Of a stretch of DNA of 64,000 bases, positions 1 to 64,000 are shown one piece after another (the first letter of the stretch is position 1; each line of letters begins with the position of its first letter). Source of the DNA: Nitrososphaerota archaeon (GTDB lineage Archaea; Thermoproteota; Nitrososphaeria_A; Caldarchaeales; JAVZCJ01); contig JAVZCJ010000005.1 in assembly GCA_038874475.1 (NCBI GenBank), positions 1 through 64,000 of the forward strand, given 5' to 3'. A program made the position numbers and the translations under genes. The notes below the pieces were generated by a model. It searched no databases, was not told the DNA's origin, and worked only from the letters and a program-made list of their open reading frames with translations.

Positions 1-720
1 AGGCAAAATAAAGATTGGATAGAAAAAGTTTCAAAGAATCTTATTGATATTGCTTTAAAAAGTATTGAGAAATATAATTGTGAAATTGCAATAATTTCAT
101 TTGAAGATCTCAGTAAATATAAAGTAAATGAAAACAACAATAATAGCAAAAAAGTAAATAAAGCAAATAATCAATGGTTAAGAAAAATTGTTAAAAGAAC
201 ATTTGAAAAATCTTTATGGAATTATTCAATGAAGATAGTAGTATATCTACCAATATTCAATAAAAATCAAAAAGAAATACAGCAAATATTAATAAATCCA
301 TATAGGACTTCAAAAATATGTAGCAAATGTGGAAATAGAATAGAATTAATAACAAATAATGAAATATACTGTAAATATTGTAATAAACATAAAAATAGAC
401 ATTTAAATAGTGCAGGTAATATAGTAAGAAAAACAATATTAGATATTTGCTATTTTATTGATGCCCTTCCAGAACATGTCGTTCTGGAGGACTTGCTAGA
501 AGCCAAAGCTTCCTATCATAGAAAATCCAGCATCCCCCATGAGTATAGAGGTGAGAAGGCTTATCCTTCAATGATTTATGAGGGGAAAGCCTTTGAGCTT
601 GGAGAATGGAATAAAGGCTTAAATGCTGGTTGCCTTCCAATGGGAGGAATAGGAAGCCTATATTCTAATCCAAGCTTGGAATATAGGCAACCTCCAGAAA
701 GAGAGGCTAAACTATGGTAG
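1..720 (+). CDS. tnpB: TnpB-family RuvC-like protein of IS200/IS605-type element (5' end outside window)
   Basis: The frame is open from base 1, giving 239 residues of a TnpB C-terminal half. TnpB proteins are RNA-guided RuvC nucleases carried by IS200/IS605/IS607 elements. Visible marks are the RuvC-II-like motif SFEDL (about residues 34-38, with its Glu), then PYRTSKICSKCG and CKYC, the two halves of a four-Cys zinc ribbon. The last motif reads KNRHLNSAGNI, where active relatives have DRDxNAAxNI or similar. Neither usual Asp position holds Asp, so the copy may be catalytically dead. The last 80 or so codons are much richer in G+C than the rest and form hairpins, suggesting overlap with the element right end and guide-RNA region. 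No tnpA is visible. The RuvC-I part lies upstream of the window. Confidence 0.8.
   Translation, partial: RQNKDWIEKVSKNLIDIALKSIEKYNCEIAIISFEDLSKYKVNENNNNSKKVNKANNQWLRKIVKRTFEKSLWNYSMKIVVYLPIFNKNQKEIQQILINPYRTSKICSKCGNRIELITNNEIYCKYCNKHKNRHLNSAGNIVRKTILDICYFIDALPEHVVLEDLLEAKASYHRKSSIPHEYRGEKAYPSMIYEGKAFELGEWNKGLNAGCLPMGGIGSLYSNPSLEYRQPPEREAKLW
469..692 (+). ncRNA. Candidate omegaRNA/right-end structured region overlapping tnpB 3' end
   Basis: This stretch is inside the tnpB reading frame but looks built for structure. CCAGAAC (469-475) pairs perfectly with GTTCTGG (481-487). AAGGCTT (556-562) pairs with AAGCCTT (587-593). CCTTCC (633-638) can pair with GGGAGG (642-647) with one G-U. GCCTATATTC (656-665) pairs with GAATATAGGC (679-688). 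GGTTGCC (628-634) can alternatively pair with GGCAACC (686-692). G+C is 42-45% in 541-660 against 22% in 301-360. Known TnpB systems derive their guide-scaffold RNA from the tnpB 3' end and element right end, so this assignment is by analogy. The 3' boundary and any guide are not determined. Confidence 0.4.
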
Positions 721-740
721 GAAGTTATCTGGCAAAATGT

Positions 741-1817
741 ATGAATGTTGAATATAAATTAAAAGAAGCAAAGAAAACTATAGAAAAATGCGTTGGTAAA
801 AATGGATTTTATGCTAGCCATGATTCATATTATGGAGAGTATTGGATTAGAGATCTAATTTATAGTATGAAAACACTTTTAAATTTAGGATATAAAAATC
901 TTGTTAAAAAAAATTTAATATTTTTTTTAGAGAATCAAAAAGAATCAGGAGAAATTCCTTTTAAAATAACTAATATAAATATTCCATCTTTTCTTTATAG
1001 TATCTTCAATTTTATTAGAAGGCCTAGAACTCCATTTTTTTCAACTCCTCCAAAATTGTTTTATCCCTTTATTCCAGACTCTACAATTTTAACAATTATT
1101 GGAATATACGAATATTCAAAATTATGCAATGATAATGAAATCTTACAAACTTATGAGAAAAAAATTATAAAAGCATTAGATTTTTTAAAAAAGAAAGCTA
1201 ATAAAAAATTTAATTTTATTATTGGAGCTGATTGGAGAGATGCTATGGAAAATTATAAAAATAAGTATGTTTTTTGTAATCAAATTCTCTTTTTTAAAAT
1301 GTATCAATTGATTGGAGAAGATAGGAAAGCTGAAAAAATTAAAGAAAATATTAATAATATTTTTTGGAAAGAAGAATTAGGACATTATATAGATTATATA
1401 GGAGGAGAAAATCATATAGATGTGCTTGGTCATGCATTAGCATTAATATATGATGTTCCATATAAAAAATATTTTGAAAAAATAATTAAATCAATTAAGA
1501 AAGCCTCAACGAAATTTGGATATAGAAATTTATGGCCTCCATATAAAGAAGAAATTTGTAATCAAAAAATTAATTCTTATCAAAATTCATCAATTTGGCC
1601 TTTCATTCACGGTTTTGTTATAATTGCTTTTAAAAAAATTGGATTAAAAGAAGAAGCGGAAAAAGAGTTTATTAAATTTACTAATTTAAAAGGGTTTAAT
1701 GAATGGTACTCTCCAATAGATGGTAGACCATCTGGAAGTATGTATCAATTATGGAGTGCAGCATTATATTTACAAGCTTATGAGATATTAAAAAATAAAA
1801 ATAACATTTACTATTAA
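741..1817 (+). CDS. Six-hairpin glycosidase-like protein (GH63/GH133/GH37-type alpha/alpha toroid)
   Basis: This 358-residue protein resembles the alpha/alpha-barrel catalytic domain of amylo-alpha-1,6-glucosidase, trehalase and neutral invertase families. Supporting motifs are EYWIRDL (about 33-39), ADWRDAM (163-169), NLWPPY (263-268) and the C-terminal SGSMYQLWSAA (331-341). Each is a toroid helix with an acidic or aromatic sugar-binding signature. There is no signal peptide, so it probably acts in the cytoplasm on glycogen, trehalose or another alpha-glucoside. The substrate cannot be named. An upstream ATG at 714 overlaps the tnpB stop, but homology-like sequence begins at the ATG at 741. 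It stands alone beside a mobile-element remnant. Confidence 0.6.
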   Translation: MNVEYKLKEAKKTIEKCVGKNGFYASHDSYYGEYWIRDLIYSMKTLLNLGYKNLVKKNLIFFLENQKESGEIPFKITNINIPSFLYSIFNFIRRPRTPFFSTPPKLFYPFIPDSTILTIIGIYEYSKLCNDNEILQTYEKKIIKALDFLKKKANKKFNFIIGADWRDAMENYKNKYVFCNQILFFKMYQLIGEDRKAEKIKENINNIFWKEELGHYIDYIGGENHIDVLGHALALIYDVPYKKYFEKIIKSIKKASTKFGYRNLWPPYKEEICNQKINSYQNSSIWPFIHGFVIIAFKKIGLKEEAEKEFIKFTNLKGFNEWYSPIDGRPSGSMYQLWSAALYLQAYEILKNKNNIYY

Positions 1818-1863
1818 AAATTTTTAAATAATTAAAATTATATAAATAAGAAGTGTGTTGTGT

Positions 1864-2388
1864 ATGAAGAAAAGTGAAAGTAATTTTTTAAAATATGTTG
1901 ATGAAACTATTAAAACTCTTAATGAATTAGGGTTGCTATTGGTTTCTGTCGACTTAAATGGAAAACCTAATGTTATGACAATTGGATGGGGATCGATTGG
2001 AATAGTATGGTACAAACCTGTCTTTATAGTTTTAGTTAGACCATCTAGACATACTCATAAATTAATTGAAGAAACAGGAGATTTTACTGTAAATGTTCCT
2101 AAAAAAGGTATGGGGAATATAATTGATTTTTGTGGTTCAGTATCAGGTAGAGAAGTTGATAAATTTAAAGAAAAGAATTTAATTCCATTACCAAGTAAAA
2201 AAGTTAAATCTCCAATAATAGCTCAATGTCCAATAAATTATGAATGTAAAGTCATTTATAAAACCATTATTGACCCGAAAATAATTGAAAAAAGCATTAA
2301 TTCAGAATATTATTCAAGTGGAAATTATCATACAGTATTCTTTGGAGAAATATTAGCAGTAAATGTAAATGAGAATTTAATTAAATAA
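1864..2388 (+). CDS. Flavin reductase-like (FMN-binding split barrel) protein
   Basis: The protein has about 174 residues and matches the flavin-reductase-like family (DIM6/NTAB, FMN-binding split barrel). Visible features are a first beta region ending in NVMTIGWGS, the VRPSRHTHKLIEE segment, FTVNVP, and later FCGSVSGREVDKF. All are typical of the FMN and domain interface in this family. Members reduce or bind FMN, and some archaeal ones are iron- or flavin-linked oxidoreductases. A TATA-like ttatataaat lies about 20 bases upstream, so a leaderless start at ATG 1864 is preferred over GTG 1855. It is a single gene with no functional neighbours. The actual substrate is unknown. Confidence 0.8.
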   Translation: MKKSESNFLKYVDETIKTLNELGLLLVSVDLNGKPNVMTIGWGSIGIVWYKPVFIVLVRPSRHTHKLIEETGDFTVNVPKKGMGNIIDFCGSVSGREVDKFKEKNLIPLPSKKVKSPIIAQCPINYECKVIYKTIIDPKIIEKSINSEYYSSGNYHTVFFGEILAVNVNENLIK

Positions 2389-2433
2389 ATCTTTTACTTA
2401 AAAATAGTTAAATATACGAAAAGAATTAATTAA

Positions 2434-2877
2434 ATGATTAAAATGCTTGAAGAAGCACATTCTAAATTAGATGAAGCAAAAAACTTATTTAAACAAAAGA
2501 ATTATTCTTTAGCATTATACAATGCTTTTTTAAGTATGAAATCTTCATTAGAAACTTTTTTAAATAAATTAAAAATAGAATTTAATGAAAATAATATTGA
2601 TGAAAAAATATATGATGCATTAGAAAAAATAAGTAGTTTGTCTCAAGAGTGGGAAATTGAAATAATAAAAAAAGATTTAGCTAAAATGAAAATTTTCTAT
2701 AAATTATTAAAAGAAATTAGTAATGTATATTTAAAAGAAGATGAAAGATTTAGAATTGAACCAAATAAAATATTTGATCCTATTTTTGATCGTTTTATTG
2801 AAGAAATATTAAAAATTGTTGAATATATGAATAATTTATTATCTTTGTATATTGTAAAATTCAGTACTGAAAAATAG
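2434..2877 (+). CDS. HEPN-like all-helical protein
   Basis: This 147-residue protein is almost entirely helical. The N-terminal pattern of a long amphipathic helix followed by AKNLFKQKNYSLALYNAFLSMKSSLETFL resembles HEPN domains, where a paired helix bundle carries A..lf...y..A...A. HEPN proteins often pair with MNT nucleotidyltransferases as toxin-antitoxin or RNase modules. The RxxxxH RNase motif is not evident and no nucleotidyltransferase is adjacent, so activity is uncertain. The gene ends 3 bases from the convergent methyltransferase gene. The HEPN assignment rests on helix pattern only. Confidence 0.45.
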   Translation: MIKMLEEAHSKLDEAKNLFKQKNYSLALYNAFLSMKSSLETFLNKLKIEFNENNIDEKIYDALEKISSLSQEWEIEIIKKDLAKMKIFYKLLKEISNVYLKEDERFRIEPNKIFDPIFDRFIEEILKIVEYMNNLLSLYIVKFSTEK

Positions 2878-2880
2878 TTT

Positions 2881-3912
2881 TTATAGATTATATACTCCAT
2901 ATTTTTTAGATGATGTAACTAAAGCTTTAATATTTTCAATTGGAGTATCAATTGGTACTTCACATCCAGAGCTAAGAATATATCCTCCATTCATTGCAAC
3001 TTTTTCAATACATTTTTTTACTTCTATTTCTATTTCTTCAATTTTTCCAGAACGAAGGAGGGATGTATTAATATTTCCCATAATACATATTTTCTTACCA
3101 ATTTTATTTTTTGCTATGGAAAGATCTACTTTACTATCTAATTCAACAATTTTTGTATCCATTTCTAAAAATTGTTCAAGTATTGGAGTTGTTTCTCCGC
3201 ATATATGTAATGATGAAATGCCTCCTTTTCTTCTTATATATGACAAAATATTTGATAAATATGGCTTAGAAAAATCTTTAAACATTTCTGGAGAAATTAC
3301 ACTTATAGAAGCTATCGGATCAGAGACCGTAATAACATTAGCGCCATATTCTATTTTTGCTTCTGCAAATGCTTTACACGCTTCCAAACAAATTTTATTT
3401 AATTCGTGTATTAATTTAGGATTTTTAATAATTTTTGTTAAAAAAGAGTCTATTCCCATAAGAAGACTTGAAAGAGTAAATGGACTTGGAACATAAGTAA
3501 ATATCAATGTTTCATCCTTTATATTTGATTTAACAATTTTTAAAGCGTTTAAATTTAATGGTAATCTTCCATCTTTATACGGATCTGGAATTTTAACTTT
3601 ATCTAAATCTTCTTCATTTTTAACAATGTTTTCTATTACTGTTGGAGGAGAATCTTCAAAAAATTTTAATTTGCAACCCATTGCTTCAGCAACAAGATTG
3701 AAGCTAGATTCCCATCCAACATAAATGCTATCGTATTCATAAAATCTATATGCTTCCAAAAGAGCCCTAGCCATTTTTTCTGAACTTTTTATTCCATCAA
3801 TAAATTTGATGCCAATCACTCTTGAAGCAGCATAAGTTAATTGAGGAACGATCGGGACTCTATCTGGAATTGATAAATTGATTGCAGACATTAATCTTTC
3901 TATAGGTTTCAA
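2881..3912 (-). CDS. Uroporphyrinogen decarboxylase/MtaA-type methylcobalamin methyltransferase
   Basis: This 343-residue protein belongs to the UroD/MtaA/CmuA family. Opening motif RLMSAINLSIPDRVPIVP is typical. The zinc site of methyltransferases is present as HICG in SSLHICGETTP (about residues 236-238) and a late Cys in SSGCEVPIDTP, giving the H-x-C...C ligand set; true uroporphyrinogen decarboxylases lack it. It would transfer a methyl group from a methylated corrinoid protein to a thiol or other acceptor. The gene lies downstream of mttB-like and corrinoid-protein genes on the same strand, with a 164-base gap that holds its own TATA-like sequence. A TTG start is preceded by ggtga six bases upstream. 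The acceptor (CoM, tetrahydropterin or other) cannot be read from sequence. Confidence 0.8.
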   Translation of the reverse strand: MKPIERLMSAINLSIPDRVPIVPQLTYAASRVIGIKFIDGIKSSEKMARALLEAYRFYEYDSIYVGWESSFNLVAEAMGCKLKFFEDSPPTVIENIVKNEEDLDKVKIPDPYKDGRLPLNLNALKIVKSNIKDETLIFTYVPSPFTLSSLLMGIDSFLTKIIKNPKLIHELNKICLEACKAFAEAKIEYGANVITVSDPIASISVISPEMFKDFSKPYLSNILSYIRRKGGISSLHICGETTPILEQFLEMDTKIVELDSKVDLSIAKNKIGKKICIMGNINTSLLRSGKIEEIEIEVKKCIEKVAMNGGYILSSGCEVPIDTPIENIKALVTSSKKYGVYNL

Positions 3913-4076
3913 TATTTCTCACCTAAATTTATATATAATCTCCTTTATTATTACTTAGCATATAAAATTTGCTATTATTTTTATATTCTATCATTTCATT
4001 TTTTCACCAAGTCTTTGCTTTTCTAAAAGGATAAGATTATGAAACATTCGAGTAGGAAATAAATCCAAACAAAAAA

Positions 4077-5534
4077 TCATTTATCTTCATATCTTTTAAT
4101 AGAATTTTTTATAATTCTGTTCAATTCTTCCTCCTTTTCAGGCTCAAGTATTTTAGGTTTATTCTCTTCTAATATTTTCCTCACTATTTCTTTAGCTCTT
4201 TGAATACAATCTTTTTGATTTTTCTCGATCCATGCCTTCCTTTCTAATCTATCGATTATTTCTGATGGAATGAATAACTCTTTTTTAAACCATTCAAGAG
4301 TGTGTTTAGAAGTTAAAAATTGTCCTCCAGGACCTATTTTTTCTATTAATTCTATAGCAAGAGAATCTTCTATAACCTTTATTCCTTTTATTAATCTTAA
4401 AGCCATTCCGCATACTTCATTATCTATTACAAGCTTTTCCATACTTTGGCAGCTTTCAAAATCAATCATTCCCGGCCCAGATATCACATTTATTCCAGTT
4501 AAAGCTCCTAAAATTATTCCAATAGTTGATTCAAAACCTGCTTGAATATCAACAATTTTCGAATCGCTTAAACCAAGATAAGCATGTGTTGGTAAACCAT
4601 AATATTTTCCAATTAAAGAATATGAACAATCAATCATAATCGTTTCAATCGCTCCCATTGGAGTTGTTCCATATCTCATATCAAATATTGCTGGTGAACC
4701 ACCATAAATTATTGGTGCTTTAGGATTAACTATTTGAGATAGAACTATTCCACTTAAAGCTTCAACAGTATGTTGAACAATTGTTCCAGTAAGAGTTACT
4801 GGACTTGTAGCTCCGGATAATGGCATTGGAACTATTTCTGCTGGAACCATATATTTAGCACAATCTATTAAATTTTGAGATGTAATTTCACTCCACATTA
4901 ATGGAGGAGATGGACAAACATCAAATATAGCAATTGGTTTTTCATGTACTTTTCCATCAGTAATAACATTAAGCATTTTAACCATGTCATGTAATCCATC
5001 AATTGTGAACGCTCCTGTAATAATTGGTTTTATAGCATTTTTTAAAATTATATAGAGCCTATATCTATCAGAAATAATCTTAGGAACATCTGAAACAATT
5101 AATGCAGTGCTTTGAGCATGAATATATGATAATGAATCAACAAGTATTGAAAATTTTTCTAAATCTTTTGAAGTTGGTTTTCTAATATTATTTGTCTCAA
5201 TATCAAAAATATTAATTGCAGCAGACCCAGGATTATAATATACATTATTTTCTTCAAGAAAAAGGCATTCTTTTCCATTTCTATCATAAATAATTATTTT
5301 TGAAGGTGCTTTTATTATGGCTTCTTTAATAGCTTCTTCATTTATTTTAACAATTTTCTTTTCAAAATTAACCTCAAAGCCATTTTCATTAAATATTTTT
5401 AAAGCTTCTTTATTATCAAACATTATTCCAGTTTTTTCTAAAATTTTAATAGCTGAAGAATGGATTTTTTCAATGTCTTCTTTTGTTAATAATTGCAACT
5501 TGCTTTTAATATTTGAAAAATCAAATTTATTCAT
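4077..5534 (-). CDS. MttB-family corrinoid-dependent methyltransferase (non-pyrrolysine)
   Basis: This 485-residue protein is a member of the trimethylamine methyltransferase family (MttB, COG5598). It carries the family's glycine- and proline-rich barrel segments, such as PAIFDMRYGTTPMGAIET and GINVISGPGMIDFESC, and the GPGGQFLTSKHTLEWF segment near the C terminus. The frame runs full length without an internal UAG, so it is the non-pyrrolysine branch. Characterised non-Pyl members demethylate quaternary amines such as glycine betaine, proline betaine or carnitine. It begins 2 bases after the corrinoid-protein gene, implying coupled expression and direct partnership. The specific methyl donor is unknown. 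Confidence 0.88.
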   Translation of the reverse strand: MNKFDFSNIKSKLQLLTKEDIEKIHSSAIKILEKTGIMFDNKEALKIFNENGFEVNFEKKIVKINEEAIKEAIIKAPSKIIIYDRNGKECLFLEENNVYYNPGSAAINIFDIETNNIRKPTSKDLEKFSILVDSLSYIHAQSTALIVSDVPKIISDRYRLYIILKNAIKPIITGAFTIDGLHDMVKMLNVITDGKVHEKPIAIFDVCPSPPLMWSEITSQNLIDCAKYMVPAEIVPMPLSGATSPVTLTGTIVQHTVEALSGIVLSQIVNPKAPIIYGGSPAIFDMRYGTTPMGAIETIMIDCSYSLIGKYYGLPTHAYLGLSDSKIVDIQAGFESTIGIILGALTGINVISGPGMIDFESCQSMEKLVIDNEVCGMALRLIKGIKVIEDSLAIELIEKIGPGGQFLTSKHTLEWFKKELFIPSEIIDRLERKAWIEKNQKDCIQRAKEIVRKILEENKPKILEPEKEEELNRIIKNSIKRYEDK

Positions 5535-5536
5535 TT

Positions 5537-6193
5537 TTAATCATTCTTTTTTAATAAATTTTTTACAATTTTAACAGCTTCAATAGCATTTTCAGCATAA
5601 CCATCTGCACCAATTTCTTCAGCCCATTCTTTAGTTACTGGTGCTCCACCAACTATTACTTTTACTTTATTTCTTAAACCTGAATCTTCTAATGTTTTAA
5701 TAACATTTTTCTGTTCATACATAGTTGTTGACATTAAAGCACTTAATCCTAACACATCTGGATTATGTTCTTTTATTTTTTCAATGAATAATTCAGTTGG
5801 CACGTCTTTACCTAAATCTATTACTTCAAAGCCATTTATTGAAAGCATTATTGCAACAAGATTTTTTCCAAGATCGTGTAAATCTCCTTTCACAGTGCCT
5901 ATTAAAACTTTTCCAAGAATTTTACTTTTTGTTTCTTTAGTGCTTAAAAGAGGTTTTAGTTTTTCTATATTTTCTTTAAAAATTTCTGCAGCAATCATTA
6001 AATGTGGTATATAGTATTCTCCTTTTTCATAAAGCAAACCAACTTCTTTTAAACCTTTTGATAAACCTTTTTCAATAATTTCAATAGGATTCATACCATC
6101 TTTTATTGCTTTATTTACAATTTCTTTAACTTCTTCATCATTTAAATTTATAACTGCTTTAGCAATTTTATCCAATAAAATTGAATTGGACAT
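5537..6193 (-). CDS. Methyltransferase corrinoid protein (MtbC/MttC/MtgC-like)
   Basis: This 218-residue protein has the two-domain plan of corrinoid shuttles: an N-terminal helical cap (about 1-90) and a B12-binding Rossmann domain. The cobalt-ligand motif DxHxxG appears as GDLHDLGKN (about residues 104-112), followed by the SxL/GG signatures LGLSALMSTT and IVGGAPVT. It would carry the methyl group from the MttB-type enzyme to the acceptor methyltransferase. The start ATG has a ggtgg/aagg ribosome site just upstream. The corrinoid activase RamA is not in the window. Confidence 0.92.
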   Translation of the reverse strand: MSNSILLDKIAKAVINLNDEEVKEIVNKAIKDGMNPIEIIEKGLSKGLKEVGLLYEKGEYYIPHLMIAAEIFKENIEKLKPLLSTKETKSKILGKVLIGTVKGDLHDLGKNLVAIMLSINGFEVIDLGKDVPTELFIEKIKEHNPDVLGLSALMSTTMYEQKNVIKTLEDSGLRNKVKVIVGGAPVTKEWAEEIGADGYAENAIEAVKIVKNLLKKND

Positions 6194-6291
6194 GCCTTTC
6201 CACCTTATTTAATAAAAAATATTTAAAAATTAATTTATATTTAATTTTCTTTCTTTATTCTTAAAAAGATAAATAAAAAATTGAAAGCTAT

Positions 6292-6861
6292 TTATATTTT
6301 TTCCCAAAGATTCTCTGATAATCCCTTAACTGTTAAGCTTTTAGAAAGTTTTTCTATCATAGGCTGTAATGCTTCCCATTCTTCTTTATCCATAGGCTGA
6401 ATTCCAACTTTATTTCTTATTTCTTTAAAAATTTGTTTTGTTCTTTCATAACCTTCTGAAGTTTTTGGAATAGTAAGCCATATATCATAATATAATGAAG
6501 GTTTAAGAAGTCTTGGAATTTCTGCTAAAAATTCAATTATAACAGCATCATCTAAATCGCATGCGCTTCTAAAAAATGCTTTCTTTATTGCTGCAAGAAA
6601 TATGCCTGTAGGCACAAAAAATGCTAAAGCTAGAGATTTTATAAGTTGTGCAGTACTGATCGTTATACCTTTAGTTTCAGATATTTGTTCAATGACTCCT
6701 TTAGCTTCATCCCTCTCTAATTCAGTAATCTTTAAACCCATTTTCCTTAAAATTTCTAATAAAGGTTTTCTTACAAGAAAGCCTAATTTGAATGCTTTAT
6801 TAGCTTGATCAAGGAAGTTCTTGCTAACATATAAAATGTATGGTTCTACATTCTCATTCAT
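6292..6861 (-). CDS. Uncharacterised protein upstream of methyltransferase genes
   Basis: I do not recognise this 189-residue protein. It is soluble and mainly helical, with a hydrophobic helix near residues 80-95 (SLALAFFVPTGIFLAAIKKAF) that is too amphipathic to call a sure membrane segment. It contains one Cys, so it is not a metal ribbon. It is the first gene of a same-strand run with the corrinoid protein and two methyltransferases, 98 bases upstream of the corrinoid gene, and diverges from the larA-like gene. Context suggests a regulator or accessory of methyl transfer, but nothing in the sequence proves it. Confidence 0.7.
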   Translation of the reverse strand: MNENVEPYILYVSKNFLDQANKAFKLGFLVRKPLLEILRKMGLKITELERDEAKGVIEQISETKGITISTAQLIKSLALAFFVPTGIFLAAIKKAFFRSACDLDDAVIIEFLAEIPRLLKPSLYYDIWLTIPKTSEGYERTKQIFKEIRNKVGIQPMDKEEWEALQPMIEKLSKSLTVKGLSENLWEKI

Positions 6862-6989
6862 TTTCTCTTCACTTAAAAAATTAAATTTTATAATTATTTA
6901 AATTTTTTGAATAATTATTTTTTATAATTTAACTTTCAATTTTTAAAAAGTTTTATATAATTTTATAAGATTTTTAAAAAAGAAGAGGT

Positions 6990-8267
6990 ATGGAAAGTAA
7001 TCAAATTAAAATTAAATATGGATATGATTTTATAAAAATCAACTTACCATCACAAATTGGTTTTTATGAAGCAAAAATGAAAGATTTTGAAAATATTAAA
7101 AATATAGAAAAAGTACTTCAAGAAAAATTGAGAGAACCTATAGGTACTTCAAGTTTAAATGAAATTATATCTCCAGATTCTAAAATAGTTATACTGGTTG
7201 ATGATTACACAAGAGCTACTCCTGCGTATAAAATTCTTCCAATTTTAATTAATGAAATTAAAAAGAAAAATGTGAAAAAAGAAAATATTGAAATTATGTT
7301 CGCATTAGGCACTCATAGAAAACCTACTATGGAAGAAATAATAGGGAAAATCGGAGAGAAAATATATAAAGAATATTTAGTTTCTTATCATGATTTTAGA
7401 GATTATAAAAATTTAAAATATCTTGGAAAAACAAAACTTGGAACACCAGTTTATATAAATGAGAAAGCTTTACAAGCAGATTTATTAATTGGGATTGGAA
7501 TGACAGCTCCTCATAGAGTATGTGGATTTAGTGGAGGTTCATCGATAATACAACCAGGAATATCTGGGGAAGAAACTACTTTTTATACACATTGGTTAAG
7601 TGCTCAGTATAGTGGTATTGAAATACTTGGTAAAATAGATAATCCAGTAAAAAATGAAATGAATGAAGTAGCTTCTAAAACAAATTTGAAATTTATTATT
7701 AATGTAGTTTTAAATAAAAATAATGAAATAGTTGAAATATTCATAGGAGATTTTATAAAAGCATGGCGAATAGGTGCTGAATTTTCAAGTAAAGTATATG
7801 GAGTTAAAATTCCTTTTCAAGCAGATATAGTTATAGCAGATTGTCCACCACCATCTGATATTAATATGTGGCAAGCAAGTAAATCGATATATGCTTCTGA
7901 ATTAGTAATTAGACCTGGTGGAACAATTATTCTTTTAGCAAGATGCTTCGAAGGTATTAGTAAAGAGCATCCTGAAGTTGAAAAATTTGGATATATGGGA
8001 TTTAAACAAGTAAAAGAATTGGTTAATGAAGGAAAAATAAAAGATTTAACAGCAGCAGCACATATAGCTCACGTTGGGAGAATAATAAAAGATAAAGCTG
8101 AATGTATACTTATTTCAAGTGGTATAAAGAAAGAAATTGCTGAAAAAATAGGATTTAAATATGAAGAAAATCCTCAAAAAGCTATATTAAAAGCATTAGA
8201 TAAGTATTCTAAAGAAGCAAAAATTGTAATACTTCATAATGCACCAACAATCCTTCCTATTTTATAG
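6990..8267 (+). CDS. larA: LarA/DUF2088 family (lactate-racemase-like) protein
   Basis: The 425 residues match the LarA family, whose founding member racemises lactate with a nickel-pincer nucleotide. His residues align well with the L. plantarum enzyme: H109 in ALGTHRKPT, H175 in TAPHRVCGFSGG and H201 in TTFYTHW, at positions equivalent to 108, 174 and 200. The lysine that covalently binds the cofactor (position 184) is replaced: the motif reads GFSGGSSIIQPG, with S185 in its place. The protein may bind cofactor without the covalent link, use a related 2-hydroxyacid, or have another role. No larB, larC or larE is in the window. It is followed 64 bases later by an FGGY kinase on the same strand. 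Confidence 0.85.
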   Translation: MESNQIKIKYGYDFIKINLPSQIGFYEAKMKDFENIKNIEKVLQEKLREPIGTSSLNEIISPDSKIVILVDDYTRATPAYKILPILINEIKKKNVKKENIEIMFALGTHRKPTMEEIIGKIGEKIYKEYLVSYHDFRDYKNLKYLGKTKLGTPVYINEKALQADLLIGIGMTAPHRVCGFSGGSSIIQPGISGEETTFYTHWLSAQYSGIEILGKIDNPVKNEMNEVASKTNLKFIINVVLNKNNEIVEIFIGDFIKAWRIGAEFSSKVYGVKIPFQADIVIADCPPPSDINMWQASKSIYASELVIRPGGTIILLARCFEGISKEHPEVEKFGYMGFKQVKELVNEGKIKDLTAAAHIAHVGRIIKDKAECILISSGIKKEIAEKIGFKYEENPQKAILKALDKYSKEAKIVILHNAPTILPIL

Positions 8268-8298
8268 AAAAATAACTTTATTTTTCATTATTTTAAAT

Positions 8299-8310
8299 CT
8301 TTAAATATTC
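8299..8310 (+). promoter_or_regulatory. TATA-box-like promoter of FGGY kinase
   Basis: The sequence ctttaaatattc sits about 27 bases before the ATG at 8332. In archaea transcription starts roughly 25 bases after the TATA box, so a leaderless mRNA beginning at the ATG is expected. This favours ATG 8332 over the TTG at 8320. Confidence 0.45.
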
Positions 8311-8331
8311 TTATAGAAATTGAAAATACAT

Positions 8332-9849
8332 ATGTACTTACTTGGAATAGATGTTGGTACATCTGGTACAAAATCAATAATATTTGATTTAAATGGAAAA
8401 ATTATATCTAGAGCATATGTAGAATATCCATTAATATTTCCTGATCATGGATTCATTGAACAAAACCCAGAAATATGGTGGGATGCAACTATTAAAACAA
8501 TCAAAAATGCTATGGAAAAAGAATCTATAAAAGCAAGCGAAATAAATTGCGTAGGTCTTAGTGGACATACAAACACTCCGTCTTTTATAGATAAAAGTGG
8601 TAAGCCTTTATATAATTCAATAGTATGGATGGATAGAAGAGCTGAAAAACAAGCTAATGCTATACATAAAAAAATTGGTAATGAGAAAATCCATAAAATC
8701 ACTGGTGTTAAAATAGATCCATTTTATTCAGTTTATAAAGTATTATGGTTAAAAGAAAATTATCCAAATATAATTGAAAAAATTCATGCAATATTACAAC
8801 CAAAAGATTATATTGGATTAAAACTTACTGGCGAATTCTTTCTTGATAAAGCATTAGCATCTTCAAGTGGTTATTTAGATATTAACAAAGGAGAATATGC
8901 GTATGATTTACTAGAGGAAATAGGTTTTCCAATAGAAAAACTTCCTAAACTTGTACTTCCCTATGAAATTGTTGGAGAAGTTAATGAAGAAGCAGCAAGA
9001 TTAATTGGATTGAAAAAAGGAACACCAGTAGTAGCTGGTAGTGGAGATGTAATGGTTAATGCTATTGGTTGTGGAACAATTGAAGCAGGTTCTGCATATA
9101 ATAAAATGGCTACTGCATCAGATATAGTTGTATGTATAGACCATCCAATTTTTGACCCAAAAACTAGGGTGGTTTTTTATAATCATATTTTATCCAATAA
9201 ATGGCTTCTTGTTGGCGGATCAAATAGTGGCATATGCTATAGATGGTTTAGAGATCAATTTGGTTCTATTGAGAAAGAAATTGCAAAAAGTTTAAATAAA
9301 GACCCTTATGAGATAATGGACGCTGAAGCAGAGAGTATAGAGCCAGGCTCGAATAATTTAATTTTCTTACCTTATTTAACTGGTGCTAGAAGTCCAATAT
9401 GGGATACAAATGCAAAAGGAGTATTTTTAGGTATTACTTTAAATCATGGAAAAAATCATTTTATACGTGCAATTTTAGAAGGAATTGCTTTTGATGTGAA
9501 GCATCGTATAGAAATTATTGAAAAAGATTTTGGAATTAAAATTAATGAAATAAGAATTGTTGGTGGTGGTGGGAGGTCAAATGTTTGGAGACAAATAATG
9601 GCAGATATTTATAATAAGCCAATACTTTTACCTGCAGGAAGTGAACAAGAATGCTTTGGTGCTGCAATTATTGCTGGATATGGAGCTAAAATATATAAAG
9701 ATATAACTAAAACTGTTAAAGAATTAGTTCCAATAATTGATATAAAAGAACCAAAAAAAGAAAATGTAGAAAAATATGCAAAATTATTTAAAATCTATGT
9801 AGAACTTTATGATAAGCTTAAGGAAGTATTTTATTTATTATCTCATTAA
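8332..9849 (+). CDS. FGGY-family carbohydrate kinase (xylulokinase-like)
   Basis: This 505-residue protein opens with YLLGIDVGTSGTKSIIFD, the phosphate-1 ATP motif of FGGY kinases. Further family motifs are GLSGHTNTPSF, IVWMDRRAE, the substrate-binding GDVMVNAIGCG region with AGSGD, and late RIVGGGGRSNVWRQIMADI followed by EQECFGAAIIAGYG. Such kinases phosphorylate xylulose, gluconate, glycerol, erythritol and similar polyols; the closest look is xylulokinase, but the sugar is not certain. It follows the LarA-family gene and may share a pathway for a hydroxyacid or sugar acid, which is inference. Confidence 0.9.
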   Translation: MYLLGIDVGTSGTKSIIFDLNGKIISRAYVEYPLIFPDHGFIEQNPEIWWDATIKTIKNAMEKESIKASEINCVGLSGHTNTPSFIDKSGKPLYNSIVWMDRRAEKQANAIHKKIGNEKIHKITGVKIDPFYSVYKVLWLKENYPNIIEKIHAILQPKDYIGLKLTGEFFLDKALASSSGYLDINKGEYAYDLLEEIGFPIEKLPKLVLPYEIVGEVNEEAARLIGLKKGTPVVAGSGDVMVNAIGCGTIEAGSAYNKMATASDIVVCIDHPIFDPKTRVVFYNHILSNKWLLVGGSNSGICYRWFRDQFGSIEKEIAKSLNKDPYEIMDAEAESIEPGSNNLIFLPYLTGARSPIWDTNAKGVFLGITLNHGKNHFIRAILEGIAFDVKHRIEIIEKDFGIKINEIRIVGGGGRSNVWRQIMADIYNKPILLPAGSEQECFGAAIIAGYGAKIYKDITKTVKELVPIIDIKEPKKENVEKYAKLFKIYVELYDKLKEVFYLLSH

Positions 9850-10027
9850 AGATTTTTAATCTTAATTTTTAATATAAATATTTATAAAAAAGTTACTTAA
9901 AAAGAAACTATGTTTAATAGGAGATGCATTCAATTTGTATTTACAATTCTTAAATTATGAAATAAATGTAAAGCTTCTTTTTAAAATAACTTAATCATTT
10001 CATTTACTAATATACAAAGTGATTTTT

Positions 10028-11017
10028 ATGTCATTTTCAGTTGAAACATATGATTTAACACGTATATTCAAATCTAAGCAAAGTGGTAGAATAAATATTG
10101 TAAAAGCTTTAGATAATGTTAATTTAAAAGTTTCTAAAGGAGAACTTTTTGGTTTACTTGGTCCAAATGGAGCTGGAAAAACAACTTTAATAAAAATTCT
10201 TTGCACTCTTCTATTTCCTACATCTGGAAAAGCTTATGTAAATGGATATGATGTTTTAAAAGATACTTCAAAAATTAGAGAAATAATAAATGTTGCTAGT
10301 GGAGGAGAAACACCTGGATATGGAATTTTAACTGTTAAAGAAAATCTATGGTTCTTCTCTCAACTTTATGGAATACCAAATAGAATAGCTAAAGAAAGGA
10401 TTAATGAACTTTTAGAAATAGTTGATCTAAAAGATAAAGCTAATGAAAGATTGAATAAACTTTCAAGCGGTATGAAACAAAAATTAAATATAGCTAGGAG
10501 CTTGCTTAATGATCCTCAAATACTTTTTCTTGATGAACCTACTCTTGGATTAGATGTTATTTCAGCTCATCAAATAAGAGAATATATTAAATATTGGATT
10601 AAAGAAAAGGAAAATAGAACTATTTTTCTCACAACTCATTATATGGCTGAAGCTGAGGAATTATGTGATAGAGTTGCAATTATAGACGAAGGGAAAATAA
10701 TAGCATGTGACACACCTGAAAATTTAAAGAAAATGGTTTCAAGAGGGTCTTCATTTGAAATAGAAATAGCTTACATGAATGATGAAAAAATTAATCTATT
10801 AAAAAATTTAAAAGGTATTATAGCACTTTCTTTTAATCATAAAATTAATGAAAGTTTAACAATTATAAAAATCATCGTTGAAAATGAATCGATTATTTCT
10901 GATGTTATTTCTATGATTTTAAATCTTAAATCAAAAGTAATTTCTCTTAGAAAAATTGAACCAACATTAGAAACAGTTTTTATGTCATTGGTTGGAAAAG
11001 GTTTGGAAAATGATTAA
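10028..11017 (+). CDS. ABC-2 exporter ATP-binding protein (DrrA-like)
   Basis: The 329-residue ATPase has Walker A GPNGAGKTT (about residues 45-53), signature LSSGMKQKLNIARSL, Walker B LFLDEPTLGLD and the H-loop TTHYMAEAEEL. A C-terminal extension of about 80 residues follows, as in DrrA/CcmA-type exporters. It powers the two membrane proteins encoded next and probably moves a lipid, drug or polysaccharide out of the cell. The start at ATG 10028 is chosen over GTG 10019. The stop overlaps the first permease start by 8 bases, so translation is coupled. Confidence 0.9.
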   Translation: MSFSVETYDLTRIFKSKQSGRINIVKALDNVNLKVSKGELFGLLGPNGAGKTTLIKILCTLLFPTSGKAYVNGYDVLKDTSKIREIINVASGGETPGYGILTVKENLWFFSQLYGIPNRIAKERINELLEIVDLKDKANERLNKLSSGMKQKLNIARSLLNDPQILFLDEPTLGLDVISAHQIREYIKYWIKEKENRTIFLTTHYMAEAEELCDRVAIIDEGKIIACDTPENLKKMVSRGSSFEIEIAYMNDEKINLLKNLKGIIALSFNHKINESLTIIKIIVENESIISDVISMILNLKSKVISLRKIEPTLETVFMSLVGKGLEND

Positions 11018-11819
11018 ATCATTCATGAGAAATTTAAGAGCTATATATGGAAGAGTATATGTAAGAATAATTGGTGGAAATAGATATTTACATGAAATTT
11101 TTGCAGATGCTTTTTTACCATTATTAAATCTTTCAGCATATGTTTTTGTCTATAAAGCTATGAATGCACCTCAAGATTTAGCTAGTTTTGTTATTATTGG
11201 GGGTGTAATGGTAACATTTTGGTTGAATGTTTTATGGAGTATGGGTGCTCAATTATATTGGGAGAAAGAAATGGGCAATTTAGAAGTTTTTTTACTAGCT
11301 CCTATTTCAAGAATGGCTATATTATTTGGCATGGCTATAGGAGGTATGATAAATACTTCTCTTAGAGCCTTAGCAACATTAATTTTAGGATTATACATTT
11401 TTAATGTTAAATTTAATATGAGTAATCCTATGCTAGTACTTACTATTTTTATATTAACATTAATAGCTCTTTATGCTTTAGGTATGCTATTCTCTTCTTT
11501 ATTCTTATTGTTTGGTAGAGAAGCATGGCATTCAGCAAATCTTTTACAAGAACCAATATATTTCCTTTCAGGAATATATTTTCCAATAAAATATTTTCCA
11601 TTTTGGCTTCAAGTTGTTGCTTCTTTAATACCCCTTACAATTGGCTTAGATGCTATAAGAAAATTAATTATTTATGGATACGATTTTATTGATATTCATT
11701 TACATTTCTTTTTATTAATTTTCCTTTCTATTGTATTATTAATACTTGCTAAATCCTCTTTAAACTATATGGAAAAAATTGCTAAAAAAGAAGGGAGGTT
11801 AACTCTTAGATGGGCTTAA
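11010..11819 (+). CDS. ABC-2 type transporter permease
   Basis: About 269 residues with six hydrophobic segments, matching the ABC-2 permease family (DrrB-like). The amphipathic N terminus leads into FLPLLNLSAYVFVYKA, and the conserved late segment EPIYFLSGIYFPIKYFPFWLQ matches the family signature region. The ATG at 11010 overlaps the end of the ATPase gene. It probably dimerises with the second permease encoded at 11810. Substrate unknown. Confidence 0.85.
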   Translation: MIKSFMRNLRAIYGRVYVRIIGGNRYLHEIFADAFLPLLNLSAYVFVYKAMNAPQDLASFVIIGGVMVTFWLNVLWSMGAQLYWEKEMGNLEVFLLAPISRMAILFGMAIGGMINTSLRALATLILGLYIFNVKFNMSNPMLVLTIFILTLIALYALGMLFSSLFLLFGREAWHSANLLQEPIYFLSGIYFPIKYFPFWLQVVASLIPLTIGLDAIRKLIIYGYDFIDIHLHFFLLIFLSIVLLILAKSSLNYMEKIAKKEGRLTLRWA

Positions 11820-12646
11820 TAAAAAATTTAAAAACTTTTAAATGTGCTTTTTGGCTTGGTTTCAAAATAGAAAGCAATTGGACAGATCCTTTCTTATTTG
11901 CAATATATTCTTTAATTAGGCCTTTATCAAGCTTATTGATAATAATATTTGTTTATATTGTCGGAGCGTTATCTGGTTATAGCAATCCTGATTATGCAAC
12001 ATATATGGTTTTAGGGAATGCATTCTTCATTTTTGCAGCTCAAGCAATTTATGGTTCTATATGGATGATACATGATGATAGAGAACATTATCAAATAATC
12101 AAGTATGTATATGTTTCTCCATCAAATTTCTATATATACTATGTTGGTAGAGGAGCTTTTGCTTTCCTTTTATCGTCTGCATTTTCTTCTTTAATTACAA
12201 TTTTTGTTGGAGTAACATTCTTAGGAGTTAAAATAGATTTTCTAAAAATAGATTATTCGTTTTTCATATTAAATTTTTTAATTAGTTTAATAGGTTTGAT
12301 TTCTCTTAGTATGATACTTGCTTCTATCGGATTCTTTACAACTAGAACTATGTGGAGTTTATCAGAAGGTTTAGCAGGGCTATTCTTTTTATTCTGCGGG
12401 ATTCTTTTTAAACCTGAACAATTTCCATATCCTTTACAAATATTTTCTTATATGCTTCCTTTAACTTATTGGGTCTCTCTTTTTAGAAATTCTTTATTAG
12501 GATTAAGAATGGAATCTTTAATGAATGAATTTATTATAAGTTCAGGATATACTATATTTTTATTATTATTTTCAATAATGCTCTTTAGGTATTCTTTACG
12601 TATAGCAAAAAAGAAAGGGATAATAGATGCTATATTAACATTTTAA
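11810..12646 (+). CDS. ABC-2 type transporter permease (second subunit)
   Basis: A 278-residue, six-segment ABC-2 permease. It shows the family pattern FFLFCGILFKPEQFPYPLQIFSYMLPLTYW near residues 195-225. A strong ribosome site gggaggt (11793-11799) lies inside the preceding gene, and the start overlaps it by 10 bases. The two permeases and ATPase form a compact three-gene exporter operon, so a heterodimeric membrane part is likely. Confidence 0.85.
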   Translation: MGLIKNLKTFKCAFWLGFKIESNWTDPFLFAIYSLIRPLSSLLIIIFVYIVGALSGYSNPDYATYMVLGNAFFIFAAQAIYGSIWMIHDDREHYQIIKYVYVSPSNFYIYYVGRGAFAFLLSSAFSSLITIFVGVTFLGVKIDFLKIDYSFFILNFLISLIGLISLSMILASIGFFTTRTMWSLSEGLAGLFFLFCGILFKPEQFPYPLQIFSYMLPLTYWVSLFRNSLLGLRMESLMNEFIISSGYTIFLLLFSIMLFRYSLRIAKKKGIIDAILTF

Positions 12647-12657
12647 AAATTTATAAG
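12642..12657 (+). promoter_or_regulatory. TATA-box-like promoter of trm56
   Basis: An AT box tttaaaaatttataag lies about 30 bases before the ATG at 12685, overlapping the end of the permease gene. The spacing fits a leaderless transcript. Confidence 0.4.
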
Positions 12658-12684
12658 TTTTACTTATTTTATAAAAGTAATGTT

Positions 12685-13206
12685 ATGAAGATTTTTGTTT
12701 TAAGACTTGGGCATAGAAAAATTAGAGATGAAAGGGTAAGCACTCATTGTGGACTTGTAGCTAGAGCATTAGGAGCCAATGGAATAATATACTCAGGTGA
12801 AAGAGATGATGAAATAATAGATTCTGTAAAAAAAGTAGTTAAAAAATGGGGCGGGAAATTTGAAATTTCTTATGAAGAAAATTGGAGAAAAATATTAAAA
12901 AATTGGAATGGAAAAATAGTTCATTTAACAATGTATGGTATTCCAATTCAAGATAAGATTGATGAGATTAGAAAATGTAATGAAGATTTGCTTATTGTAA
13001 TAGGTTCTGAAAAAGTACCGTTCGAAGTTTATAAATTAGCAAATTGGAATATAGCTATAACAAATCAACCTCACTCAGAAATCGCTGCATTGGCAATTTT
13101 CTTAGATAGATTATTTATGGGGGAGGAGCTTAATAAAAATTTTGAAAATTCTGAAGTTAAAATTATTCCTCAAGAAAAAGGTAAAAAACTTATTAAGTTG
13201 AAATAA
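12685..13206 (+). CDS. trm56: tRNA (cytidine(56)-2'-O)-methyltransferase
   Basis: The 173-residue protein matches aTrm56, the archaeal SPOUT methyltransferase that methylates the ribose of C56 in the tRNA T-loop. Supporting sequence includes the opening LRLGHRKIRDERVSTHCGL, then IVHLTMYGIPIQDKI, and the SAM-knot region IVIGSEKVPFEVY and WNIAITNQPHSEIAALAIFLDRL. The length fits the family (about 170-190). It uses S-adenosylmethionine and acts as a dimer in known members. A promoter-like box is upstream; a small unknown gene follows on the same strand. Confidence 0.93.
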   Translation: MKIFVLRLGHRKIRDERVSTHCGLVARALGANGIIYSGERDDEIIDSVKKVVKKWGGKFEISYEENWRKILKNWNGKIVHLTMYGIPIQDKIDEIRKCNEDLLIVIGSEKVPFEVYKLANWNIAITNQPHSEIAALAIFLDRLFMGEELNKNFENSEVKIIPQEKGKKLIKLK

Positions 13207-13230
13207 ATTAAACTTTAATTGTGATTTGGT

Positions 13231-13536
13231 ATGGTAATTGAAGATAGAAGGCCCAGACTTCAAGGAATAGTTCTATCAATAGATAAAACTGGTGAGAAGA
13301 AAATAGATGAAGAAGGTAATGAATGGGAAAAATGTATTTTTACGTTGGAATTAACAAATTTTTCTAAGCGTACACCAGAATTATCTGTACCTGAAGAAAT
13401 AAAAGGGAAAAAAATAAAATTGGTTAGATATTGTTGTTTTGATTGGCATTATAAAATTGGGATAAGAAAAACATTAGATCCTGAAGAAACTGAAGCAGTA
13501 TTAAAAAATAAAAAAACTGAAACAGTTTATTGGTAA
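13231..13536 (+). CDS. Small conserved-looking protein of unknown function
   Basis: I do not recognise this 101-residue protein. It is rich in beta-prone segments (GIVLSIDKTGEKKI, CIFTLELTNFSK) and ends with a KLVRYCCFDWHYKIGIRKTL region and charged tail. The layout could be a small beta-barrel such as an OB-like fold, but that is a guess. It follows trm56 by 24 bases and may be co-transcribed. It ends 2 bases before the convergent DUF429 gene. Confidence 0.65.
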   Translation: MVIEDRRPRLQGIVLSIDKTGEKKIDEEGNEWEKCIFTLELTNFSKRTPELSVPEEIKGKKIKLVRYCCFDWHYKIGIRKTLDPEETEAVLKNKKTETVYW

Positions 13537-13538
13537 AT

Positions 13539-14123
13539 TTACAATTTTGGCATTATTATAATTCCCTCATCATTATCTCCATAGGCGATATATTTTTTTT
13601 CAAGGTAAAGTTTTGCTGTAAAAGCTGAAGTAACAGCATCTAGTTCATGGTCTGTCATATTTTCTGATAATCCTTTTATTCCAAGTTTCTCTAATCCTTT
13701 TCTAAGCTCTTCTGTACTTTTACTTTTTCTAGGTATTTTTAATAAATCTTGTGCTCCACCTGGATATACTTCTATTACTTCAAACCCTTTTTTATTCAAT
13801 ATTTTTTTTAATTTTATTCCTCTTTTAGTAAGTTCTCTCATTGGTCCTAAAGTAATTGGAAAAAATTTAATCTTATTTCTTAATAATTCTTTATCGCATT
13901 CTCTCAAATGTATATTTGATTTCTTCTCTAATGATCTTCTACCTTTTGGAAGACTTAATGGTGCATCTATTGCAATGATTTTAGGATTTTCTTCTAGAAT
14001 ATTTCTAATAATTTCTCTATCTTTATAAAGTATTTTTGTTATTACATTCATTTTATCATCCATTATACAAAATCCTGTAGGTCTATTTTCTGTTCCTGCA
14101 AGATCTATTCCAATAACCTTCAT
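13539..14123 (-). CDS. DUF429 family protein (RNase H-fold, predicted nuclease)
   Basis: The 194 residues match DUF429 (COG2410), a predicted RNase H-like fold. Signatures are the N-terminal VIGIDLAGTENRPTGF, the IIAIDAPLSLP segment (about 50-60) and MTDHELDAVTSAFTA near the C terminus, which together supply the acidic residues expected of a nuclease core. No activity is firmly assigned to archaeal members. It sits convergently beside the small unknown gene at 13231. Confidence 0.8.
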   Translation of the reverse strand: MKVIGIDLAGTENRPTGFCIMDDKMNVITKILYKDREIIRNILEENPKIIAIDAPLSLPKGRRSLEKKSNIHLRECDKELLRNKIKFFPITLGPMRELTKRGIKLKKILNKKGFEVIEVYPGGAQDLLKIPRKSKSTEELRKGLEKLGIKGLSENMTDHELDAVTSAFTAKLYLEKKYIAYGDNDEGIIIMPKL

Positions 14124-14243
14124 TTTTAATTTAAAATAGATATTAGAAATTTAAAATATTTTAAAAATAAAAGGAAAAAACATAAAATTTAAATTATTAG
14201 AATTTAAAATATATTTTGAAAATTAAAGGATTGGTGTATTTTA

Positions 14244-14936
14244 TTGGTTGTTTGTCCTTCATGTGGTATTAATACTTCTTTTTGTCCTAATTGTGGACAC
14301 TCTCTTACAAAAGATAGTATAATATGTGATTCATGTAAAAAAGTAATTAATTATTGTTTTAATTGCAATGCTCCTTTAAGAAAAGTTTTTGAAGAAACAA
14401 AAATAAAAGAAATTGAAGCATCAATTCTTGAAAAACCTCCTAAAATTTCTTTAAAAGTATGTTTCTTTCATCCTAAAATAGAAGCTATTGCAAAATGTGA
14501 TGCATGTGATAAATTATTATGTAAAGATTGTGCAAAAAAATTTGGAGACCTTACTTTATGTCCAGAAGATTATCCTAAAGATATCGAAGCTGTTGAATAT
14601 GCTCCTCCAACTATTAAAAAATATCCTAAAAATTCATTAACATTAATTTCATCCTCAATAATTTTATTCTTTTTACAAATATTTTTTATTGAATATCAAT
14701 CTTTATTTCTTGAAAAAACTTTGCTTATGAGCATTAGCTACATGATTTTTGTTTTACTTATGATAATTGCATTAATGATAGCATCCATTATATTGATAAT
14801 TAAGTCGAAGCATCCAGCCTTAGGCTCTTTTATAATAATGTTTTCCTCATTAATTGGCCTTTTTATTGGAGGGGGTTTCTTCATAGGAAGTATTCTGGGA
14901 GTAGCAGGAGGACTTATATCATTAGTGGAAAGTTAA
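14244..14936 (+). CDS. Zinc-ribbon/B-box protein with C-terminal membrane segments
   Basis: The 230-residue protein starts with two or three Cys-pair ribbons (CPSCGINTSFCPNCG, CDSCKK, CFNCN) within the first 45 residues. A B-box-like zinc unit follows near 75-110 (CFFHPKIEAIAKCDACDKLLCKDC). Three or more hydrophobic segments fill residues 130-230, ending in a Gly-rich helix. It looks like a cytoplasm-facing zinc module anchored in the membrane. TTG is used as start, since the first ribbon lies directly after it. Function unknown. Confidence 0.7.
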   Translation: MVVCPSCGINTSFCPNCGHSLTKDSIICDSCKKVINYCFNCNAPLRKVFEETKIKEIEASILEKPPKISLKVCFFHPKIEAIAKCDACDKLLCKDCAKKFGDLTLCPEDYPKDIEAVEYAPPTIKKYPKNSLTLISSSIILFFLQIFFIEYQSLFLEKTLLMSISYMIFVLLMIIALMIASIILIIKSKHPALGSFIIMFSSLIGLFIGGGFFIGSILGVAGGLISLVES

Positions 14937-14962
14937 TTAAAAGGTTTTTTCAAATATTTTTT

Positions 14963-15160
14963 ATGAAATCATCGAATTATAAAGTTGTTATTTGTCCATC
15001 TTGTAATAATGTTCAAGTTATAGTAGCTAAGAAAATTTTTAAATGTAAGTTTTGCGGATTTAAAACTGAAGTAACAAAATTAAGAATAATTTTCTCTACT
15101 AATAATGCTTCTGAAGCTGGAATTGTAGCTCGTAACATTAAGTTTGAACTAAAAAGATAA
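14963..15160 (+). CDS. Small zinc-ribbon protein (DUF1922-like)
   Basis: A 65-residue protein with a four-Cys ribbon, ICPSCNNVQVI then KCKFCGFK, followed by a beta-rich tail ending near AGIVARNIKFE. It resembles small archaeal zinc-ribbon proteins of the DUF1922 type, of unknown role. It is 26 bases downstream of the zinc/membrane gene and on the same strand, so may be co-transcribed with it. Confidence 0.65.
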   Translation: MKSSNYKVVICPSCNNVQVIVAKKIFKCKFCGFKTEVTKLRIIFSTNNASEAGIVARNIKFELKR

Positions 15161-15323
15161 TTTTTCGCTTTGTAAAATATTTCTTTATTAATTTGAAAAC
15201 TAGTATTCTCTTCTTTTATTCAAAAATAGAAGACTTTATATAAAATGCATGCTTTATGTTGTTAAAGTATTAATGATGCTATTCCTATTTCTTTTTAAAC
15301 TCATCGATTATATTATGGTCAAT

Positions 15324-16526
15324 TTAGTGCATTTCAAACATTTTATTAAATATTCCAATAGCATCTTCATAACTTACTTTGCGAGGATTATGTATAAGCA
15401 ATCTTTTAATTTTAATTGTTTCTTGAGCTAATTCTGGAATATCTTCCATAGATGCTCCTTTAATTTCTTTTAAACTTATTGGCAATCCAACATCTTTCAT
15501 AAGTTTCTTTATAGAATTTACCACTTTTATTGAATTTTCTTCTAAAGAACTATCAATTCTTTCACCTAAAGCTTTTGCTATATTGAAAATTTTCTCTTCT
15601 AAAACCATAGAATTATATTCTATGGTATATGGAAGAGCTAATGCGCACGAAACTCCATGTGATAAATGATATTTTACTCCTAAAACTAATCCTATAGCAT
15701 GTCCTAAGCATACCATAGCATTTGCAATACATATTCCAGCCATTGTAGCAGCAATAGACATATAATATCTAGCTTCAATATCATTTCCATTAAAATATGC
15801 CCTTCTTAAATATTTTGAAATAATTTCTATAACTTTTAATGAAATAGTATCTGTTAAAATATTTCCACCGAGGGACATATATGCTTCTATTGCGTGGCTT
15901 AATGCATCAAAACCTGTAGAGGCAGTTAAATGAGGTGGTAAAGAAATTGTTACAAGCGGGTCAACTATAGCTACATCAGCAAATAAATAATCACTATATA
16001 CTGATACCTTGGTATTCCCTTTTGTAAATACTGATACACGTGTTATTTCACTTCCTGTTCCAGCAGTTGTAGGTATTAATATTTTTGGCAATCCCGGTTT
16101 TTTTACTAAGTCAAAACCAAGATAATCTTCAATTTTTCCAGGATTTGTTGCAAGTATGGAAGCAATTTTTGCAGTATCAAGAACACTTCCTCCTCCAAAT
16201 CCTACTATTAAATCAAAATTTTTTCCTTCAACAATATTTTTTATTCCTTCAGATGTAGACAATTTAGGCTCAGGTTCAACTTCATTAAAAACTTCTATAC
16301 TGTACCCTGCTTTTTCTAAGTATTGTATAACATTTTTTACTAAATTTGTTTTTTCTAAACTTTTATCTGTTATTAATAATGCTTTTTTACCACCTATATT
16401 CTTTGCTTCTTCTGTTATTCTTTCTAAAGAATTCAATCCAAAAATAATTTTTTTTGGCATTTTTAAATAATATATTTTAAATAATGGATGTATTTCTCTT
16501 AATTGTTCAATTTCATTCATATTCAT
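15324..16526 (-). CDS. Iron-containing alcohol dehydrogenase
   Basis: About 400 residues of the group III iron alcohol dehydrogenase family. The NAD-binding GGGSVLDTAKI motif is near residue 115, followed by PTTAGTGSEITR. Metal-binding motifs are DALSHAIEAYMS and later CLGHAIGLVLG with HLSHGVSCALALPY. Such enzymes interconvert alcohols or hydroxyacids and aldehydes with NAD(P)H. It lies 33 bases after livF on the same strand, as the last gene of the transporter operon, so it may act on the imported substrate or its product. ATG 16526 is preferred over GTG 16529. Confidence 0.88.
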   Translation of the reverse strand: MNMNEIEQLREIHPLFKIYYLKMPKKIIFGLNSLERITEEAKNIGGKKALLITDKSLEKTNLVKNVIQYLEKAGYSIEVFNEVEPEPKLSTSEGIKNIVEGKNFDLIVGFGGGSVLDTAKIASILATNPGKIEDYLGFDLVKKPGLPKILIPTTAGTGSEITRVSVFTKGNTKVSVYSDYLFADVAIVDPLVTISLPPHLTASTGFDALSHAIEAYMSLGGNILTDTISLKVIEIISKYLRRAYFNGNDIEARYYMSIAATMAGICIANAMVCLGHAIGLVLGVKYHLSHGVSCALALPYTIEYNSMVLEEKIFNIAKALGERIDSSLEENSIKVVNSIKKLMKDVGLPISLKEIKGASMEDIPELAQETIKIKRLLIHNPRKVSYEDAIGIFNKMFEMH

Positions 16527-16562
16527 CACTTTCTATATTAAATAAAAAATTTAAAAACATTT

Positions 16563-17270
16563 TTAGAACCCTCTTAAAACTTTTAAAACTTCCTCTTTCT
16601 TTAAAACTTCTTCTGGATATCCTTCAAATATTATTTCTCCTCTCTCTATAATAAATATTCTATCAGCTAATTTTGAAGCATGTAATAAATTTGATTCGGC
16701 AATTAAAATCGATATTCCTCTATCTCTTATTTTCTTAATACTTTCATAAAAATGTTTAGTAATAATTGGTGCTAGCCCTTCTAATGGTTCGTCTAATAAT
16801 AGAAATTTAGGAGAAAGTGCTAAAGCTCTAGCTATTGCAAGCATTTTTTGTTCTCCACCACTAAGATATCCACCTTTTCTATTCATTAATTTTTCAATTA
16901 TTGGAAATATTTGAAATACTTCTTTAAATACTTCATTTTTCTTATTTGAATTTGATAAAGCTACTTCAATGTTTTCTTTAGCAGTCATATCCGTAAATAT
17001 TTTCCTATCATCAGGAGCATATCCAATACCCATTTTAGCTCTTTTATAAGGTGGAAGATTTGTTATATCTTTTCCATTAAAAATTATTCTACCTTTTTTC
17101 AATGGAATTATTCCAATAATGCTTTTCATAGTAGTTGTTTTTCCAGCTCCATTTCTACCTAAAATCATTACTATTTCTTTTTCCTTAACATTCAATGAGA
17201 CTTTTCTTAATATATCTACCCCACCTAAACTTACTTCTATATTTTCTACTTCTAACATTAAACTATTCAA
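16563..17270 (-). CDS. livF: Branched-chain-type amino acid ABC transporter ATPase LivF
   Basis: The 235-residue ATPase is LivF-type: Walker A GRNGAGKTT, the LivF mark KGRIIFNGKDITNLPPYKRA and GIGYAPDDRKIF, signature LSGGEQKML, and Walker B LLLDEPLEGLAP. It works with LivG and the LivH/LivM channel. It overlaps livG by 8 bases. Start may be TTG 17270 or ATG 17258. A 52-base segment is identical to livG (see repeat entries). Such transporters import branched-chain amino acids but also urea, amides or aromatic acids. Confidence 0.9.
   Translation of the reverse strand: MNSLMLEVENIEVSLGGVDILRKVSLNVKEKEIVMILGRNGAGKTTTMKSIIGIIPLKKGRIIFNGKDITNLPPYKRAKMGIGYAPDDRKIFTDMTAKENIEVALSNSNKKNEVFKEVFQIFPIIEKLMNRKGGYLSGGEQKMLAIARALALSPKFLLLDEPLEGLAPIITKHFYESIKKIRDRGISILIAESNLLHASKLADRIFIIERGEIIFEGYPEEVLKKEEVLKVLRGF
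17022..17073. repeat. 52-base tract identical to livG copy
   Basis: This stretch of livF matches 17761-17812 in livG base for base, encoding KDITNLPPYKRAKMGIG in both. The surrounding bases differ at once on each side. Identity over third codon positions suggests recent gene conversion. Confidence 0.85.
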
Positions 17271-18000
17271 CTCCTAAAAGTATATGTTCAACATTTTTAT
17301 CTTCTTTTATTTTAGATGGTTCCCCTTTTGCTATTATTTCTCCTTCATGCATTACAATTATTTCATCTGAATAAGAGAATACTACATCCATATCATGTTC
17401 AACTATTAATGCTGTTACTTTTCTCTCTTTTATAACATTATATATTGTATTCATTATCTCTCTTTTTTCACTTGTGCTTACACCACTTGTAGGTTCATCT
17501 AATAAAACTAATTTAGGATTTAAAGAAAATGCTATAGCTACATCTAAAAGTTTTCTATCTCCATGAGATAAATCTTGAGCTAACAAATTTTTCTTTTCTT
17601 GAAAATTGAAAATTTTTAATATTTCTTCTGTCTTTTCATTTACTTCCTTATCTATTTTATAGAAAAATTTATTAGCTTTTCCTAAATAAGAAATGATTGC
17701 TATTCTAATATTATCTAAAACTGTTAAATTATTATAGAGAGCTGGAATTTGAAAGCTTCTTCCAATACCCATTTTAGCTCTTTTATAAGGTGGAAGATTT
17801 GTTATATCTTTTTCTATGAAAAAGATTTTTCCATTATCTGGTGGAATAGCACCACTAATAATATTTATTAAAGTTGTTTTTCCAGCTCCATTTGGACCAA
17901 CAAGAGAAGTTATTACCCCCTCTTCTAAAGATAAATTTACATTTTCTACTGCTTTTACTTCACCAAAATGTTTTACAAGATTTTTAGTATAAAGAATCAT
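17263..18000 (-). CDS. livG: Branched-chain-type amino acid ABC transporter ATPase LivG
   Basis: The 245-residue ATPase carries Walker A GPNGAGKTT, the LivG-type GIGRSFQIPALYNNLTVLDNI, signature LSHGDRKLLDVA and Walker B LVLLDEPTSGVS, with a C-terminal VMHEGEIIAKGEP stretch typical of LivG. It pairs with LivF. Its start overlaps the livM stop (TAATG), and its end overlaps livF. Confidence 0.92.
   Translation of the reverse strand: MILYTKNLVKHFGEVKAVENVNLSLEEGVITSLVGPNGAGKTTLINIISGAIPPDNGKIFFIEKDITNLPPYKRAKMGIGRSFQIPALYNNLTVLDNIRIAIISYLGKANKFFYKIDKEVNEKTEEILKIFNFQEKKNLLAQDLSHGDRKLLDVAIAFSLNPKLVLLDEPTSGVSTSEKREIMNTIYNVIKERKVTALIVEHDMDVVFSYSDEIIVMHEGEIIAKGEPSKIKEDKNVEHILLGVE
17761..17812. repeat. 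52-base tract identical to livF copy
   Basis: Second copy of the identical tract described at 17022-17073, here within livG. The match covers only the segment around KDITNLPPYKRAKMGIG and stops at the flanking bases. Confidence 0.85.
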
Positions 18001-18974
18001 TATATCTCACTTCTTTCCTTAAAATATTTTTTAAAAACTTTTTCAATTGTTCCAACTATTCCATTCGGGAATAAAAGAGCTATTATTGCTATAAGTGAGC
18101 CTAATACCAAAGGCCAATAGATCATAAAAGCAGTAATATAACTTCTAGAAAAAGAAAATACTATTGAACCTACAACTGGACCAATGAATGTTCTATATCC
18201 CCCAAGCAATGTTACAAATAATACTTCTCCTCCAAAGCTCCAATGAAATAAATCTGGAACAACATGTCCAAATAGCGGAGCATAAAGTGCTCCAGCTAAT
18301 CCTGAATATATAGCTGATAAAATGAAAGAATACCATTTATATCTCCTTGTCGACTCTCCTATAAACTCTACTCTAATAGTATTCTCTCTAATTGCTTGTA
18401 AAATTTTTCCAAATGGAGAGTTTACTATTCTCCATGCCGCATAAATTGCTATAATGAAGAAAAACAATGTAAAATAATAATATCCAATTGGATTCTGTAT
18501 CGCATTAAGATTAATATTAAATAAATATGGTGTTGCTACATGCATCCCATCGCTTCCTCCAGTTATATGATAAAGCTTAAAGCATAATGCATAAAAGAAT
18601 TGCCCAAAAGCAAGAGATAGAAGAGCAAAGTAAATGCGCGTGTATCTTATACAGAGGAATCCTATTGCCATTCCTGCTAAAGCACTTACTAAAATGGCTG
18701 CTAAGATAGATATTAAAAAAGAATTTATAGAAAATTTAGTTAAAAGGAATGCTACTGTGTATGCTCCTAAACCAAAATATGCTGCATGGCCAAATGAAAG
18801 AAGTCCAGTATATCCTAAGAGAAAATTATATCCTAAAGCCCATATGGCATATATTAATGCCATAGAAGTTAGAAAATCTAAATATGATGATCCTACCAAC
18901 GGGACAATTAAAAGTATGATAAGACATATTATTATGGAAAGATTTTTAAGTTTATCTTTAGAAATAATTTTCAA
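18000..18974 (-). CDS. livM: Branched-chain-type amino acid ABC transporter permease LivM
   Basis: A 324-residue, roughly ten-segment permease. The LivM signature LGYTGLLSFGHAAYFGLGAYT is near residues 53-73 and the cytoplasmic coupling region YSFILSAIYSGLAGALYAP is near 217-235. A TTG start sits directly after the livH stop. It forms the channel with LivH. Confidence 0.92.
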   Translation of the reverse strand: MKIISKDKLKNLSIIICLIILLIVPLVGSSYLDFLTSMALIYAIWALGYNFLLGYTGLLSFGHAAYFGLGAYTVAFLLTKFSINSFLISILAAILVSALAGMAIGFLCIRYTRIYFALLSLAFGQFFYALCFKLYHITGGSDGMHVATPYLFNINLNAIQNPIGYYYFTLFFFIIAIYAAWRIVNSPFGKILQAIRENTIRVEFIGESTRRYKWYSFILSAIYSGLAGALYAPLFGHVVPDLFHWSFGGEVLFVTLLGGYRTFIGPVVGSIVFSFSRSYITAFMIYWPLVLGSLIAIIALLFPNGIVGTIEKVFKKYFKERSEI

Positions 18975-19856
18975 TTATACCACCCTGTACTCTTTACCAA
19001 ATAATCCTCTAGGGCGAACAATTAATACAGCTGCCATTACTAAATATATTATAGCTAATTCTATTTCTGGAATGTAAACTATTCCAAATGCTCTTATTAT
19101 ACCGATTATTAATGAACCTATTAATGCTCCTTTAATACTTCCAAGCCCTCCAATAGTTATAACTATAAAAGCTTGAATTAAAGCGTCTGCATTCATTCCA
19201 AGCATTGCTACTGTTGGAGGAAGGATTAATGCTCCACTTAAACCTCCTAAAATTGATCCAATTAAAAATATTATTGGAAAAATAAGATTTGTATTTATTC
19301 CTAAAGCTGAACTCATTTCTCTATTCAATGAGCAAGCTCTAATATACATTCCAAGTTTAGTTTTATATAAAAATAGCCATAGAAAAATTCCAACAAAGAA
19401 AGATACTATTATCACTATAATATTGTATAATGGATATGGTCTTCCTAAAATATCTATAATTCCAGCATATATGAATGGCTCAGAAGAAGATATTGGCTCC
19501 GATCCAAAAACTATGCGTGTAAAATCCATCAGGACAAATGAAAGGCCATGTGTTAAAAGAAGTTGATATTCTTCTGCTCTTTCATATACCCATTTAATTA
19601 AGCTTCTCTCAATTATTAATCCTAATATTCCTACTAATAAAGCAGCTAGTATAAAAGTTAATGGCAGAAATATTGGATTTGGAGTAGCTTTAATTAATAC
19701 GGCAACTAAATATGCTCCAATCATATATAAGCATCCATGAGTTAAATTAACTATTCCAGCTACACTAAATATTAAAGTTAATCCAGAAGCAATTAAAAAA
19801 AGAATAGAAGCAAAAAAAATACCATTAAGGAAGTATGTGATTACTATATCTAACAT
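18975..19856 (-). CDS. livH: Branched-chain-type amino acid ABC transporter permease LivH
   Basis: A 293-residue integral membrane protein with the LivH opening FASILFLIASGLTLIFSVAGIVNLTHG and later CSLNREMSSALGIN, the ATPase-coupling region. It starts 11 bases after the substrate-binding protein gene. The operon order is binding protein, livH, livM, livG, livF, alcohol dehydrogenase. Confidence 0.92.
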   Translation of the reverse strand: MLDIVITYFLNGIFFASILFLIASGLTLIFSVAGIVNLTHGCLYMIGAYLVAVLIKATPNPIFLPLTFILAALLVGILGLIIERSLIKWVYERAEEYQLLLTHGLSFVLMDFTRIVFGSEPISSSEPFIYAGIIDILGRPYPLYNIIVIIVSFFVGIFLWLFLYKTKLGMYIRACSLNREMSSALGINTNLIFPIIFLIGSILGGLSGALILPPTVAMLGMNADALIQAFIVITIGGLGSIKGALIGSLIIGIIRAFGIVYIPEIELAIIYLVMAAVLIVRPRGLFGKEYRVV

Positions 19857-19867
19857 TTATATGCACT

Positions 19868-21316
19868 CTACCATGAAGCTACAAAGTCTCTCCATTTCAT
19901 CCCAGGTGGAGGAGCTGCTTCCTCTGGTGCAACTACCCATTTAGGATCTAAAACTGCGTATCCAAGTTTAGGATCTTGTTTTGTTAAACCAGAAACAGCG
20001 TATCCAAGGCTTTGATGATCTTCCTTTCTAAAGTATCTATATCCTCCAGGACCTGGTACCATTAAGTTTTCTAACGCACTAATTACTTGTTCTGTTTCAG
20101 GCCATCCACCTGTCATTGAATAAGCTTTTTCAACAGCAATCTTTAATGCGTGTATTGCAATATAAGCTGAATTGCAATTAAAGCCTGGATATCCCCCATG
20201 CACATCTGGATATCTTCTATGAAATTCTTCATTGAATTCTCTATTTATTGACCATCTATTCCATGGCGGATAATTGAAATAGTACCTTGTAGTATTTAAC
20301 ATACCATCTGGGCAATCTTTTCCTGCACCCCAAACATATTCTCCACCAGTTACGCTACTTACTTTACATTGTTTAAATAAACCATATCCAACTCCTTGCT
20401 TAATACATGTTACAAGATCTCCTCCCCATAGGCATAATTCTACAACATCTGGTTTAGCAGCCATAACTTTTGTTATATGTGGAGTAAAATCTGTAGAGAA
20501 TAATGGAGGCCATCCTTCAGCTACTATTTCAAAATCTGGTATAAGTTTCTTTAAAACCGTTGTTAAAATATCCCATTCATCGTGTCCCCATACATAATCT
20601 GCTCCTATTACAGCAAATTTTTTAGCATCAGGCCATGTTTTATGAATTGATAATGCATGACATATAGCATCTAATGCATCATAATTTGCTACTCTAAATA
20701 CATATTTTGGCTTTGTATCCACTTCTTCGAAGAGTTTTGTAGCAGTCCCTTCCTCTATAATCAATAACATCTTCATTTCTTCTGCAACAGGAGCTAAAGC
20801 AACCGCTTCAGCACTAGTAGATCCAGATATGATATATTCAACTTTATCTTCTGTTACAAGTCTTTTAAAGAAATCTACACTTACATCTGCTTTTCCACCA
20901 GAATCTCTAACAACAAGCTCTATTTTTCTTCCAAGTATTCCTCCTTGAGCATTTATTTTATCAACTTCCATTTGTAATGCTTTTAATCCTGGGTCAAAAA
21001 GCATTGCTCCCGCACCTGTTAAAATTGTAATTACTCCTATTTTAAGCGGCTCTTTTGGGACTTCTTTAGGTGGTTTTCCAACAGTTTCAGTTTTTGTAAT
21101 TGTTGCCCCAGGACCTACAACGGTTTTAGTTTCTGTAACTGTTTGAGTAACAGTAGCAGCGGCAGCTGTTGTAGTTTCAGTTTTAGTTATTGTTTCTGTT
21201 ACTTTTTCAATTTTTCCTGGTGCTGTAAGATATCCTAAAGCTCCTCCAACAGCTAATCCAGCAACACCTGCTCCAACATATTTTAAATAATTCCTTCTAT
21301 CTACTTTTTCACTCAT
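19868..21316 (-). CDS. ABC transporter substrate-binding protein (LivJ/UrtA-like) with Tat signal
   Basis: The 482-residue protein begins with a twin-arginine signal (DRRNYLK near residues 6-12) and a hydrophobic stretch GAGVAGLAVGGALGYL. A Thr/Val-rich linker (about 38-75) follows, then a type I periplasmic-binding fold: IGVITILTGAGAMLFDPG, then AEAVALAPVAEEMKML. Export by Tat implies it folds in the cytoplasm before crossing the membrane, and the signal may remain as an anchor. Ligand unknown: branched-chain amino acids, amides, urea or other small acids are all possible. First gene of the operon, divergent from the CoA-transferase gene. Confidence 0.85.
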   Translation of the reverse strand: MSEKVDRRNYLKYVGAGVAGLAVGGALGYLTAPGKIEKVTETITKTETTTAAAATVTQTVTETKTVVGPGATITKTETVGKPPKEVPKEPLKIGVITILTGAGAMLFDPGLKALQMEVDKINAQGGILGRKIELVVRDSGGKADVSVDFFKRLVTEDKVEYIISGSTSAEAVALAPVAEEMKMLLIIEEGTATKLFEEVDTKPKYVFRVANYDALDAICHALSIHKTWPDAKKFAVIGADYVWGHDEWDILTTVLKKLIPDFEIVAEGWPPLFSTDFTPHITKVMAAKPDVVELCLWGGDLVTCIKQGVGYGLFKQCKVSSVTGGEYVWGAGKDCPDGMLNTTRYYFNYPPWNRWSINREFNEEFHRRYPDVHGGYPGFNCNSAYIAIHALKIAVEKAYSMTGGWPETEQVISALENLMVPGPGGYRYFRKEDHQSLGYAVSGLTKQDPKLGYAVLDPKWVVAPEEAAPPPGMKWRDFVASW

Positions 21317-21467
21317 TTTTCATCCTACTTATTTTAATAATATTATGTATATAAAACTTATGTTTTATTATACTATAAAGGAAAGTTTATATAATTTTAA
21401 CTTAATTTGAATTCATTAATTTTTATTTTTAATTCTAAAACTTATATATTAAAAATATGAACTTATT

Positions 21468-22673
21468 ATGATGGAAAAAGATAATTTACCTCTTAATGGT
21501 ATTAGAGTGCTTGATCTTACGAGGATTTTAGCTGGACCATTTTGTACAATGGTTCTTACAGATCTTGGTGCAGAAGTAATTAAAATAGAGAAACCTGGAA
21601 TAGGTGATGATGCTAGAATTTTTCCACCATTCATTAATAATGAAAGTGCATACTATATACTTTTGAATAGAGGAAAGAAAAGTATTGTTTTAAATCTTAA
21701 GCATAAGAAAGGTAAAGAAATTTTTTTAGAATTAGTTAAAAAATCTGATGTAGTTATAGAAAATTTTAAACCTGGAACAATGGAGAAACTTGGGATAGGA
21801 TATAACGTGTTAAATAAAATTAATCCGAAAATAATTTATGCTTCTATTTCAGCTTTTGGACAATATGGACCATATAAGGATAGGCCTGGATATGATTTAA
21901 TAGCTCAAGGAATGGGTGGAATAATGAGTATAACTGGCTGGCCAGATTCTCCTCCAACAAAAGCTGGAACTGCTATTGCTGATATTAGCGCTGCACTTTT
22001 TTGCTGTATAGGAATTCTTGCAGCGCTTAGAGCTAGAGAATTAACAGGCATTGGACAGAAAGTAGATGTAGCTATGACAGATTGCATTGTAGCTATAAAT
22101 GAAGCATATAATGAAAAATATCTTGTAAAAGGAGAAATTCCTGGAAGGATTGGAAATAGATATGAATATATTTATCCTTATGATACTTTTAAGGCTAAAG
22201 ACGGATGGGTTATCATTGGAGTAGGAAACGATGAAATATGGGAACGTTTTTGCAAAGCTATTGGAAAAGAAGAATTAATACATAATGAAAATTTTAATAC
22301 TAATGAAAAAAGAGTAAAAAATTATAAGCTTTTAGAACCTCTTATAAACGAATGGGTTTCAAAAAGAAATGTAAATGAAATAATCTCTTATTTATTAAAA
22401 TACGATATTCCATGCGGTCCAGTAAATACCATTGCTGATGCATGCGAAGATCCGCATATAGCTAAAGCAAGAGAAATGGTTATTTCTATAAATCAACCTA
22501 AAGTAGGCGAAGTAAAAATTATTAATTGCCCAATTAAAATATTTCCTTTTTCACCAAGAGTAAGAGGGCCTGCTCCTTTACTTGGTCAGCATACTTATGA
22601 AATTCTTAAAAAATTGCTTAACTTAAACGATGAAGAGTTAAATAAACTTAAAAATGAAGGGATTATAAATTGA
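21468..22673 (+). CDS. Class III CoA-transferase (CaiB/BaiF family)
   Basis: The 401-residue protein matches family III CoA-transferases (CaiB, formyl-CoA transferase Frc). Motifs are GIRVLDLTRILAGPF at the start, GADVIKIE-like GAEVIKIEKPG, NRGKKSIVLNLK, SAFGQYGPYKDRPGYD, and VDVAMTDC, which lies in the region holding the catalytic Asp (D169 in Frc). A TATA-like box cttatatatt lies upstream. These enzymes move CoA between carboxylic acids. Divergent from the liv-type operon, so it may activate the imported acid. Confidence 0.92.
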   Translation: MMEKDNLPLNGIRVLDLTRILAGPFCTMVLTDLGAEVIKIEKPGIGDDARIFPPFINNESAYYILLNRGKKSIVLNLKHKKGKEIFLELVKKSDVVIENFKPGTMEKLGIGYNVLNKINPKIIYASISAFGQYGPYKDRPGYDLIAQGMGGIMSITGWPDSPPTKAGTAIADISAALFCCIGILAALRARELTGIGQKVDVAMTDCIVAINEAYNEKYLVKGEIPGRIGNRYEYIYPYDTFKAKDGWVIIGVGNDEIWERFCKAIGKEELIHNENFNTNEKRVKNYKLLEPLINEWVSKRNVNEIISYLLKYDIPCGPVNTIADACEDPHIAKAREMVISINQPKVGEVKIINCPIKIFPFSPRVRGPAPLLGQHTYEILKKLLNLNDEELNKLKNEGIIN

Positions 22674-22715
22674 TGAAAATAAAATCGTCAAAAGACGAAT
22701 TATTTATCGATAAAA

Positions 22716-22724
22716 TTTATATAG
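22716..22724 (+). promoter_or_regulatory. TATA-box-like promoter of HMG-CoA synthase operon
   Basis: The box tttatatag is about 65 bases before ATG 22789. With transcription starting near 22748, a short leader would include the ribosome site ggtga (22776-22780), which fits a leadered gene. Confidence 0.4.
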
Positions 22725-22788
22725 TAAAAATGAATTAAAAAAGCAATCTTTAATGGTTATTTAAATTAAAAAATTGGTGAAATTGAAA

Positions 22789-23859
22789 ATGCAAATTAAA
22801 GATATTGGTATATTAGGGTATGGGGTTTATATACCTGCATACAGAATAAAGATTGAGGAAATAGCTTTTCAATGGAATAGGAATGCTGAACAGATTAAAA
22901 AAGGGCTTAGAGTTGAAAGTAAATCTGTAAAGGGCTTGGATGAAGATGAAGCAACCATTGCTGTTGAAGCTGCATGGAATGCTTTAAAAAGAGCTCCTGA
23001 AGTTAATCCTAAAGAAATAGGTGCAATTTATGTTGGTTCGGAATCTAAACCTTATGCTGTTAAACCTACGGCAACAATTGTTGCTGCTGCTATTGGAGCC
23101 AGTTTTAATATAAGAGCTGCAGATTATGAATTTGCATGTAAAGCTGGAACAGAAGCTATTATTAGTTGTATTGCTCAAGTAAAAAGTAAATTAATAAAAT
23201 ATGGTTTAGCAATTGGAGCTGATTGCTCTCAATCTTGGCCTGGTGATGAACTTGAATATACTGCTGCAAGTGGTGGGGCTGCATTTATAATTGGAGAGAA
23301 AAATAATAAAACAGTAGCATATTTTGAAGGACAATGTTCTGTTGGAAGTGATACACCAGATTTTTGGAGAAGGGATACTATACAATTCCCAAGACATACT
23401 GGAAGATTTACTGGTGAACCAGCTTATTTTAAGCATATAATTGGAGCTGCAAAAGGTTTAATGGGTACGTTAGGTTTAAAACCAAATGACTTCAATTACT
23501 TTGTCCCACATCAACCGAATGGTTCTTTTCCTTTAAGAGTTGCTAAAATACTTGGTTTTGAAGAAGACAAAGTAAAACCCGGCTTAATTTCACCTTGTGT
23601 AGGAAATCTTTATTCTGGGTCTTCACCAGTTGGCTTTTGCAAAGTTTTAGATCAAGCAAAACCTGGAGAAAGAATATTGTTGGTTTCTTTTGGATCAGGA
23701 GCTGGGGCAGATGCATTTAGTATAATTGTCCAAGATTACATTGAAGAAAAGAGAGATCTTGCTCCAAAAGTTGAATATTATTTAAATAGAAAAATATTTT
23801 TATCGTATGGAAGATATAGCAGACATATGTCATTAATAAGAGGTGTAAATTATGCGTGA
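22789..23859 (+). CDS. hmgS: Hydroxymethylglutaryl-CoA synthase (archaeal)
   Basis: The protein condenses acetyl-CoA with acetoacetyl-CoA, the second step of the mevalonate route to isoprenoid lipids. The catalytic Cys is C117 in [11 protein letters not shown], and the His is in VPHQPN; both match the archaeal type. Start ATG 22789 follows a ggtga ribosome site (22776-22780); TTG 22774 and GTG 22777 are less likely. The stop overlaps the thiolase gene by 8 bases. The order HMGS, thiolase, DUF35 is the known archaeal arrangement whose products form a channeling complex. Confidence 0.95.
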
Positions 23860-25018
23860 TGTAGCTATAATTGGAGTTGGAATGAGTAAATTTGGAGAAT
23901 TATGGGATAAACAATTAAGAGATATATTTATAGAAGCAGCTATAGAAGCTATAAATGATTGTAAAATAGATTTAAAAGATATTCAAGCATTATTTATTGG
24001 AAATTATTCAGCTGGAACTTGGGTTCAACAAGAACATTTAGGCCCATTGCTTGTAGATTATTTAGGGATATCTCCTAAACCAGCTATGCGTATTGAAAGT
24101 GCATGTGCATCAAGTGGAGCTGCTTTTTATATTGCTTACATGGCTATAGCATCTGGTTTATACGATATAGTTATGGTTGGAGGTGTAGAAAAAATGACCG
24201 ATGTTCCAACAGAAGATAGTACAACTTTCTTAGCTAGTGCAGCAGATAGAGAGTGGGAAGCATTTTTTGGAATGACTTTTCCAGGTTTATTTGCATTAAT
24301 GGCAAGAAGGCATATGTATCAATATGGAACAAAAAGGGAACAACTTGCAATGGTTTCAGTAAAAAATCATAAAAATGGTTCTAAAAATCCAAAAGCTCAA
24401 TTTCAAAGAGAAGTTACTATAGATGAGGTTCTTAATTCTCCAATTGTTGCAGATCCTCTCACTTTACTTGATTGTTCACCTATAAGTGATGGAGCTGCAG
24501 CATGTATTTTATGCTCTTCAGATATTGCTAAAAAATATACTGATACTCCGATTTATGTTTTAGGCTCTGGGCAAGGCACGGACACTATTGCATTACATGA
24601 TAGAGAAGATATTACAATAATGAAATCAACTATTGAAGCTTCAAGAAAAGCTTATTCGTTTGCTCATTTAGAACCCAAAGATATTGATGTTGCCGAAGTT
24701 CATGATTGCTTTACTATAGCTGAAATAATAGAATATGAAGATTTAGGATTTTGTAAAAAAGGAGAAGGAGGAAAAATGATTGAAAATGGAGAAACAGAAA
24801 TCGGTGGAAGAATTCCAATAAATACTAGTGGTGGATTAAAATCTAAAGGTCATCCAGTTGGAGCTACTGGTGTAGCTCAAGTATGTGAAATTGTTTATCA
24901 ACTTAGAGGAGAAGCTGGGAAAAGACAAGTTTCAAATGCTGAAATTGGCTTAACGCATAATATTGGTGGATCAGGTAGTTCATGTTATGTTCATATTTTT
25001 GGTAGGAAAAAGAGGTGA
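23852..25018 (+). CDS. Acetoacetyl-CoA thiolase (archaeal SCP-x-like)
   Basis: The 388-residue thiolase makes acetoacetyl-CoA for the adjacent HMG-CoA synthase. Catalytic Cys is C85 in [11 protein letters not shown]; the other conserved regions are [11 protein letters not shown] and [13 protein letters not shown], the latter typical of the C-terminal thiolase loop. In characterised archaea this enzyme and HMGS are held together by the DUF35 protein encoded next. Translation is likely coupled by the 8-base overlap upstream; the ribosome site of the next gene lies in its last codons. Confidence 0.93.
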
Positions 25019-25022
25019 TTGT

Positions 25023-25424
25023 ATGTCTAAACCTACTTCTCCTAGAATATGGCAGCTTGCTGAAAGAAGATATAGATTAATTGGCACAAAATGTAAAAAT
25101 TGTGGAAAAAGCTTTATTAGTCCTAGGAAAATTTGTCCAAATTGTAAATCTATGGATTTGGAAGATATTCTTCTTCCTAGAAAAGGTAAAATATACTCCT
25201 ATACAATAATTAATGCTCTTCCTTCCGAAAGAGAAAATTATGGTCCATATATAATGGCTATTGTAGAACTTGAGAATGGATGTAAACTTACAGCCGAGAT
25301 AGTTGATTGCAAAATTGAAGATTTGAAAATTGGAATGCCTGTAGAACTTACTTTTAGAAAAATTGGTGAAGAAAGTGAAAGTGGAATAATATACTATGGA
25401 TATAAATTTCGTCCAATAAGTTAA
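25023..25424 (+). CDS. DUF35 OB-fold/zinc-ribbon scaffold protein
   Basis: This 133-residue protein has an N-terminal zinc ribbon CKNCG...CPNCK (about residues 22-41) and a C-terminal OB-fold, with KGKIYSYTIIN and YIMAIVELENG segments. DUF35 proteins bridge thiolase and HMG-CoA synthase in the archaeal complex, channelling acetoacetyl-CoA. ATG 25023 is preceded by gaggtgat (25012-25019), a clear ribosome site. Confidence 0.93.
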   Translation: MSKPTSPRIWQLAERRYRLIGTKCKNCGKSFISPRKICPNCKSMDLEDILLPRKGKIYSYTIINALPSERENYGPYIMAIVELENGCKLTAEIVDCKIEDLKIGMPVELTFRKIGEESESGIIYYGYKFRPIS

Positions 25425-25539
25425 TTTTCCTTTTTTTATTTAAAATAACTTTTCTTAAAATAGAATATTATTCCAGAATTTTTTAACATAAATTTAAATA
25501 AGAAAAATTAAAAATTCCTTAAAGAGGTTGAAAATTTAA

Positions 25540-25860
25540 TTGAAAGATATTTTTGTTAGAGAAGCTATTAGAAAAGAAGAGATTTTTAAAAATTTACCTG
25601 AACTCTTAAAGGAAATAAAAAAGATATTAAATGAGATGGATAAAGAATCTAAAGTTTTCCTATTTGGTTCTGTAACAAAGAATGAGCATGTTTTAATAAG
25701 TGATATTGATGTATTAATTTTAACAAAACTAAAACCTAATGAAGTCATTGCAAAATTAAGAAAAGAAGGATTTGATGAACCTTTTGAATTCCATATAGTT
25801 GATGAAGAAAGATTTAAACTTTATAAAAATTTTATTAAAGAAATGAAAGAAATAATATAG
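25540..25860 (+). CDS. Minimal nucleotidyltransferase (MNT-type)
   Basis: A 106-residue MNT-type nucleotidyltransferase: FLFGSVT (about residues 41-47) and SDIDVLI (about 55-61) are the GS and DxD motifs. Such proteins often act with HEPN partners as AMPylating antitoxins. No HEPN gene is adjacent. It starts at TTG after ggtt in agaggttg, and is followed by the convergent MEMO gene. Confidence 0.8.
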   Translation: MKDIFVREAIRKEEIFKNLPELLKEIKKILNEMDKESKVFLFGSVTKNEHVLISDIDVLILTKLKPNEVIAKLRKEGFDEPFEFHIVDEERFKLYKNFIKEMKEII

Positions 25861-25895
25861 GCTAAATATATCAAAATAGAATTTTATTCATTTTA

Positions 25896-26753
25896 TTATT
25901 TTTTTATTGCTTCAAAAAATATTGAAGCATATCCTACAACTGAACTATAATCTCCAGTTATATCTCCACTTGTTGCATATTTTAATAAATTCCCTTTTTT
26001 TACTCCAATTTTTTTAGCTATAGTAATTAGCGATGAAACAGGACCAAAGCCACACATGGTAATATTCATTTCTTCTATAACATCATAGAATTTATTTACA
26101 TCTAAATCTATTATTGCTTTTATAGCTTCATTATCTTTCCTATTTGCTTCTTTTGCTGATTCGTAATGTGTAAAATCTGTTGAAGCAATTATTGCAACAT
26201 CTTTTTTATCAGCTATAATTGAAGCGATCGCTTCACCTACTTGAATACTTATTTTCTTATTCTGATCAAGCATACATATAGGAACAATTTTAAAATCTTT
26301 CAAAATATATTGCAAGAAAGGTATTTGAACTTCTATTGAATGTTCATACATATGTGATGCTTCATCTAATGAAAAAACATCTGATGCTTTTGCTAAATTA
26401 TAAGCTAATTCTTTATCTATGCTTACTTCTCCTAAAGGTGTACGCCAAATTCCCTCGGGATAAATAGATACGCTTGTTCCATAACCTTGATGATTTGGGC
26501 CAATAATAATGATGGTTTTTGGTAAAGGGCTTTTATAAAGATTATAATAACCATGAGCAGCTATTGGTCCAGAATAAACATAACCTGCATGAGGTGAGAT
26601 TAAAAAATTTATTCTAGGAAAATATTCAATAGGTTTATCCGGTATTTTTCCTGGTCCTAAATTATGCTTAAAACATTTTTCTATTTCTTTTATAAGCGAA
26701 TCTTTTGAAGATGAATAAAAAGCTCCTGAAACTACTGGAAATCTAATACCCAT
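25896..26753 (-). CDS. MEMO1 family protein (AmmeMemoRadiSam B)
   Basis: The 285-residue protein has the MEMO family motifs RFPVVSGAFYSSS, ISPHAGYVYSGPIAAHGY, IIGPNHQGYGTSVSIYP, EHSIEVQIPFLQYI and STDFTHYE. The histidines resemble the metal-binding set of class III extradiol dioxygenases. The biochemical role in archaea is unsettled. It is commonly found next to uS2 in archaeal genomes, as here, and is the last gene of the superoperon; mevalonate kinase, often next in other archaea, is absent. Confidence 0.92.
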   Translation of the reverse strand: MGIRFPVVSGAFYSSSKDSLIKEIEKCFKHNLGPGKIPDKPIEYFPRINFLISPHAGYVYSGPIAAHGYYNLYKSPLPKTIIIIGPNHQGYGTSVSIYPEGIWRTPLGEVSIDKELAYNLAKASDVFSLDEASHMYEHSIEVQIPFLQYILKDFKIVPICMLDQNKKISIQVGEAIASIIADKKDVAIIASTDFTHYESAKEANRKDNEAIKAIIDLDVNKFYDVIEEMNITMCGFGPVSSLITIAKKIGVKKGNLLKYATSGDITGDYSSVVGYASIFFEAIKK

Positions 26754-26919
26754 TTCTCAAACCTCCTTAAAAATTCATTTTTAAAATAATTATTTTATTA
26801 TTTAGATTAAATATAAACCATTTTTTCTTCATTGGAAAAATTCAAAAAATATTAAGAAAAACCAATACTTAACTTTTTTCTACAATTGTGCTAAGAAAAG
26901 GATTTTAAATAATGAAAAT

Positions 26920-27540
26920 TCATGATTGTTGAGGAGTAATAAAATCTTCAGGCTTAAAATTAGGTTCAATATTAGGTTGCAAAGTACCTCTTTCTTCTAA
27001 AACTTTCTTTGCTAAATACCAAAAAGCATATCCGAGAGAATTTCTCCCCCTATTATTTATTGGAACTATTAAATCAACATCTTTAGCTATATTGTCTGTG
27101 CTACAAAAAGCTATTACTGGTATTCCTGCAATAGACGCCTCTTCAATTGCTTGACTATCGTATCTTGGGTCAGTTACTAGTAATAATTTTGGCTCACTAA
27201 AATTGCTTAAATTTCTGTTTGTAAGCAATCCTGCTTGAAATTTCTTTACTACAGGTATTGTTCCAGTTATTTCACAAAATTTTTCAACTGGCTTTACGCC
27301 ATATACATGTGAAGTAGTTATAATAACTTTTTCAGATGGGAAAAGAGAAATGAATTTTGCAGCAATATTTAATCTTTCAATAGTTTTGTTTACATCTATT
27401 AAATAAATTCCATCTGGTCTTAAAGCATATATGAATTTTTCCATATCTACAACTTTAATTCTAGAACCTATATGCAATCCATTTTTAATAAAAATTTCTT
27501 GTAATGTAGATTGAGTAGTTGTATCTTTTTGTTCCGCCAT
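26920..27540 (-). CDS. rps2: Ribosomal protein uS2
   Basis: A 206-residue uS2 protein of the small ribosomal subunit. Recognised by IYLIDVNKTIERLNIAAKFISLF, the segment VVKKFQAGLLTNRNLSNF, PKLLLVTDPRYDSQAIEEASIAGIPVIAFCSTD and NRGRNSLGYAFW. Start ATG is one base after the enolase stop, in the typical archaeal order. Confidence 0.96.
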   Translation of the reverse strand: MAEQKDTTTQSTLQEIFIKNGLHIGSRIKVVDMEKFIYALRPDGIYLIDVNKTIERLNIAAKFISLFPSEKVIITTSHVYGVKPVEKFCEITGTIPVVKKFQAGLLTNRNLSNFSEPKLLLVTDPRYDSQAIEEASIAGIPVIAFCSTDNIAKDVDLIVPINNRGRNSLGYAFWYLAKKVLEERGTLQPNIEPNFKPEDFITPQQS

Positions 27541-27541
27541 T

Positions 27542-28801
27542 TTATTTCAACTCCAAAGAAGCCATTTTTGCAAATTTTCCTAAATATTCACTAATTCTTA
27601 TCAATTCATTTGCTTTAGCAATTCTTTCTCCTCCTATAACTCCTGCTTTAATCATTGAACAATTAAATCCTACTGCTATATGTGCTAAATATCCATATTC
27701 CGTTTCCCCCGATCTGTGTGAAGCAACAGGAGTATATCCATGCTTTTTTGCAAAATCAACAGTTTTATATGTATCAGTTAATGTTCCAACTTGATTTGGT
27801 TTTATAATAATAGCATTCCCAGCTTTCATAGAATAACCTTTTTCAAGTAATTCTTTTCTTGTAGTAAATAAATCATCTCCACATATTAATGTATCTTTAG
27901 AATTTTTAGTTAATTCAGAAAAACCTTCAAAATCATCTTCATGCAAAGGATCTTCTAAATAAACTATGTTATATTTATCTATAAAAGATAACATTCTCTC
28001 TATTTGTTCTTCTGTATTTAATTTTATATTTTCTTTACTATAGAAATAAACTTTCTCTTTCTCATCCCATAATGATGAGGCTGCAATATCTAATCCAATT
28101 CCAATTTTTATTCCTATTTCATCCATTGCTTTATTAACTGCTTCAGAAACATATTCTAAAGCTTTTAAACTATCTATATTTGGTGCATATGCTCCTTCGT
28201 CTCCTTTACCTTTTGTAAACCCTTTTATATTTTTTGAAAGAATTGAACCAAGTTTTTTATAAACAGTGATGTTTGCTTGAATAGCTTCATAAATATCTTT
28301 TGGATTAAGTGGAACAACTAAATATTCTTGTATATCTGGGGCTCCTTCTCCAGCATGCTTACCTCCTCCTAAAACATTTCCAAGTGGAAGAGGAAGAATA
28401 TTAGAAAATACTCCTCCCAAATGCATAAAAAGTGGCATATTAAGAGATTTTGAAGCTACTTCAGCAATTGCTAAAGAAGTTGCTATAGCAGTATTTCCTC
28501 CAATTACTTCAAATCTTTCAGTCCCATCTATTTCTTTTAAAAGCATATCTATTTCAATTTGATTGCATGAATCTAAATTTATTAATTTTGGAGCAATATT
28601 TTTATTGAATATTTTTACTGCTTCATTTACTCCTCCTTTAGGATAATATTCTACTTCTTTTGCTCCTTTACTTTTTCCAGCAGGAGCTGCAAATGTTGCT
28701 TTTGCTGAAAATGTTTCTACTTCAATTTCTATTGTTTCTTCTCCTCTACTATCAAATACTTTTCTAGCTATAATTTTTTTAATGATTGTTTGTTTCTCCA
28801 A
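27542..28801 (-). CDS. eno: Enolase
   Basis: The 419-residue enolase interconverts 2-phosphoglycerate and phosphoenolpyruvate. Visible are the opening [16 protein letters not shown], the [14 protein letters not shown] loop, the magnesium-site region [14 protein letters not shown] and GDDLFTT, catalytic-lysine segment [13 protein letters not shown], and [18 protein letters not shown] near the C terminus. It starts at TTG inside the end of rpoN (23-base overlap), with a ggggtg ribosome site. Normal archaeal position. Confidence 0.96.
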
Positions 28802-29018
28802 TTTTTTTCACCCCTTTTCCAAATTGATAAGAAAATCTAACAATCTCTTCCTCAAAAACTTCTACATGTGATAAAAACATTCTTCTACAACAATACCTTT
28901 TCACTCCTAAATTATCTAATATTTTGCCAGGTTCTTCTCCCGCATCAACTCTTCTTTTATATTCTTCCCATTTATCAGCTATTAATGAACCGCATGAAAA
29001 ACATCTAATTGGGAACAT
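28779..29018 (-). CDS. rpoN: DNA-directed RNA polymerase subunit N
   Basis: An RpoN (RPB10-like) zinc protein of the RNA polymerase: FPIRCFSCG at the start and [11 protein letters not shown], giving CxxC...CC. Start is set at ATG 29018, which gives [10 protein letters not shown], the conserved N terminus; ggtga sits nine bases upstream in the uS9 stop region. The last dozen residues extend past the usual family end into the enolase start. In many archaea rpoK follows; it is missing here. Confidence 0.94.
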
Positions 29019-29023
29019 TTTAT

Positions 29024-29425
29024 TCACCTATATGATTTTTGTTTAAATCTTCTAGCAGACCTTCTACCAGGCTTTTTTGGTTCAGTCCTTCTAGGATCTC
29101 CTACTAAAAGATTTCTATCATAAGAAATTATTTTTTCTTTTATCTTTGGTTGAATAGTGGCTAATGCTCTTGCAATAGCTATTGCTGAAGCTTCAGCAGT
29201 AGATATCATTCCTCCACCTTTAACATTTATTTCAAAATCATATTTTTTCCATATATCTGGAGCAAGATAAAGAGGTGTTAAAACTTTTTGACGAAAAATT
29301 TCATTTTCAAAAATATCTATTGGAACATTATTTATACGAACTGTTCCACTCCCAGGTCTAATAACTAATCTAGCTACAGAAGTTTTTCTTTTTCCTGTAA
29401 ATACTCCTAAATGTTTTTTACTCAA
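29024..29425 (-). CDS. rps9: Ribosomal protein uS9
   Basis: A 133-residue uS9: [23 protein letters not shown] near the start, then [22 protein letters not shown]-type basic tail reaching the decoding centre. Starts at TTG overlapping the uL13 end by 8 bases. Standard neighbour of uL13. Confidence 0.97.
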
Positions 29426-29906
29426 TTTCCTTCCACCCTAATTCTTTAGATAATTCTCCAATTGTAATATAATTTATCATTTTCCCAGAAGAAGAATATC
29501 TTGATTTGAATTCAGCTTTATCAATCTTTTGAATATTCATTTTTGAATATTCTTTTGGTAATCCTATATAAACTTTTAATCTTTTAGCAGCTCTTCTTCC
29601 CTTATCCTTTTTTCTTGGCAGCATTCTAATAATAGCATATCTTAATATTCTATCAGGTCTTATAGGAAACCATACCGTAATTTTTTTATGAGATGAAAAT
29701 TGTCTTCTTCTACGAAGCATTAAATATCTTTCAAGAATAGCTTTTTTATTTCCAGTAATTATTGCTTTTTCAGCATTTACAATTATTACTTTTTCCCCAC
29801 TTAAAAGCTTTTTAGCAATTATTGAAGCTAATCTTCCAATTTTATGATTAGTTGCGTCTATAACTATAGGTTCTTTTTCTTTTATTTTTAAAATATTTTT
29901 AGACAA
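29418..29906 (-). CDS. rpl13: Ribosomal protein uL13
   Basis: A 162-residue uL13: VIDATNHKIGRLASIIAKKLL, then VNAEKAIITGN and the conserved PRKKDKGRRAAKRLKVYIG. It begins at TTG, overlapping the eL18 end by 8 bases, with ggatgtga upstream. Confidence 0.97.
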   Translation of the reverse strand: MSKNILKIKEKEPIVIDATNHKIGRLASIIAKKLLSGEKVIIVNAEKAIITGNKKAILERYLMLRRRRQFSSHKKITVWFPIRPDRILRYAIIRMLPRKKDKGRRAAKRLKVYIGLPKEYSKMNIQKIDKAEFKSRYSSSGKMINYITIGELSKELGWKEIE

Positions 29907-30261
29907 TTATTTTCACATCCTTTCCTGTTGGATTTTTCTTAATCATTTCTTCAATAGTTAAAATCTTTCCATTTGCAGATAAAATTTTTTCAATAGCTTT
30001 TATAGAAAATTCAAAAGCTGATAAAGTTATTGAATGATTTATTTCTCCATCTCCAAGAACTTTTCCTGGTACAATTACTTTATCCTTAGGCTTAGTAAGT
30101 CTATTAATTTTAGATATATTTACTACTTTCTTTTTCCTTCTAGGTTTTAAAGCTTCTTCTGCTATTCTTTTCCAAAAATTGGATTTTTTCCCAGCTTCTT
30201 TTAATATTTCATACAATCTTGTTTTCATAGGATTTTTTGTCCTAATCTTGTATTTTTTCAT
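29899..30261 (-). CDS. rpl18e: Ribosomal protein eL18
   Basis: A 120-residue eL18 (L18e): TKNPMKTRLYEILKEA, VVNISKINRLTK, VIVPGKVLGDGEINH, and LSAFEFSIKAIEKI. It starts within the last codons of rpoD (20-base overlap). Part of the large ribosomal subunit. Confidence 0.95.
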   Translation of the reverse strand: MKKYKIRTKNPMKTRLYEILKEAGKKSNFWKRIAEEALKPRRKKKVVNISKINRLTKPKDKVIVPGKVLGDGEINHSITLSAFEFSIKAIEKILSANGKILTIEEMIKKNPTGKDVKIIV

Positions 30262-31087
30262 TTCTCTCTCCCTTTAAAATTTTTATGTTTTTTTCAAATT
30301 CTTCTAATTTTTGCTGTAAAACTTTAATTGCTTCTTTAAACATTCTAAAAGGGGATAAAAAACCAAAAGATTCAATATAGAGTATAAAAGAATTATTCAC
30401 TTCATTAATTGAAATTGCTGGGGGGTCTTTAGGACATGCTTTAATACAATCTTTACATAAAGTACAATCATAAATATTTTCAAAAAATATTTTTCCATTT
30501 TTTATATATAGAATTTTTTTAGCACAAATTTCAATACATTTCTTACATAAATCACATTTTTTATAATCTATTGCTATTGAAGGCATGTTTTTTAAAGTAG
30601 CTATTCCTGATTGCCATTTAGCATTTTTTGCTCCAATCCCTACTCTTACATAAAGTTCTAAAGAAATTTTTTGACCAGGAGCAAGTTTAACTATTGGGAT
30701 ATTTTTACTAACTGGAACAACTTTAGTATTAGGATCTTCTGGAACCATATCTCCTGAATATACTGTTAGAAAATCCTCATTTGCTTCTTTTATAAGAGTG
30801 TATCTTACAACACATTTATTACATCCTAACTTACTTCCACAATCACATTTTTCTGGTAAAACATAATTATCTATATCTGAAATAAATGGAATTAAAGCTA
30901 ATCTATGAGCTAATACCTCATCAGACATTGCTGAAGAATTTTCAAGAACTAAAATTTCTTCAATAGCCATTGTTGGGACTTCATTTATAATATTTCTTCT
31001 TAATGCATTTGCTATAGCTAAAGGTATATCTTCTAAAATAATCTTTGCATATTTCTCATCTGATTCAAGCAAAGTTATTTTTACCAT
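30242..31087 (-). CDS. rpoD: DNA-directed RNA polymerase subunit D with 4Fe-4S domain
   Basis: The 281-residue RpoD (RPB3/alpha-like) assembles the polymerase core. N-terminal dimerisation motifs are LANALRRN-like IANALRRNIINEVPTMAIEEI. A ferredoxin-like domain carries two full cluster motifs: C178, C181, C184, C188 and C208, C211, C214, C218. Another Cys set, C81, C83, C89, C92, may bind zinc. Known archaeal RpoDs have zero, one or two clusters, with proposed redox-linked assembly. First gene of the superoperon, with a TATA-like box ctatttaaatac upstream. Confidence 0.95.
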   Translation of the reverse strand: MVKITLLESDEKYAKIILEDIPLAIANALRRNIINEVPTMAIEEILVLENSSAMSDEVLAHRLALIPFISDIDNYVLPEKCDCGSKLGCNKCVVRYTLIKEANEDFLTVYSGDMVPEDPNTKVVPVSKNIPIVKLAPGQKISLELYVRVGIGAKNAKWQSGIATLKNMPSIAIDYKKCDLCKKCIEICAKKILYIKNGKIFFENIYDCTLCKDCIKACPKDPPAISINEVNNSFILYIESFGFLSPFRMFKEAIKVLQQKLEEFEKNIKILKGERNEKIQD

Positions 31088-31368
31088 TTTTTTACCTCAT
31101 TTCTTTAATAATTTTCGTAGTATTTAAATAGATTAAAAATTTAATTAACTTATTATTAAGTTTTTAATTTTATAAAGATAAACATTTCTCAATAAAGCTA
31201 TTTTTCTCTATATAGTTTAACTAGAATTTTTTCTTAACATAATTTAACCATTTTTTATAAGCAAGAGTTTCATTTTATTGGGAAATTTATCTCCTTCTTG
31301 GGATATGGAATTTAAAAATTATCAGTATGTTAAAATCAACTTCATACCTTTTCTTTTAAAGTAGATTT

Positions 31369-32190
31369 TTATATGAGGATTTTAAGAAAAGATGGAATAA
31401 TGCCGAGTAAAGTTGGTATAGTTAATCCAGCTACAATTTGTTTACGTAATAAAATTAAGAAATTTATTATACATCCTAAAAATATTAATAAAGAAGATAA
31501 AATAAAAATTGAAAATCCAAATCTATAATAAGATAAAGAAGGTGGAATAGCATAAAAAATAAATTCTCCTAATCCAATTTCAATGAATTTGCCTATATAG
31601 GCTCCCTTCCCAATTAATTCTTTTACTCTTTTTAAAAAAATAAAATTTACTAAAAATAAATCAAAGAATGCTATTAAAATACTTATTAATAAAGCTACTA
31701 AAGTTGGTATAATTACCCCAAAAAATGATCCAAATATTGCTCCATAAAAAACCATTATAAAATTTTTTATTTTAATTGGGAGCATATCTGCTATTATTAA
31801 TATTTCTATTATCATTGTTGAATAAAGTGAAGCAATAATTATTAAAGAAATCAATGTTATGCTTAATTGTTTATATAGTATAAGAATTAATGTTTCAGAA
31901 AAAATTATCAATCCCATAATTATTATTGGTGATAAAATTGCACCTATCACTACTTTTATGTAAACAGAAGTGCTTTTTAATAAAAGCATGTATAAAATAG
32001 TTAAGCATACTAAACCTGAACCCCCAAATAAAAGAGTGGTTTCTATAATCTTTAAAAAATTTATTTCTTCTTTTATTGGAGGCCTAATTATAGAATATGC
32101 ATAAGAGAAACTAAAAGAAATTATTATAACTATTAATATCAATAAAAAATATTCTATTATTGTTTTATATTCATAATTTTTTTTATTCAT
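31369..32190 (-). CDS. Presenilin-like aspartyl protease homologue with GLGE motif
   Basis: The 273-residue protein has about nine hydrophobic segments and presenilin-type motifs: FFDLF with D177, then IGLGEFIFY with E209 and IPTL at about 258-261. In active presenilin and archaeal PSH proteases the pairs are a D in segment 6, GxGD in segment 7 and PAL in segment 9. Here the second catalytic Asp is Glu. It may be an inactive membrane protein or a variant protease. It is a lone gene between rpoD and a peptide ABC ATPase pair. Confidence 0.7.
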   Translation of the reverse strand: MNKKNYEYKTIIEYFLLILIVIIISFSFSYAYSIIRPPIKEEINFLKIIETTLLFGGSGLVCLTILYMLLLKSTSVYIKVVIGAILSPIIIMGLIIFSETLILILYKQLSITLISLIIIASLYSTMIIEILIIADMLPIKIKNFIMVFYGAIFGSFFGVIIPTLVALLISILIAFFDLFLVNFIFLKRVKELIGKGAYIGKFIEIGLGEFIFYAIPPSLSYYRFGFSIFILSSLLIFLGCIINFLILLRKQIVAGLTIPTLLGIIPSFLKILI

Positions 32191-32353
32191 TTCTTTTTAA
32201 TTACTTACCTTAAGCCATACTATATTTTAAAAAATAAAGAAAATTTAAAAATTTATGATTTTTATGTATAAATTAATAAATATCTTATTTAACCATAAAA
32301 ACATTAATTAATCTCTTAAATTATTTTTTTAAAATAAATGGGGTCGAAAAGTC

Positions 32354-33313
32354 TTGCCTCTTCTTGAGGTTCATGGATTAAAAACTTATTTTGAAACTAC
32401 TAAAGGATATGTTAAAGCTGTGGATAATGTTAGTTTTTCATTAGAGAAAGGAGATGCTTTTGGATTAGCTGGAGAATCTGGTTGTGGAAAAACAACTACT
32501 GGTTTATCTATAATAAAGCTTCTCCCATTTAATGGGAAAATATTAGATGGAAAAATTATTTTTGATGGAATCGATTTAGTTGAGATGCCTGAAGAAATAT
32601 TAAGAAAGAATATTAGATGGAAACGTATTTCAATAGTTTTTCAAGGTGCTATGAATGCTTTAAATCCAGTATACACTATTGGAGATCAAATAATTGAAGC
32701 TATCCTTACTCATGAAGATATTTCTAATGAAGAAGCTAAAGAAAGAGTTATTAAACTTTTTGAACTTGTAGGCATAGACCCATCCCGAATAAATAATTAT
32801 CCTTTTGAATTTAGTGGAGGAATGAAACAAAGAGCTATGATCGCTATGGCATTAGCATGTAATCCAGATATAGTTATAACAGATGAACCTACAACTGCTT
32901 TGGATGTTATAGTTCAAGCTCAAGTTTTAAAGCTTTTAAAAAAGCTTAAAGAAGAATTAAACCTTTCTTTCATAATGATTTCACATGATTTATCAGTTAT
33001 AGCTGAAACATGTAATAAAGTAGCTATAATGTATGCAGGTAAAATTATCGAAATGGCTGATGTAGTTAGATTATTTAAAAATCCTTCACATCCATATTCT
33101 CAAGGATTAATGAATTCTTTCCCATCTCTTAAAGGTCCAAGAAAAAAACTTATTTCAATTCCAGGTTCTCCACCAAATCTTTTATTTCCACCATCAGGAT
33201 GCAGATTCCATCCTAGATGTCAATATGCATGGGAAAAATGTAAAGAAGAAGAACCTTTATTAATAGAAATTGATAAAGGTCATTATGCAGCTTGCCATTT
33301 ATTAAAGAAGTGA
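32354..33313 (+). CDS. Dipeptide/oligopeptide ABC transporter ATPase, OppD-type
   Basis: A 319-residue ATPase of the Opp/Dpp family: Walker [12 protein letters not shown], signature FSGGMKQRAMIAMAL, Walker B IVITDEPTTALDV, and the C-terminal oligopeptide domain with a four-Cys region beginning GCRFHPRCQYAWEKC. Starts at TTG. The next gene is the matching OppF, 6 bases later. No permease or binding protein is adjacent, so it may serve components encoded elsewhere. A 44-base tract is identical to oppF around the P-loop (see findings). Confidence 0.9.
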   Translation: MPLLEVHGLKTYFETTKGYVKAVDNVSFSLEKGDAFGLAGESGCGKTTTGLSIIKLLPFNGKILDGKIIFDGIDLVEMPEEILRKNIRWKRISIVFQGAMNALNPVYTIGDQIIEAILTHEDISNEEAKERVIKLFELVGIDPSRINNYPFEFSGGMKQRAMIAMALACNPDIVITDEPTTALDVIVQAQVLKLLKKLKEELNLSFIMISHDLSVIAETCNKVAIMYAGKIIEMADVVRLFKNPSHPYSQGLMNSFPSLKGPRKKLISIPGSPPNLLFPPSGCRFHPRCQYAWEKCKEEEPLLIEIDKGHYAACHLLKK

Positions 33314-33319
33314 GAATTT

Positions 33320-34315
33320 ATGAATTCAGAAGAAATTTTGCTTCAAGTTAGAAATTTAAAAAAATATTTTCCATTAAGAAGAGGTTTTCTATCTTCTATA
33401 TTTGGTGGCCCAGAGCTTTATGTTCATGCTGTGGATAATATTAGTTTTAATATTAAAAAAGGTGAAATATTTGGATTAGCTGGAGAATCTGGTTGTGGAA
33501 AAACAACTACTGGAAGAGCTATTCTTAGACTTGTTGAACCTACTTCTGGATCGATAATATTTAATGGAGAAGATATTCTTAAATTGAATAAAGAACAATT
33601 AAAGCCTTTTAGAAAAAGAATGCAAATTATTTTTCAAGATCCTTATGAATCATTAAATCCAAGAATGACTGTGTATGATATACTAAGCGAACCACTTGAT
33701 ATTCATGAAATAACTGAAGATCCAAATGAAAAAAAAGAAATCATAGCAAAAGCTCTTGAAGAAGTTGAAATATCTCCTCCTGAAGATTTCATGGATAGAT
33801 ATCCACATGAACTTAGTGGTGGCCAACGTCAAAGAGTAGCGGTAGCAAGGGCATTAATTCTTAAACCAGAATTCATAGTTGCAGATGAACCAGTTTCAAT
33901 GCTTGATGTTTCTATAAGAGCTGAAGTATTAAATTTAATGTTAAAATTAAGAGATGAACATAAAATATCTTATCTTTTCATTACTCATGATTTAGCAATA
34001 GGAAGACATATGAGTGAAAGAATGGGTATAATGTATGCAGGTAAAATTGTTGAAATGGCTGAATCTGAAAAATTAGTTAATGAACCTTTGCATCCATATA
34101 CTCAAGCACTTATGGCAGCTGTTCCAAGTCCAGATCCAACCGCCGAAAGAATAAAATTAGTTATTGGAGGGGAAGTTCCAAATTTAGTTAATCCTCCACC
34201 TGGTTGTCGTTTTGCACCACGTTGCCCAAAAGCTATGGAAATTTGTAAAAAAGCTGATCCAATTGAAATAGAAATTGAAAAAGATAGATTTGTTGCATGC
34301 TATTTATATGCTTGA
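33320..34315 (+). CDS. Dipeptide/oligopeptide ABC transporter ATPase, OppF-type
   Basis: A 331-residue OppF-type ATPase: Walker [18 protein letters not shown], signature LSGGQRQRVAVARAL, Walker B FIVADEPVSMLDVS, and C-terminal GCRFAPRCPKAMEIC. It pairs with the OppD-type product just upstream. Four Cys at the C terminus may hold an Fe-S centre in this family. Confidence 0.9.
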   Translation: MNSEEILLQVRNLKKYFPLRRGFLSSIFGGPELYVHAVDNISFNIKKGEIFGLAGESGCGKTTTGRAILRLVEPTSGSIIFNGEDILKLNKEQLKPFRKRMQIIFQDPYESLNPRMTVYDILSEPLDIHEITEDPNEKKEIIAKALEEVEISPPEDFMDRYPHELSGGQRQRVAVARALILKPEFIVADEPVSMLDVSIRAEVLNLMLKLRDEHKISYLFITHDLAIGRHMSERMGIMYAGKIVEMAESEKLVNEPLHPYTQALMAAVPSPDPTAERIKLVIGGEVPNLVNPPPGCRFAPRCPKAMEICKKADPIEIEIEKDRFVACYLYA

Positions 34316-34417
34316 ATTATTAAAAAGTATAAAGTATAAAAATATACTTATTTTTTACATATACTAAAGCTTAAATAAATGAAAATATATAACAATTTTT
34401 AAGTTTAGGTGTTTTAT

Positions 34418-34795
34418 ATGAAATATAGATTAATGGATATTCTTGCTTGCCCAATATGTAAAAAATTTCCATTGGAACTTATTGTATTTGATGAAACTAA
34501 ATCAAGATATAAGCCTAGAGAATGGAAATGTGAAGAATATTGTGGTTTTTCAAAAGAATTTGTTTCTAAACTTGAAAAGCTTAATTGTGAAGATTGTCTT
34601 TCAAGAGAAATAGTTGAAGGTATTCTTTTTTGTTCTAATTGTAATAGATGGTATCCAATTATAGAAGAAATTCCACAAATGCTTCCAGATGATTTAAGAG
34701 ATAAAAATAAAGATTTATCATTTTTATCTAAATGGAAAGATAAAACTCCTTTAAAAATAGTTGAAGGTGGAAAACCATATAATTTAATAGGTTAG
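34418..34795 (+). CDS. trm112: Trm112-family zinc-binding activator
   Basis: A 125-residue Trm112-like protein: MDILACPICKKFPLELIVF at the start, a middle Cys pair CEDC (after an inserted CEEYCGF region), and CSNCNRWYPIIEEIPQML, the conserved C-terminal zinc half. Trm112 binds and activates methyltransferases, including Mtq2/HemK2 for release factor and tRNA enzymes. The start is ATG 34418, with taggtg upstream. An Mtq2-like gene lies at 39304. Confidence 0.85.
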   Translation: MKYRLMDILACPICKKFPLELIVFDETKSRYKPREWKCEEYCGFSKEFVSKLEKLNCEDCLSREIVEGILFCSNCNRWYPIIEEIPQMLPDDLRDKNKDLSFLSKWKDKTPLKIVEGGKPYNLIG

Positions 34796-35141
34796 CTTAA
34801 GTTATATATTCTATCATTTTTTACATTTTTCGCGGGAGGTCTTTTGCAATAGTATGGTATTTCATTTAAAAATGTCGTTTTATGACTTATTTCTAATTTT
34901 AATCATTAAAAAACTATTGCTATGAATATAACTAAAAAGCGATTAATCTTTCATTTCTTTTTCTCAGATATTTAAAAATTCTTTAGAATTTAAAAAGTTT
35001 TTTAAAACTAAAGTGTTCTTTTACTTTATCTTCTTTCATAAATGTTTTTATTTTATGAATCTTTAATAATGTCGTATATGAATTCGAATTCTATCTGTTT
35101 TTTCTTATATTTATTGAAAAGCAAAATATGAGCGAATTTTT
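34796..35141. other. 346-base intergenic region without a recognised gene
   Basis: This AT-rich stretch between trm112 and the minus-strand cdvB has no convincing ORF or tRNA. It holds an inverted repeat ttcataaa/tttatgaa (35035-35042 and 35052-35059) and a 12-base palindrome gaattcgaattc (35080-35091). Several poly-T runs could end transcription on either strand. Function undetermined. Confidence 0.5.
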
Positions 35142-35783
35142 TTATTCCTTTTTAGAAGTTCCTTCTTCTTTATTCTCATAATATTTATATGGTTCAGGTA
35201 ATTCAGGAAAAGCACTTTTCATTCTTTGAGCTGCAATTTCATTTGCTTCTTCAAGTATTTTTTTTGCTTCTTCATCATACGCAGATACACTAACTACAGT
35301 ACCAGATACACTGCTAACTTCTGTTAAAAGATTATCTAGCATATCTCCCACTCTGCTTAAATTCATAGCTACTTCTGGAACAACTCCACTTAATTCTCCT
35401 TGAACTTGTTGAACAATGTTTGCAGCTGGACCTAAAATTTTACCTATATCTCCAAATTCTTTTACGGTTTCTAATCTAAGAATAACTTGTTCAAGTGAAA
35501 GTTGACTTCTAAGAAGAGTTCTAGACATTTTTCTAAGCTGAGCTACTTCATTAGCATATACTGTAGCTCTAGCAGTATCTTGTTCCTGGCTTGCTTTTAC
35601 ACATTTTTCAAAAAGTTCTTTCCCTCTTTCAGTTAATCTTTGAACTGTTCTATTAAGTTTTTCAGATTGAATTCTTAAAAGCATTAAAATTTCGCTTATT
35701 CTTTCTGTAGTTCTTTTCTCAGGAGGTGGAGGAGGAAGAACTTTTACTTCCTCTTGTTTTTTCCAAAAAGGAAATTTAACCAT
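35142..35783 (-). CDS. cdvB: CdvB-family ESCRT-III protein (no winged helix)
   Basis: A 213-residue ESCRT-III (Snf7) protein of the archaeal Cdv division system. The basic helix 1 (ILMLLRIQSEKLNRTVQRLTERGKELFEKC), the helix 2 region with YANEVAQLRKMSRTLLRSQLSLEQVILRLETV, and the acidic C-terminal helices are clear. A Pro-rich N-terminal patch lies at residues 17-21. It lacks the C-terminal winged helix present in the paralogue at 37174. ESCRT-III filaments constrict the membrane and are remodelled by CdvC. Divergent from cdvC. Confidence 0.92.
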   Translation of the reverse strand: MVKFPFWKKQEEVKVLPPPPPEKRTTERISEILMLLRIQSEKLNRTVQRLTERGKELFEKCVKASQEQDTARATVYANEVAQLRKMSRTLLRSQLSLEQVILRLETVKEFGDIGKILGPAANIVQQVQGELSGVVPEVAMNLSRVGDMLDNLLTEVSSVSGTVVSVSAYDEEAKKILEEANEIAAQRMKSAFPELPEPYKYYENKEEGTSKKE

Positions 35784-35993
35784 TTCCTTGCACCATTTTA
35801 ATTGTAAAATATTTCTATATTTACTACTATATTAACCTATTGCTTAGAAAAATTTTTTCATTTTAAATTCTAAATATTTTCTAAAAAGAAACTTTTAAAA
35901 GAATCGAATTTTTAAAATATTTAATATAAATTTATATTTCCAAAATATAATAATAAATGTATAAATTTGGAATATCTGTATAGGTGGAAAATT

Positions 35994-37115
35994 TTGTTTT
36001 CTGAAGAACTTAGGAAAATAGCTTCTGAAAAAGCTAATGAAGCAATAAAGCTTGATAAGCAAGGAAATTATTCAATGGCTATTCTTAAATATCGGCAAGT
36101 AGTTGACCTTCTTTTTAAGCTTTATAATTTAACTGAGGATCCTGCTATTAAAAAAGTATATTACGAAAAAATGAAAAGCTATGAAGAGCGTATTCATATA
36201 CTTGAATCAATGGTGGAAGGTGAATCTATTAAAGTTGAGGAAGCGGCTAAATTTAATGATTTAGTTTTAAAAGAAAAACCAAGTATTTCATGGAATGATG
36301 TAATAGGTTTAGAAGATGCTAAAAAATCTATAAGAGAAAGCATAGTTTATCCTGTTAAAAGACCTGATTTATTTCCATTAGGTTGGCCTAAAGGCATATT
36401 ATTATATGGTCCACCAGGATGTGGAAAAACACTTTTAGCAGCAGCTGTAGCATCTGAAATAGATGCTACTTTTTATTATGTTGATGCAGCATCTATAATT
36501 TCTAAATGGCTTGGAGAATCTGAGAAAAATGTTGCTAGACTTTTTTCTTCTGCAAGGAAATCTATTAGTAAAGAACGTCCAGCCATAATATTCATAGATG
36601 AAATAGATTCTCTTACTTCTATTCATCAAGTTGAAGTTGGTGGAGAAACTAGAGCTAGAAATCAAATTTTAAAAGAAATGGACGGTCTTTCTGAAAAATC
36701 TAAAACTGAGCATTTATATGTTATAGGTGCTACCAATAAGCCTTGGGATTTAGATGAACCATTCATAAGAAGATTTCAAAAACGTATTTATGTTCCTTTA
36801 CCAAGTAAAGAAAATAGATTAGCTTTATTTAAGCATTATACAAAAGATTTAGCCCTTAGTGATGATGTAGATTTTGAAGAATTGGCAATATTAACAAATG
36901 GATATAGTGGGAACGATATTCGAGATATTTGCATGAGTGTTCAAATTAAAGTTGTAAGAGAATTATTTGAAAGTGGTGTTGTTGATAAAAATATGAAACC
37001 TAGATTAATCAATATGTTTGATTTCTTAGAAGCTATAAAAATTAGACGTCCAAGTGTTTCTTTTGACAGTATTAGAAAATATGAAGAATGGGCTAGAAGA
37101 TGGATGGCTTTATAA
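35994..37115 (+). CDS. cdvC: CdvC (Vps4-like AAA ATPase with MIT domain)
   Basis: CdvC disassembles ESCRT-III filaments. The N-terminal MIT domain (about residues 3-75, ASEKANEAIKLDKQGNYSMAILKYRQVV) binds CdvB tails. The AAA module has Walker A GPPGCGKT, Walker B IIFIDEIDSL, sensor GATNKPWDL and arginine fingers in FIRRFQKRIYV. A TTG at 35994 is preceded by aggtgg (35982-35987), a good ribosome site, so it is preferred over the in-frame TTG at 35967. Divergent from one cdvB and convergent with the other. Confidence 0.95.
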   Translation: MFSEELRKIASEKANEAIKLDKQGNYSMAILKYRQVVDLLFKLYNLTEDPAIKKVYYEKMKSYEERIHILESMVEGESIKVEEAAKFNDLVLKEKPSISWNDVIGLEDAKKSIRESIVYPVKRPDLFPLGWPKGILLYGPPGCGKTLLAAAVASEIDATFYYVDAASIISKWLGESEKNVARLFSSARKSISKERPAIIFIDEIDSLTSIHQVEVGGETRARNQILKEMDGLSEKSKTEHLYVIGATNKPWDLDEPFIRRFQKRIYVPLPSKENRLALFKHYTKDLALSDDVDFEELAILTNGYSGNDIRDICMSVQIKVVRELFESGVVDKNMKPRLINMFDFLEAIKIRRPSVSFDSIRKYEEWARRWMAL

Positions 37116-37173
37116 TTTTATTTCCAATTTTTTATTATTCTTTAAAAAATTAAATATTTGAATTAAAAATGGT

Positions 37174-37998
37174 TTAATAACTTTCTTCTTCTCTTTTTAA
37201 AATTATTTTCCCTTCCTTTTCAAGCTTTTCTATTGCTTTTTCAACTTCTTCTTCTGATAAACTTAAAACAGATGCACATTCTTCTATGTCAAAATCTTTA
37301 TAATGTTCCTTAATATAAGCATAAACCATTTTCTTAATTTGTTCATCTTTTACTTCAGTTATTTCTGGAAAACTTTCTTCTATTCTTTCAGAAGCAACTA
37401 TGCTTGCTTCTTCTAATATATCTCTAGCTTCTCCACTTAAATCAGTTGATATACTAATTTCTTCTATTGGTATTCCAGTTGTAGCTGAAATAAATCCTTC
37501 AATACTTTCTTGTAATTCTGTTAATGTTAAAGCTGCTTCTGGGATAATTCCTTTAACTTCTTCTTTTATACTTAAAATTATTTTATTTAAAGGTGTAAGT
37601 AATCCAACAACTTCTCTTAATTCTTCTATTGTTTCCAATCTAAGCTTTATTTGTTCAAATATCAATTCGCTATGAAATATCATTCTAGCAAGTTTCCTAA
37701 CTTCAGCAACTTCTTGAGCATAAATTTTTGCCCTTTCTTCATCTTTGTTTGCTAATGCTTCTATACATTTTTCAAAATATTCTTTATTCTTTTGTTCTAA
37801 ATTGGAATATTTTTTCCTAAGTTTTTGAATTTGAATATCTAATTTTCCTATTATTTCTTCTATTTTAAGTATGAATTCTTCAGGTTTGTATAGCTTATTT
37901 ACATCCATGAGTCTATGTTCTACTTCATTAGTCCATACTTTTTCTTTTCTAATTTTTAAAATACTTTTTACATTTGATAGTATTTCTTTTAGCCTCAT
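37174..37998 (-). CDS. cdvB: CdvB-family ESCRT-III protein with C-terminal winged helix
   Basis: A 274-residue ESCRT-III paralogue with the Snf7 core (LEQKNKEYFEKCIEALANKDEERAKIYAQEVAEVRKLARM) and a C-terminal winged helix (about 220-270, MVYAYIKEHYKDFDIEECASVL with the HTH segment LSLSEEEVEKAIEKLEKEGKI). In Sulfolobus this type of C-terminal domain lets CdvB bind CdvA. This copy is convergent with cdvC, so the three genes form a compact division cluster. No cdvA is in the window. Confidence 0.9.
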   Translation of the reverse strand: MRLKEILSNVKSILKIRKEKVWTNEVEHRLMDVNKLYKPEEFILKIEEIIGKLDIQIQKLRKKYSNLEQKNKEYFEKCIEALANKDEERAKIYAQEVAEVRKLARMIFHSELIFEQIKLRLETIEELREVVGLLTPLNKIILSIKEEVKGIIPEAALTLTELQESIEGFISATTGIPIEEISISTDLSGEARDILEEASIVASERIEESFPEITEVKDEQIKKMVYAYIKEHYKDFDIEECASVLSLSEEEVEKAIEKLEKEGKIILKREEESY

Positions 37999-38167
37999 GC
38001 TATTCCATTTTCCATCATAAGATTATGAGTAGTTATATTTTTACTTTTCGTTATAAATTTTTCTAAAACTTTTTTATGTAATACTAGGGTAATATTTTCC
38101 GTATTTTTAAATAAATTTTTAATATCTCACTTTTAATAAAATAAATTAAAAATAAGGGCGAGAGGAA

Positions 38168-38494
38168 ATGATTTCAATAGAAGATTTTAAGAAAATTGAA
38201 TTAAGAGTTGGAACAGTTATAAAAGCAGAGCGTGTAAGTGGATCAGAAAGATTAATAAAATTAATAATAGATTTTGGAGAATATACTAAACAAACGATAA
38301 CTGGCCTAGCTCATATGTATAAACCAGAATTCTTTTTAGGAAATCAATATGTTTTTCTTGTAAATTTAAAACCTGCTAAATTCAAAGGGGAATTATCTGA
38401 ATGTATGCTTTTAGCAGCAGTTGAAGATGAAGAAAAAGAAATTGCACCTATTGTTCCAATAAAAAAAATAAAGAATGGGTCTAGAGTAGTTTAA
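38168..38494 (+). CDS. tRNA-binding (EMAP/MetRS-beta-like) OB-fold protein
   Basis: A 108-residue protein matching the tRNA-binding domain found as MetRS beta subunit and CsaA: IEDFKKIELRVGTVIKAERVSGSERLIKLIID at the start, ITGLAHMYKPEFFLGNQYVFLVNLKPAKFKGELSECMLLAA. It likely binds the outer corner of tRNA. It begins after agagga, a good ribosome site, and converges with the pyruvate-kinase-like gene. Confidence 0.88.
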   Translation: MISIEDFKKIELRVGTVIKAERVSGSERLIKLIIDFGEYTKQTITGLAHMYKPEFFLGNQYVFLVNLKPAKFKGELSECMLLAAVEDEEKEIAPIVPIKKIKNGSRVV

Positions 38495-39048
38495 AAATCG
38501 AATGGTTTACAAATAATTTTTCTAACTTTTAAATCAAATAAATTGAATGAATTTGCTGCTTTAATTAATAAAGCAGTATCCGCTCCTCTTCCTGTTCCAG
38601 CAATAGCTATAACATCTTCTCCTACATTTATAAGTCCTGCATCTGCAGCCATAATAGTTATTTCAATAGCTACTTTAGTCCCTTCACCAAATAATCTTAA
38701 AACATTTGCAATAATTTCTAATGGAAGAATTGTATTAAATTTTTTTCTAATAGCTCTTTCAGCTCCACTTAAAGCATGAGTTGCAGTAAGTATTTTTGCA
38801 CCATTTTTAATAATTTTCTTAGCATTCTTTTTATCTAATTCTTGATAATTTGGTTTAACAAATCCTGTTGAATGAGTAACAACGACAACATTCAATCCTT
38901 TAAAAATTGAAGATGCAAGAACACCTGTTCTACCAGTTGTAGATGCAACAACAATACTTTTTGCTTTTTCTTTTTCAATAAATTCCTTAACTACCTTTAA
39001 AACTTCTTCGGTATGTTCTCCTGATTTTTTAAAATAAATTGTTTCCAT
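38491..39048 (-). CDS. Pyruvate kinase alpha/beta-domain-like protein
   Basis: A 185-residue protein similar to the stand-alone pyruvate kinase C-terminal (alpha/beta) domain family (COG1751). Motifs: KSIVVASTTGRTGVLASSIF, NVVVVTHSTGF, ILTATHALSGAERAIRKKF and IAIAGTGRGADTALLIKAA. The catalytic barrel of pyruvate kinase is absent, so it is not the enzyme. Role unknown; possibly binds small phosphates. Convergent by 4 bases with the tRNA-binding protein gene. Confidence 0.8.
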   Translation of the reverse strand: METIYFKKSGEHTEEVLKVVKEFIEKEKAKSIVVASTTGRTGVLASSIFKGLNVVVVTHSTGFVKPNYQELDKKNAKKIIKNGAKILTATHALSGAERAIRKKFNTILPLEIIANVLRLFGEGTKVAIEITIMAADAGLINVGEDVIAIAGTGRGADTALLIKAANSFNLFDLKVRKIICKPFDF

Positions 39049-39132
39049 TGTCCCTCACTTTAGATACACTTCACTTCTTTATTGAATATGATGCTTTTTC
39101 TACGATTTAAAATTTATTATATGAAAGTAAAG

Positions 39133-39142
39133 TTTAAATATA
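39133..39142 (+). promoter_or_regulatory. TATA-box-like promoter of acidic small ORF
   Basis: The sequence tttaaatata lies about 40 bases before the ATG at 39182. Transcription near 39165 would leave a short leader carrying the GGGGGAT ribosome site (39170-39176). Both signals at the right spacing support a real small gene. Confidence 0.45.
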
Positions 39143-39181
39143 TGTTTTTATTATATTAGGAAGCCTTAAGGGGGATTGAAA

Positions 39182-39271
39182 ATGGAAGAAGAGGAAGGAT
39201 TTGAAGAAGAATTTGAAGAAGAGGAAGAATTCGAATTAGAAGAACCAGAGGAAGAAGAGGAAGAGTGGTAA
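39182..39271 (+). CDS. 29-residue, glutamate-rich small protein
   Basis: This short frame encodes 29 residues, 21 of them Glu, with three Phe, one Leu, one Pro and a C-terminal Trp. GGGGGAT (39170-39176) lies 7 bases before the ATG, and a TATA-like box is upstream, so it looks expressed. The very acidic tail with terminal Trp resembles the acidic tails of transcription or ribosome proteins, but I recognise no family. It is convergent with the methylase gene, 32 bases away. It may be a very acidic binding peptide; it could also be a chance frame in a gaa/gag-repeat stretch. Confidence 0.5.
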   Translation: MEEEEGFEEEFEEEEEFELEEPEEEEEEW

Positions 39272-39303
39272 TTTCTACATTATGCTTATTTTTTATTTTC
39301 CTT

Positions 39304-39885
39304 TTATTTTTTTATTTCTACTATATATATCTTCTCAAAAAACATTGATTTTTCCTTTTTAATCGAATATTTTAACTTCATTTTTTTAATTATATTTAAA
39401 ACTTCATTTATTATATAAGAAGATGAAACTATCATTATAGTACCCTTCTTATTTATATGCTTTTTTGCCTCTCTAAGAAATTTTAATGTTATTTCATACC
39501 CTCTTTTTCCACCAGACCATGATAAATCAAAAATTTTTTTATTAAAATTTTCAGATGGCAAATAAGGTGGATTAAAAACTATTAATTCAAAAAATATTTT
39601 ATTTTTTAAGAATGTTAAACAATCCCCGCATACAATATCTACTTTATCTCTTAAAAAATTTTGTTTAACATTATACAATGTATTCTTAGTAGCTTCAAAA
39701 TTTATATCTGAAGCTAAAACATAATTTGATTTTTTTGCAAGTTTAAGAGTTATTAAACCTACTCCAGATCCTACTTCAAAACTTTTTGAATAATTATTAT
39801 TAATCGAATCATATAAAAGGAAAGTATCTTCTGAAGGTTTGTAAACATCTTCAAATATTTCAATTTTAAAACCATTTATTTTCAT
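39304..39885 (-). CDS. HemK2/Mtq2-type class I methyltransferase
   Basis: A 193-residue Rossmann methyltransferase: SAM motif I FEVGSGVGLITLKLAK (about residues 36-51), then VLASDINFEAT, and the catalytic FNPPYLPSE (NPPY) motif (about 105-113). The single-domain length fits HemK2/Mtq2, which methylates the GGQ Gln of release factor aRF1 with help from Trm112. A Trm112-family gene lies nearby at 34418, consistent with such a pair. It could methylate another N-terminal or Gln site. Confidence 0.85.
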   Translation of the reverse strand: MKINGFKIEIFEDVYKPSEDTFLLYDSINNNYSKSFEVGSGVGLITLKLAKKSNYVLASDINFEATKNTLYNVKQNFLRDKVDIVCGDCLTFLKNKIFFELIVFNPPYLPSENFNKKIFDLSWSGGKRGYEITLKFLREAKKHINKKGTIMIVSSSYIINEVLNIIKKMKLKYSIKKEKSMFFEKIYIVEIKK

Positions 39886-39918
39886 TTTTAAAAAACATTT
39901 ATTAAAAATAAATTTATT

Positions 39919-41211
39919 TTATGGATATACTCTTGAAGGTGTTCTTGGAAATAAGCATACGCTTCTTATATGTGGCAATTCAAGTAACCATCTAAGAGTT
40001 CTTTCAACTCCCAATCCAAAACCTGAATGTGGAATACTTCCATATTTTCTTAAATCTATGTACCATTCATAATCTTTTGGATCTAAATTAAATAATTTTA
40101 TGCTACCAAGTAATTCTTTATGATCATGAATTCTTTGTCCTCCACCAGAAATTTCTCCATATCCTTTAGGAGCTAATAAATCAACACATTTTACAACTTC
40201 CGGCCTTTCTTCATCTGGCATGTGATAAAAAGCTTTTGCTTTTCTTGGATAATGAGTAACAAAGAATGGTTTTTCAAATTGATTACATAAAACTTTCTCT
40301 TCATCTGTTCCAAAATCTTCTCCCCATTCTATTTTTACTCCATTTTTATGAAGTATATCTAATGCTTCATCATATGTGATTTTTTCATAAGGTGGTTCAG
40401 CAATTTTTTCATCTATTTTTTTCCCCAATATTTTAAATTCTTCTATACATTTTTCAGCTAATGTATGTACAATATGATTTAGAAGATTTTCTTGAATAAT
40501 CATAATATCTTCAAGTTTTGCAAAAGCAACTTCAGCTTCTATTTGCCAAAATTCTGTTAAATGTCTTCTTGTTCTACTTAATTCGGCTCTAAAACTAGGT
40601 TGAATACTATAAACTTTTTCAAGCCCACCAATTGCTGCTTCTTGATACAATTGAACACTTTGTGATAAATATACTTTTCTTCCAAAATAATCTACTGGAA
40701 ATAAAGTTGCTCCTCCTTCACATGCAGCAGTTATGAATATTGGACAATCGACTTCTATGAAACCATTCTTCTTAAACCATTCTCGAGCAGCGTCTAAAAA
40801 AGCAGATCTTATTTTCATTATTGCTGATACTTTTCTACTTCTAAGATATAAATGCCTATTATCGAATAAAAATTTCGTTCCTGCTCCAGGTTTTATAGGA
40901 AAATCTTGATAAGATGGTCCAATAACTTCAATTTCTTTACAAATTATTTCTACCCCATTAGGTGCTCTTGGGTCTTTTTTTACTATTCCTAAAACTTTTA
41001 TTGAAGATTCTTTATTAATTTCTTTAACGATTTCTATACTTTTATCGCTTGCAATACCTTTTTTAATAGTTATTTGTATAATCCCTTTAGAATCTCTTAA
41101 ATCTATGAAAAATAAATTTCCATGTATTCTTTTATTATAAACCCATCCTAATATTTCAATAGTTTTACCTTCTTCCATATTAATTATATCCGATGTATAT
41201 ACAGTTTTCAA
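39919..41211 (-). CDS. asnS: Asparaginyl-tRNA synthetase
   Basis: A 430-residue class IIb synthetase: N-terminal OB anticodon domain (IEILGWVYNKRIHGNLFFIDLRD), motif 2 region QSVQLYQEAAIGGLEKVYSIQPSFRAE, then STAR-like RTRRHLTEFWQIEAE, and motif 3 GFGLGVERTLRWLLELPHIRSVCLFPRTPSRVYP-type ending. The FPRTPSRVYP end is the AsnRS form, unlike AspRS. It starts at TTG. Charges tRNA-Asn directly. Confidence 0.92.
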   Translation of the reverse strand: MKTVYTSDIINMEEGKTIEILGWVYNKRIHGNLFFIDLRDSKGIIQITIKKGIASDKSIEIVKEINKESSIKVLGIVKKDPRAPNGVEIICKEIEVIGPSYQDFPIKPGAGTKFLFDNRHLYLRSRKVSAIMKIRSAFLDAAREWFKKNGFIEVDCPIFITAACEGGATLFPVDYFGRKVYLSQSVQLYQEAAIGGLEKVYSIQPSFRAELSRTRRHLTEFWQIEAEVAFAKLEDIMIIQENLLNHIVHTLAEKCIEEFKILGKKIDEKIAEPPYEKITYDEALDILHKNGVKIEWGEDFGTDEEKVLCNQFEKPFFVTHYPRKAKAFYHMPDEERPEVVKCVDLLAPKGYGEISGGGQRIHDHKELLGSIKLFNLDPKDYEWYIDLRKYGSIPHSGFGLGVERTLRWLLELPHIRSVCLFPRTPSRVYP

Positions 41212-41327
41212 TTATTTTTCCCTCTAGTTTTTTCATTCTAAGAAGCTCTATTTAAATATAAAATTTTATAGGAAAATTTAATGGAAATACTTTTATTAAT
41301 GTATTTTTTTCTTTTATCGAATAAAAA

Positions 41328-42260
41328 ATGTATTTAGATGAAAATAAAATTGTTGAAATAGTTGAAAAAACAAACCCATCAGTAGTAAACGTAAGTACAG
41401 TTCATTTATTGAATGTTTTTCCTTTCTATAGTGTTCCTATTAAAGGTGTAGGTTCCGGAGTAATAATAGATTCAGATGGATATATAGTAACCAATAATCA
41501 TGTAGTTGAAGGAGCTGAAGCAGTTGAAGTATCTTTAAATGATGGTAGAGTTTTTAAAGGAAGAATAATTGGTAGAGATCCAGGTAGTGATTTAGCTATT
41601 ATTAAAATTGATGCAAAAAATCTTAAAGCTGCTGAATTGGGAGATTCATCTAATCTTAAAGCCGGGCAATTCATAATAGCTATTGGTAATCCATTCGGTT
41701 TACGTGGTGGACCAACTGTTACAATTGGTGTTATTAGTGCAATAAATAGATCAATAAATACTGAAAAAGGAATAATGGAAGATTTAATTCAAACAGATGC
41801 TGCTATCAATCCAGGAAATAGTGGTGGACCACTTATAGACCTTAATGGAAAAGTTATAGCTTTAGCTACTGCAATAATACCCTTTGCTCAAGGAATAGGG
41901 TTTGCAATTCCAATAAATAAAGTTAAAAAAATTGCTGAAGATTTAATAAAATATGGAAAAGTTATAAGACCATGGCTTGGAATATATGGTGTAGATTTAA
42001 CACCTCAATTATCTTCTTATTATAATCTTCCTGTTCAAGAAGGAGTTATTATTGCTAAAGTAATTCGAGGAAGTCCAGCTGATATTTCAGGAATAGAAGA
42101 AGGTGATATAATATTAAGTGTAGATAGAATATCAATAAAGAACATGGTAGAACTTCAAAAAATTATACAAAATAAGAAGGTAGGAGAAGAAATAACTATT
42201 AGAATAATTAGAGATTATAAAACATATGATGTTAAAGTAGAATTAAGCAAATCTCCTTAA
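41328..42260 (+). CDS. HtrA/DegP-family serine protease with PDZ domain
   Basis: A 310-residue trypsin-fold protease. The catalytic triad is in NNHVVEGA (His), GSDLAIIKI (Asp) and DAAINPGNSGGPL (Ser). One PDZ domain occupies about 215-305 (VIIAKVIRGSPADISGIEEGDIILSV). There is no signal peptide or membrane segment, so unlike bacterial HtrA it should be cytoplasmic. Probably a quality-control protease. A TATA-like sequence lies upstream. Confidence 0.92.
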   Translation: MYLDENKIVEIVEKTNPSVVNVSTVHLLNVFPFYSVPIKGVGSGVIIDSDGYIVTNNHVVEGAEAVEVSLNDGRVFKGRIIGRDPGSDLAIIKIDAKNLKAAELGDSSNLKAGQFIIAIGNPFGLRGGPTVTIGVISAINRSINTEKGIMEDLIQTDAAINPGNSGGPLIDLNGKVIALATAIIPFAQGIGFAIPINKVKKIAEDLIKYGKVIRPWLGIYGVDLTPQLSSYYNLPVQEGVIIAKVIRGSPADISGIEEGDIILSVDRISIKNMVELQKIIQNKKVGEEITIRIIRDYKTYDVKVELSKSP

Positions 42261-42280
42261 TTTTAAAAAGGTAATATTAA

Positions 42281-43342
42281 ATGAGGGTTAGAGCTCTTAC
42301 TTTCTTAATAGATTATTTTAAATATAATAATGAATTTAAAGAATTAATTGATAAATTTTTACTTTATTCAAAAAATTCAAATATAGAAATATGGACTAAA
42401 AGAATTGCAATAAATCCAATAAATATTAATGATTTATTTAATATATCTAATAAAATTGTTACTTCATTAAATGAAAATATAGATTATATTGCTATTCCAG
42501 TAGAATTAAAAAATAATAAAAACTATATTAATATAATTTCTAAAGTATTAAAAATTAATGAAAAAATATTTTTATCATTTTTTGGAGATGAAGAAAATTT
42601 TGAAAATTTCATAAAAATAGTTTATAATGTTTCCAATAAATTAAGTCCATTTGATTGTACGAGAATTTGTTTTACTTTTAATGGACCTTTATTAACTCCA
42701 TATTTTCCTTCTGCATCAGCAAAGAATGGAGAAATAGGCATAGCAGCTGCATTATTTTATGTTAATGATTTAATGGAATGTCTTAAAAGCAAATCTGATT
42801 TATATAAAAAAACTTCTAAAATAGATAATATTGCTAATGAATTTTTATCGAATTTATCATCTAACTTAATTGTTAAAAATTATGGAATTGATTTATCATT
42901 ATCTCCATGGATGGAAGAAAGCGTAGCTTTATTATTGGAAAAAATTTGTAAGAAAAAATTTAATAGTCCAGGAATAAGATATGCAATTTTCTATTTAAAT
43001 AAATTAATTAGAGAAATTTCCTCTAAAAATAATCATTGTGGTTTTAATGAAGTAATGCTACCTTATGCAGAAGATTCAAGATTAATGGAACTTGGAAAGA
43101 AAGGATTAATTTCAACGTATGATTTATTATCTTTGTCTAGCATATGTGTTGCAGGATTAGATATGGTTATTTTTTCAATTAATGATTTTAATAATTTCTT
43201 CAATTTTATGAAAGATTGTTATGCAATTTTAAGTAGTAAAAATAAACCATCGGGAATTAGAGTAATTCCTGTGAAATACAATCCTGGAAAAATTATTAAA
43301 ATTGAAAAATTTGGTAAAATACCTATTTTAAAATTAAAATGA
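42281..43342 (+). CDS. UPF0210/DUF711 family protein
   Basis: A 353-residue protein of UPF0210 (DUF711), of unknown function. Recognised by RALTFLIDYF at the start, DCTRICFTFNGPLLTPYFPSASAKNGEIGIA in the middle and a C-terminal region with SICVAGLDMVIFSIND and SGIRVIPVKYNPG. A 20-base gap separates it from the protease gene, with aaaggtaat as possible ribosome site. No activity established. Confidence 0.8.
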   Translation: MRVRALTFLIDYFKYNNEFKELIDKFLLYSKNSNIEIWTKRIAINPININDLFNISNKIVTSLNENIDYIAIPVELKNNKNYINIISKVLKINEKIFLSFFGDEENFENFIKIVYNVSNKLSPFDCTRICFTFNGPLLTPYFPSASAKNGEIGIAAALFYVNDLMECLKSKSDLYKKTSKIDNIANEFLSNLSSNLIVKNYGIDLSLSPWMEESVALLLEKICKKKFNSPGIRYAIFYLNKLIREISSKNNHCGFNEVMLPYAEDSRLMELGKKGLISTYDLLSLSSICVAGLDMVIFSINDFNNFFNFMKDCYAILSSKNKPSGIRVIPVKYNPGKIIKIEKFGKIPILKLK

Positions 43343-43759
43343 TTTTATAAACTCTTTAATTTTTAAATAAGCTTCTCTTGGTGTTTTTGATTGCATAGCA
43401 ATTTTTTCAAATGGGCATATTTCTTTTTTATTTTCATTAAGGATTTCTTTTACTTCTTTTTCATAAATGAAAGGGATTCTATTTTCTTTTAAGTACTTCA
43501 TTCCTAATTTGCTTATAATATATGCATAAATACTATTTACTTCAATGTAAACTGAAAGCATTGCAATAGCTAAACCTACAACTCTATCAGCAAGAGAAGA
43601 ATTTTTTAAATTCTCTCCACATTTATCTATTGATTCAATAAAGCTATTTATTCCACTTTCTTTACTACTAAATAGTATTTTGCCATTTTTAACAAAAACA
43701 AGTGAGTAATTACCTTTTTTCAAAATTTCTTTGGCAATCTCTAAATCCTTATTAAACAT
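43334..43759 (-). CDS. DUF1893 family protein
   Basis: A 141-residue protein resembling DUF1893 (cytidine-deaminase-like fold; LAD-type). Motifs: LEIAKEILKKGNYSLVFVKNGKILFSSKESGI, LADRVVGLAIAMLSV, and C-terminal CPFEKIA. Its function is unknown. It overlaps the convergent UPF0210 gene by 9 bases. Confidence 0.75.
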   Translation of the reverse strand: MFNKDLEIAKEILKKGNYSLVFVKNGKILFSSKESGINSFIESIDKCGENLKNSSLADRVVGLAIAMLSVYIEVNSIYAYIISKLGMKYLKENRIPFIYEKEVKEILNENKKEICPFEKIAMQSKTPREAYLKIKEFIKSF

Positions 43760-43823
43760 TTTTAATCAATTTATTAAAAATATTTTTATAAAAGAATTTA
43801 AATAGAAGATTATAAAGTTTATT

Positions 43824-44759
43824 ATGGTGATTATTTTGAAAAAGCTATCTTTAAAAGATCAGGGAGAATTATACTATGTTTTAAGCAATTCTATTAAACC
43901 AAAGCTTTTTGTTAAACCAGGTGAAACTTTCATTATTGAAACAGAAGATGCTTTCTCAGGACAGATTAGAAAAGAAGGTGATAGAAGAGATCTGAAAAAA
44001 ATTCCATATAGTAATCCTGTTTCTGGTCCAATATTTATCGATGGGGCCACTTCTAATGATACATTAATAGTTGAAATAAAAGATATAAAACCATTAATAG
44101 GTCAGGGAGCTACAAGAATTCCAGATTTGAGCTTTTATTTTTCTAATATCCCATTATCAAAATTTTTATCTTTAGAAATTCCTCATGGAACAAAAATATG
44201 TCCAATAAAAGATGGGAAAGTATTTTTTGATAAATTCGTTTTACCGTATAATCCAATGATAGGAACAATTGGTGTAGCTCCAAAAATCGAATCTATTTCA
44301 AGCAATAGTGTTGGCTCTCATGGAGGAAACTTAGATTTATTAGAAATAACAATAGATTCGAAAATATTTTTCCCAATATATAATGAAGGTGCTTTATTAT
44401 TTATTGGAGATGTACATGCAATTCAAGGAGAAGGTGAATTATGTGGTACGGCAATAGAAATGCCTGCAGAAGTTACACTTAAAGTAGATTTGATAAAAAA
44501 TTATAAAATAGATTGGCCTAGAATAGAAACGAGTGAAGAAATAGGAGTAATATCTGTAACGGGTGTTAATAAAAATCTTGAAGATGCTATAAAAACAGCT
44601 TTTATAGAATTGATTTTATGGCTTGAAGAAAAATATGGTATTGACAGATGGGATGCATATCAATTATGCACGCAAATAGCAAGAGTTTCTTTAGGAAACT
44701 TTTGGAGTATAATTGCTAAATTTCCTAAAAAGATGCTAGAAAGCTTATCTATGAAGTAG
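43824..44759 (+). CDS. Acetamidase/formamidase family amidase (copy 1)
   Basis: The 311-residue protein belongs to the acetamidase/formamidase (FmdA/AmdA) family: FVKPGETFIIETEDAFSGQI, NPVSGPIFIDGA, then IGTIGVAP and GDVHAIQGEGELCGTAIEMPAEVTLKV. Such enzymes release ammonia from short amides. It is 311 residues, the usual length. The start could instead be TTG 43836, with ggtga in front. A second copy lies at 57830. It converges by 11 bases with the acyl-CoA ligase gene. Confidence 0.9.
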   Translation: MVIILKKLSLKDQGELYYVLSNSIKPKLFVKPGETFIIETEDAFSGQIRKEGDRRDLKKIPYSNPVSGPIFIDGATSNDTLIVEIKDIKPLIGQGATRIPDLSFYFSNIPLSKFLSLEIPHGTKICPIKDGKVFFDKFVLPYNPMIGTIGVAPKIESISSNSVGSHGGNLDLLEITIDSKIFFPIYNEGALLFIGDVHAIQGEGELCGTAIEMPAEVTLKVDLIKNYKIDWPRIETSEEIGVISVTGVNKNLEDAIKTAFIELILWLEEKYGIDRWDAYQLCTQIARVSLGNFWSIIAKFPKKMLESLSMK

Positions 44760-46344
44760 CTAATGATTTTTCTTCTTTTAAAACCCTTTTTAATATTTTT
44801 CCAACAGTTGATAAAGGTAATTCTTTTCTAAATTCAACTTCTCTTATAGCTTTATAAGATGCAACTCTTTTATTAACAAAATCCATTATTTCTTCTTTTG
44901 TTGTTTTAGAATCTTCTTTCAAAACTATATATGCTTTAGGAATTTCTCCTGCAATTGGGTCAGGCTTTCCAATTACTGCACAAATTTTTACATTTGGATG
45001 CTCGTATAAAATATCTTCAATTTCTCTTGGATAAACACTATATCCTTTATATTTAATTAAATCTTTTTTTCTATCTACTATATAGAAATATCCATCTTTA
45101 TCTATTTTTGCTAAATCTCCGGTATAGAACCATCCATTTTTTAAAACAATTTTAGTTTCTTCAAGTTCATTCCAATATCCTTTCATTATTTGAGGGCCTT
45201 TAATGATTAATTCTCCTATCTCTCCAATTGGTACTTCTTGCTTCCCCTTTTCAATATCAACTATTTTAGCTTCAGTATCATACAATGGCAACCCTATAGA
45301 GCCTATCTTAACTTTTTTAAGAGTTTTATCTACTGGATTGCAATGTGTTACTGGAGATGCTTCTGATAAACCATAACCTTCTATTAGTAAAGCTCCAGTT
45401 TTTTCCATAAATTCTTTTTGAATATTTGGTGGAAGAGGTGAGGCTCCTGAAATGCATACTTTTAATGAAGATAGATCATAATCATTTATTTTTGAGGTTG
45501 ATAATAATAATGAGTACATTGTTGGCACTCCACAAAAAATTGTAACTTTATATTCTTGAATAAGTTTCAATGCTTCCTCTGGATTGAATCTAGATATGAT
45601 TACCATTGTTGCAGCTGAATATATAGCAGTATTCATTGAAGTAGTCATTCCATAAACATGGTATAAAGGTAATGCTGTTAGAAAAGTTTCTTTTGCTTTT
45701 TTCAATTTAAGCCATTTTGAAAATGCTATAGCATTTGAAACTAAATTAAAATGAGTTAGCATTGCTCCTTTAGGAATACCTGTTGTTCCTCCAGTGTATT
45801 GTATTGTTGCTAAATCTTCTTTAGGATTTATAGATATTTTAGGAAATTCTATGCTGCTTTCTTTAATAAATTCTTCAAAATAATAGATTTCTAATTTCTT
45901 ACTTCTTTCATTTATTTCTATTTCTTTATTAAAACTTGTGATTATAATTCTTTTAATTTTAGTTTTTTCTAAAGCTTTTTTTAGCAATGGATAAAGATTA
46001 TCCAACACTATTATTGTTTCAGCTCCAGAATCATATAATTGAAATTCTACTTCTTTTTCTTTAAAAAGTGGATTTAATGCGGTAATTATTGAGCCTATCA
46101 TTAATGCTCCATAATAGCTTATAACGAATTGAGGACAATTAGGGAGGAATAAAGCTACTCTATCATTCTTTTTTACACCAATATTTTTTAATGAATTAGC
46201 TAATTTTATAGAAAGATTTTTTAATTCAGAATAACTAATTTTTTTATTATTAAAAATTATAGCTACTTTTTTAGGATATTTTTTAGCCGAATTTATTAAA
46301 AAATATGGTAAAGGAATATTAGGATATTTTATTGTTCTCCTCAT
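44749..46344 (-). CDS. AMP-forming acyl-CoA synthetase
   Basis: A 531-residue adenylate-forming ligase: motif A3 TIQYTGGTTGIPKGAMLTH, GYGLSEASPVTH, the hinge region YTGDLAKIDKDGYFYIVDRKKDLIKYKGYSVYPREIE and the C-terminal catalytic Lys in STVGKILKRVLK. It activates a carboxylic acid to acyl-AMP and then acyl-CoA. Substrate could be a medium/long fatty acid or aromatic acid. Convergent with acetamidase copy 1. Confidence 0.92.
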   Translation of the reverse strand: MRRTIKYPNIPLPYFLINSAKKYPKKVAIIFNNKKISYSELKNLSIKLANSLKNIGVKKNDRVALFLPNCPQFVISYYGALMIGSIITALNPLFKEKEVEFQLYDSGAETIIVLDNLYPLLKKALEKTKIKRIIITSFNKEIEINERSKKLEIYYFEEFIKESSIEFPKISINPKEDLATIQYTGGTTGIPKGAMLTHFNLVSNAIAFSKWLKLKKAKETFLTALPLYHVYGMTTSMNTAIYSAATMVIISRFNPEEALKLIQEYKVTIFCGVPTMYSLLLSTSKINDYDLSSLKVCISGASPLPPNIQKEFMEKTGALLIEGYGLSEASPVTHCNPVDKTLKKVKIGSIGLPLYDTEAKIVDIEKGKQEVPIGEIGELIIKGPQIMKGYWNELEETKIVLKNGWFYTGDLAKIDKDGYFYIVDRKKDLIKYKGYSVYPREIEDILYEHPNVKICAVIGKPDPIAGEIPKAYIVLKEDSKTTKEEIMDFVNKRVASYKAIREVEFRKELPLSTVGKILKRVLKEEKSLATS

Positions 46345-46410
46345 TTTATCTCATATTTTTAAAATTTTTAATTTAAAAATTTTTAACTTAATGATTTATT
46401 ATATTTTTCA

Positions 46411-46977
46411 ATGAATAGCTCTAAAATAGTTAATATTGGTAAAGCAAGATTAGTACTTATTAAAGGAGATATTACTGAGCAAGATACTGATGCTATAGTG
46501 AATGCAGCTAATCCAAGCCTTATGGGAGGCGGAGGAGTTGATGGTGCGATTCATAGAAAAGGTGGACCTAAAATATTAGAAGAATGTAAAAAAATTAGAG
46601 AAACAAAATGGCCCAATGGTTTACCAACAGGTGAAGCAGTAATAACTACTGGTGGAAATTTAAAAGCAAAATATGTAATTCATACAGTAGGTCCCGTATG
46701 GAGAGGAGGACTGCATAATGAAGCTCAATTGCTTGAAAAAGCTTATATAAATTCTCTTAAATTGGCTATAGAAAATAATTTAAAAACTATTTCTTTTCCA
46801 TCTATAAGCACTGGAGCTTATGGTTATCCTATAGAAAAAGCAAGTAGAGTAGCTCTTAATGTAATTAAAAATTTTTTGGAAAAAGAAAATAAAATAGAAG
46901 AAGTTAGGATTGTTTTATTTACTGAAAATGATTTTAAAATATATGAAAAAGCTTTAAAAGAAATATTAGAAATTTAA
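46411..46977 (+). CDS. Macro domain protein (ADP-ribose-binding, MacroD-like)
   Basis: A 188-residue macro domain: GDITEQDTDAIVNAANPSLMGGGGVDGAIHRKGG is the ADP-ribose-binding signature of MacroD-type hydrolases, and FPSISTGAYGYPIEKA closes the pocket. It likely removes ADP-ribose from proteins or hydrolyses O-acetyl-ADP-ribose. The nuclease gene at 46991 follows 13 bases later on the same strand. Confidence 0.93.
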   Translation: MNSSKIVNIGKARLVLIKGDITEQDTDAIVNAANPSLMGGGGVDGAIHRKGGPKILEECKKIRETKWPNGLPTGEAVITTGGNLKAKYVIHTVGPVWRGGLHNEAQLLEKAYINSLKLAIENNLKTISFPSISTGAYGYPIEKASRVALNVIKNFLEKENKIEEVRIVLFTENDFKIYEKALKEILEI

Positions 46978-46990
46978 AAAGGTTAAAATT

Positions 46991-47698
46991 ATGACTAGTA
47001 GAGGTTTAAGTAGTGAAAGAATAGCTCGAGGAATACTTGAAAGAATGAATTTTCAAGTACTTGAAGAAAGGAAAAAGATAGTAATAAATGGTGTTGAAGT
47101 AGCTGAAGTAGATGCAATTGCTAAAAGTCCTGAAAATATAACTTATTCTGTAGAAATTAAAGCCGGTAAAATATCTGTAAGTGATGTGCGACATGCATAT
47201 GGTAATGCCAAACTTCTCAATTTAAATCCATTAATAGTTTGCAAAGGTTTTATAGATACTGCAGCTGAAACAACTGCTTCCGAATTAAATGTTAAAGTTA
47301 TTCAACTTCCAGATTATTATTTACTTTTAGAACCTGAAGAACTTGAATTAATTATTCATCATGCTATTCAAGATGCATTAGAAGATTATGAACCACAAAT
47401 GTTTTTCTTTGGAAAGAAAATTTCTAGAAAAGATGCAAAAATAATTGAAGCTATAGCTACAAGTGATAATATTGTAGATGCTGCAAATATTGCTAAATTA
47501 AGTGTAGAGAATTTTAGTAAAAAAATAGCTTATTTAAAATCAAGAAAAATTTTTACAAGCACAAGGAATTATAAAAGTATTAGAAAACAAGCTATAAGAA
47601 TTCTTGGATATTTATCTTTTGAGAAAAGATTAAAAAATATTGAAAAAAGTTTGAAAAATGTAATTAAGAAATTAGATGAACATAATAAAAAAGATTAG
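46991..47698 (+). CDS. PD-(D/E)XK nuclease-like protein
   Basis: A 235-residue protein with a PD-(D/E)XK-type core in the first half: GVEVAEVDAIAKSPENITYSVEIKAGKIS gives the D...ExK catalytic pattern. A helical region (about 145-205) resembles a winged helix. It may cut or bind DNA (RecB-like, or a restriction-type enzyme). It follows a macro domain gene. Exact role unknown. Confidence 0.7.
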   Translation: MTSRGLSSERIARGILERMNFQVLEERKKIVINGVEVAEVDAIAKSPENITYSVEIKAGKISVSDVRHAYGNAKLLNLNPLIVCKGFIDTAAETTASELNVKVIQLPDYYLLLEPEELELIIHHAIQDALEDYEPQMFFFGKKISRKDAKIIEAIATSDNIVDAANIAKLSVENFSKKIAYLKSRKIFTSTRNYKSIRKQAIRILGYLSFEKRLKNIEKSLKNVIKKLDEHNKKD

Positions 47699-48047
47699 GT
47701 TATTAATAAACTTGTAGAAAAATCAAAAAGACTTTTTTAATAATTTCTATATTAATTTTCTATTCCTTACCTTCATTTTAACTTTATATATGGAAGAAAG
47801 ATTAATTTCTTTATTTCCTTTATAGATTTTATAATCTACTCAGTAATTTTCATAGCTAATTCATTAATTAATTTGTCTTTTTTTATTTTATCATATATTC
47901 CTTTATATCTAACTACTAATCTTGGAATTACTGCTCTAGGCTTTAGATATTCATTTGATTCTTTAAAATATTAATATAAGACTATGAAAAATAAAATTTA
48001 AGTATTTGGAAAATTAAAATAAAAATAGATTTATTAAAGTGATTATT
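47699..48047. other. Intergenic region with possible gene remnant
   Basis: Between the nuclease and Nfo genes, this AT-rich stretch shows no tRNA. On the minus strand, 47836-47970 is open for 44 codons and encodes protein-like sequence (PRAVIPRLVVRYKGIYD) but has no start codon, then stops at TAG. It may be the remnant of a decayed gene. A TATA-like ttaagtatttgg precedes nfo. Confidence 0.35.
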
Positions 48048-48896
48048 ATGTCTGAAACAAGATTTGGACCAGCTGGTTTTCCAATTAATTATAAAGGTCC
48101 TTCAATTGAAGCGCCTTTCTATTTACATAATGAAGGTTTAAATGCTTTAGAATATCAAGCTACAAGAGGTGTTAAAATAAGTAAAAAAGATGCTGAAAAA
48201 CTTGGATTGAATGCAAAAGAATGTAATATATGGTTAACTTTACATGCTCCTTATTTTATTAATTTTGGTGGAGAAAGAAAAGTTATTACAGCAAGTAAGC
48301 AAAGATTAATAAAAAGTATTAAAGCTGCAAAATGGATGGGTGCACATCAAGTTGTTTTTCATCCAGGATATTATGGTAAAAAGAATAGTGAAGAATCTTT
48401 TAAAAAATGTATTAAAGCTTTAAATGAAGTTGTAGAAAAAATTAATGCTTTAGGAATTAAGGATATTTATTTAGGTCCTGAAACAACAGGTAAAAAATCT
48501 CAACTAGGCACTCTTGAAGAAATATTAGAAATATGTGAGAAAATTGAAAAAACTAGACCGACAATAGATTTTGCTCATATTCATGCTAGAAGTAATGGTG
48601 GAATAAAAAGTAAAGATGATTATATAAAAATAGTAGATTTGGTCGAGAGAAGATTAGGATCAAGAATTGTTAAAGAACTTCATTGCCATTTTACTCATGT
48701 AGAATTTACAGATAAAGGTGAGAAAAAACATCATACACTTTCGGAAAAAGATTATGGCCCAAATTTTCAATGGCTAGCAGAAGTAATTATTGAACAAGGT
48801 TTAAGTCCAGTAATTATAAGTGAAAGTCCCATATTAGATTTAGATTCAATAGAAATGAAGAAAATATATTTATCAATAATCGAAAGTAAAAAATAG
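48048..48896 (+). CDS. nfo: Endonuclease IV (AP endonuclease, Nfo-like)
   Basis: About 282 residues, TIM-barrel AP-endonuclease type. Zinc-site regions are visible: NIWLTLHAPYFINF, VVFHPGYYGKK, DIYLGPETTGKKSQLGTLEEIL, PTIDFAHIHARSNGG and KELHCHFTHVEFTDKGEKKHHTL. It repairs abasic sites. ATG 48048 is preferred over GTG 48039. Confidence 0.92.
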   Translation: MSETRFGPAGFPINYKGPSIEAPFYLHNEGLNALEYQATRGVKISKKDAEKLGLNAKECNIWLTLHAPYFINFGGERKVITASKQRLIKSIKAAKWMGAHQVVFHPGYYGKKNSEESFKKCIKALNEVVEKINALGIKDIYLGPETTGKKSQLGTLEEILEICEKIEKTRPTIDFAHIHARSNGGIKSKDDYIKIVDLVERRLGSRIVKELHCHFTHVEFTDKGEKKHHTLSEKDYGPNFQWLAEVIIEQGLSPVIISESPILDLDSIEMKKIYLSIIESKK

Positions 48897-49769
48897 TTAA
48901 TTTTTTCCAGAAATAAATTCTTCAACTAATTTTCTTGCAATATCATCTGGATATTGTATTGGTGGTGATTTCATAAAGTATGCTGAGGGACCTATTAATG
49001 GTCCTGCTAATCCTCTATCCAATCCTATCCTTGCACATCTAATAGCATCAACAACTATTCCTGCAGAATTATAAGCATCCCATACTTCAAGTTTCAATTC
49101 TATATTTAATGGTACTCTACCAAATGCTTCTCCTTCTAAACGTATATAAGCCCATTTTCTATTTTCTAACCAAGCAATATAATCGCTTGGTCCTATATGA
49201 ATATTCTTCTCTCCAATATCATAATTTAATAAACTTGTTATAGCTTGAGTTTTAGATATTTTCTTAGAAATTAATCTTTCTCTTTCTAACATATTATAAA
49301 AATCCATGTCTCCTCCTACGTTTAATTGCATTGTTCTTAAAATTTTTACTCCTCTATCTAATAAAAGCTTTGTTAAAACTCTGTGAACAATTGTAGCTCC
49401 TACTTGAGATTTTATATCATCTCCAATAATTGGTACTCCTTCATTTTTAAAAATTTCTTGCCATTTAGGATTACTAGCTATAAAAACTGGAATACAATTT
49501 ACAAATGCACATTTTGCTTCAAGAGCTTGATTAACATAATATTCTGTAGCTTTTTCACTTCCTACTGGTAAATAATTTACTACAACTTCTGCCTTTTCTT
49601 CTTTAAGAATATCTGATACTTCTTCATACTTCATATTAGTTTTTTCAATAATCTGTGAAAGATATTTTCCTAAGCTGTCATGAACTATTCCAGGTCTAAC
49701 AATTACGCCTAATTTAGGCATATCTATAATTTTTATAAGTATTATTGGGCGGAACAAATATTGCTTCAC
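48897..49769 (-). CDS. Inositol-1-phosphate synthase, 3' part after frameshift
   Basis: This frame carries the C-terminal 275 or so residues of inositol-1-phosphate synthase: [67 protein letters not shown] (the NF/DF active region) and [18 protein letters not shown]. It is one base out of frame with the 5' part (next entry). Alone it lacks the NAD-binding N terminus. A reinitiation ATG is at 49719-49721. Confidence 0.9.
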
Positions 49770-49974
49770 TTAGATCTTTACCAACTTTATTTTTATCTAT
49801 ATCAAAAGCTGCTACAAATTCTATATCTCCTATATGATAATTTCCAAGTTTAACATGCATTAATCCTGGAATTTTTTCTTTTTCATCAACATCCTTATAA
49901 TAATATACTCCTTGAACAAGGGCTGAAGCGCAATTTCCAATTCCTATGATTGCAACTCTAATTTTTCGACCCAT
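49714..49974 (-). CDS. Inositol-1-phosphate synthase, 5' part with NAD-binding motif, frameshifted
   Basis: The N-terminal 86 or so residues of the same enzyme: [21 protein letters not shown] is the NAD-binding Rossmann motif, and [10 protein letters not shown] ends the aligned part. The frame then runs off into TYKNYRYA and stops. Deleting one T from the act-t-ata sequence (plus-strand 49737-49738) restores [14 protein letters not shown], exactly the expected continuation. Alternative reasons are programmed frameshifting, a recent mutation or an assembly error. Inositol phosphate is needed for archaeal inositol lipids. Confidence 0.88.
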
Positions 49975-50009
49975 TTCTCTCATATTTTATATGTATAAAA
50001 TAATATTTA

Positions 50010-50029
50010 TATTTTATGATCATAAAATA
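50010..50029. promoter_or_regulatory. Perfect 20-base palindrome, candidate PadR operator
   Basis: The sequence tattttatgatcataaaata is a perfect palindrome between the divergent inositol-phosphate synthase and padR genes, overlapping the likely TATA box of padR and 15-34 bases before its ATG. PadR proteins are dimeric winged-helix repressors that bind such sites and often autoregulate, so it is a natural operator. Confidence 0.6.
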
Positions 50030-50043
50030 ATTTTTGATTAGAA

Positions 50044-50358
50044 ATGGCTTTAAAACGCTTAAAAGAAAAAACTACAAAGGATGTTTTATGGATATATATT
50101 CTAAGTTTATTGAAAGAAAAAGATATGTATGCTTATGAAATAAGAGATGAAATTTATAGAAAATTTGGATTTAAACCTGCTAGAATAACTTCTTACGTAG
50201 TTTTATATAGATTAGAAAAAGAAGGTTTCGTAAAATCTTATTGGAAAGGAGACAGAAAATATTATAGTATAAATTTAAAAGGTAAAAAACTTTTAGATGA
50301 AGGGGTTCAGCATTTAAAAGAAATCGTAGAAAAAATATCAGGAAAACCATTTAATTAA
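50044..50358 (+). CDS. PadR-family transcriptional regulator
   Basis: A 104-residue winged-helix regulator: DVLWIYILSLLKEKDMYAYEIRDEIYRKFGFKPARITSYVVLYRLEKEGFVKS is the PadR HTH and wing region, YYSINLKGKKLLDEG follows. Unlike larger PadR proteins it has a short C-terminal helix only. The gene diverges from the inositol-phosphate synthase, with a palindrome at its promoter. Confidence 0.92.
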   Translation: MALKRLKEKTTKDVLWIYILSLLKEKDMYAYEIRDEIYRKFGFKPARITSYVVLYRLEKEGFVKSYWKGDRKYYSINLKGKKLLDEGVQHLKEIVEKISGKPFN

Positions 50359-50374
50359 AAAATAAATTAAAAAA

Positions 50375-50596
50375 TTACTTTTTACTCTTAATTAATTCTT
50401 TTAATTTTTCAATATTTTCTATATGTTTAGACCTTCTTCTAAAATCAATGTATATGCCAATTTTTCTTGCTTCATCTAGTGTTATTCCTGCTTCCTTCAA
50501 TTCATTTATTGAAAAACCTCTACCAATTCTTTTCTTCCTTTTTCCAAATATATTTTTCGTTAATACGATTGCTTTAATTTTGCTCTTTTCAAACAT
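50375..50596 (-). CDS. rpl13e: Ribosomal protein eL13
   Basis: A 73-residue eL13-like protein: [46 protein letters not shown]. Some archaea, mainly of the TACK group, carry a short eL13; its presence supports that assignment. Convergent with padR. Confidence 0.88.
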
Positions 50597-50641
50597 GTGT
50601 TTTTTTAGAAAAAAGTGATTTTTATATTTTTTTTAGCTATG

Positions 50642-51316
50642 TCATAATTCGATAATTTTCATTGCTTCACCATATTTCTGTTCAAATTCACGCATTTTAT
50701 TTACAATTACCTCATATATTCTTCTAAGTTCTTTTACAGGATCCGGATGAAAATCTACTCTTATATTATGATACCATTTTGGCTCTTTACTTGCTATTAA
50801 TAGTGCTGCAGATTCCTTTCCTCTTTTATCTCCTCCTGCAGCTTGTCCTGCCTCAAGAGCTTTAAGTAACCTTTCTTCTAATGTTTCATTATAAGAAGCT
50901 TCTAATGATTTATACATTTCTTTTACTACTTCTTCTCCTGAAAGCATATTTCCTGCTACAACAAAATCTTCTCCAATTAGATGTCCATACCATCCATCGC
51001 ATTTTTCACCTGAAAAAGCAAAGGTTCTTTCATTATCTATTCCTATTACTTGTCTATAATCTCTGTATTTGTCTTCTTCTAAAAGAGCTTTAAGAACAGT
51101 ATCTACGTGTAACCCTTGCCTCATTAATTGTATTCCCTTTCTTCCCAAATTTACATTTACAAATGATTGTGTTGCTATTGCTCCTACATTTGCTTCAGCA
51201 AATGGACAAAGTGCTCCAACAGCAGGTGCAGCTGTTGCAACAGCTACTCCAAATGCCCCATTTTTTCCTCTTACAACCATTGAAAAGGTTCTTATAGGGG
51301 AAAAATTTTTTTCCAT
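50642..51316 (-). CDS. DUF1028 family (Ntn-hydrolase-like) protein
   Basis: A 224-residue protein matching DUF1028, a family with an Ntn-hydrolase-like fold: TFSMVVRGKNGAFGVAVATAAPAVGALCPFAEANVGAIATQSFVN, and later NMLSGEEVVKEM and GGDKRGKESAALLIAS. No enzyme activity is firmly established; family members often sit next to peptide transporters, as here. Divergent from the peptide ABC operon. Confidence 0.88.
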   Translation of the reverse strand: MEKNFSPIRTFSMVVRGKNGAFGVAVATAAPAVGALCPFAEANVGAIATQSFVNVNLGRKGIQLMRQGLHVDTVLKALLEEDKYRDYRQVIGIDNERTFAFSGEKCDGWYGHLIGEDFVVAGNMLSGEEVVKEMYKSLEASYNETLEERLLKALEAGQAAGGDKRGKESAALLIASKEPKWYHNIRVDFHPDPVKELRRIYEVIVNKMREFEQKYGEAMKIIEL

Positions 51317-51420
51317 ACCTGCTCACTTCATATTTTAAAAAATAAAAATTTATTTAAGCTTTATTATTCTTTTAATTAAATCGTTAATTTTTAACCTAAC
51401 TTAATAAATAAAACAGAAAG

Positions 51421-51430
51421 TTTTAAATAC
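51421..51430 (+). promoter_or_regulatory. TATA-box-like promoter of peptide ABC operon
   Basis: ttttaaatac lies about 56 bases upstream of GTG 51486, leaving a purine-rich leader with a gggggtg ribosome site. It fits a leadered operon start. Confidence 0.4.
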
Positions 51431-51485
51431 TTTGAGTAAATTTTTTTGAAAATAAAAAATGAGGTAAAAAAAAGGAAAAAAGGGG

Positions 51486-53147
51486 GTGGATATCTTTCCT
51501 CAAAAATTTAAACTATTAGCCGCCGTTATAGTTATAGCTACAGTTATGGTAATAGCCTTTGCATGGTTATACTTTTTCCAAGCGCCTCCACAAAAACCAA
51601 CAGAAACAACTTCGATTATTACAACTCCTACTAAAACAGAAATACCAGGAAAATATGGTGGAGAACTAGTTGTAGCTAATATAGCAGATGTTCTTAGAAT
51701 GGACCCAATGCTTATAACAGATGTTCCAACAGCAACTATTGCTTACCAAATATTTGACTTCTTAGTAAGATATAATCACGAAACAAAGCAATATGAGCCT
51801 GGATTAGCAATTTCTTGGGAAGCTTCAGAAGATGCTAAAACATGGACTTTTAAATTAAGAAAAGGTGTGAAATTTCATGACGGGACTCCATTTAATGCAG
51901 AAGCAGTGAAATTTACTATAGATAGAGTTTTAGACCCTCAAAGTAAATCTCCATTATCGCAAGATTTTAGAGATAATGTAGAAAGTGTAGAAGTTGTTGA
52001 TGAATACACAGTAGTTTTCCATTTAAAAAATCCATTAGCATCTTTCCTAGATAGAATAATAAGAAATCAAGGAGCAATGATAGTAAGCCCAACAGCGGTT
52101 AAAAAATATGGAGATGATTTTTCTAATCATCCTGTTGGAACAGGGCCTTTTATGTTTAAAGAATGGATTCCTGGAGAGAGAGTGGTTCTTGTAAAAAATC
52201 CAGATTATTGGGGAGGAGCACCAATAATAGATACCTTAATATTTAAACCAATGCCTGAAAGTGCAGCTCAAGTAGCAGCTTTGCAAGCAGGTCAAGTAGA
52301 TGTAATACTTTCCATACCTAAAGAATCTCTTGAAATATTAGAAAAGGATCCTAATGTATTAGTCCTTAAAATGCCAGGTTATACAACATTTGGTATTGTA
52401 TTTAATTGTGAAAGTGAATTCTTCATGGATAAGCGTGTTAGACAAGCATTAAATTATGCAATAGACAAAAATGAAATAGTTAACGCTTTATTTAAAGGTA
52501 TGGGTGTAAGGATATATTCACCATTGCCTTCAGCATCGTGGGCATATACTGAAGATGTTAATAAATTTGAATATAATCCTGAAAAAGCTAAAGCTCTTTT
52601 AGAAGAAGTTGGATGGAAACCAGGTCCAGATGGTATACTAGAAAAAGATGGTAAGAAGTTCTCATTTGTATGTATAACTCAAGAAGGTAAGGAAGCTGAA
52701 GACCTTGTAACAGCTGTGCAAAGTTATCTTAAAAAAATAGGAATAGATATGAAAATCCAAATTTTCGAATATGGAACATGGGTTGATATGCTTGTAACTC
52801 ATCAATTTGATGCAGGATATATCTGGTGGGCAGCTGGTGCTGGTGATCCAGACCACTATTTCCCATTCTTATTCTATTCAACTGGCTGGGCTAATTGTGG
52901 CTTATATAGTAATAGCAAAGTGGATGAACTTATCATAAAAGTATCTCAAACTCCTTCTTTTGAAGAAAGGAAGAAATTGGCAGCAGAAGCACAAAAATTA
53001 ATAGTTGATGATGTAGCTTGGATCCATTTCTATAGTAAATATACCATGGTAGCTACAAAGAAAACAGTAGGAGGCGTAATTTTAACTCCATCAGAAGGTG
53101 AAATAGACTTCTATAAAACATACTTTACTTCACCAAAAGGTGGCTGA
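51486..53147 (+). CDS. Peptide ABC transporter substrate-binding protein (OppA/DppA)
   Basis: A 553-residue SBP family 5 protein. N-terminal hydrophobic helix (about 9-30) anchors it, followed by a Thr/Pro linker (35-50). Then YGGELVVANIADVLRMDPML, TWTFKLRKGVKFHDGTPFNAEAVKFTIDR and FNHPVG-type SNHPVGTGPFMFKEWIPGERVVL motifs of the family. No lipobox Cys and no Tat motif are seen. Starts at GTG after ggggg. It binds di- or oligopeptides, or possibly a nickel or glutathione-like ligand. Confidence 0.9.
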   Translation: MDIFPQKFKLLAAVIVIATVMVIAFAWLYFFQAPPQKPTETTSIITTPTKTEIPGKYGGELVVANIADVLRMDPMLITDVPTATIAYQIFDFLVRYNHETKQYEPGLAISWEASEDAKTWTFKLRKGVKFHDGTPFNAEAVKFTIDRVLDPQSKSPLSQDFRDNVESVEVVDEYTVVFHLKNPLASFLDRIIRNQGAMIVSPTAVKKYGDDFSNHPVGTGPFMFKEWIPGERVVLVKNPDYWGGAPIIDTLIFKPMPESAAQVAALQAGQVDVILSIPKESLEILEKDPNVLVLKMPGYTTFGIVFNCESEFFMDKRVRQALNYAIDKNEIVNALFKGMGVRIYSPLPSASWAYTEDVNKFEYNPEKAKALLEEVGWKPGPDGILEKDGKKFSFVCITQEGKEAEDLVTAVQSYLKKIGIDMKIQIFEYGTWVDMLVTHQFDAGYIWWAAGAGDPDHYFPFLFYSTGWANCGLYSNSKVDELIIKVSQTPSFEERKKLAAEAQKLIVDDVAWIHFYSKYTMVATKKTVGGVILTPSEGEIDFYKTYFTSPKGG

Positions 53148-53152
53148 AAAAT

Positions 53153-54097
53153 ATGGTTCTAAGATACTTTATCAAACGCCTTCTTTATTTTTTTCCAGTT
53201 ATTTTAATGGTTAGTTTTTTAGTATTTATAATGATTAGGCTTATTCCAGGAGACCCAGCTAGAACTATAGCTGGAATTATGGCTAGTGAAGAAGATGTTG
53301 AAAGAATACGTATTCAACTCGGTTTAAAAGAGCCTATTCATATTCAATTTATTAAATGGATTTCAAATATTCTCAAGGGGGATTTAGGTATTTCGATAAG
53401 AACGAATAGACCTGTAGCTCTTGAAATATTTTCACGTTTACCAAATACTATAGAATTAACTATCGTAGGTTTATTTATTGCTATAATTATAGGTATTCCA
53501 ATAGGAATAATTGCAGCTATTAAAAGGGGAAAATTATCAGATACATTGCTTTCAATTTCTGCACTTTCTGGAATTTCTATTCCAGTTTTTTGGATGGGTT
53601 TAGTATTAATTTATGTTTTCTCTTTAAGTTTAGGGATTTTACCAGTAGGTGAAAGAGGTGGACCGCTATGGACAATTGAAGGATTATCTCATATAATACT
53701 TCCTTCAATAACAATAGCAGCTCCATCAGCAGGAGTTTTTGCTAGAATAACAAGGTCTAGCATGATTGAAGTATTAGAACAAGAATATATTAGAACAGCT
53801 AAAGCAAAAGGGCTTAAAATGAATATAATAATTTTTAGACATTGTATTAGAAATGTTCTTGTTCAATTAATAACAATAATTGGAATGCAATTTGGTTATC
53901 TATTAGGTGGGGCTATAGTAACTGAAACAGTTTTTGCTTGGCCGGGTATTGGTAGGCTTTTAGTAGATGCCATAATTTCAAGAGATTACCCATTAGTCCA
54001 AGGAATAGTATTAATTTACTCAATATTATTTGTATCAATTAACTTATTTATTGATTTGATATATGGGATTATAGACCCTAGAATTAGGTATGAGTAA
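53153..54097 (+). CDS. dppB: Peptide ABC transporter permease DppB-type
   Basis: A 314-residue, six-segment permease: MIRLIPGDPARTIAG, the EAA loop region RITRSSMIEVLEQEYIRTAKAKGLK and ETVFAWPGIGRLLVDAI near the C terminus, typical of DppB. It follows the SBP by 5 bases and pairs with DppC. Confidence 0.94.
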   Translation: MVLRYFIKRLLYFFPVILMVSFLVFIMIRLIPGDPARTIAGIMASEEDVERIRIQLGLKEPIHIQFIKWISNILKGDLGISIRTNRPVALEIFSRLPNTIELTIVGLFIAIIIGIPIGIIAAIKRGKLSDTLLSISALSGISIPVFWMGLVLIYVFSLSLGILPVGERGGPLWTIEGLSHIILPSITIAAPSAGVFARITRSSMIEVLEQEYIRTAKAKGLKMNIIIFRHCIRNVLVQLITIIGMQFGYLLGGAIVTETVFAWPGIGRLLVDAIISRDYPLVQGIVLIYSILFVSINLFIDLIYGIIDPRIRYE

Positions 54098-54110
54098 TTC
54101 GTGAATAAAG

Positions 54111-54998
54111 ATGTTCAATATAACAAATCTCTCTACAAAATTAACAGATTACTTCTTTGCACTAAGGGATCTTTGGAATGTTTTGAAAAAGAAAAGAAGC
54201 TCTAAGATAGGCTTATCCATAGTTATTTTCTTATCAATCATTGCTTTATTTGCTCCAATAATTGCTCCATATGATCCTAATGAACAATTACTCGGGAAAG
54301 CTTTGCTTCCTCCATCTTTAAAGCATCCTATGGGTACTGACCATCTTGGTAGAGATATTTTTAGTAGAGTAGTTCATGGTTCACGTATATCTCTTACCGT
54401 AGGTTTATTAGTTATATTCATTGGTCTACTTTTTGGAGTTCCACTAGGGTTAATTTCTGGATATTATGGTGGTTGGAAAGATAATTTAATAATGAGAGTA
54501 GTAGATATTTTATTTGCTCTTCCAGATTTCTTATTAGCACTTTTCATAGTTTCAATAATAGGTAGAGGATTGGAAAATGCTATAATTGCTGTAGGGATAT
54601 TTTCTATACCTATATATGCAAGACTTGTGAGAGGTTCTGTGCTTTATATTAGAGAGCTTGAATTTATTGAAGGTGCAAAAGCTTTAGGATTAAATAGTTT
54701 TAGAATAATTTTTAAGCATATTCTACCTAATGTTTTACCACCAATAATAGTTTTATCAACTTTACAAATTGCAGATGCTATATTAGTAGCTTCAGCTCTT
54801 AGTTTTCTTGGACTTGGTGCTCAACCACCTACTCCTGAATGGGGTGCAATGGTAAGTACTGGAAGACATTATTTAAGAACAGCTCCTTGGGTATCTGTTT
54901 TCCCTGGAATGGCTATATTTTTGGCAGTAATCGGATTAAATTTACTCGGAGATGGTTTAAGAGAAGCTCTTGATCCAAGATTAAGGAGGTTAACTTAA
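54111..54998 (+). CDS. dppC: Peptide ABC transporter permease DppC-type
   Basis: A 295-residue permease: APYDPNEQLLGKALLPPSLKHPMGTDHLGRDIFSRVVHGSR is the DppC opening, and ALGLNSFRIIFKHILPNVLPP is the coupling loop. The stop overlaps the next start (TAATG). A strong ribosome site aaggaggt lies inside its last codons. Confidence 0.94.
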   Translation: MFNITNLSTKLTDYFFALRDLWNVLKKKRSSKIGLSIVIFLSIIALFAPIIAPYDPNEQLLGKALLPPSLKHPMGTDHLGRDIFSRVVHGSRISLTVGLLVIFIGLLFGVPLGLISGYYGGWKDNLIMRVVDILFALPDFLLALFIVSIIGRGLENAIIAVGIFSIPIYARLVRGSVLYIRELEFIEGAKALGLNSFRIIFKHILPNVLPPIIVLSTLQIADAILVASALSFLGLGAQPPTPEWGAMVSTGRHYLRTAPWVSVFPGMAIFLAVIGLNLLGDGLREALDPRLRRLT

Positions 54999-55957
54999 TG
55001 CTAGAATTACTTAAAATATCAAATTTAAAAGTTTACTTTGAAACTGATGAAGGAGAAGTTAAAGCAGTTGATGGGATAGATTTAGAAATTAATGAAGGGG
55101 AAACTCTTGGTCTTGTAGGAGAAAGTGGATGTGGAAAAACAACTACTGGTTTATCTATAATTAAACTTCTTCCTCAAAATAGTAAAGTTAGTGGGAAAAT
55201 ACTTTTTCTTAATGAAGATTTATTATCTAAAAATGAGGAAGAAATGAATCAAATAAGAGGAAATAAAATATCAATGATTTTCCAAAATCCCAATACTTCA
55301 TTAAATCCATTAATGAGTGTTGGTTTTCAAATAGCTGAAGTTTTAATGTTTCATAAAAATATGTCTAAAAAAGATGCTTATAAAGAGGCTACTAAATTAC
55401 TTAAAATTGTCGGAATGCCAGATCCTGAAAAAACTTTAAAAAAATATCCTCATGAACTTAGTGGAGGAATGAAGCAAAGAGTCGTAATAGCTATGGCTCT
55501 AGCTTGTAAACCTAAACTTGTAATTGCAGATGAGCCTACAACTGCTGTTGATGTTACAATTCAAGCTCAAATACTTGAATTAATGAAAGAGTTACAAAGA
55601 GAATTTAATATTTCAATATTATTAATAAGTCATGATTTTGGAGTAATAGCTGAAATGTGTGATAAAGTTGCTGTAATGTATGCAGGAAAAATAGTTGAGA
55701 AAGGTTCTATAAAACAAATTTTTAAAAACCCTAAACATCCATACACAATTGGTTTACTTAAAGCATTGCCTAAACGTAATGTTGATTGGCTTGCAACAAT
55801 TCCAGGAATAGTGCCTAGCCTAATAAATCCTCCTAAAGGATGTAGATTTAGTAATAGGTGTGAATATGTAATGGACAAATGTATTAAAAACAATCCTGAA
55901 TTATTAGAAATTGAAGAGGGGCATTTAGTCGCATGTTACCTAATAAATATGAAATGA
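54998..55957 (+). CDS. dppD: Peptide ABC transporter ATPase DppD-type
   Basis: A 319-residue ATPase: Walker [12 protein letters not shown], signature [15 protein letters not shown], Walker [15 protein letters not shown]-terminal [15 protein letters not shown]. Encoded right after DppC, so it belongs to this operon, unlike the ATPase pair at 32354. Confidence 0.94.
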
Positions 55958-56919
55958 TTAATAATAGTTCTCTTTTAAAAATCATCAATTTAAAGAAGTA
56001 CTTTTCTGTAAGGACTGGTATTTTTAAAAAGAAAAGTGTTAAAGCTGTAGATGGTGTGAATTTAGATATTAAAAGTGGTGAAACTCTTGGTCTTGTGGGA
56101 GAAAGTGGTAGTGGAAAAACTACATTGGGAAGATGCATACTTAGATTAATCGAGCCAGACTCTGGACAAATACTTTATAACGGGGTGGATATAACACAAT
56201 TAAACAATATGTCAAGCTTTAGGAGGAAAATGCAAATTGTTTTCCAAAATCCTACAGCTTCTCTTAATCCAAGAATGAAAATAGGTGAAATAATTAGCGA
56301 AGGAATAGAATTTTATAAGATTTGCGATAGAAATGAAGTAGTTAATCATGTATTAAATCTATTAGAAATGGTTGGATTGAAAGCTGAACATATCAATAGA
56401 TATCCCCATGAATTAAGTGATGGACAAAAACAAAGAGTAGCTATTGCAAGAGCATTATCTGTAAAACCTGAATTCATTGTTTTAGATGAACCTACTTCAG
56501 CTCTTGACTTATCTATCCAAGCTCAAATATTAAACTTATTTAAAAAATTAAAGATGGATTTTAAATTAACATATTTATTTATAACGCATAATCTTAGCAT
56601 CGTAGATTTTATGTGTGATAAAGTTGCTGTAATGTATTTAGGTAAAATATTTGAAGTAGGCCCAACCAATAAAATTTTAGATAATCCAGCCCATCCATAT
56701 ACTTATGTGCTTTTATCTTCTTTACCAAGCACCGATCCTGACTTAAGAAAAATTAAAAAAATAGTAAGGGGTGAAGCTTATATTCCAATAGATTTTAAGG
56801 GATGTAAATTTTATAATCGTTGTCCTTATGCAAAAGAAAAATGTCTTGAACTAGAACCAATTTTAAATCCGTTAGATTCTAATGATAGACTTGTAGCATG
56901 TCATTTCCCATTAGTTTAA
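55954..56919 (+). CDS. dppF: Peptide ABC transporter ATPase DppF-type, LSDGQ signature
   Basis: About 321 residues: Walker [12 protein letters not shown], Walker [15 protein letters not shown] and C-terminal [15 protein letters not shown]. The signature motif reads [15 protein letters not shown], with Asp (codon 56419-56421) where Gly is normal (LSGGQ). The start at ATG 55954 forms an ATGA overlap with dppD. The last gene of the operon. Confidence 0.9.
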
Positions 56920-56939
56920 TATTTTTTTATTATTTTTCT

Positions 56940-57698
56940 TTAACGAATTGATATGGTATTTATAGCTGCATCTATTTCTTCTTTAGATGAAAATCCAGGA
57001 ATAATTGTAGAAACTTCTTCATATTTCAAAATAAATGATAATGCTTTTTTAGCAGAGGAATATAAATCTCCGTTTAATATTTTTTTCATTTCTAAGCTTC
57101 TTTCATTTAAAGATCCTCCAAAAGGTTTCATTATAATTAATCCTATATTCATCTCTTTTATTAAAGGAAATATTTTTTCAGCATCTCTATTAAGTAAATT
57201 GAATGGAACCATTACTGTATCAAATTCATTTGTTTTTAATGCTTTGCAAAGTATTTCTGGATTATGGCTTGATAGTCCTATAAAATCTATTATTCCTTTT
57301 CTTTTAGCTTCCTTTAAAGCTGCTAATGAACCATTTTGAGAAATAGCCTTTTTAAGAGTATTTTCATCATCTATTCCATGTAATTGAACTAAATCTATTC
57401 TATCAGTTTTTAATTTTGATAAACTTATTTCTAATCCTTTTTTTGCAGCTTCTTCTTTTGTTTTATGATGAGTTTTTGTAGCTATAATACATTTTTCTCT
57501 AACATCTTTTAATGCGATACCTATTTTTTCTTCACTATCGCCATATGCTCTCGCAGTATCGAAAAAATTTATTCCTTTATTAAATGCATATTTAACGACT
57601 TCTATAGCTTCATTCAATGGTAAATAAGATATAGGTATTCCACCGAATCCTATGATTGAAACATTTAAATTTGTAGAACCTAATTTTCTTTTTATCAT
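56940..57698 (-). CDS. Aldo/keto reductase
   Basis: A 252-residue aldo/keto reductase: GSTNLNVSIIGFGGIP, catalytic FFDTARAYGDSEEKIG (Asp, Tyr), IATKTHHK (Lys), and IDLVQLHG (His). It ends at about residue 252, without the C-terminal ferredoxin domain found in many archaeal relatives of this type. Reduces carbonyl compounds with NADPH. Convergent with the peptide transporter operon. Confidence 0.88.
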   Translation of the reverse strand: MIKRKLGSTNLNVSIIGFGGIPISYLPLNEAIEVVKYAFNKGINFFDTARAYGDSEEKIGIALKDVREKCIIATKTHHKTKEEAAKKGLEISLSKLKTDRIDLVQLHGIDDENTLKKAISQNGSLAALKEAKRKGIIDFIGLSSHNPEILCKALKTNEFDTVMVPFNLLNRDAEKIFPLIKEMNIGLIIMKPFGGSLNERSLEMKKILNGDLYSSAKKALSFILKYEEVSTIIPGFSSKEEIDAAINTISIR

Positions 57699-57829
57699 AT
57701 TCTAGACCATTTCAATATTAATAAAATATAAATATTTTTAAGAGTAATTTCTTAATTCAACAATTAAGAAAAACAATATAAATCTTACTTATTATTACAA
57801 TTAATAAGAAAATGGGTTGGTGAAAACTT

Positions 57830-58762
57830 TTGGCAAAAAGAATTAAAAAAGTAAGCTTTGAAGAAATATCTCCTATTAGAAATTGCACATTTGGACCATT
57901 GAATGAACCCATAGCAATAGTTAAACCTGGTGAAATTATTGAAATAGAAACATGGGATTGTTTTACAAATGTAGTTAAGCCAAGTCAAACATTAGAAGAT
58001 GTTTTTAAGAAAAATATTCCACTTTATGAAAATCCAATTACAGGTCCAATATACATTGAAGGAGCAGAAGTTGGAGACACACTTATTGTTGAAATAATTG
58101 ATATTAAACTTCCAAATATTGGAGTAACAGCAGTTGTGCCAGGATTTGGAGGATTAGAAGGTTGGCTTAAAACTTCTCCCCCTATTACAAAATTTTCTGA
58201 AATTAAAAATGATAAAGTAATATATACAATGAATGATGGAAGAAAAATAGAAATAAAAACAAAACCATTCATAGGAACCATTGGTGTTGCACCATCGAAT
58301 GAAGCAATTCTTACAATAACTCCTGGTAAACATGGAGGAAATATGGATGTAGCAGATATGTGTCCGGGAAATAAAATTTACTTTCCAATTTCTGTAAAAG
58401 GTGCATTATTTGGATTAGGAGATGTTCATGCTATTCAAGGAGATGGAGAAATTTGTGGAACAGCTGTAGAAGTCCCAGCTATAGTAACTTTAAAATTTGA
58501 TTTAATAAAGAATAAAAAAATTGATTGGCCTCGTATAGAATCTTCTGAAGAAATTATGACTGTTTGTAGTGCAAAGCCATTAGAAGATGCTGTAAGACTT
58601 TCAATGTTAGAATTAATCAAATGGTTAGAAGAAGATTATGGATTTGAAAGATATGATGCTTATATGTTTCTTAGCATATCAGCAAAAATTCGAGTTGCAC
58701 AAATTGTTGATCCATTATATACTGTTGTCGCAAAACTTTCAAAATCACTATTACCAAAATAA
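57830..58762 (+). CDS. Acetamidase/formamidase family amidase (copy 2)
   Basis: A 310-residue homologue of the amidase at 43824: PIAIVKPGEIIEIETWDCF, NPITGPIYIEGA, IGTIGVAPSNEAIL, GDVHAIQGDGEICGTAVEVPAIVTLKF. The start is TTG after ggtga (57819-57823). The two copies are similar over their full length, so they are paralogues with possibly different amides. Confidence 0.9.
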   Translation: MAKRIKKVSFEEISPIRNCTFGPLNEPIAIVKPGEIIEIETWDCFTNVVKPSQTLEDVFKKNIPLYENPITGPIYIEGAEVGDTLIVEIIDIKLPNIGVTAVVPGFGGLEGWLKTSPPITKFSEIKNDKVIYTMNDGRKIEIKTKPFIGTIGVAPSNEAILTITPGKHGGNMDVADMCPGNKIYFPISVKGALFGLGDVHAIQGDGEICGTAVEVPAIVTLKFDLIKNKKIDWPRIESSEEIMTVCSAKPLEDAVRLSMLELIKWLEEDYGFERYDAYMFLSISAKIRVAQIVDPLYTVVAKLSKSLLPK

Positions 58763-58812
58763 TTTAATAGAAATAAAAATATTTAATCAATGTTTTAATG
58801 GGAGAATAATCA

Positions 58813-59634
58813 TTGAACCAATATGGCGGAAAAAGTAAAGATGAAATTTTAATTAAAGATTCTCTTAAAATAATTGAAGAAGGGGAAAAGAATAATGTAA
58901 TCCTTAGGCTTTTGGGAGCTATAGCTATAAAAATCCATAGTCAAGAATATGAAGGTCTTTATATAAAACTTAATAGACTAGGGAAAGAAGAAATTTTTAC
59001 TGATATTGATCTTTTAGCTTATAGTAAAGAAGCTGCTAAAGTTAGAAAATTAATGGAAAATATATTAGGTTATAAAATTCCTGGATATTTTTTACTTATG
59101 CATGGAAGGAATAGACTTTTATATTATCATCCTGAAGGATTATATCATATAGATATATTTTTTGATAAACTTCAATTTAGTCATGATATTTATTTTGGCT
59201 CTGACCCTAACAAAGGTAGATTAAAATTGGATTATCCTACAATCCCTCTTTCAGACCTTCTTCTTGAAAAACTTCAAATTCATGAAATAAATGAGAAAGA
59301 TATTAAAGATATAATAGTATTACTTAGGTCTCATGAAATAGGTCAAACGGATGAAAAAGAAATAATAAATGCGAAATATGTAGCAAAAGTTTTAGCTAAT
59401 GATTGGGGATTTTGGTATGATGCAAAAATTAATTTTGAGAAAATTAAAAAATTTGCAAATGATTATTACATGAATAACTTATTAACAAAAGAAGATTTAG
59501 AAAACATAAATGGTAAAATAAATAAAATAATCGAATTTATTGATATTGAACCAAAAACAAAAGAATGGAATAAAAGAGCTAAGATAGGTACAAATAAACA
59601 ATGGTGGAGAAATGTAGAAGATATAATGCGATAA
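58813..59634 (+). CDS. Nucleotidyltransferase-fold protein of unknown function
   Basis: A 273-residue protein with a nucleotidyltransferase-like start: LRLLGAIAIKIHS then FTDIDLLAYSKEAAKVRKLM, giving the G..(S)...DxD pattern, and HIDIFFDKLQFSHDI as a third acidic element. The rest is helical, with an aromatic C-terminal tail. It resembles nucleotidyltransferases of the AbiEii/unknown group. TTG start after gggag. No antitoxin neighbour is visible. Confidence 0.65.
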   Translation: MNQYGGKSKDEILIKDSLKIIEEGEKNNVILRLLGAIAIKIHSQEYEGLYIKLNRLGKEEIFTDIDLLAYSKEAAKVRKLMENILGYKIPGYFLLMHGRNRLLYYHPEGLYHIDIFFDKLQFSHDIYFGSDPNKGRLKLDYPTIPLSDLLLEKLQIHEINEKDIKDIIVLLRSHEIGQTDEKEIINAKYVAKVLANDWGFWYDAKINFEKIKKFANDYYMNNLLTKEDLENINGKINKIIEFIDIEPKTKEWNKRAKIGTNKQWWRNVEDIMR

Positions 59635-59645
59635 TTTTATTATTT

Positions 59646-60602
59646 TCAACCTGCTGTAAACATAAAATCTTTTATTTTACTATTAGATATTTGTATTAAA
59701 ACTCCTCTAAGTATTCTTTCTAAATATTCACTACCCGGATTTAAACATAGTGTTCTACCAAGTTTAAAGAAACCTTTTGCTTCATGTATATGACCATGTA
59801 AACCTAACAATGGTTGGTACTTTAAAATTGCTTCACGAACTGCTGTACTACCAACAGGTATCATTCTAATTCCACCGCCTGGTTCCAATTTTGGTCTCAT
59901 TTCTTCATCAAGCTCTGGTGCAGAATCTATACTTGTCCCATAAGGTGGAACATGAATATTAAATATTGATTTTTCAACATTTTTAAGATTTGATACCAAT
60001 TCTTCTATTTTCATAGATAATTCTTCTTCAGTAATATCCCTGGGGCATTTCCATGGAGTAATATTTGAATATCCAAGACTGATCATTTCTAAATCTTGGT
60101 CTATTTCAATAATTTTCTCATTCGGATTAATAATACATTCAGACTCTTCAAGTATAGGATCTATCGAAAAACTATCATCATTTCCAGGAGAAACATAACA
60201 TTTTATTTCTGTTCCTTTTAATCTTTCATCAGCAATTTTTATCCATCTTCTTAACGTTTCTTTCATTAAATTATTAAATAACTCATCCATTCTTTTCTGG
60301 TCTTCAGAAATTTCTTTCCATTCTGATGTTGTTGTAACATAAGGGTAAGATCCTATCGATCTAATTTTTTGTATTAGAATTTCCAATTTTTCATCAGTAT
60401 TTATTTTTAAAGATTCTCCTAAAAATTTACATGAAAAAGTACCGTTTGCTTCTTTAAAAATTGGAGTAATAGTTTTACCAGTAATATCTCCTCCAAGTAT
60501 TAATACATTTGCTTTATAAAATTTACCTGCATTAATAAATTTTTTAAAACATTCTTCTGAACCATGAATATCTGAAATAAAAAAAATAAGGAATTTCTTC
60601 AT
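59646..60602 (-). CDS. Calcineurin-like metallophosphoesterase
   Basis: A 318-residue phosphoesterase with the five motifs: FISDIHG (D, H), LILGGDITG, GNDDSF, NIHVPPYGT and GLHGHIHEAKG, which hold the two metal ions. Contains an N-terminal insertion. Substrate unknown. It is adjacent to the APC permease gene, 16 bases apart on the same strand. Confidence 0.88.
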   Translation of the reverse strand: MKKFLIFFISDIHGSEECFKKFINAGKFYKANVLILGGDITGKTITPIFKEANGTFSCKFLGESLKINTDEKLEILIQKIRSIGSYPYVTTTSEWKEISEDQKRMDELFNNLMKETLRRWIKIADERLKGTEIKCYVSPGNDDSFSIDPILEESECIINPNEKIIEIDQDLEMISLGYSNITPWKCPRDITEEELSMKIEELVSNLKNVEKSIFNIHVPPYGTSIDSAPELDEEMRPKLEPGGGIRMIPVGSTAVREAILKYQPLLGLHGHIHEAKGFFKLGRTLCLNPGSEYLERILRGVLIQISNSKIKDFMFTAG

Positions 60603-60618
60603 TTCTCTTCTCTCGCAT

Positions 60619-62175
60619 TTATTCTGGTGGAATTTCCTTAAATGATAATTCTAATGGAATTCCGGTCTTTCTATGATATATTGATGAAATGAAGTAAAGT
60701 ATCAATCCTACGAAGAATAAACCTATTGTAAATGTTAATACACTTGGGTCTATAGTTCCTATCATTGCTGGAGATAAACTTGCATATCCAAGCCATACTG
60801 AGGGTATTATTGTTAATGCTCCTAGAAGCGATAATAATGGGATTGGCCCTATTTTTGATCTTACTATTGATGGTGCTGCTTCATATATGTCTTTCCTACG
60901 ATACGGGAATAGTATTGCTGCAATAGCTGCAATTATTTGAAATACCATCCAACTAGCAACTATATATGCAAAATAACTAAGTAAAGGCGTCCAAAGCCAT
61001 GCTGCTTGAAGAACTATTGCTACAATTGTTACAAAGATTAATGCCATGTATGGAGTATGGTAACGCATATCCACTTTTGAAAGAGCGACCGGTACGACCC
61101 TATCGAATGCCCATGCAAAAACTAATCTAACACCTAATGCTATATATGTAAGTATTGCTCCTAAAACCATTGCTGACCAACCAATCATCATTATTGTATA
61201 TAAAATTGGGTCTGCAGAGTACCTAAATAGAAACATGAAAAATGGATCGAATGAAAGTGTATATCTAGGAGAACCTATAGCATATAAGTATGATAAAGCT
61301 CCGAGGAATAAACCACCCATACCTTCATATGCTGCTTGGTAAGCTAACCAATCAATAAAACCAAATAAAACAATAGCTCCAATTATTGCAATGAATTGGG
61401 CTTTATGGACTTCCTTAATTTCACCTGAAAGATATATGGAACAATGAAATCCAAGAAAGTTGATATAAGTAAAAGCTAATCCTAAAAGTGTTGCTGTCAT
61501 TGTGAATTCTCCAGGATATCCTTCTTCTATTGCTGCTTTTATAACTTCATCATAATTCATACCTGATAGGGCATTAAAGTTTTCTGCAAACTTAGTAGGG
61601 CCTGTTGTTAATAAAACTCCTGCGTAAATTGCTAAGCTTATAATAACTAATATGAAAAAGACCCAAAGTACTTTTATCGTTATTTTTGCCCCTCTAGATA
61701 TGATAACAGCACATAATATATAGAAAATAGCGGCAAAGATAAATGAGAATTCTGTTGTGGATACAAAAGTTGCAGCTTCTGTAAGCCCATTAACTTCAAG
61801 TATTGATGCTAATGCCCAATTAGTAAACCATGGAATATATGCTCCTGCAACACTTAATACTATCAAAAATAGATAAAAGTTTATCATAAAACCAAGAGAA
61901 GGGTGTAAAATTCTACTAACCCATACATAGTCTCCACCAGAACGTGGCATAGCTACTGAAAATAGTGCATAAAAAAGACCTACAAGTATGCTTATTGGAA
62001 TTGCTAAAAGTGCAGTTGTTGGTAAATGTACTCCAGGATAGCAAACAGATGCCCAAACTCCATATACAAGAATAGCCATTGGAGCCATGACCATTATGTT
62101 GAATATCATAGCATCCCATGCAGATATATTTCTAATTAAACCTGATGCTTTTCTTACAAAAACTTCTTTTCCCAT
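60619..62175 (-). CDS. APC-family amino acid/polyamine permease
   Basis: A 518-residue, 12-segment permease: RNISAWDAMIFNIMVMAP starts the first helix region, SVAMPRSGGDYVWVSRIL is the APC consensus between helices, and HTPYMALIFVTIV another. It imports amino acids or polyamines by proton or sodium symport. The start ATG 62175 sits after gggggtaaa; the in-frame start at 62211 is further out. Confidence 0.9.
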   Translation of the reverse strand: MGKEVFVRKASGLIRNISAWDAMIFNIMVMAPMAILVYGVWASVCYPGVHLPTTALLAIPISILVGLFYALFSVAMPRSGGDYVWVSRILHPSLGFMINFYLFLIVLSVAGAYIPWFTNWALASILEVNGLTEAATFVSTTEFSFIFAAIFYILCAVIISRGAKITIKVLWVFFILVIISLAIYAGVLLTTGPTKFAENFNALSGMNYDEVIKAAIEEGYPGEFTMTATLLGLAFTYINFLGFHCSIYLSGEIKEVHKAQFIAIIGAIVLFGFIDWLAYQAAYEGMGGLFLGALSYLYAIGSPRYTLSFDPFFMFLFRYSADPILYTIMMIGWSAMVLGAILTYIALGVRLVFAWAFDRVVPVALSKVDMRYHTPYMALIFVTIVAIVLQAAWLWTPLLSYFAYIVASWMVFQIIAAIAAILFPYRRKDIYEAAPSIVRSKIGPIPLLSLLGALTIIPSVWLGYASLSPAMIGTIDPSVLTFTIGLFFVGLILYFISSIYHRKTGIPLELSFKEIPPE

Positions 62176-62372
62176 TTTTACCCCCTTAAATATTTTTTGA
62201 GATAAGCCCACTTAAACTATATAAATTTTTCTTATTAGATAATAAAATTATTAAGTTAAATCATTTTTATTTATAAATAATAGGTAAGATTCCATTTTTT
62301 AATTAAGATATTTTTATAAATTGCTATTAGTGTAAAAAACTTATAAGATTTCTTTCCAATATCTTTCTTAAA

Positions 62373-63551
62373 ATGTTGCCCATAAAGAATTTTGAATTTA
62401 GAATTCCTCAAAGAATCATATATGGAATAGGATGCTATAAAAAAATAATCGAATTAGTTAAGGAAATGAATTCAAGAAATATTTTATTAGTTACTGGGAA
62501 AAAAGTTATTGAAACAAATTATGTAAAAGAAATAATAGAATCTATTAAAAAAATGAATATAAATATAGAAATTTTTAATGAAATTCCAAAAGAACCAGAA
62601 ATGGATTTTGTATATAATGGATTAAAAATATATGAAGAAAAAAATTGCGAATTAATAATTGCAATTGGTGGTGGAAGCGTATTAGACACTGCTAAAGGAA
62701 TAGCTTTACTTGCTACTAATGGGGGTTCTTTAAGAGATTATGAAGGATTAGAAAAAATTCCTAAATCACAAGCTCCATTAATAGCTGTTCCTACAACTGC
62801 TGGAACAGGAAGTGAAGTTACAAAATTTACAGTAATCACTGATACTGAAAGGAAAAGAAAAATGCTTATTGGGAGTGTAAATATTATTCCAAAAATTGCT
62901 ATTGTAGATCCTTTATTAACTATTTCAATGCCTCAAGATATAACTATGTCAACTGGTATGGATGCTTTAACTCATGCAATAGAAGCATACATATCGATTA
63001 AGGCTCAACCAATTACTGATTTGCTTGCAATTGAAGCAATTAAACTTATATCTAAATATTTAAGACGTGCATGGGCAAATGGTGAAGATATTGAAGCTAG
63101 AGAGAAAGTTATGCTAGGTTCTCTTTTAGCAGGATTAGCATTTAGTAATTCTTCTGTAGCTCTAGCACATGGAATGGCTCGTCCATTAGGAGCGTACTTT
63201 AATATTCCTCATGGATTATCTAATGCTATTCTTCTTCCACATGTAATGGAATTTACATATATTAGCAATCCTGAAAAATTTATGAATATAGCTTCATGTA
63301 TGAGTGAAAAAATAGATGGATTACCTTTAATCGAAGCTGCTAAACTTTCAATTGAAGCTGTTAAAAAAATTTGTAAAGATATCAAAGTACCATCTTTAAA
63401 AAATATTGGAATAAAAGAAGAAGAATTAAATAAGCTCGCTCCAAAAATGGCTGAAGAAGCTATTGCAAGTGGAAGTCCAGCAAATAATCCTAGAAAAGCT
63501 ACTATTGAAGAAATTGTTGAAATTTATAAAAAAGCTTTTCATGGATTTTAG
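62373..63551 (+). CDS. Iron-containing alcohol dehydrogenase (second copy)
   Basis: A 392-residue paralogue of the gene at 15324: GGGSVLDTAKGIALLAT, PTTAGTGSEVTKFTVI, MDALTHAIEAYISIKA, LAHGMARPLGAYFNIPHGLSNAILLPH. The metal ligands are in the last two motifs. A TATA-like acttataagat lies about 30 bases before ATG 62373, fitting a leaderless mRNA. Confidence 0.9.
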   Translation: MLPIKNFEFRIPQRIIYGIGCYKKIIELVKEMNSRNILLVTGKKVIETNYVKEIIESIKKMNINIEIFNEIPKEPEMDFVYNGLKIYEEKNCELIIAIGGGSVLDTAKGIALLATNGGSLRDYEGLEKIPKSQAPLIAVPTTAGTGSEVTKFTVITDTERKRKMLIGSVNIIPKIAIVDPLLTISMPQDITMSTGMDALTHAIEAYISIKAQPITDLLAIEAIKLISKYLRRAWANGEDIEAREKVMLGSLLAGLAFSNSSVALAHGMARPLGAYFNIPHGLSNAILLPHVMEFTYISNPEKFMNIASCMSEKIDGLPLIEAAKLSIEAVKKICKDIKVPSLKNIGIKEEELNKLAPKMAEEAIASGSPANNPRKATIEEIVEIYKKAFHGF

Positions 63552-63559
63552 TGATTAAT

Positions 63560-64000
63560 ATGAAACAATTGTGGGCGCCTTGGAGAATGTCTTATATATT
63601 AAGTAAAAAGCCTAGAGAATGCTTTTTCTGTAAAGCTTCTAAAGAAAAAAGAGATATGGAAAACTATGTTTTATATCGTGGAAAAAAATGCTTTATAATG
63701 TTAAATGCTTTTCCTTATAATAATGGACATTTAATGATTGCTCCCTATAATCATATTGAAGACATTGAAAAAATGAATAATGAAGAAATTGTTGAAATGA
63801 TGAATTTATTAAAAATTTCAATAAAGCTTTTAAATAGAGTATTTAAACCGCATGGTTTTAATATAGGTTTTAATTTAGGGAAAATAGCTGGCGCTGGTGA
63901 AAGACACATACATATGCATGTAGTTCCAAGATGGATGGGGGATACAAATTTTATGCCAATAATAGCTAATACTAAAGTAATTTCAGATAGTTTGAAGCAT
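63560..64000 (+). CDS. HIT-family protein (3' end outside window)
   Basis: The first 147 residues of a HIT protein: QLWAPWRMSYILS at the start, CFFCKASKE, NAFPYNNGHLMIAPYNH, and the catalytic triad region GERHIHMHVVPRW (H-x-H-x-H). The CxxC and opening resemble AP4A hydrolase/phosphorylase-type HIT proteins. Starts 8 bases after the alcohol dehydrogenase stop. The window cuts the end. Confidence 0.88.
   Translation, partial: MKQLWAPWRMSYILSKKPRECFFCKASKEKRDMENYVLYRGKKCFIMLNAFPYNNGHLMIAPYNHIEDIEKMNNEEIVEMMNLLKISIKLLNRVFKPHGFNIGFNLGKIAGAGERHIHMHVVPRWMGDTNFMPIIANTKVISDSLKH

Follow-up and report, generated by a model that had tools for sequence, protein, structure and literature searches.

The closest described systems to the gene analyzed here are the intramembrane aspartyl proteases of the GxGD presenilin/SPP family (PF01080 and PF06550), exemplified in archaea by MCMJR1/PSH. 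The exchange of either catalytic aspartate for glutamate in MCMJR1 (D220E or D162E) is reported to leave the protein inactive, which its authors take as evidence of a specific requirement for Asp (PMC2947513). In PSEN1, neither autocleavage nor gamma-secretase activity is reported to survive the D385E or D257E change (PMC5669866), and PS1 D385E is reported to have failed in the processing of sortilin-family fragments (PMC1513133). The inactivity of MCMJR1 D220E and PSEN1 D385E agrees with a preliminary description of the present locus, made from its letters alone, which held that an Asp-to-Glu change normally kills such enzymes. Nevertheless, SPPL2c is reported to have long been called a pseudoprotease before it was shown to cleave (PMC7768045), and glutamyl intramembrane proteases are described as a recognized class (PMC7248309). 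With the GxGD family the protein studied here has in common the fold, as predicted, the TM6 Asp, the G-x-G and a C-terminal [AP]GL loop, while it differs in having Glu for the second Asp, Phe for the Tyr of the YD motif and Ala for the Pro of PAL.

The GLGE gene, its motifs and its predicted fold

The window, by which we mean the whole analyzed stretch of 64,000 nucleotides from a Nitrososphaerota archaeon (contig JAVZCJ010000005.1, positions 1 to 64,000), carries the gene and the motif features given below.

31369..32190 (-), gene of the GLGE presenilin-fold protein, 273 aa, an open frame without internal stop
31645..31704 (-), TM6, model helix 163-182 (TM numbering by analogy with presenilin)
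31663-31665 (-), codon of F176, the residue before D177; Tyr of the YD motif in 153/173 other homologues
31660-31662 (-), codon of D177, the TM6 Asp, kept according to the alignment to homologues
31564-31575 (-), GLGE motif, residues 206-209
31564..31566 (-), E209 (GAA), replacing the second catalytic Asp of GxGD
31519..31572 (-), TM7, helix 207-224 of the AlphaFold2 model, beginning inside the GLGE motif
31423..31431 (-), PAL-equivalent A254-G255-L256, followed by T257-I258-P259, placed by alignment to relatives

The single-sequence family search with the GLGE protein returned no Pfam and no NCBIfam family at E ≤ 10, and the protein has no match to PF01080 Presenilin or PF06550 SPP over the curated cut-off, though both models were matched by several of the relatives found with it. 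The orthologue in G001, the one other genome of the genus covered, gave one sub-threshold family match, to a phage holin model, and a scan of the named genome contigs with the GLGE protein alone found no relative. A similarity to neurotensin receptor in the phmmer search against PDB (22/22 matches, best E 0.0012) was judged to be chance hydrophobic similarity. The AlphaFold2 model, built from a 102-row alignment, has a pLDDT of 92.8 and a pTM of 0.89, and it places two short strands (197-199 and 204-206) ahead of TM7. Its best match among solved structures is human presenilin-1 (Z 24.6 over 264 residues, 3.3 A), with archaeal PSH at Z 19.9 and SPPL2a at Z 19.5, and the next unrelated structures match at Z <7; the model of the canonical GLGD paralogue reaches up to Z 30.1 against presenilin-1. 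The GLGE protein is thus predicted with high confidence to keep the presenilin fold. The preliminary description had assigned the frame to the presenilin family, with the Asp of segment 6 kept, GLGE standing in place of GLGD and the rest of the fold retained. The relatives and the high-confidence model, matching presenilin-1 and PSH, bear out the family and the fold although the single-sequence search was silent, and the Asp and Glu codons were confirmed as D177 and E209. Its reading of the PAL region as IPTL did not hold, for the aligned PAL position is AGL (254-256), where most relatives have PGLPxP.

Glutamate at the GxGD site and other departures from the family

The homologue set comprised 266 loci, of which 265 had a family match, with 271 matching open frames that reduce to 177 distinct homologues by their last 120 residues. 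A two-pattern scan of the named genome contigs, with one pattern permitting Asp or Glu at the site, yielded 98 relatives, and the best 80 of these 98 were merged into the 177 with duplicates collapsed. The first catalytic residue is Asp in 175/177 distinct homologues, with two uncovered there, and the second is Asp in 174/177 and Glu in two, namely the GLGE gene and its orthologue, with one fragment uncovered. A DNA motif scan for G-[ILMF]-G-E-[ILMF]-x-F-Y, which is blind to GVGE and to motifs lacking FY, matched 10 of 398 genomes drawn from the larger phylum, and only two of the matches lie in a presenilin frame, both in this genus; archaea beyond the phylum were covered by the two-pattern contig scan only. 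The survey of homologues for Glu that the preliminary description had proposed therefore found none outside the genus (2/177, and the 398-genome scan), and the many active Glu-carrying homologues that it named as a possible refutation did not appear. A misread base, the other refutation it named, is ruled out because G001 carries a protein about 86-87% identical, with GLGE, the same GAA codon and the same gene order. The two genomes that carry the GLGE protein give only a weak test of whether E209 itself is conserved.

The GLGE pair departs from the other homologues at 7/21 columns that are at least 80% conserved, these being T51, F176, I184, E209, A214, A254 and T257. Five of the seven (176, 209, 214, 254 and 257) fall within or next to the motifs YD, GxGD and PAL, and E209 is the sole departure at a fully invariant column (Asp in 174/174 others). 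Phe before the TM6 Asp also occurs in 15 other homologues. Position 254 is Pro in 166/172 other homologues and Ala in 6/172, all six of which keep GxGD, and position 257, Thr in the GLGE protein, is Pro in 160/172. The protein accordingly has AGL instead of the P-[AG]-L form of the PAL motif, though archaeal MCMJR1 is reported to have no obvious PAL, which makes PAL a soft feature (PMC2947513). D177 is retained, as are the two glycines of the motif and the F-x-F-Y that follows it.

Selection, neighborhood and ancestry

Both genomes of the genus carry a 301-residue canonical GLGD presenilin elsewhere. Within the order, 39/44 genomes match the presenilin family alignment, and two full-length copies are found only in the two genomes of this genus; G039 has two presenilin pieces, one of them at a contig edge, and the second match in G029 is weak and partial (E 8e-4). 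Purifying selection acts on the GLGE gene, with a dS of 0.35, a dN of 0.068 and a ratio of 0.196 between the two genomes (Nei-Gojobori). Fifteen neighboring genes range from 0.03 to 0.26 in dN/dS (rpoD, 0.191; one further neighbor had no orthologue in the G001 stretch compared), so the GLGE gene is on a par with its neighbors and is therefore maintained. An apparently stronger conservation of TM7-TM9 (4/86 residues changed at 181-266 vs 27/180 at 1-180) vanishes once the tail is added (10/93). A decaying duplicate heading to a pseudogene would fit the greater divergence of the GLGE pair relative to the canonical pair (86% vs 96% identity) and the change of several motif residues. The canonical pair, however, has a low dS (0.064, with dN 0.019 and a ratio of 0.29), so stronger constraint need not be the cause of its higher identity, and the GLGE frame is open and full-length in both genomes, its dN/dS of about 0.20 is below the 0.29 of the canonical pair, and gene order and fold are kept; decay is thus highly improbable.

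The genes on the opposite side of the start codon run divergently from the GLGE gene.

32354..33313 (+), oppD-type ATPase (ABC_tran + oligo_HPY), divergent from the GLGE gene, with start codons 163 bp apart
33320..34315 (+), oppF-type ATPase (ABC_tran + oligo_HPY)
34409..34795 (+), Trm112p-like small protein

Reading of the ORF lists gave no permease or binding-protein gene beside the oppD-oppF pair, and in G001 the divergent oppD-oppF genes adjoin the GLGE gene as well. Elsewhere in the window, a further opp operon, apparently complete (A, B, C, D and F), occupies 51486-56919; its genes were named by reading, oppD also by its oligo_HPY match. The RpoD homologue at 30242-31087 has a predicted 4Fe-4S dicluster stretch, for which one Fer4 model is just over the cut-off and others are below it. 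At 35142-37998 the sequence reads as a Vps4-like ATPase gene flanked by two CdvB-like (ESCRT-III) genes.

The Trm112-like gene adjoins the presenilin in 16/20 regions of the order (L312-L331), a neighbor that was not known when these regions were picked. Genes of opp type are present in 9/20 of the regions around the canonical presenilins of the order, a figure that overstates their share because several of the regions were already known to have opp when picked. The genus's own GLGD copies (L268 and L269) have neither opp nor a Trm112-like gene in the 12.0 and 11.4 kb examined. A general archaeal link between presenilin and opp, apparently strong in the near relatives, was rejected: opp genes are near 5/70 other presenilin loci of at least 5.5 kb, and near 0/20 canonical loci outside the order (about 8 kb on each side, one shorter), against 3/20 control regions of the same genomes.

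In the ML tree, for which 72 of 121 homologues served as rows and L182 was left out, the GLGE pair joins a presenilin-like protein of G223 (99/81), apart from the genus's own GLGD copies, and proteins of G339 and G284 lie near this group (95/49), with that of G347 weakly so (81/56). The placement is insecure because long branches meet at the GLGE group, and those rows have an odd letter make-up. The AU test, for which the groups were picked with the tree already in view, rejects a clade of the GLGE pair with the own GLGD copies (p 0.004) and one with all members of the order (p 1.4e-8); the first of these results speaks against recent duplication from the genus's own GLGD gene. Judged by its position, nonetheless, the GLGE gene occupies the setting of the presenilins of the order, at odds with the tree. 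As Trm112-like and opp genes also stand beside the canonical presenilins of the order, it is possible that a replacement took place at an old presenilin site, or that a fast branch has been misplaced. In the same tree L095, a presenilin relative in a record titled Candidatus Nealsonbacteria, lies closest by tree path to the own GLGD pair, which may reflect gene transfer or a mis-binned contig.

The best match to the GLGE protein outside the genus is the G223 protein (E 3.3e-17), and the two have a TM4-TM5 segment in common (ADMLP...KN...VFYG). A longer TM4-TM5 segment is common to the GLGE protein and all the divergent proteins of G223 (L058), G339 (L061), G284 (L068) and G185 (L182), which differ from it in keeping GxGD and in having Ala or Cys for the YD Tyr. 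Such proteins are rare, being found in 1/81 genomes of the class of G223 and, at more than 40% identity to that of G339, in 4/90 genomes of the family of G339. Overall, L061, L068, L182, L058 and L335 are rare and patchy across archaeal families, with Ala, Cys or Val before the TM6 Asp. Tandem presenilin-like gene pairs were also observed in some genomes (L277:6569-8398, L278:7721-9598 and L156:1547-3396), the records of L156 and of L129, whose contig has the same length as that of L277, being titled Candidatus Bathyarchaeota.

The neighborhood also bears on whether the GLGE protein might be a membrane carrier, a channel or a transporter accessory, with D177 and E209 forming an ion or peptide site in the presenilin cavity, perhaps together with OppD-OppF. 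The divergent oppD-oppF neighbors in both genomes accord with such a role, as do the opp genes that adjoin the divergent relatives in G339 and G185 (2/4), and opp genes adjoin the relative in G347 too. No opp gene was seen near the G223 relative, however (7.6 kb covered to one side and 5.4 kb, up to the contig end, to the other), or in the adjoining stretch examined beside the G284 relative, and nothing indicates transport. Because opp also stands beside canonical copies in the order, an inherited block is suggested and not a partnership of the GLGE variant, and a transport role is very unlikely.

Protease activity and putative role

In the GLGE gene a catalytic residue that published mutants mark as essential is replaced, and the gene is otherwise maintained. 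As the published Asp-to-Glu mutants are inactive, loss of protease activity is the best inference for the GLGE protein, which fails the defining GxGD test and, judged by its residues, is most likely a pseudoprotease. We therefore consider that the gene probably encodes a genus-specific presenilin pseudoprotease. The preliminary description had offered this reading, and it is supported by the kept fold, by the lack of Glu outside the genus in the surveys above and by the inactivity of the published mutants, from which non-cleavage by the GLGE protein would follow. The retention of D177 and of both motif glycines, which are not needed without catalysis, counts against it. In the open-access literature nothing was found for 'GxGE' with 'intramembrane' or for 'presenilin' with 'Aigarchaeota', and among the matches listed no title named a presenilin pseudoprotease.

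The same retained residues, with the F-x-F-Y, would be expected of an intramembrane protease that is active through an Asp/Glu dyad, in which F176, A214, A254 and T257 would adjust the pocket to let the longer Glu pair with D177. Four of the six departures other than E209 from the columns at least 80% conserved fall in or beside catalytic motifs, the gene is under purifying selection, and the recognized class of glutamyl intramembrane proteases (PMC7248309) gives a parallel for such an enzyme. On the other hand, Asp-to-Glu at this very site is reported to have abolished cleavage in MCMJR1 and PSEN1, and no other natural GxGE was found among the 177 homologues or in the 398-genome motif scan, so we regard an active enzyme as unlikely. 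If true, it would be the first glutamate-using presenilin.

Under the pseudoprotease reading, the GLGE protein would not cleave, because the Glu carboxylate would lie one methylene beyond the diaspartyl geometry and F176, A214, A254 and T257 are changed; for PSH in a bilayer, a distance of about 6.8 A between the two C-gammas is reported to be sampled (PMC9282858). The groove in the membrane where transmembrane helices bind would be retained, and the protein might bind or hold membrane-embedded clients without cutting them, in the manner of iRhoms among the rhomboids. These rhomboid pseudoproteases, reported to keep an intramembrane protease fold without catalysis (PMC3149277, PMC7618786), offer a functional parallel only, with a fold and a catalytic class unrelated to those of the GLGE protein, whose clients are candidates only. 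Such clients might be shielded from the canonical enzyme or passed on to it. Peptides or parts of a peptide transporter are possible clients given the oppD-oppF neighbors, and this is the weakest step of the proposal, since opp is not a general presenilin feature (0/20 vs 3/20 controls) and the neighborhood thus says little about clients.

Presenilins are regarded as strictly dependent on the second Asp of GxGD, and the GLGE protein is a natural, selected homologue without it. Two questions are thereby made testable, namely whether the presenilin fold may do non-cutting work and whether its dyad may tolerate Glu. The system consists of one small protein from an archaeon, and the canonical paralogue that shares its cell supplies an internal control.
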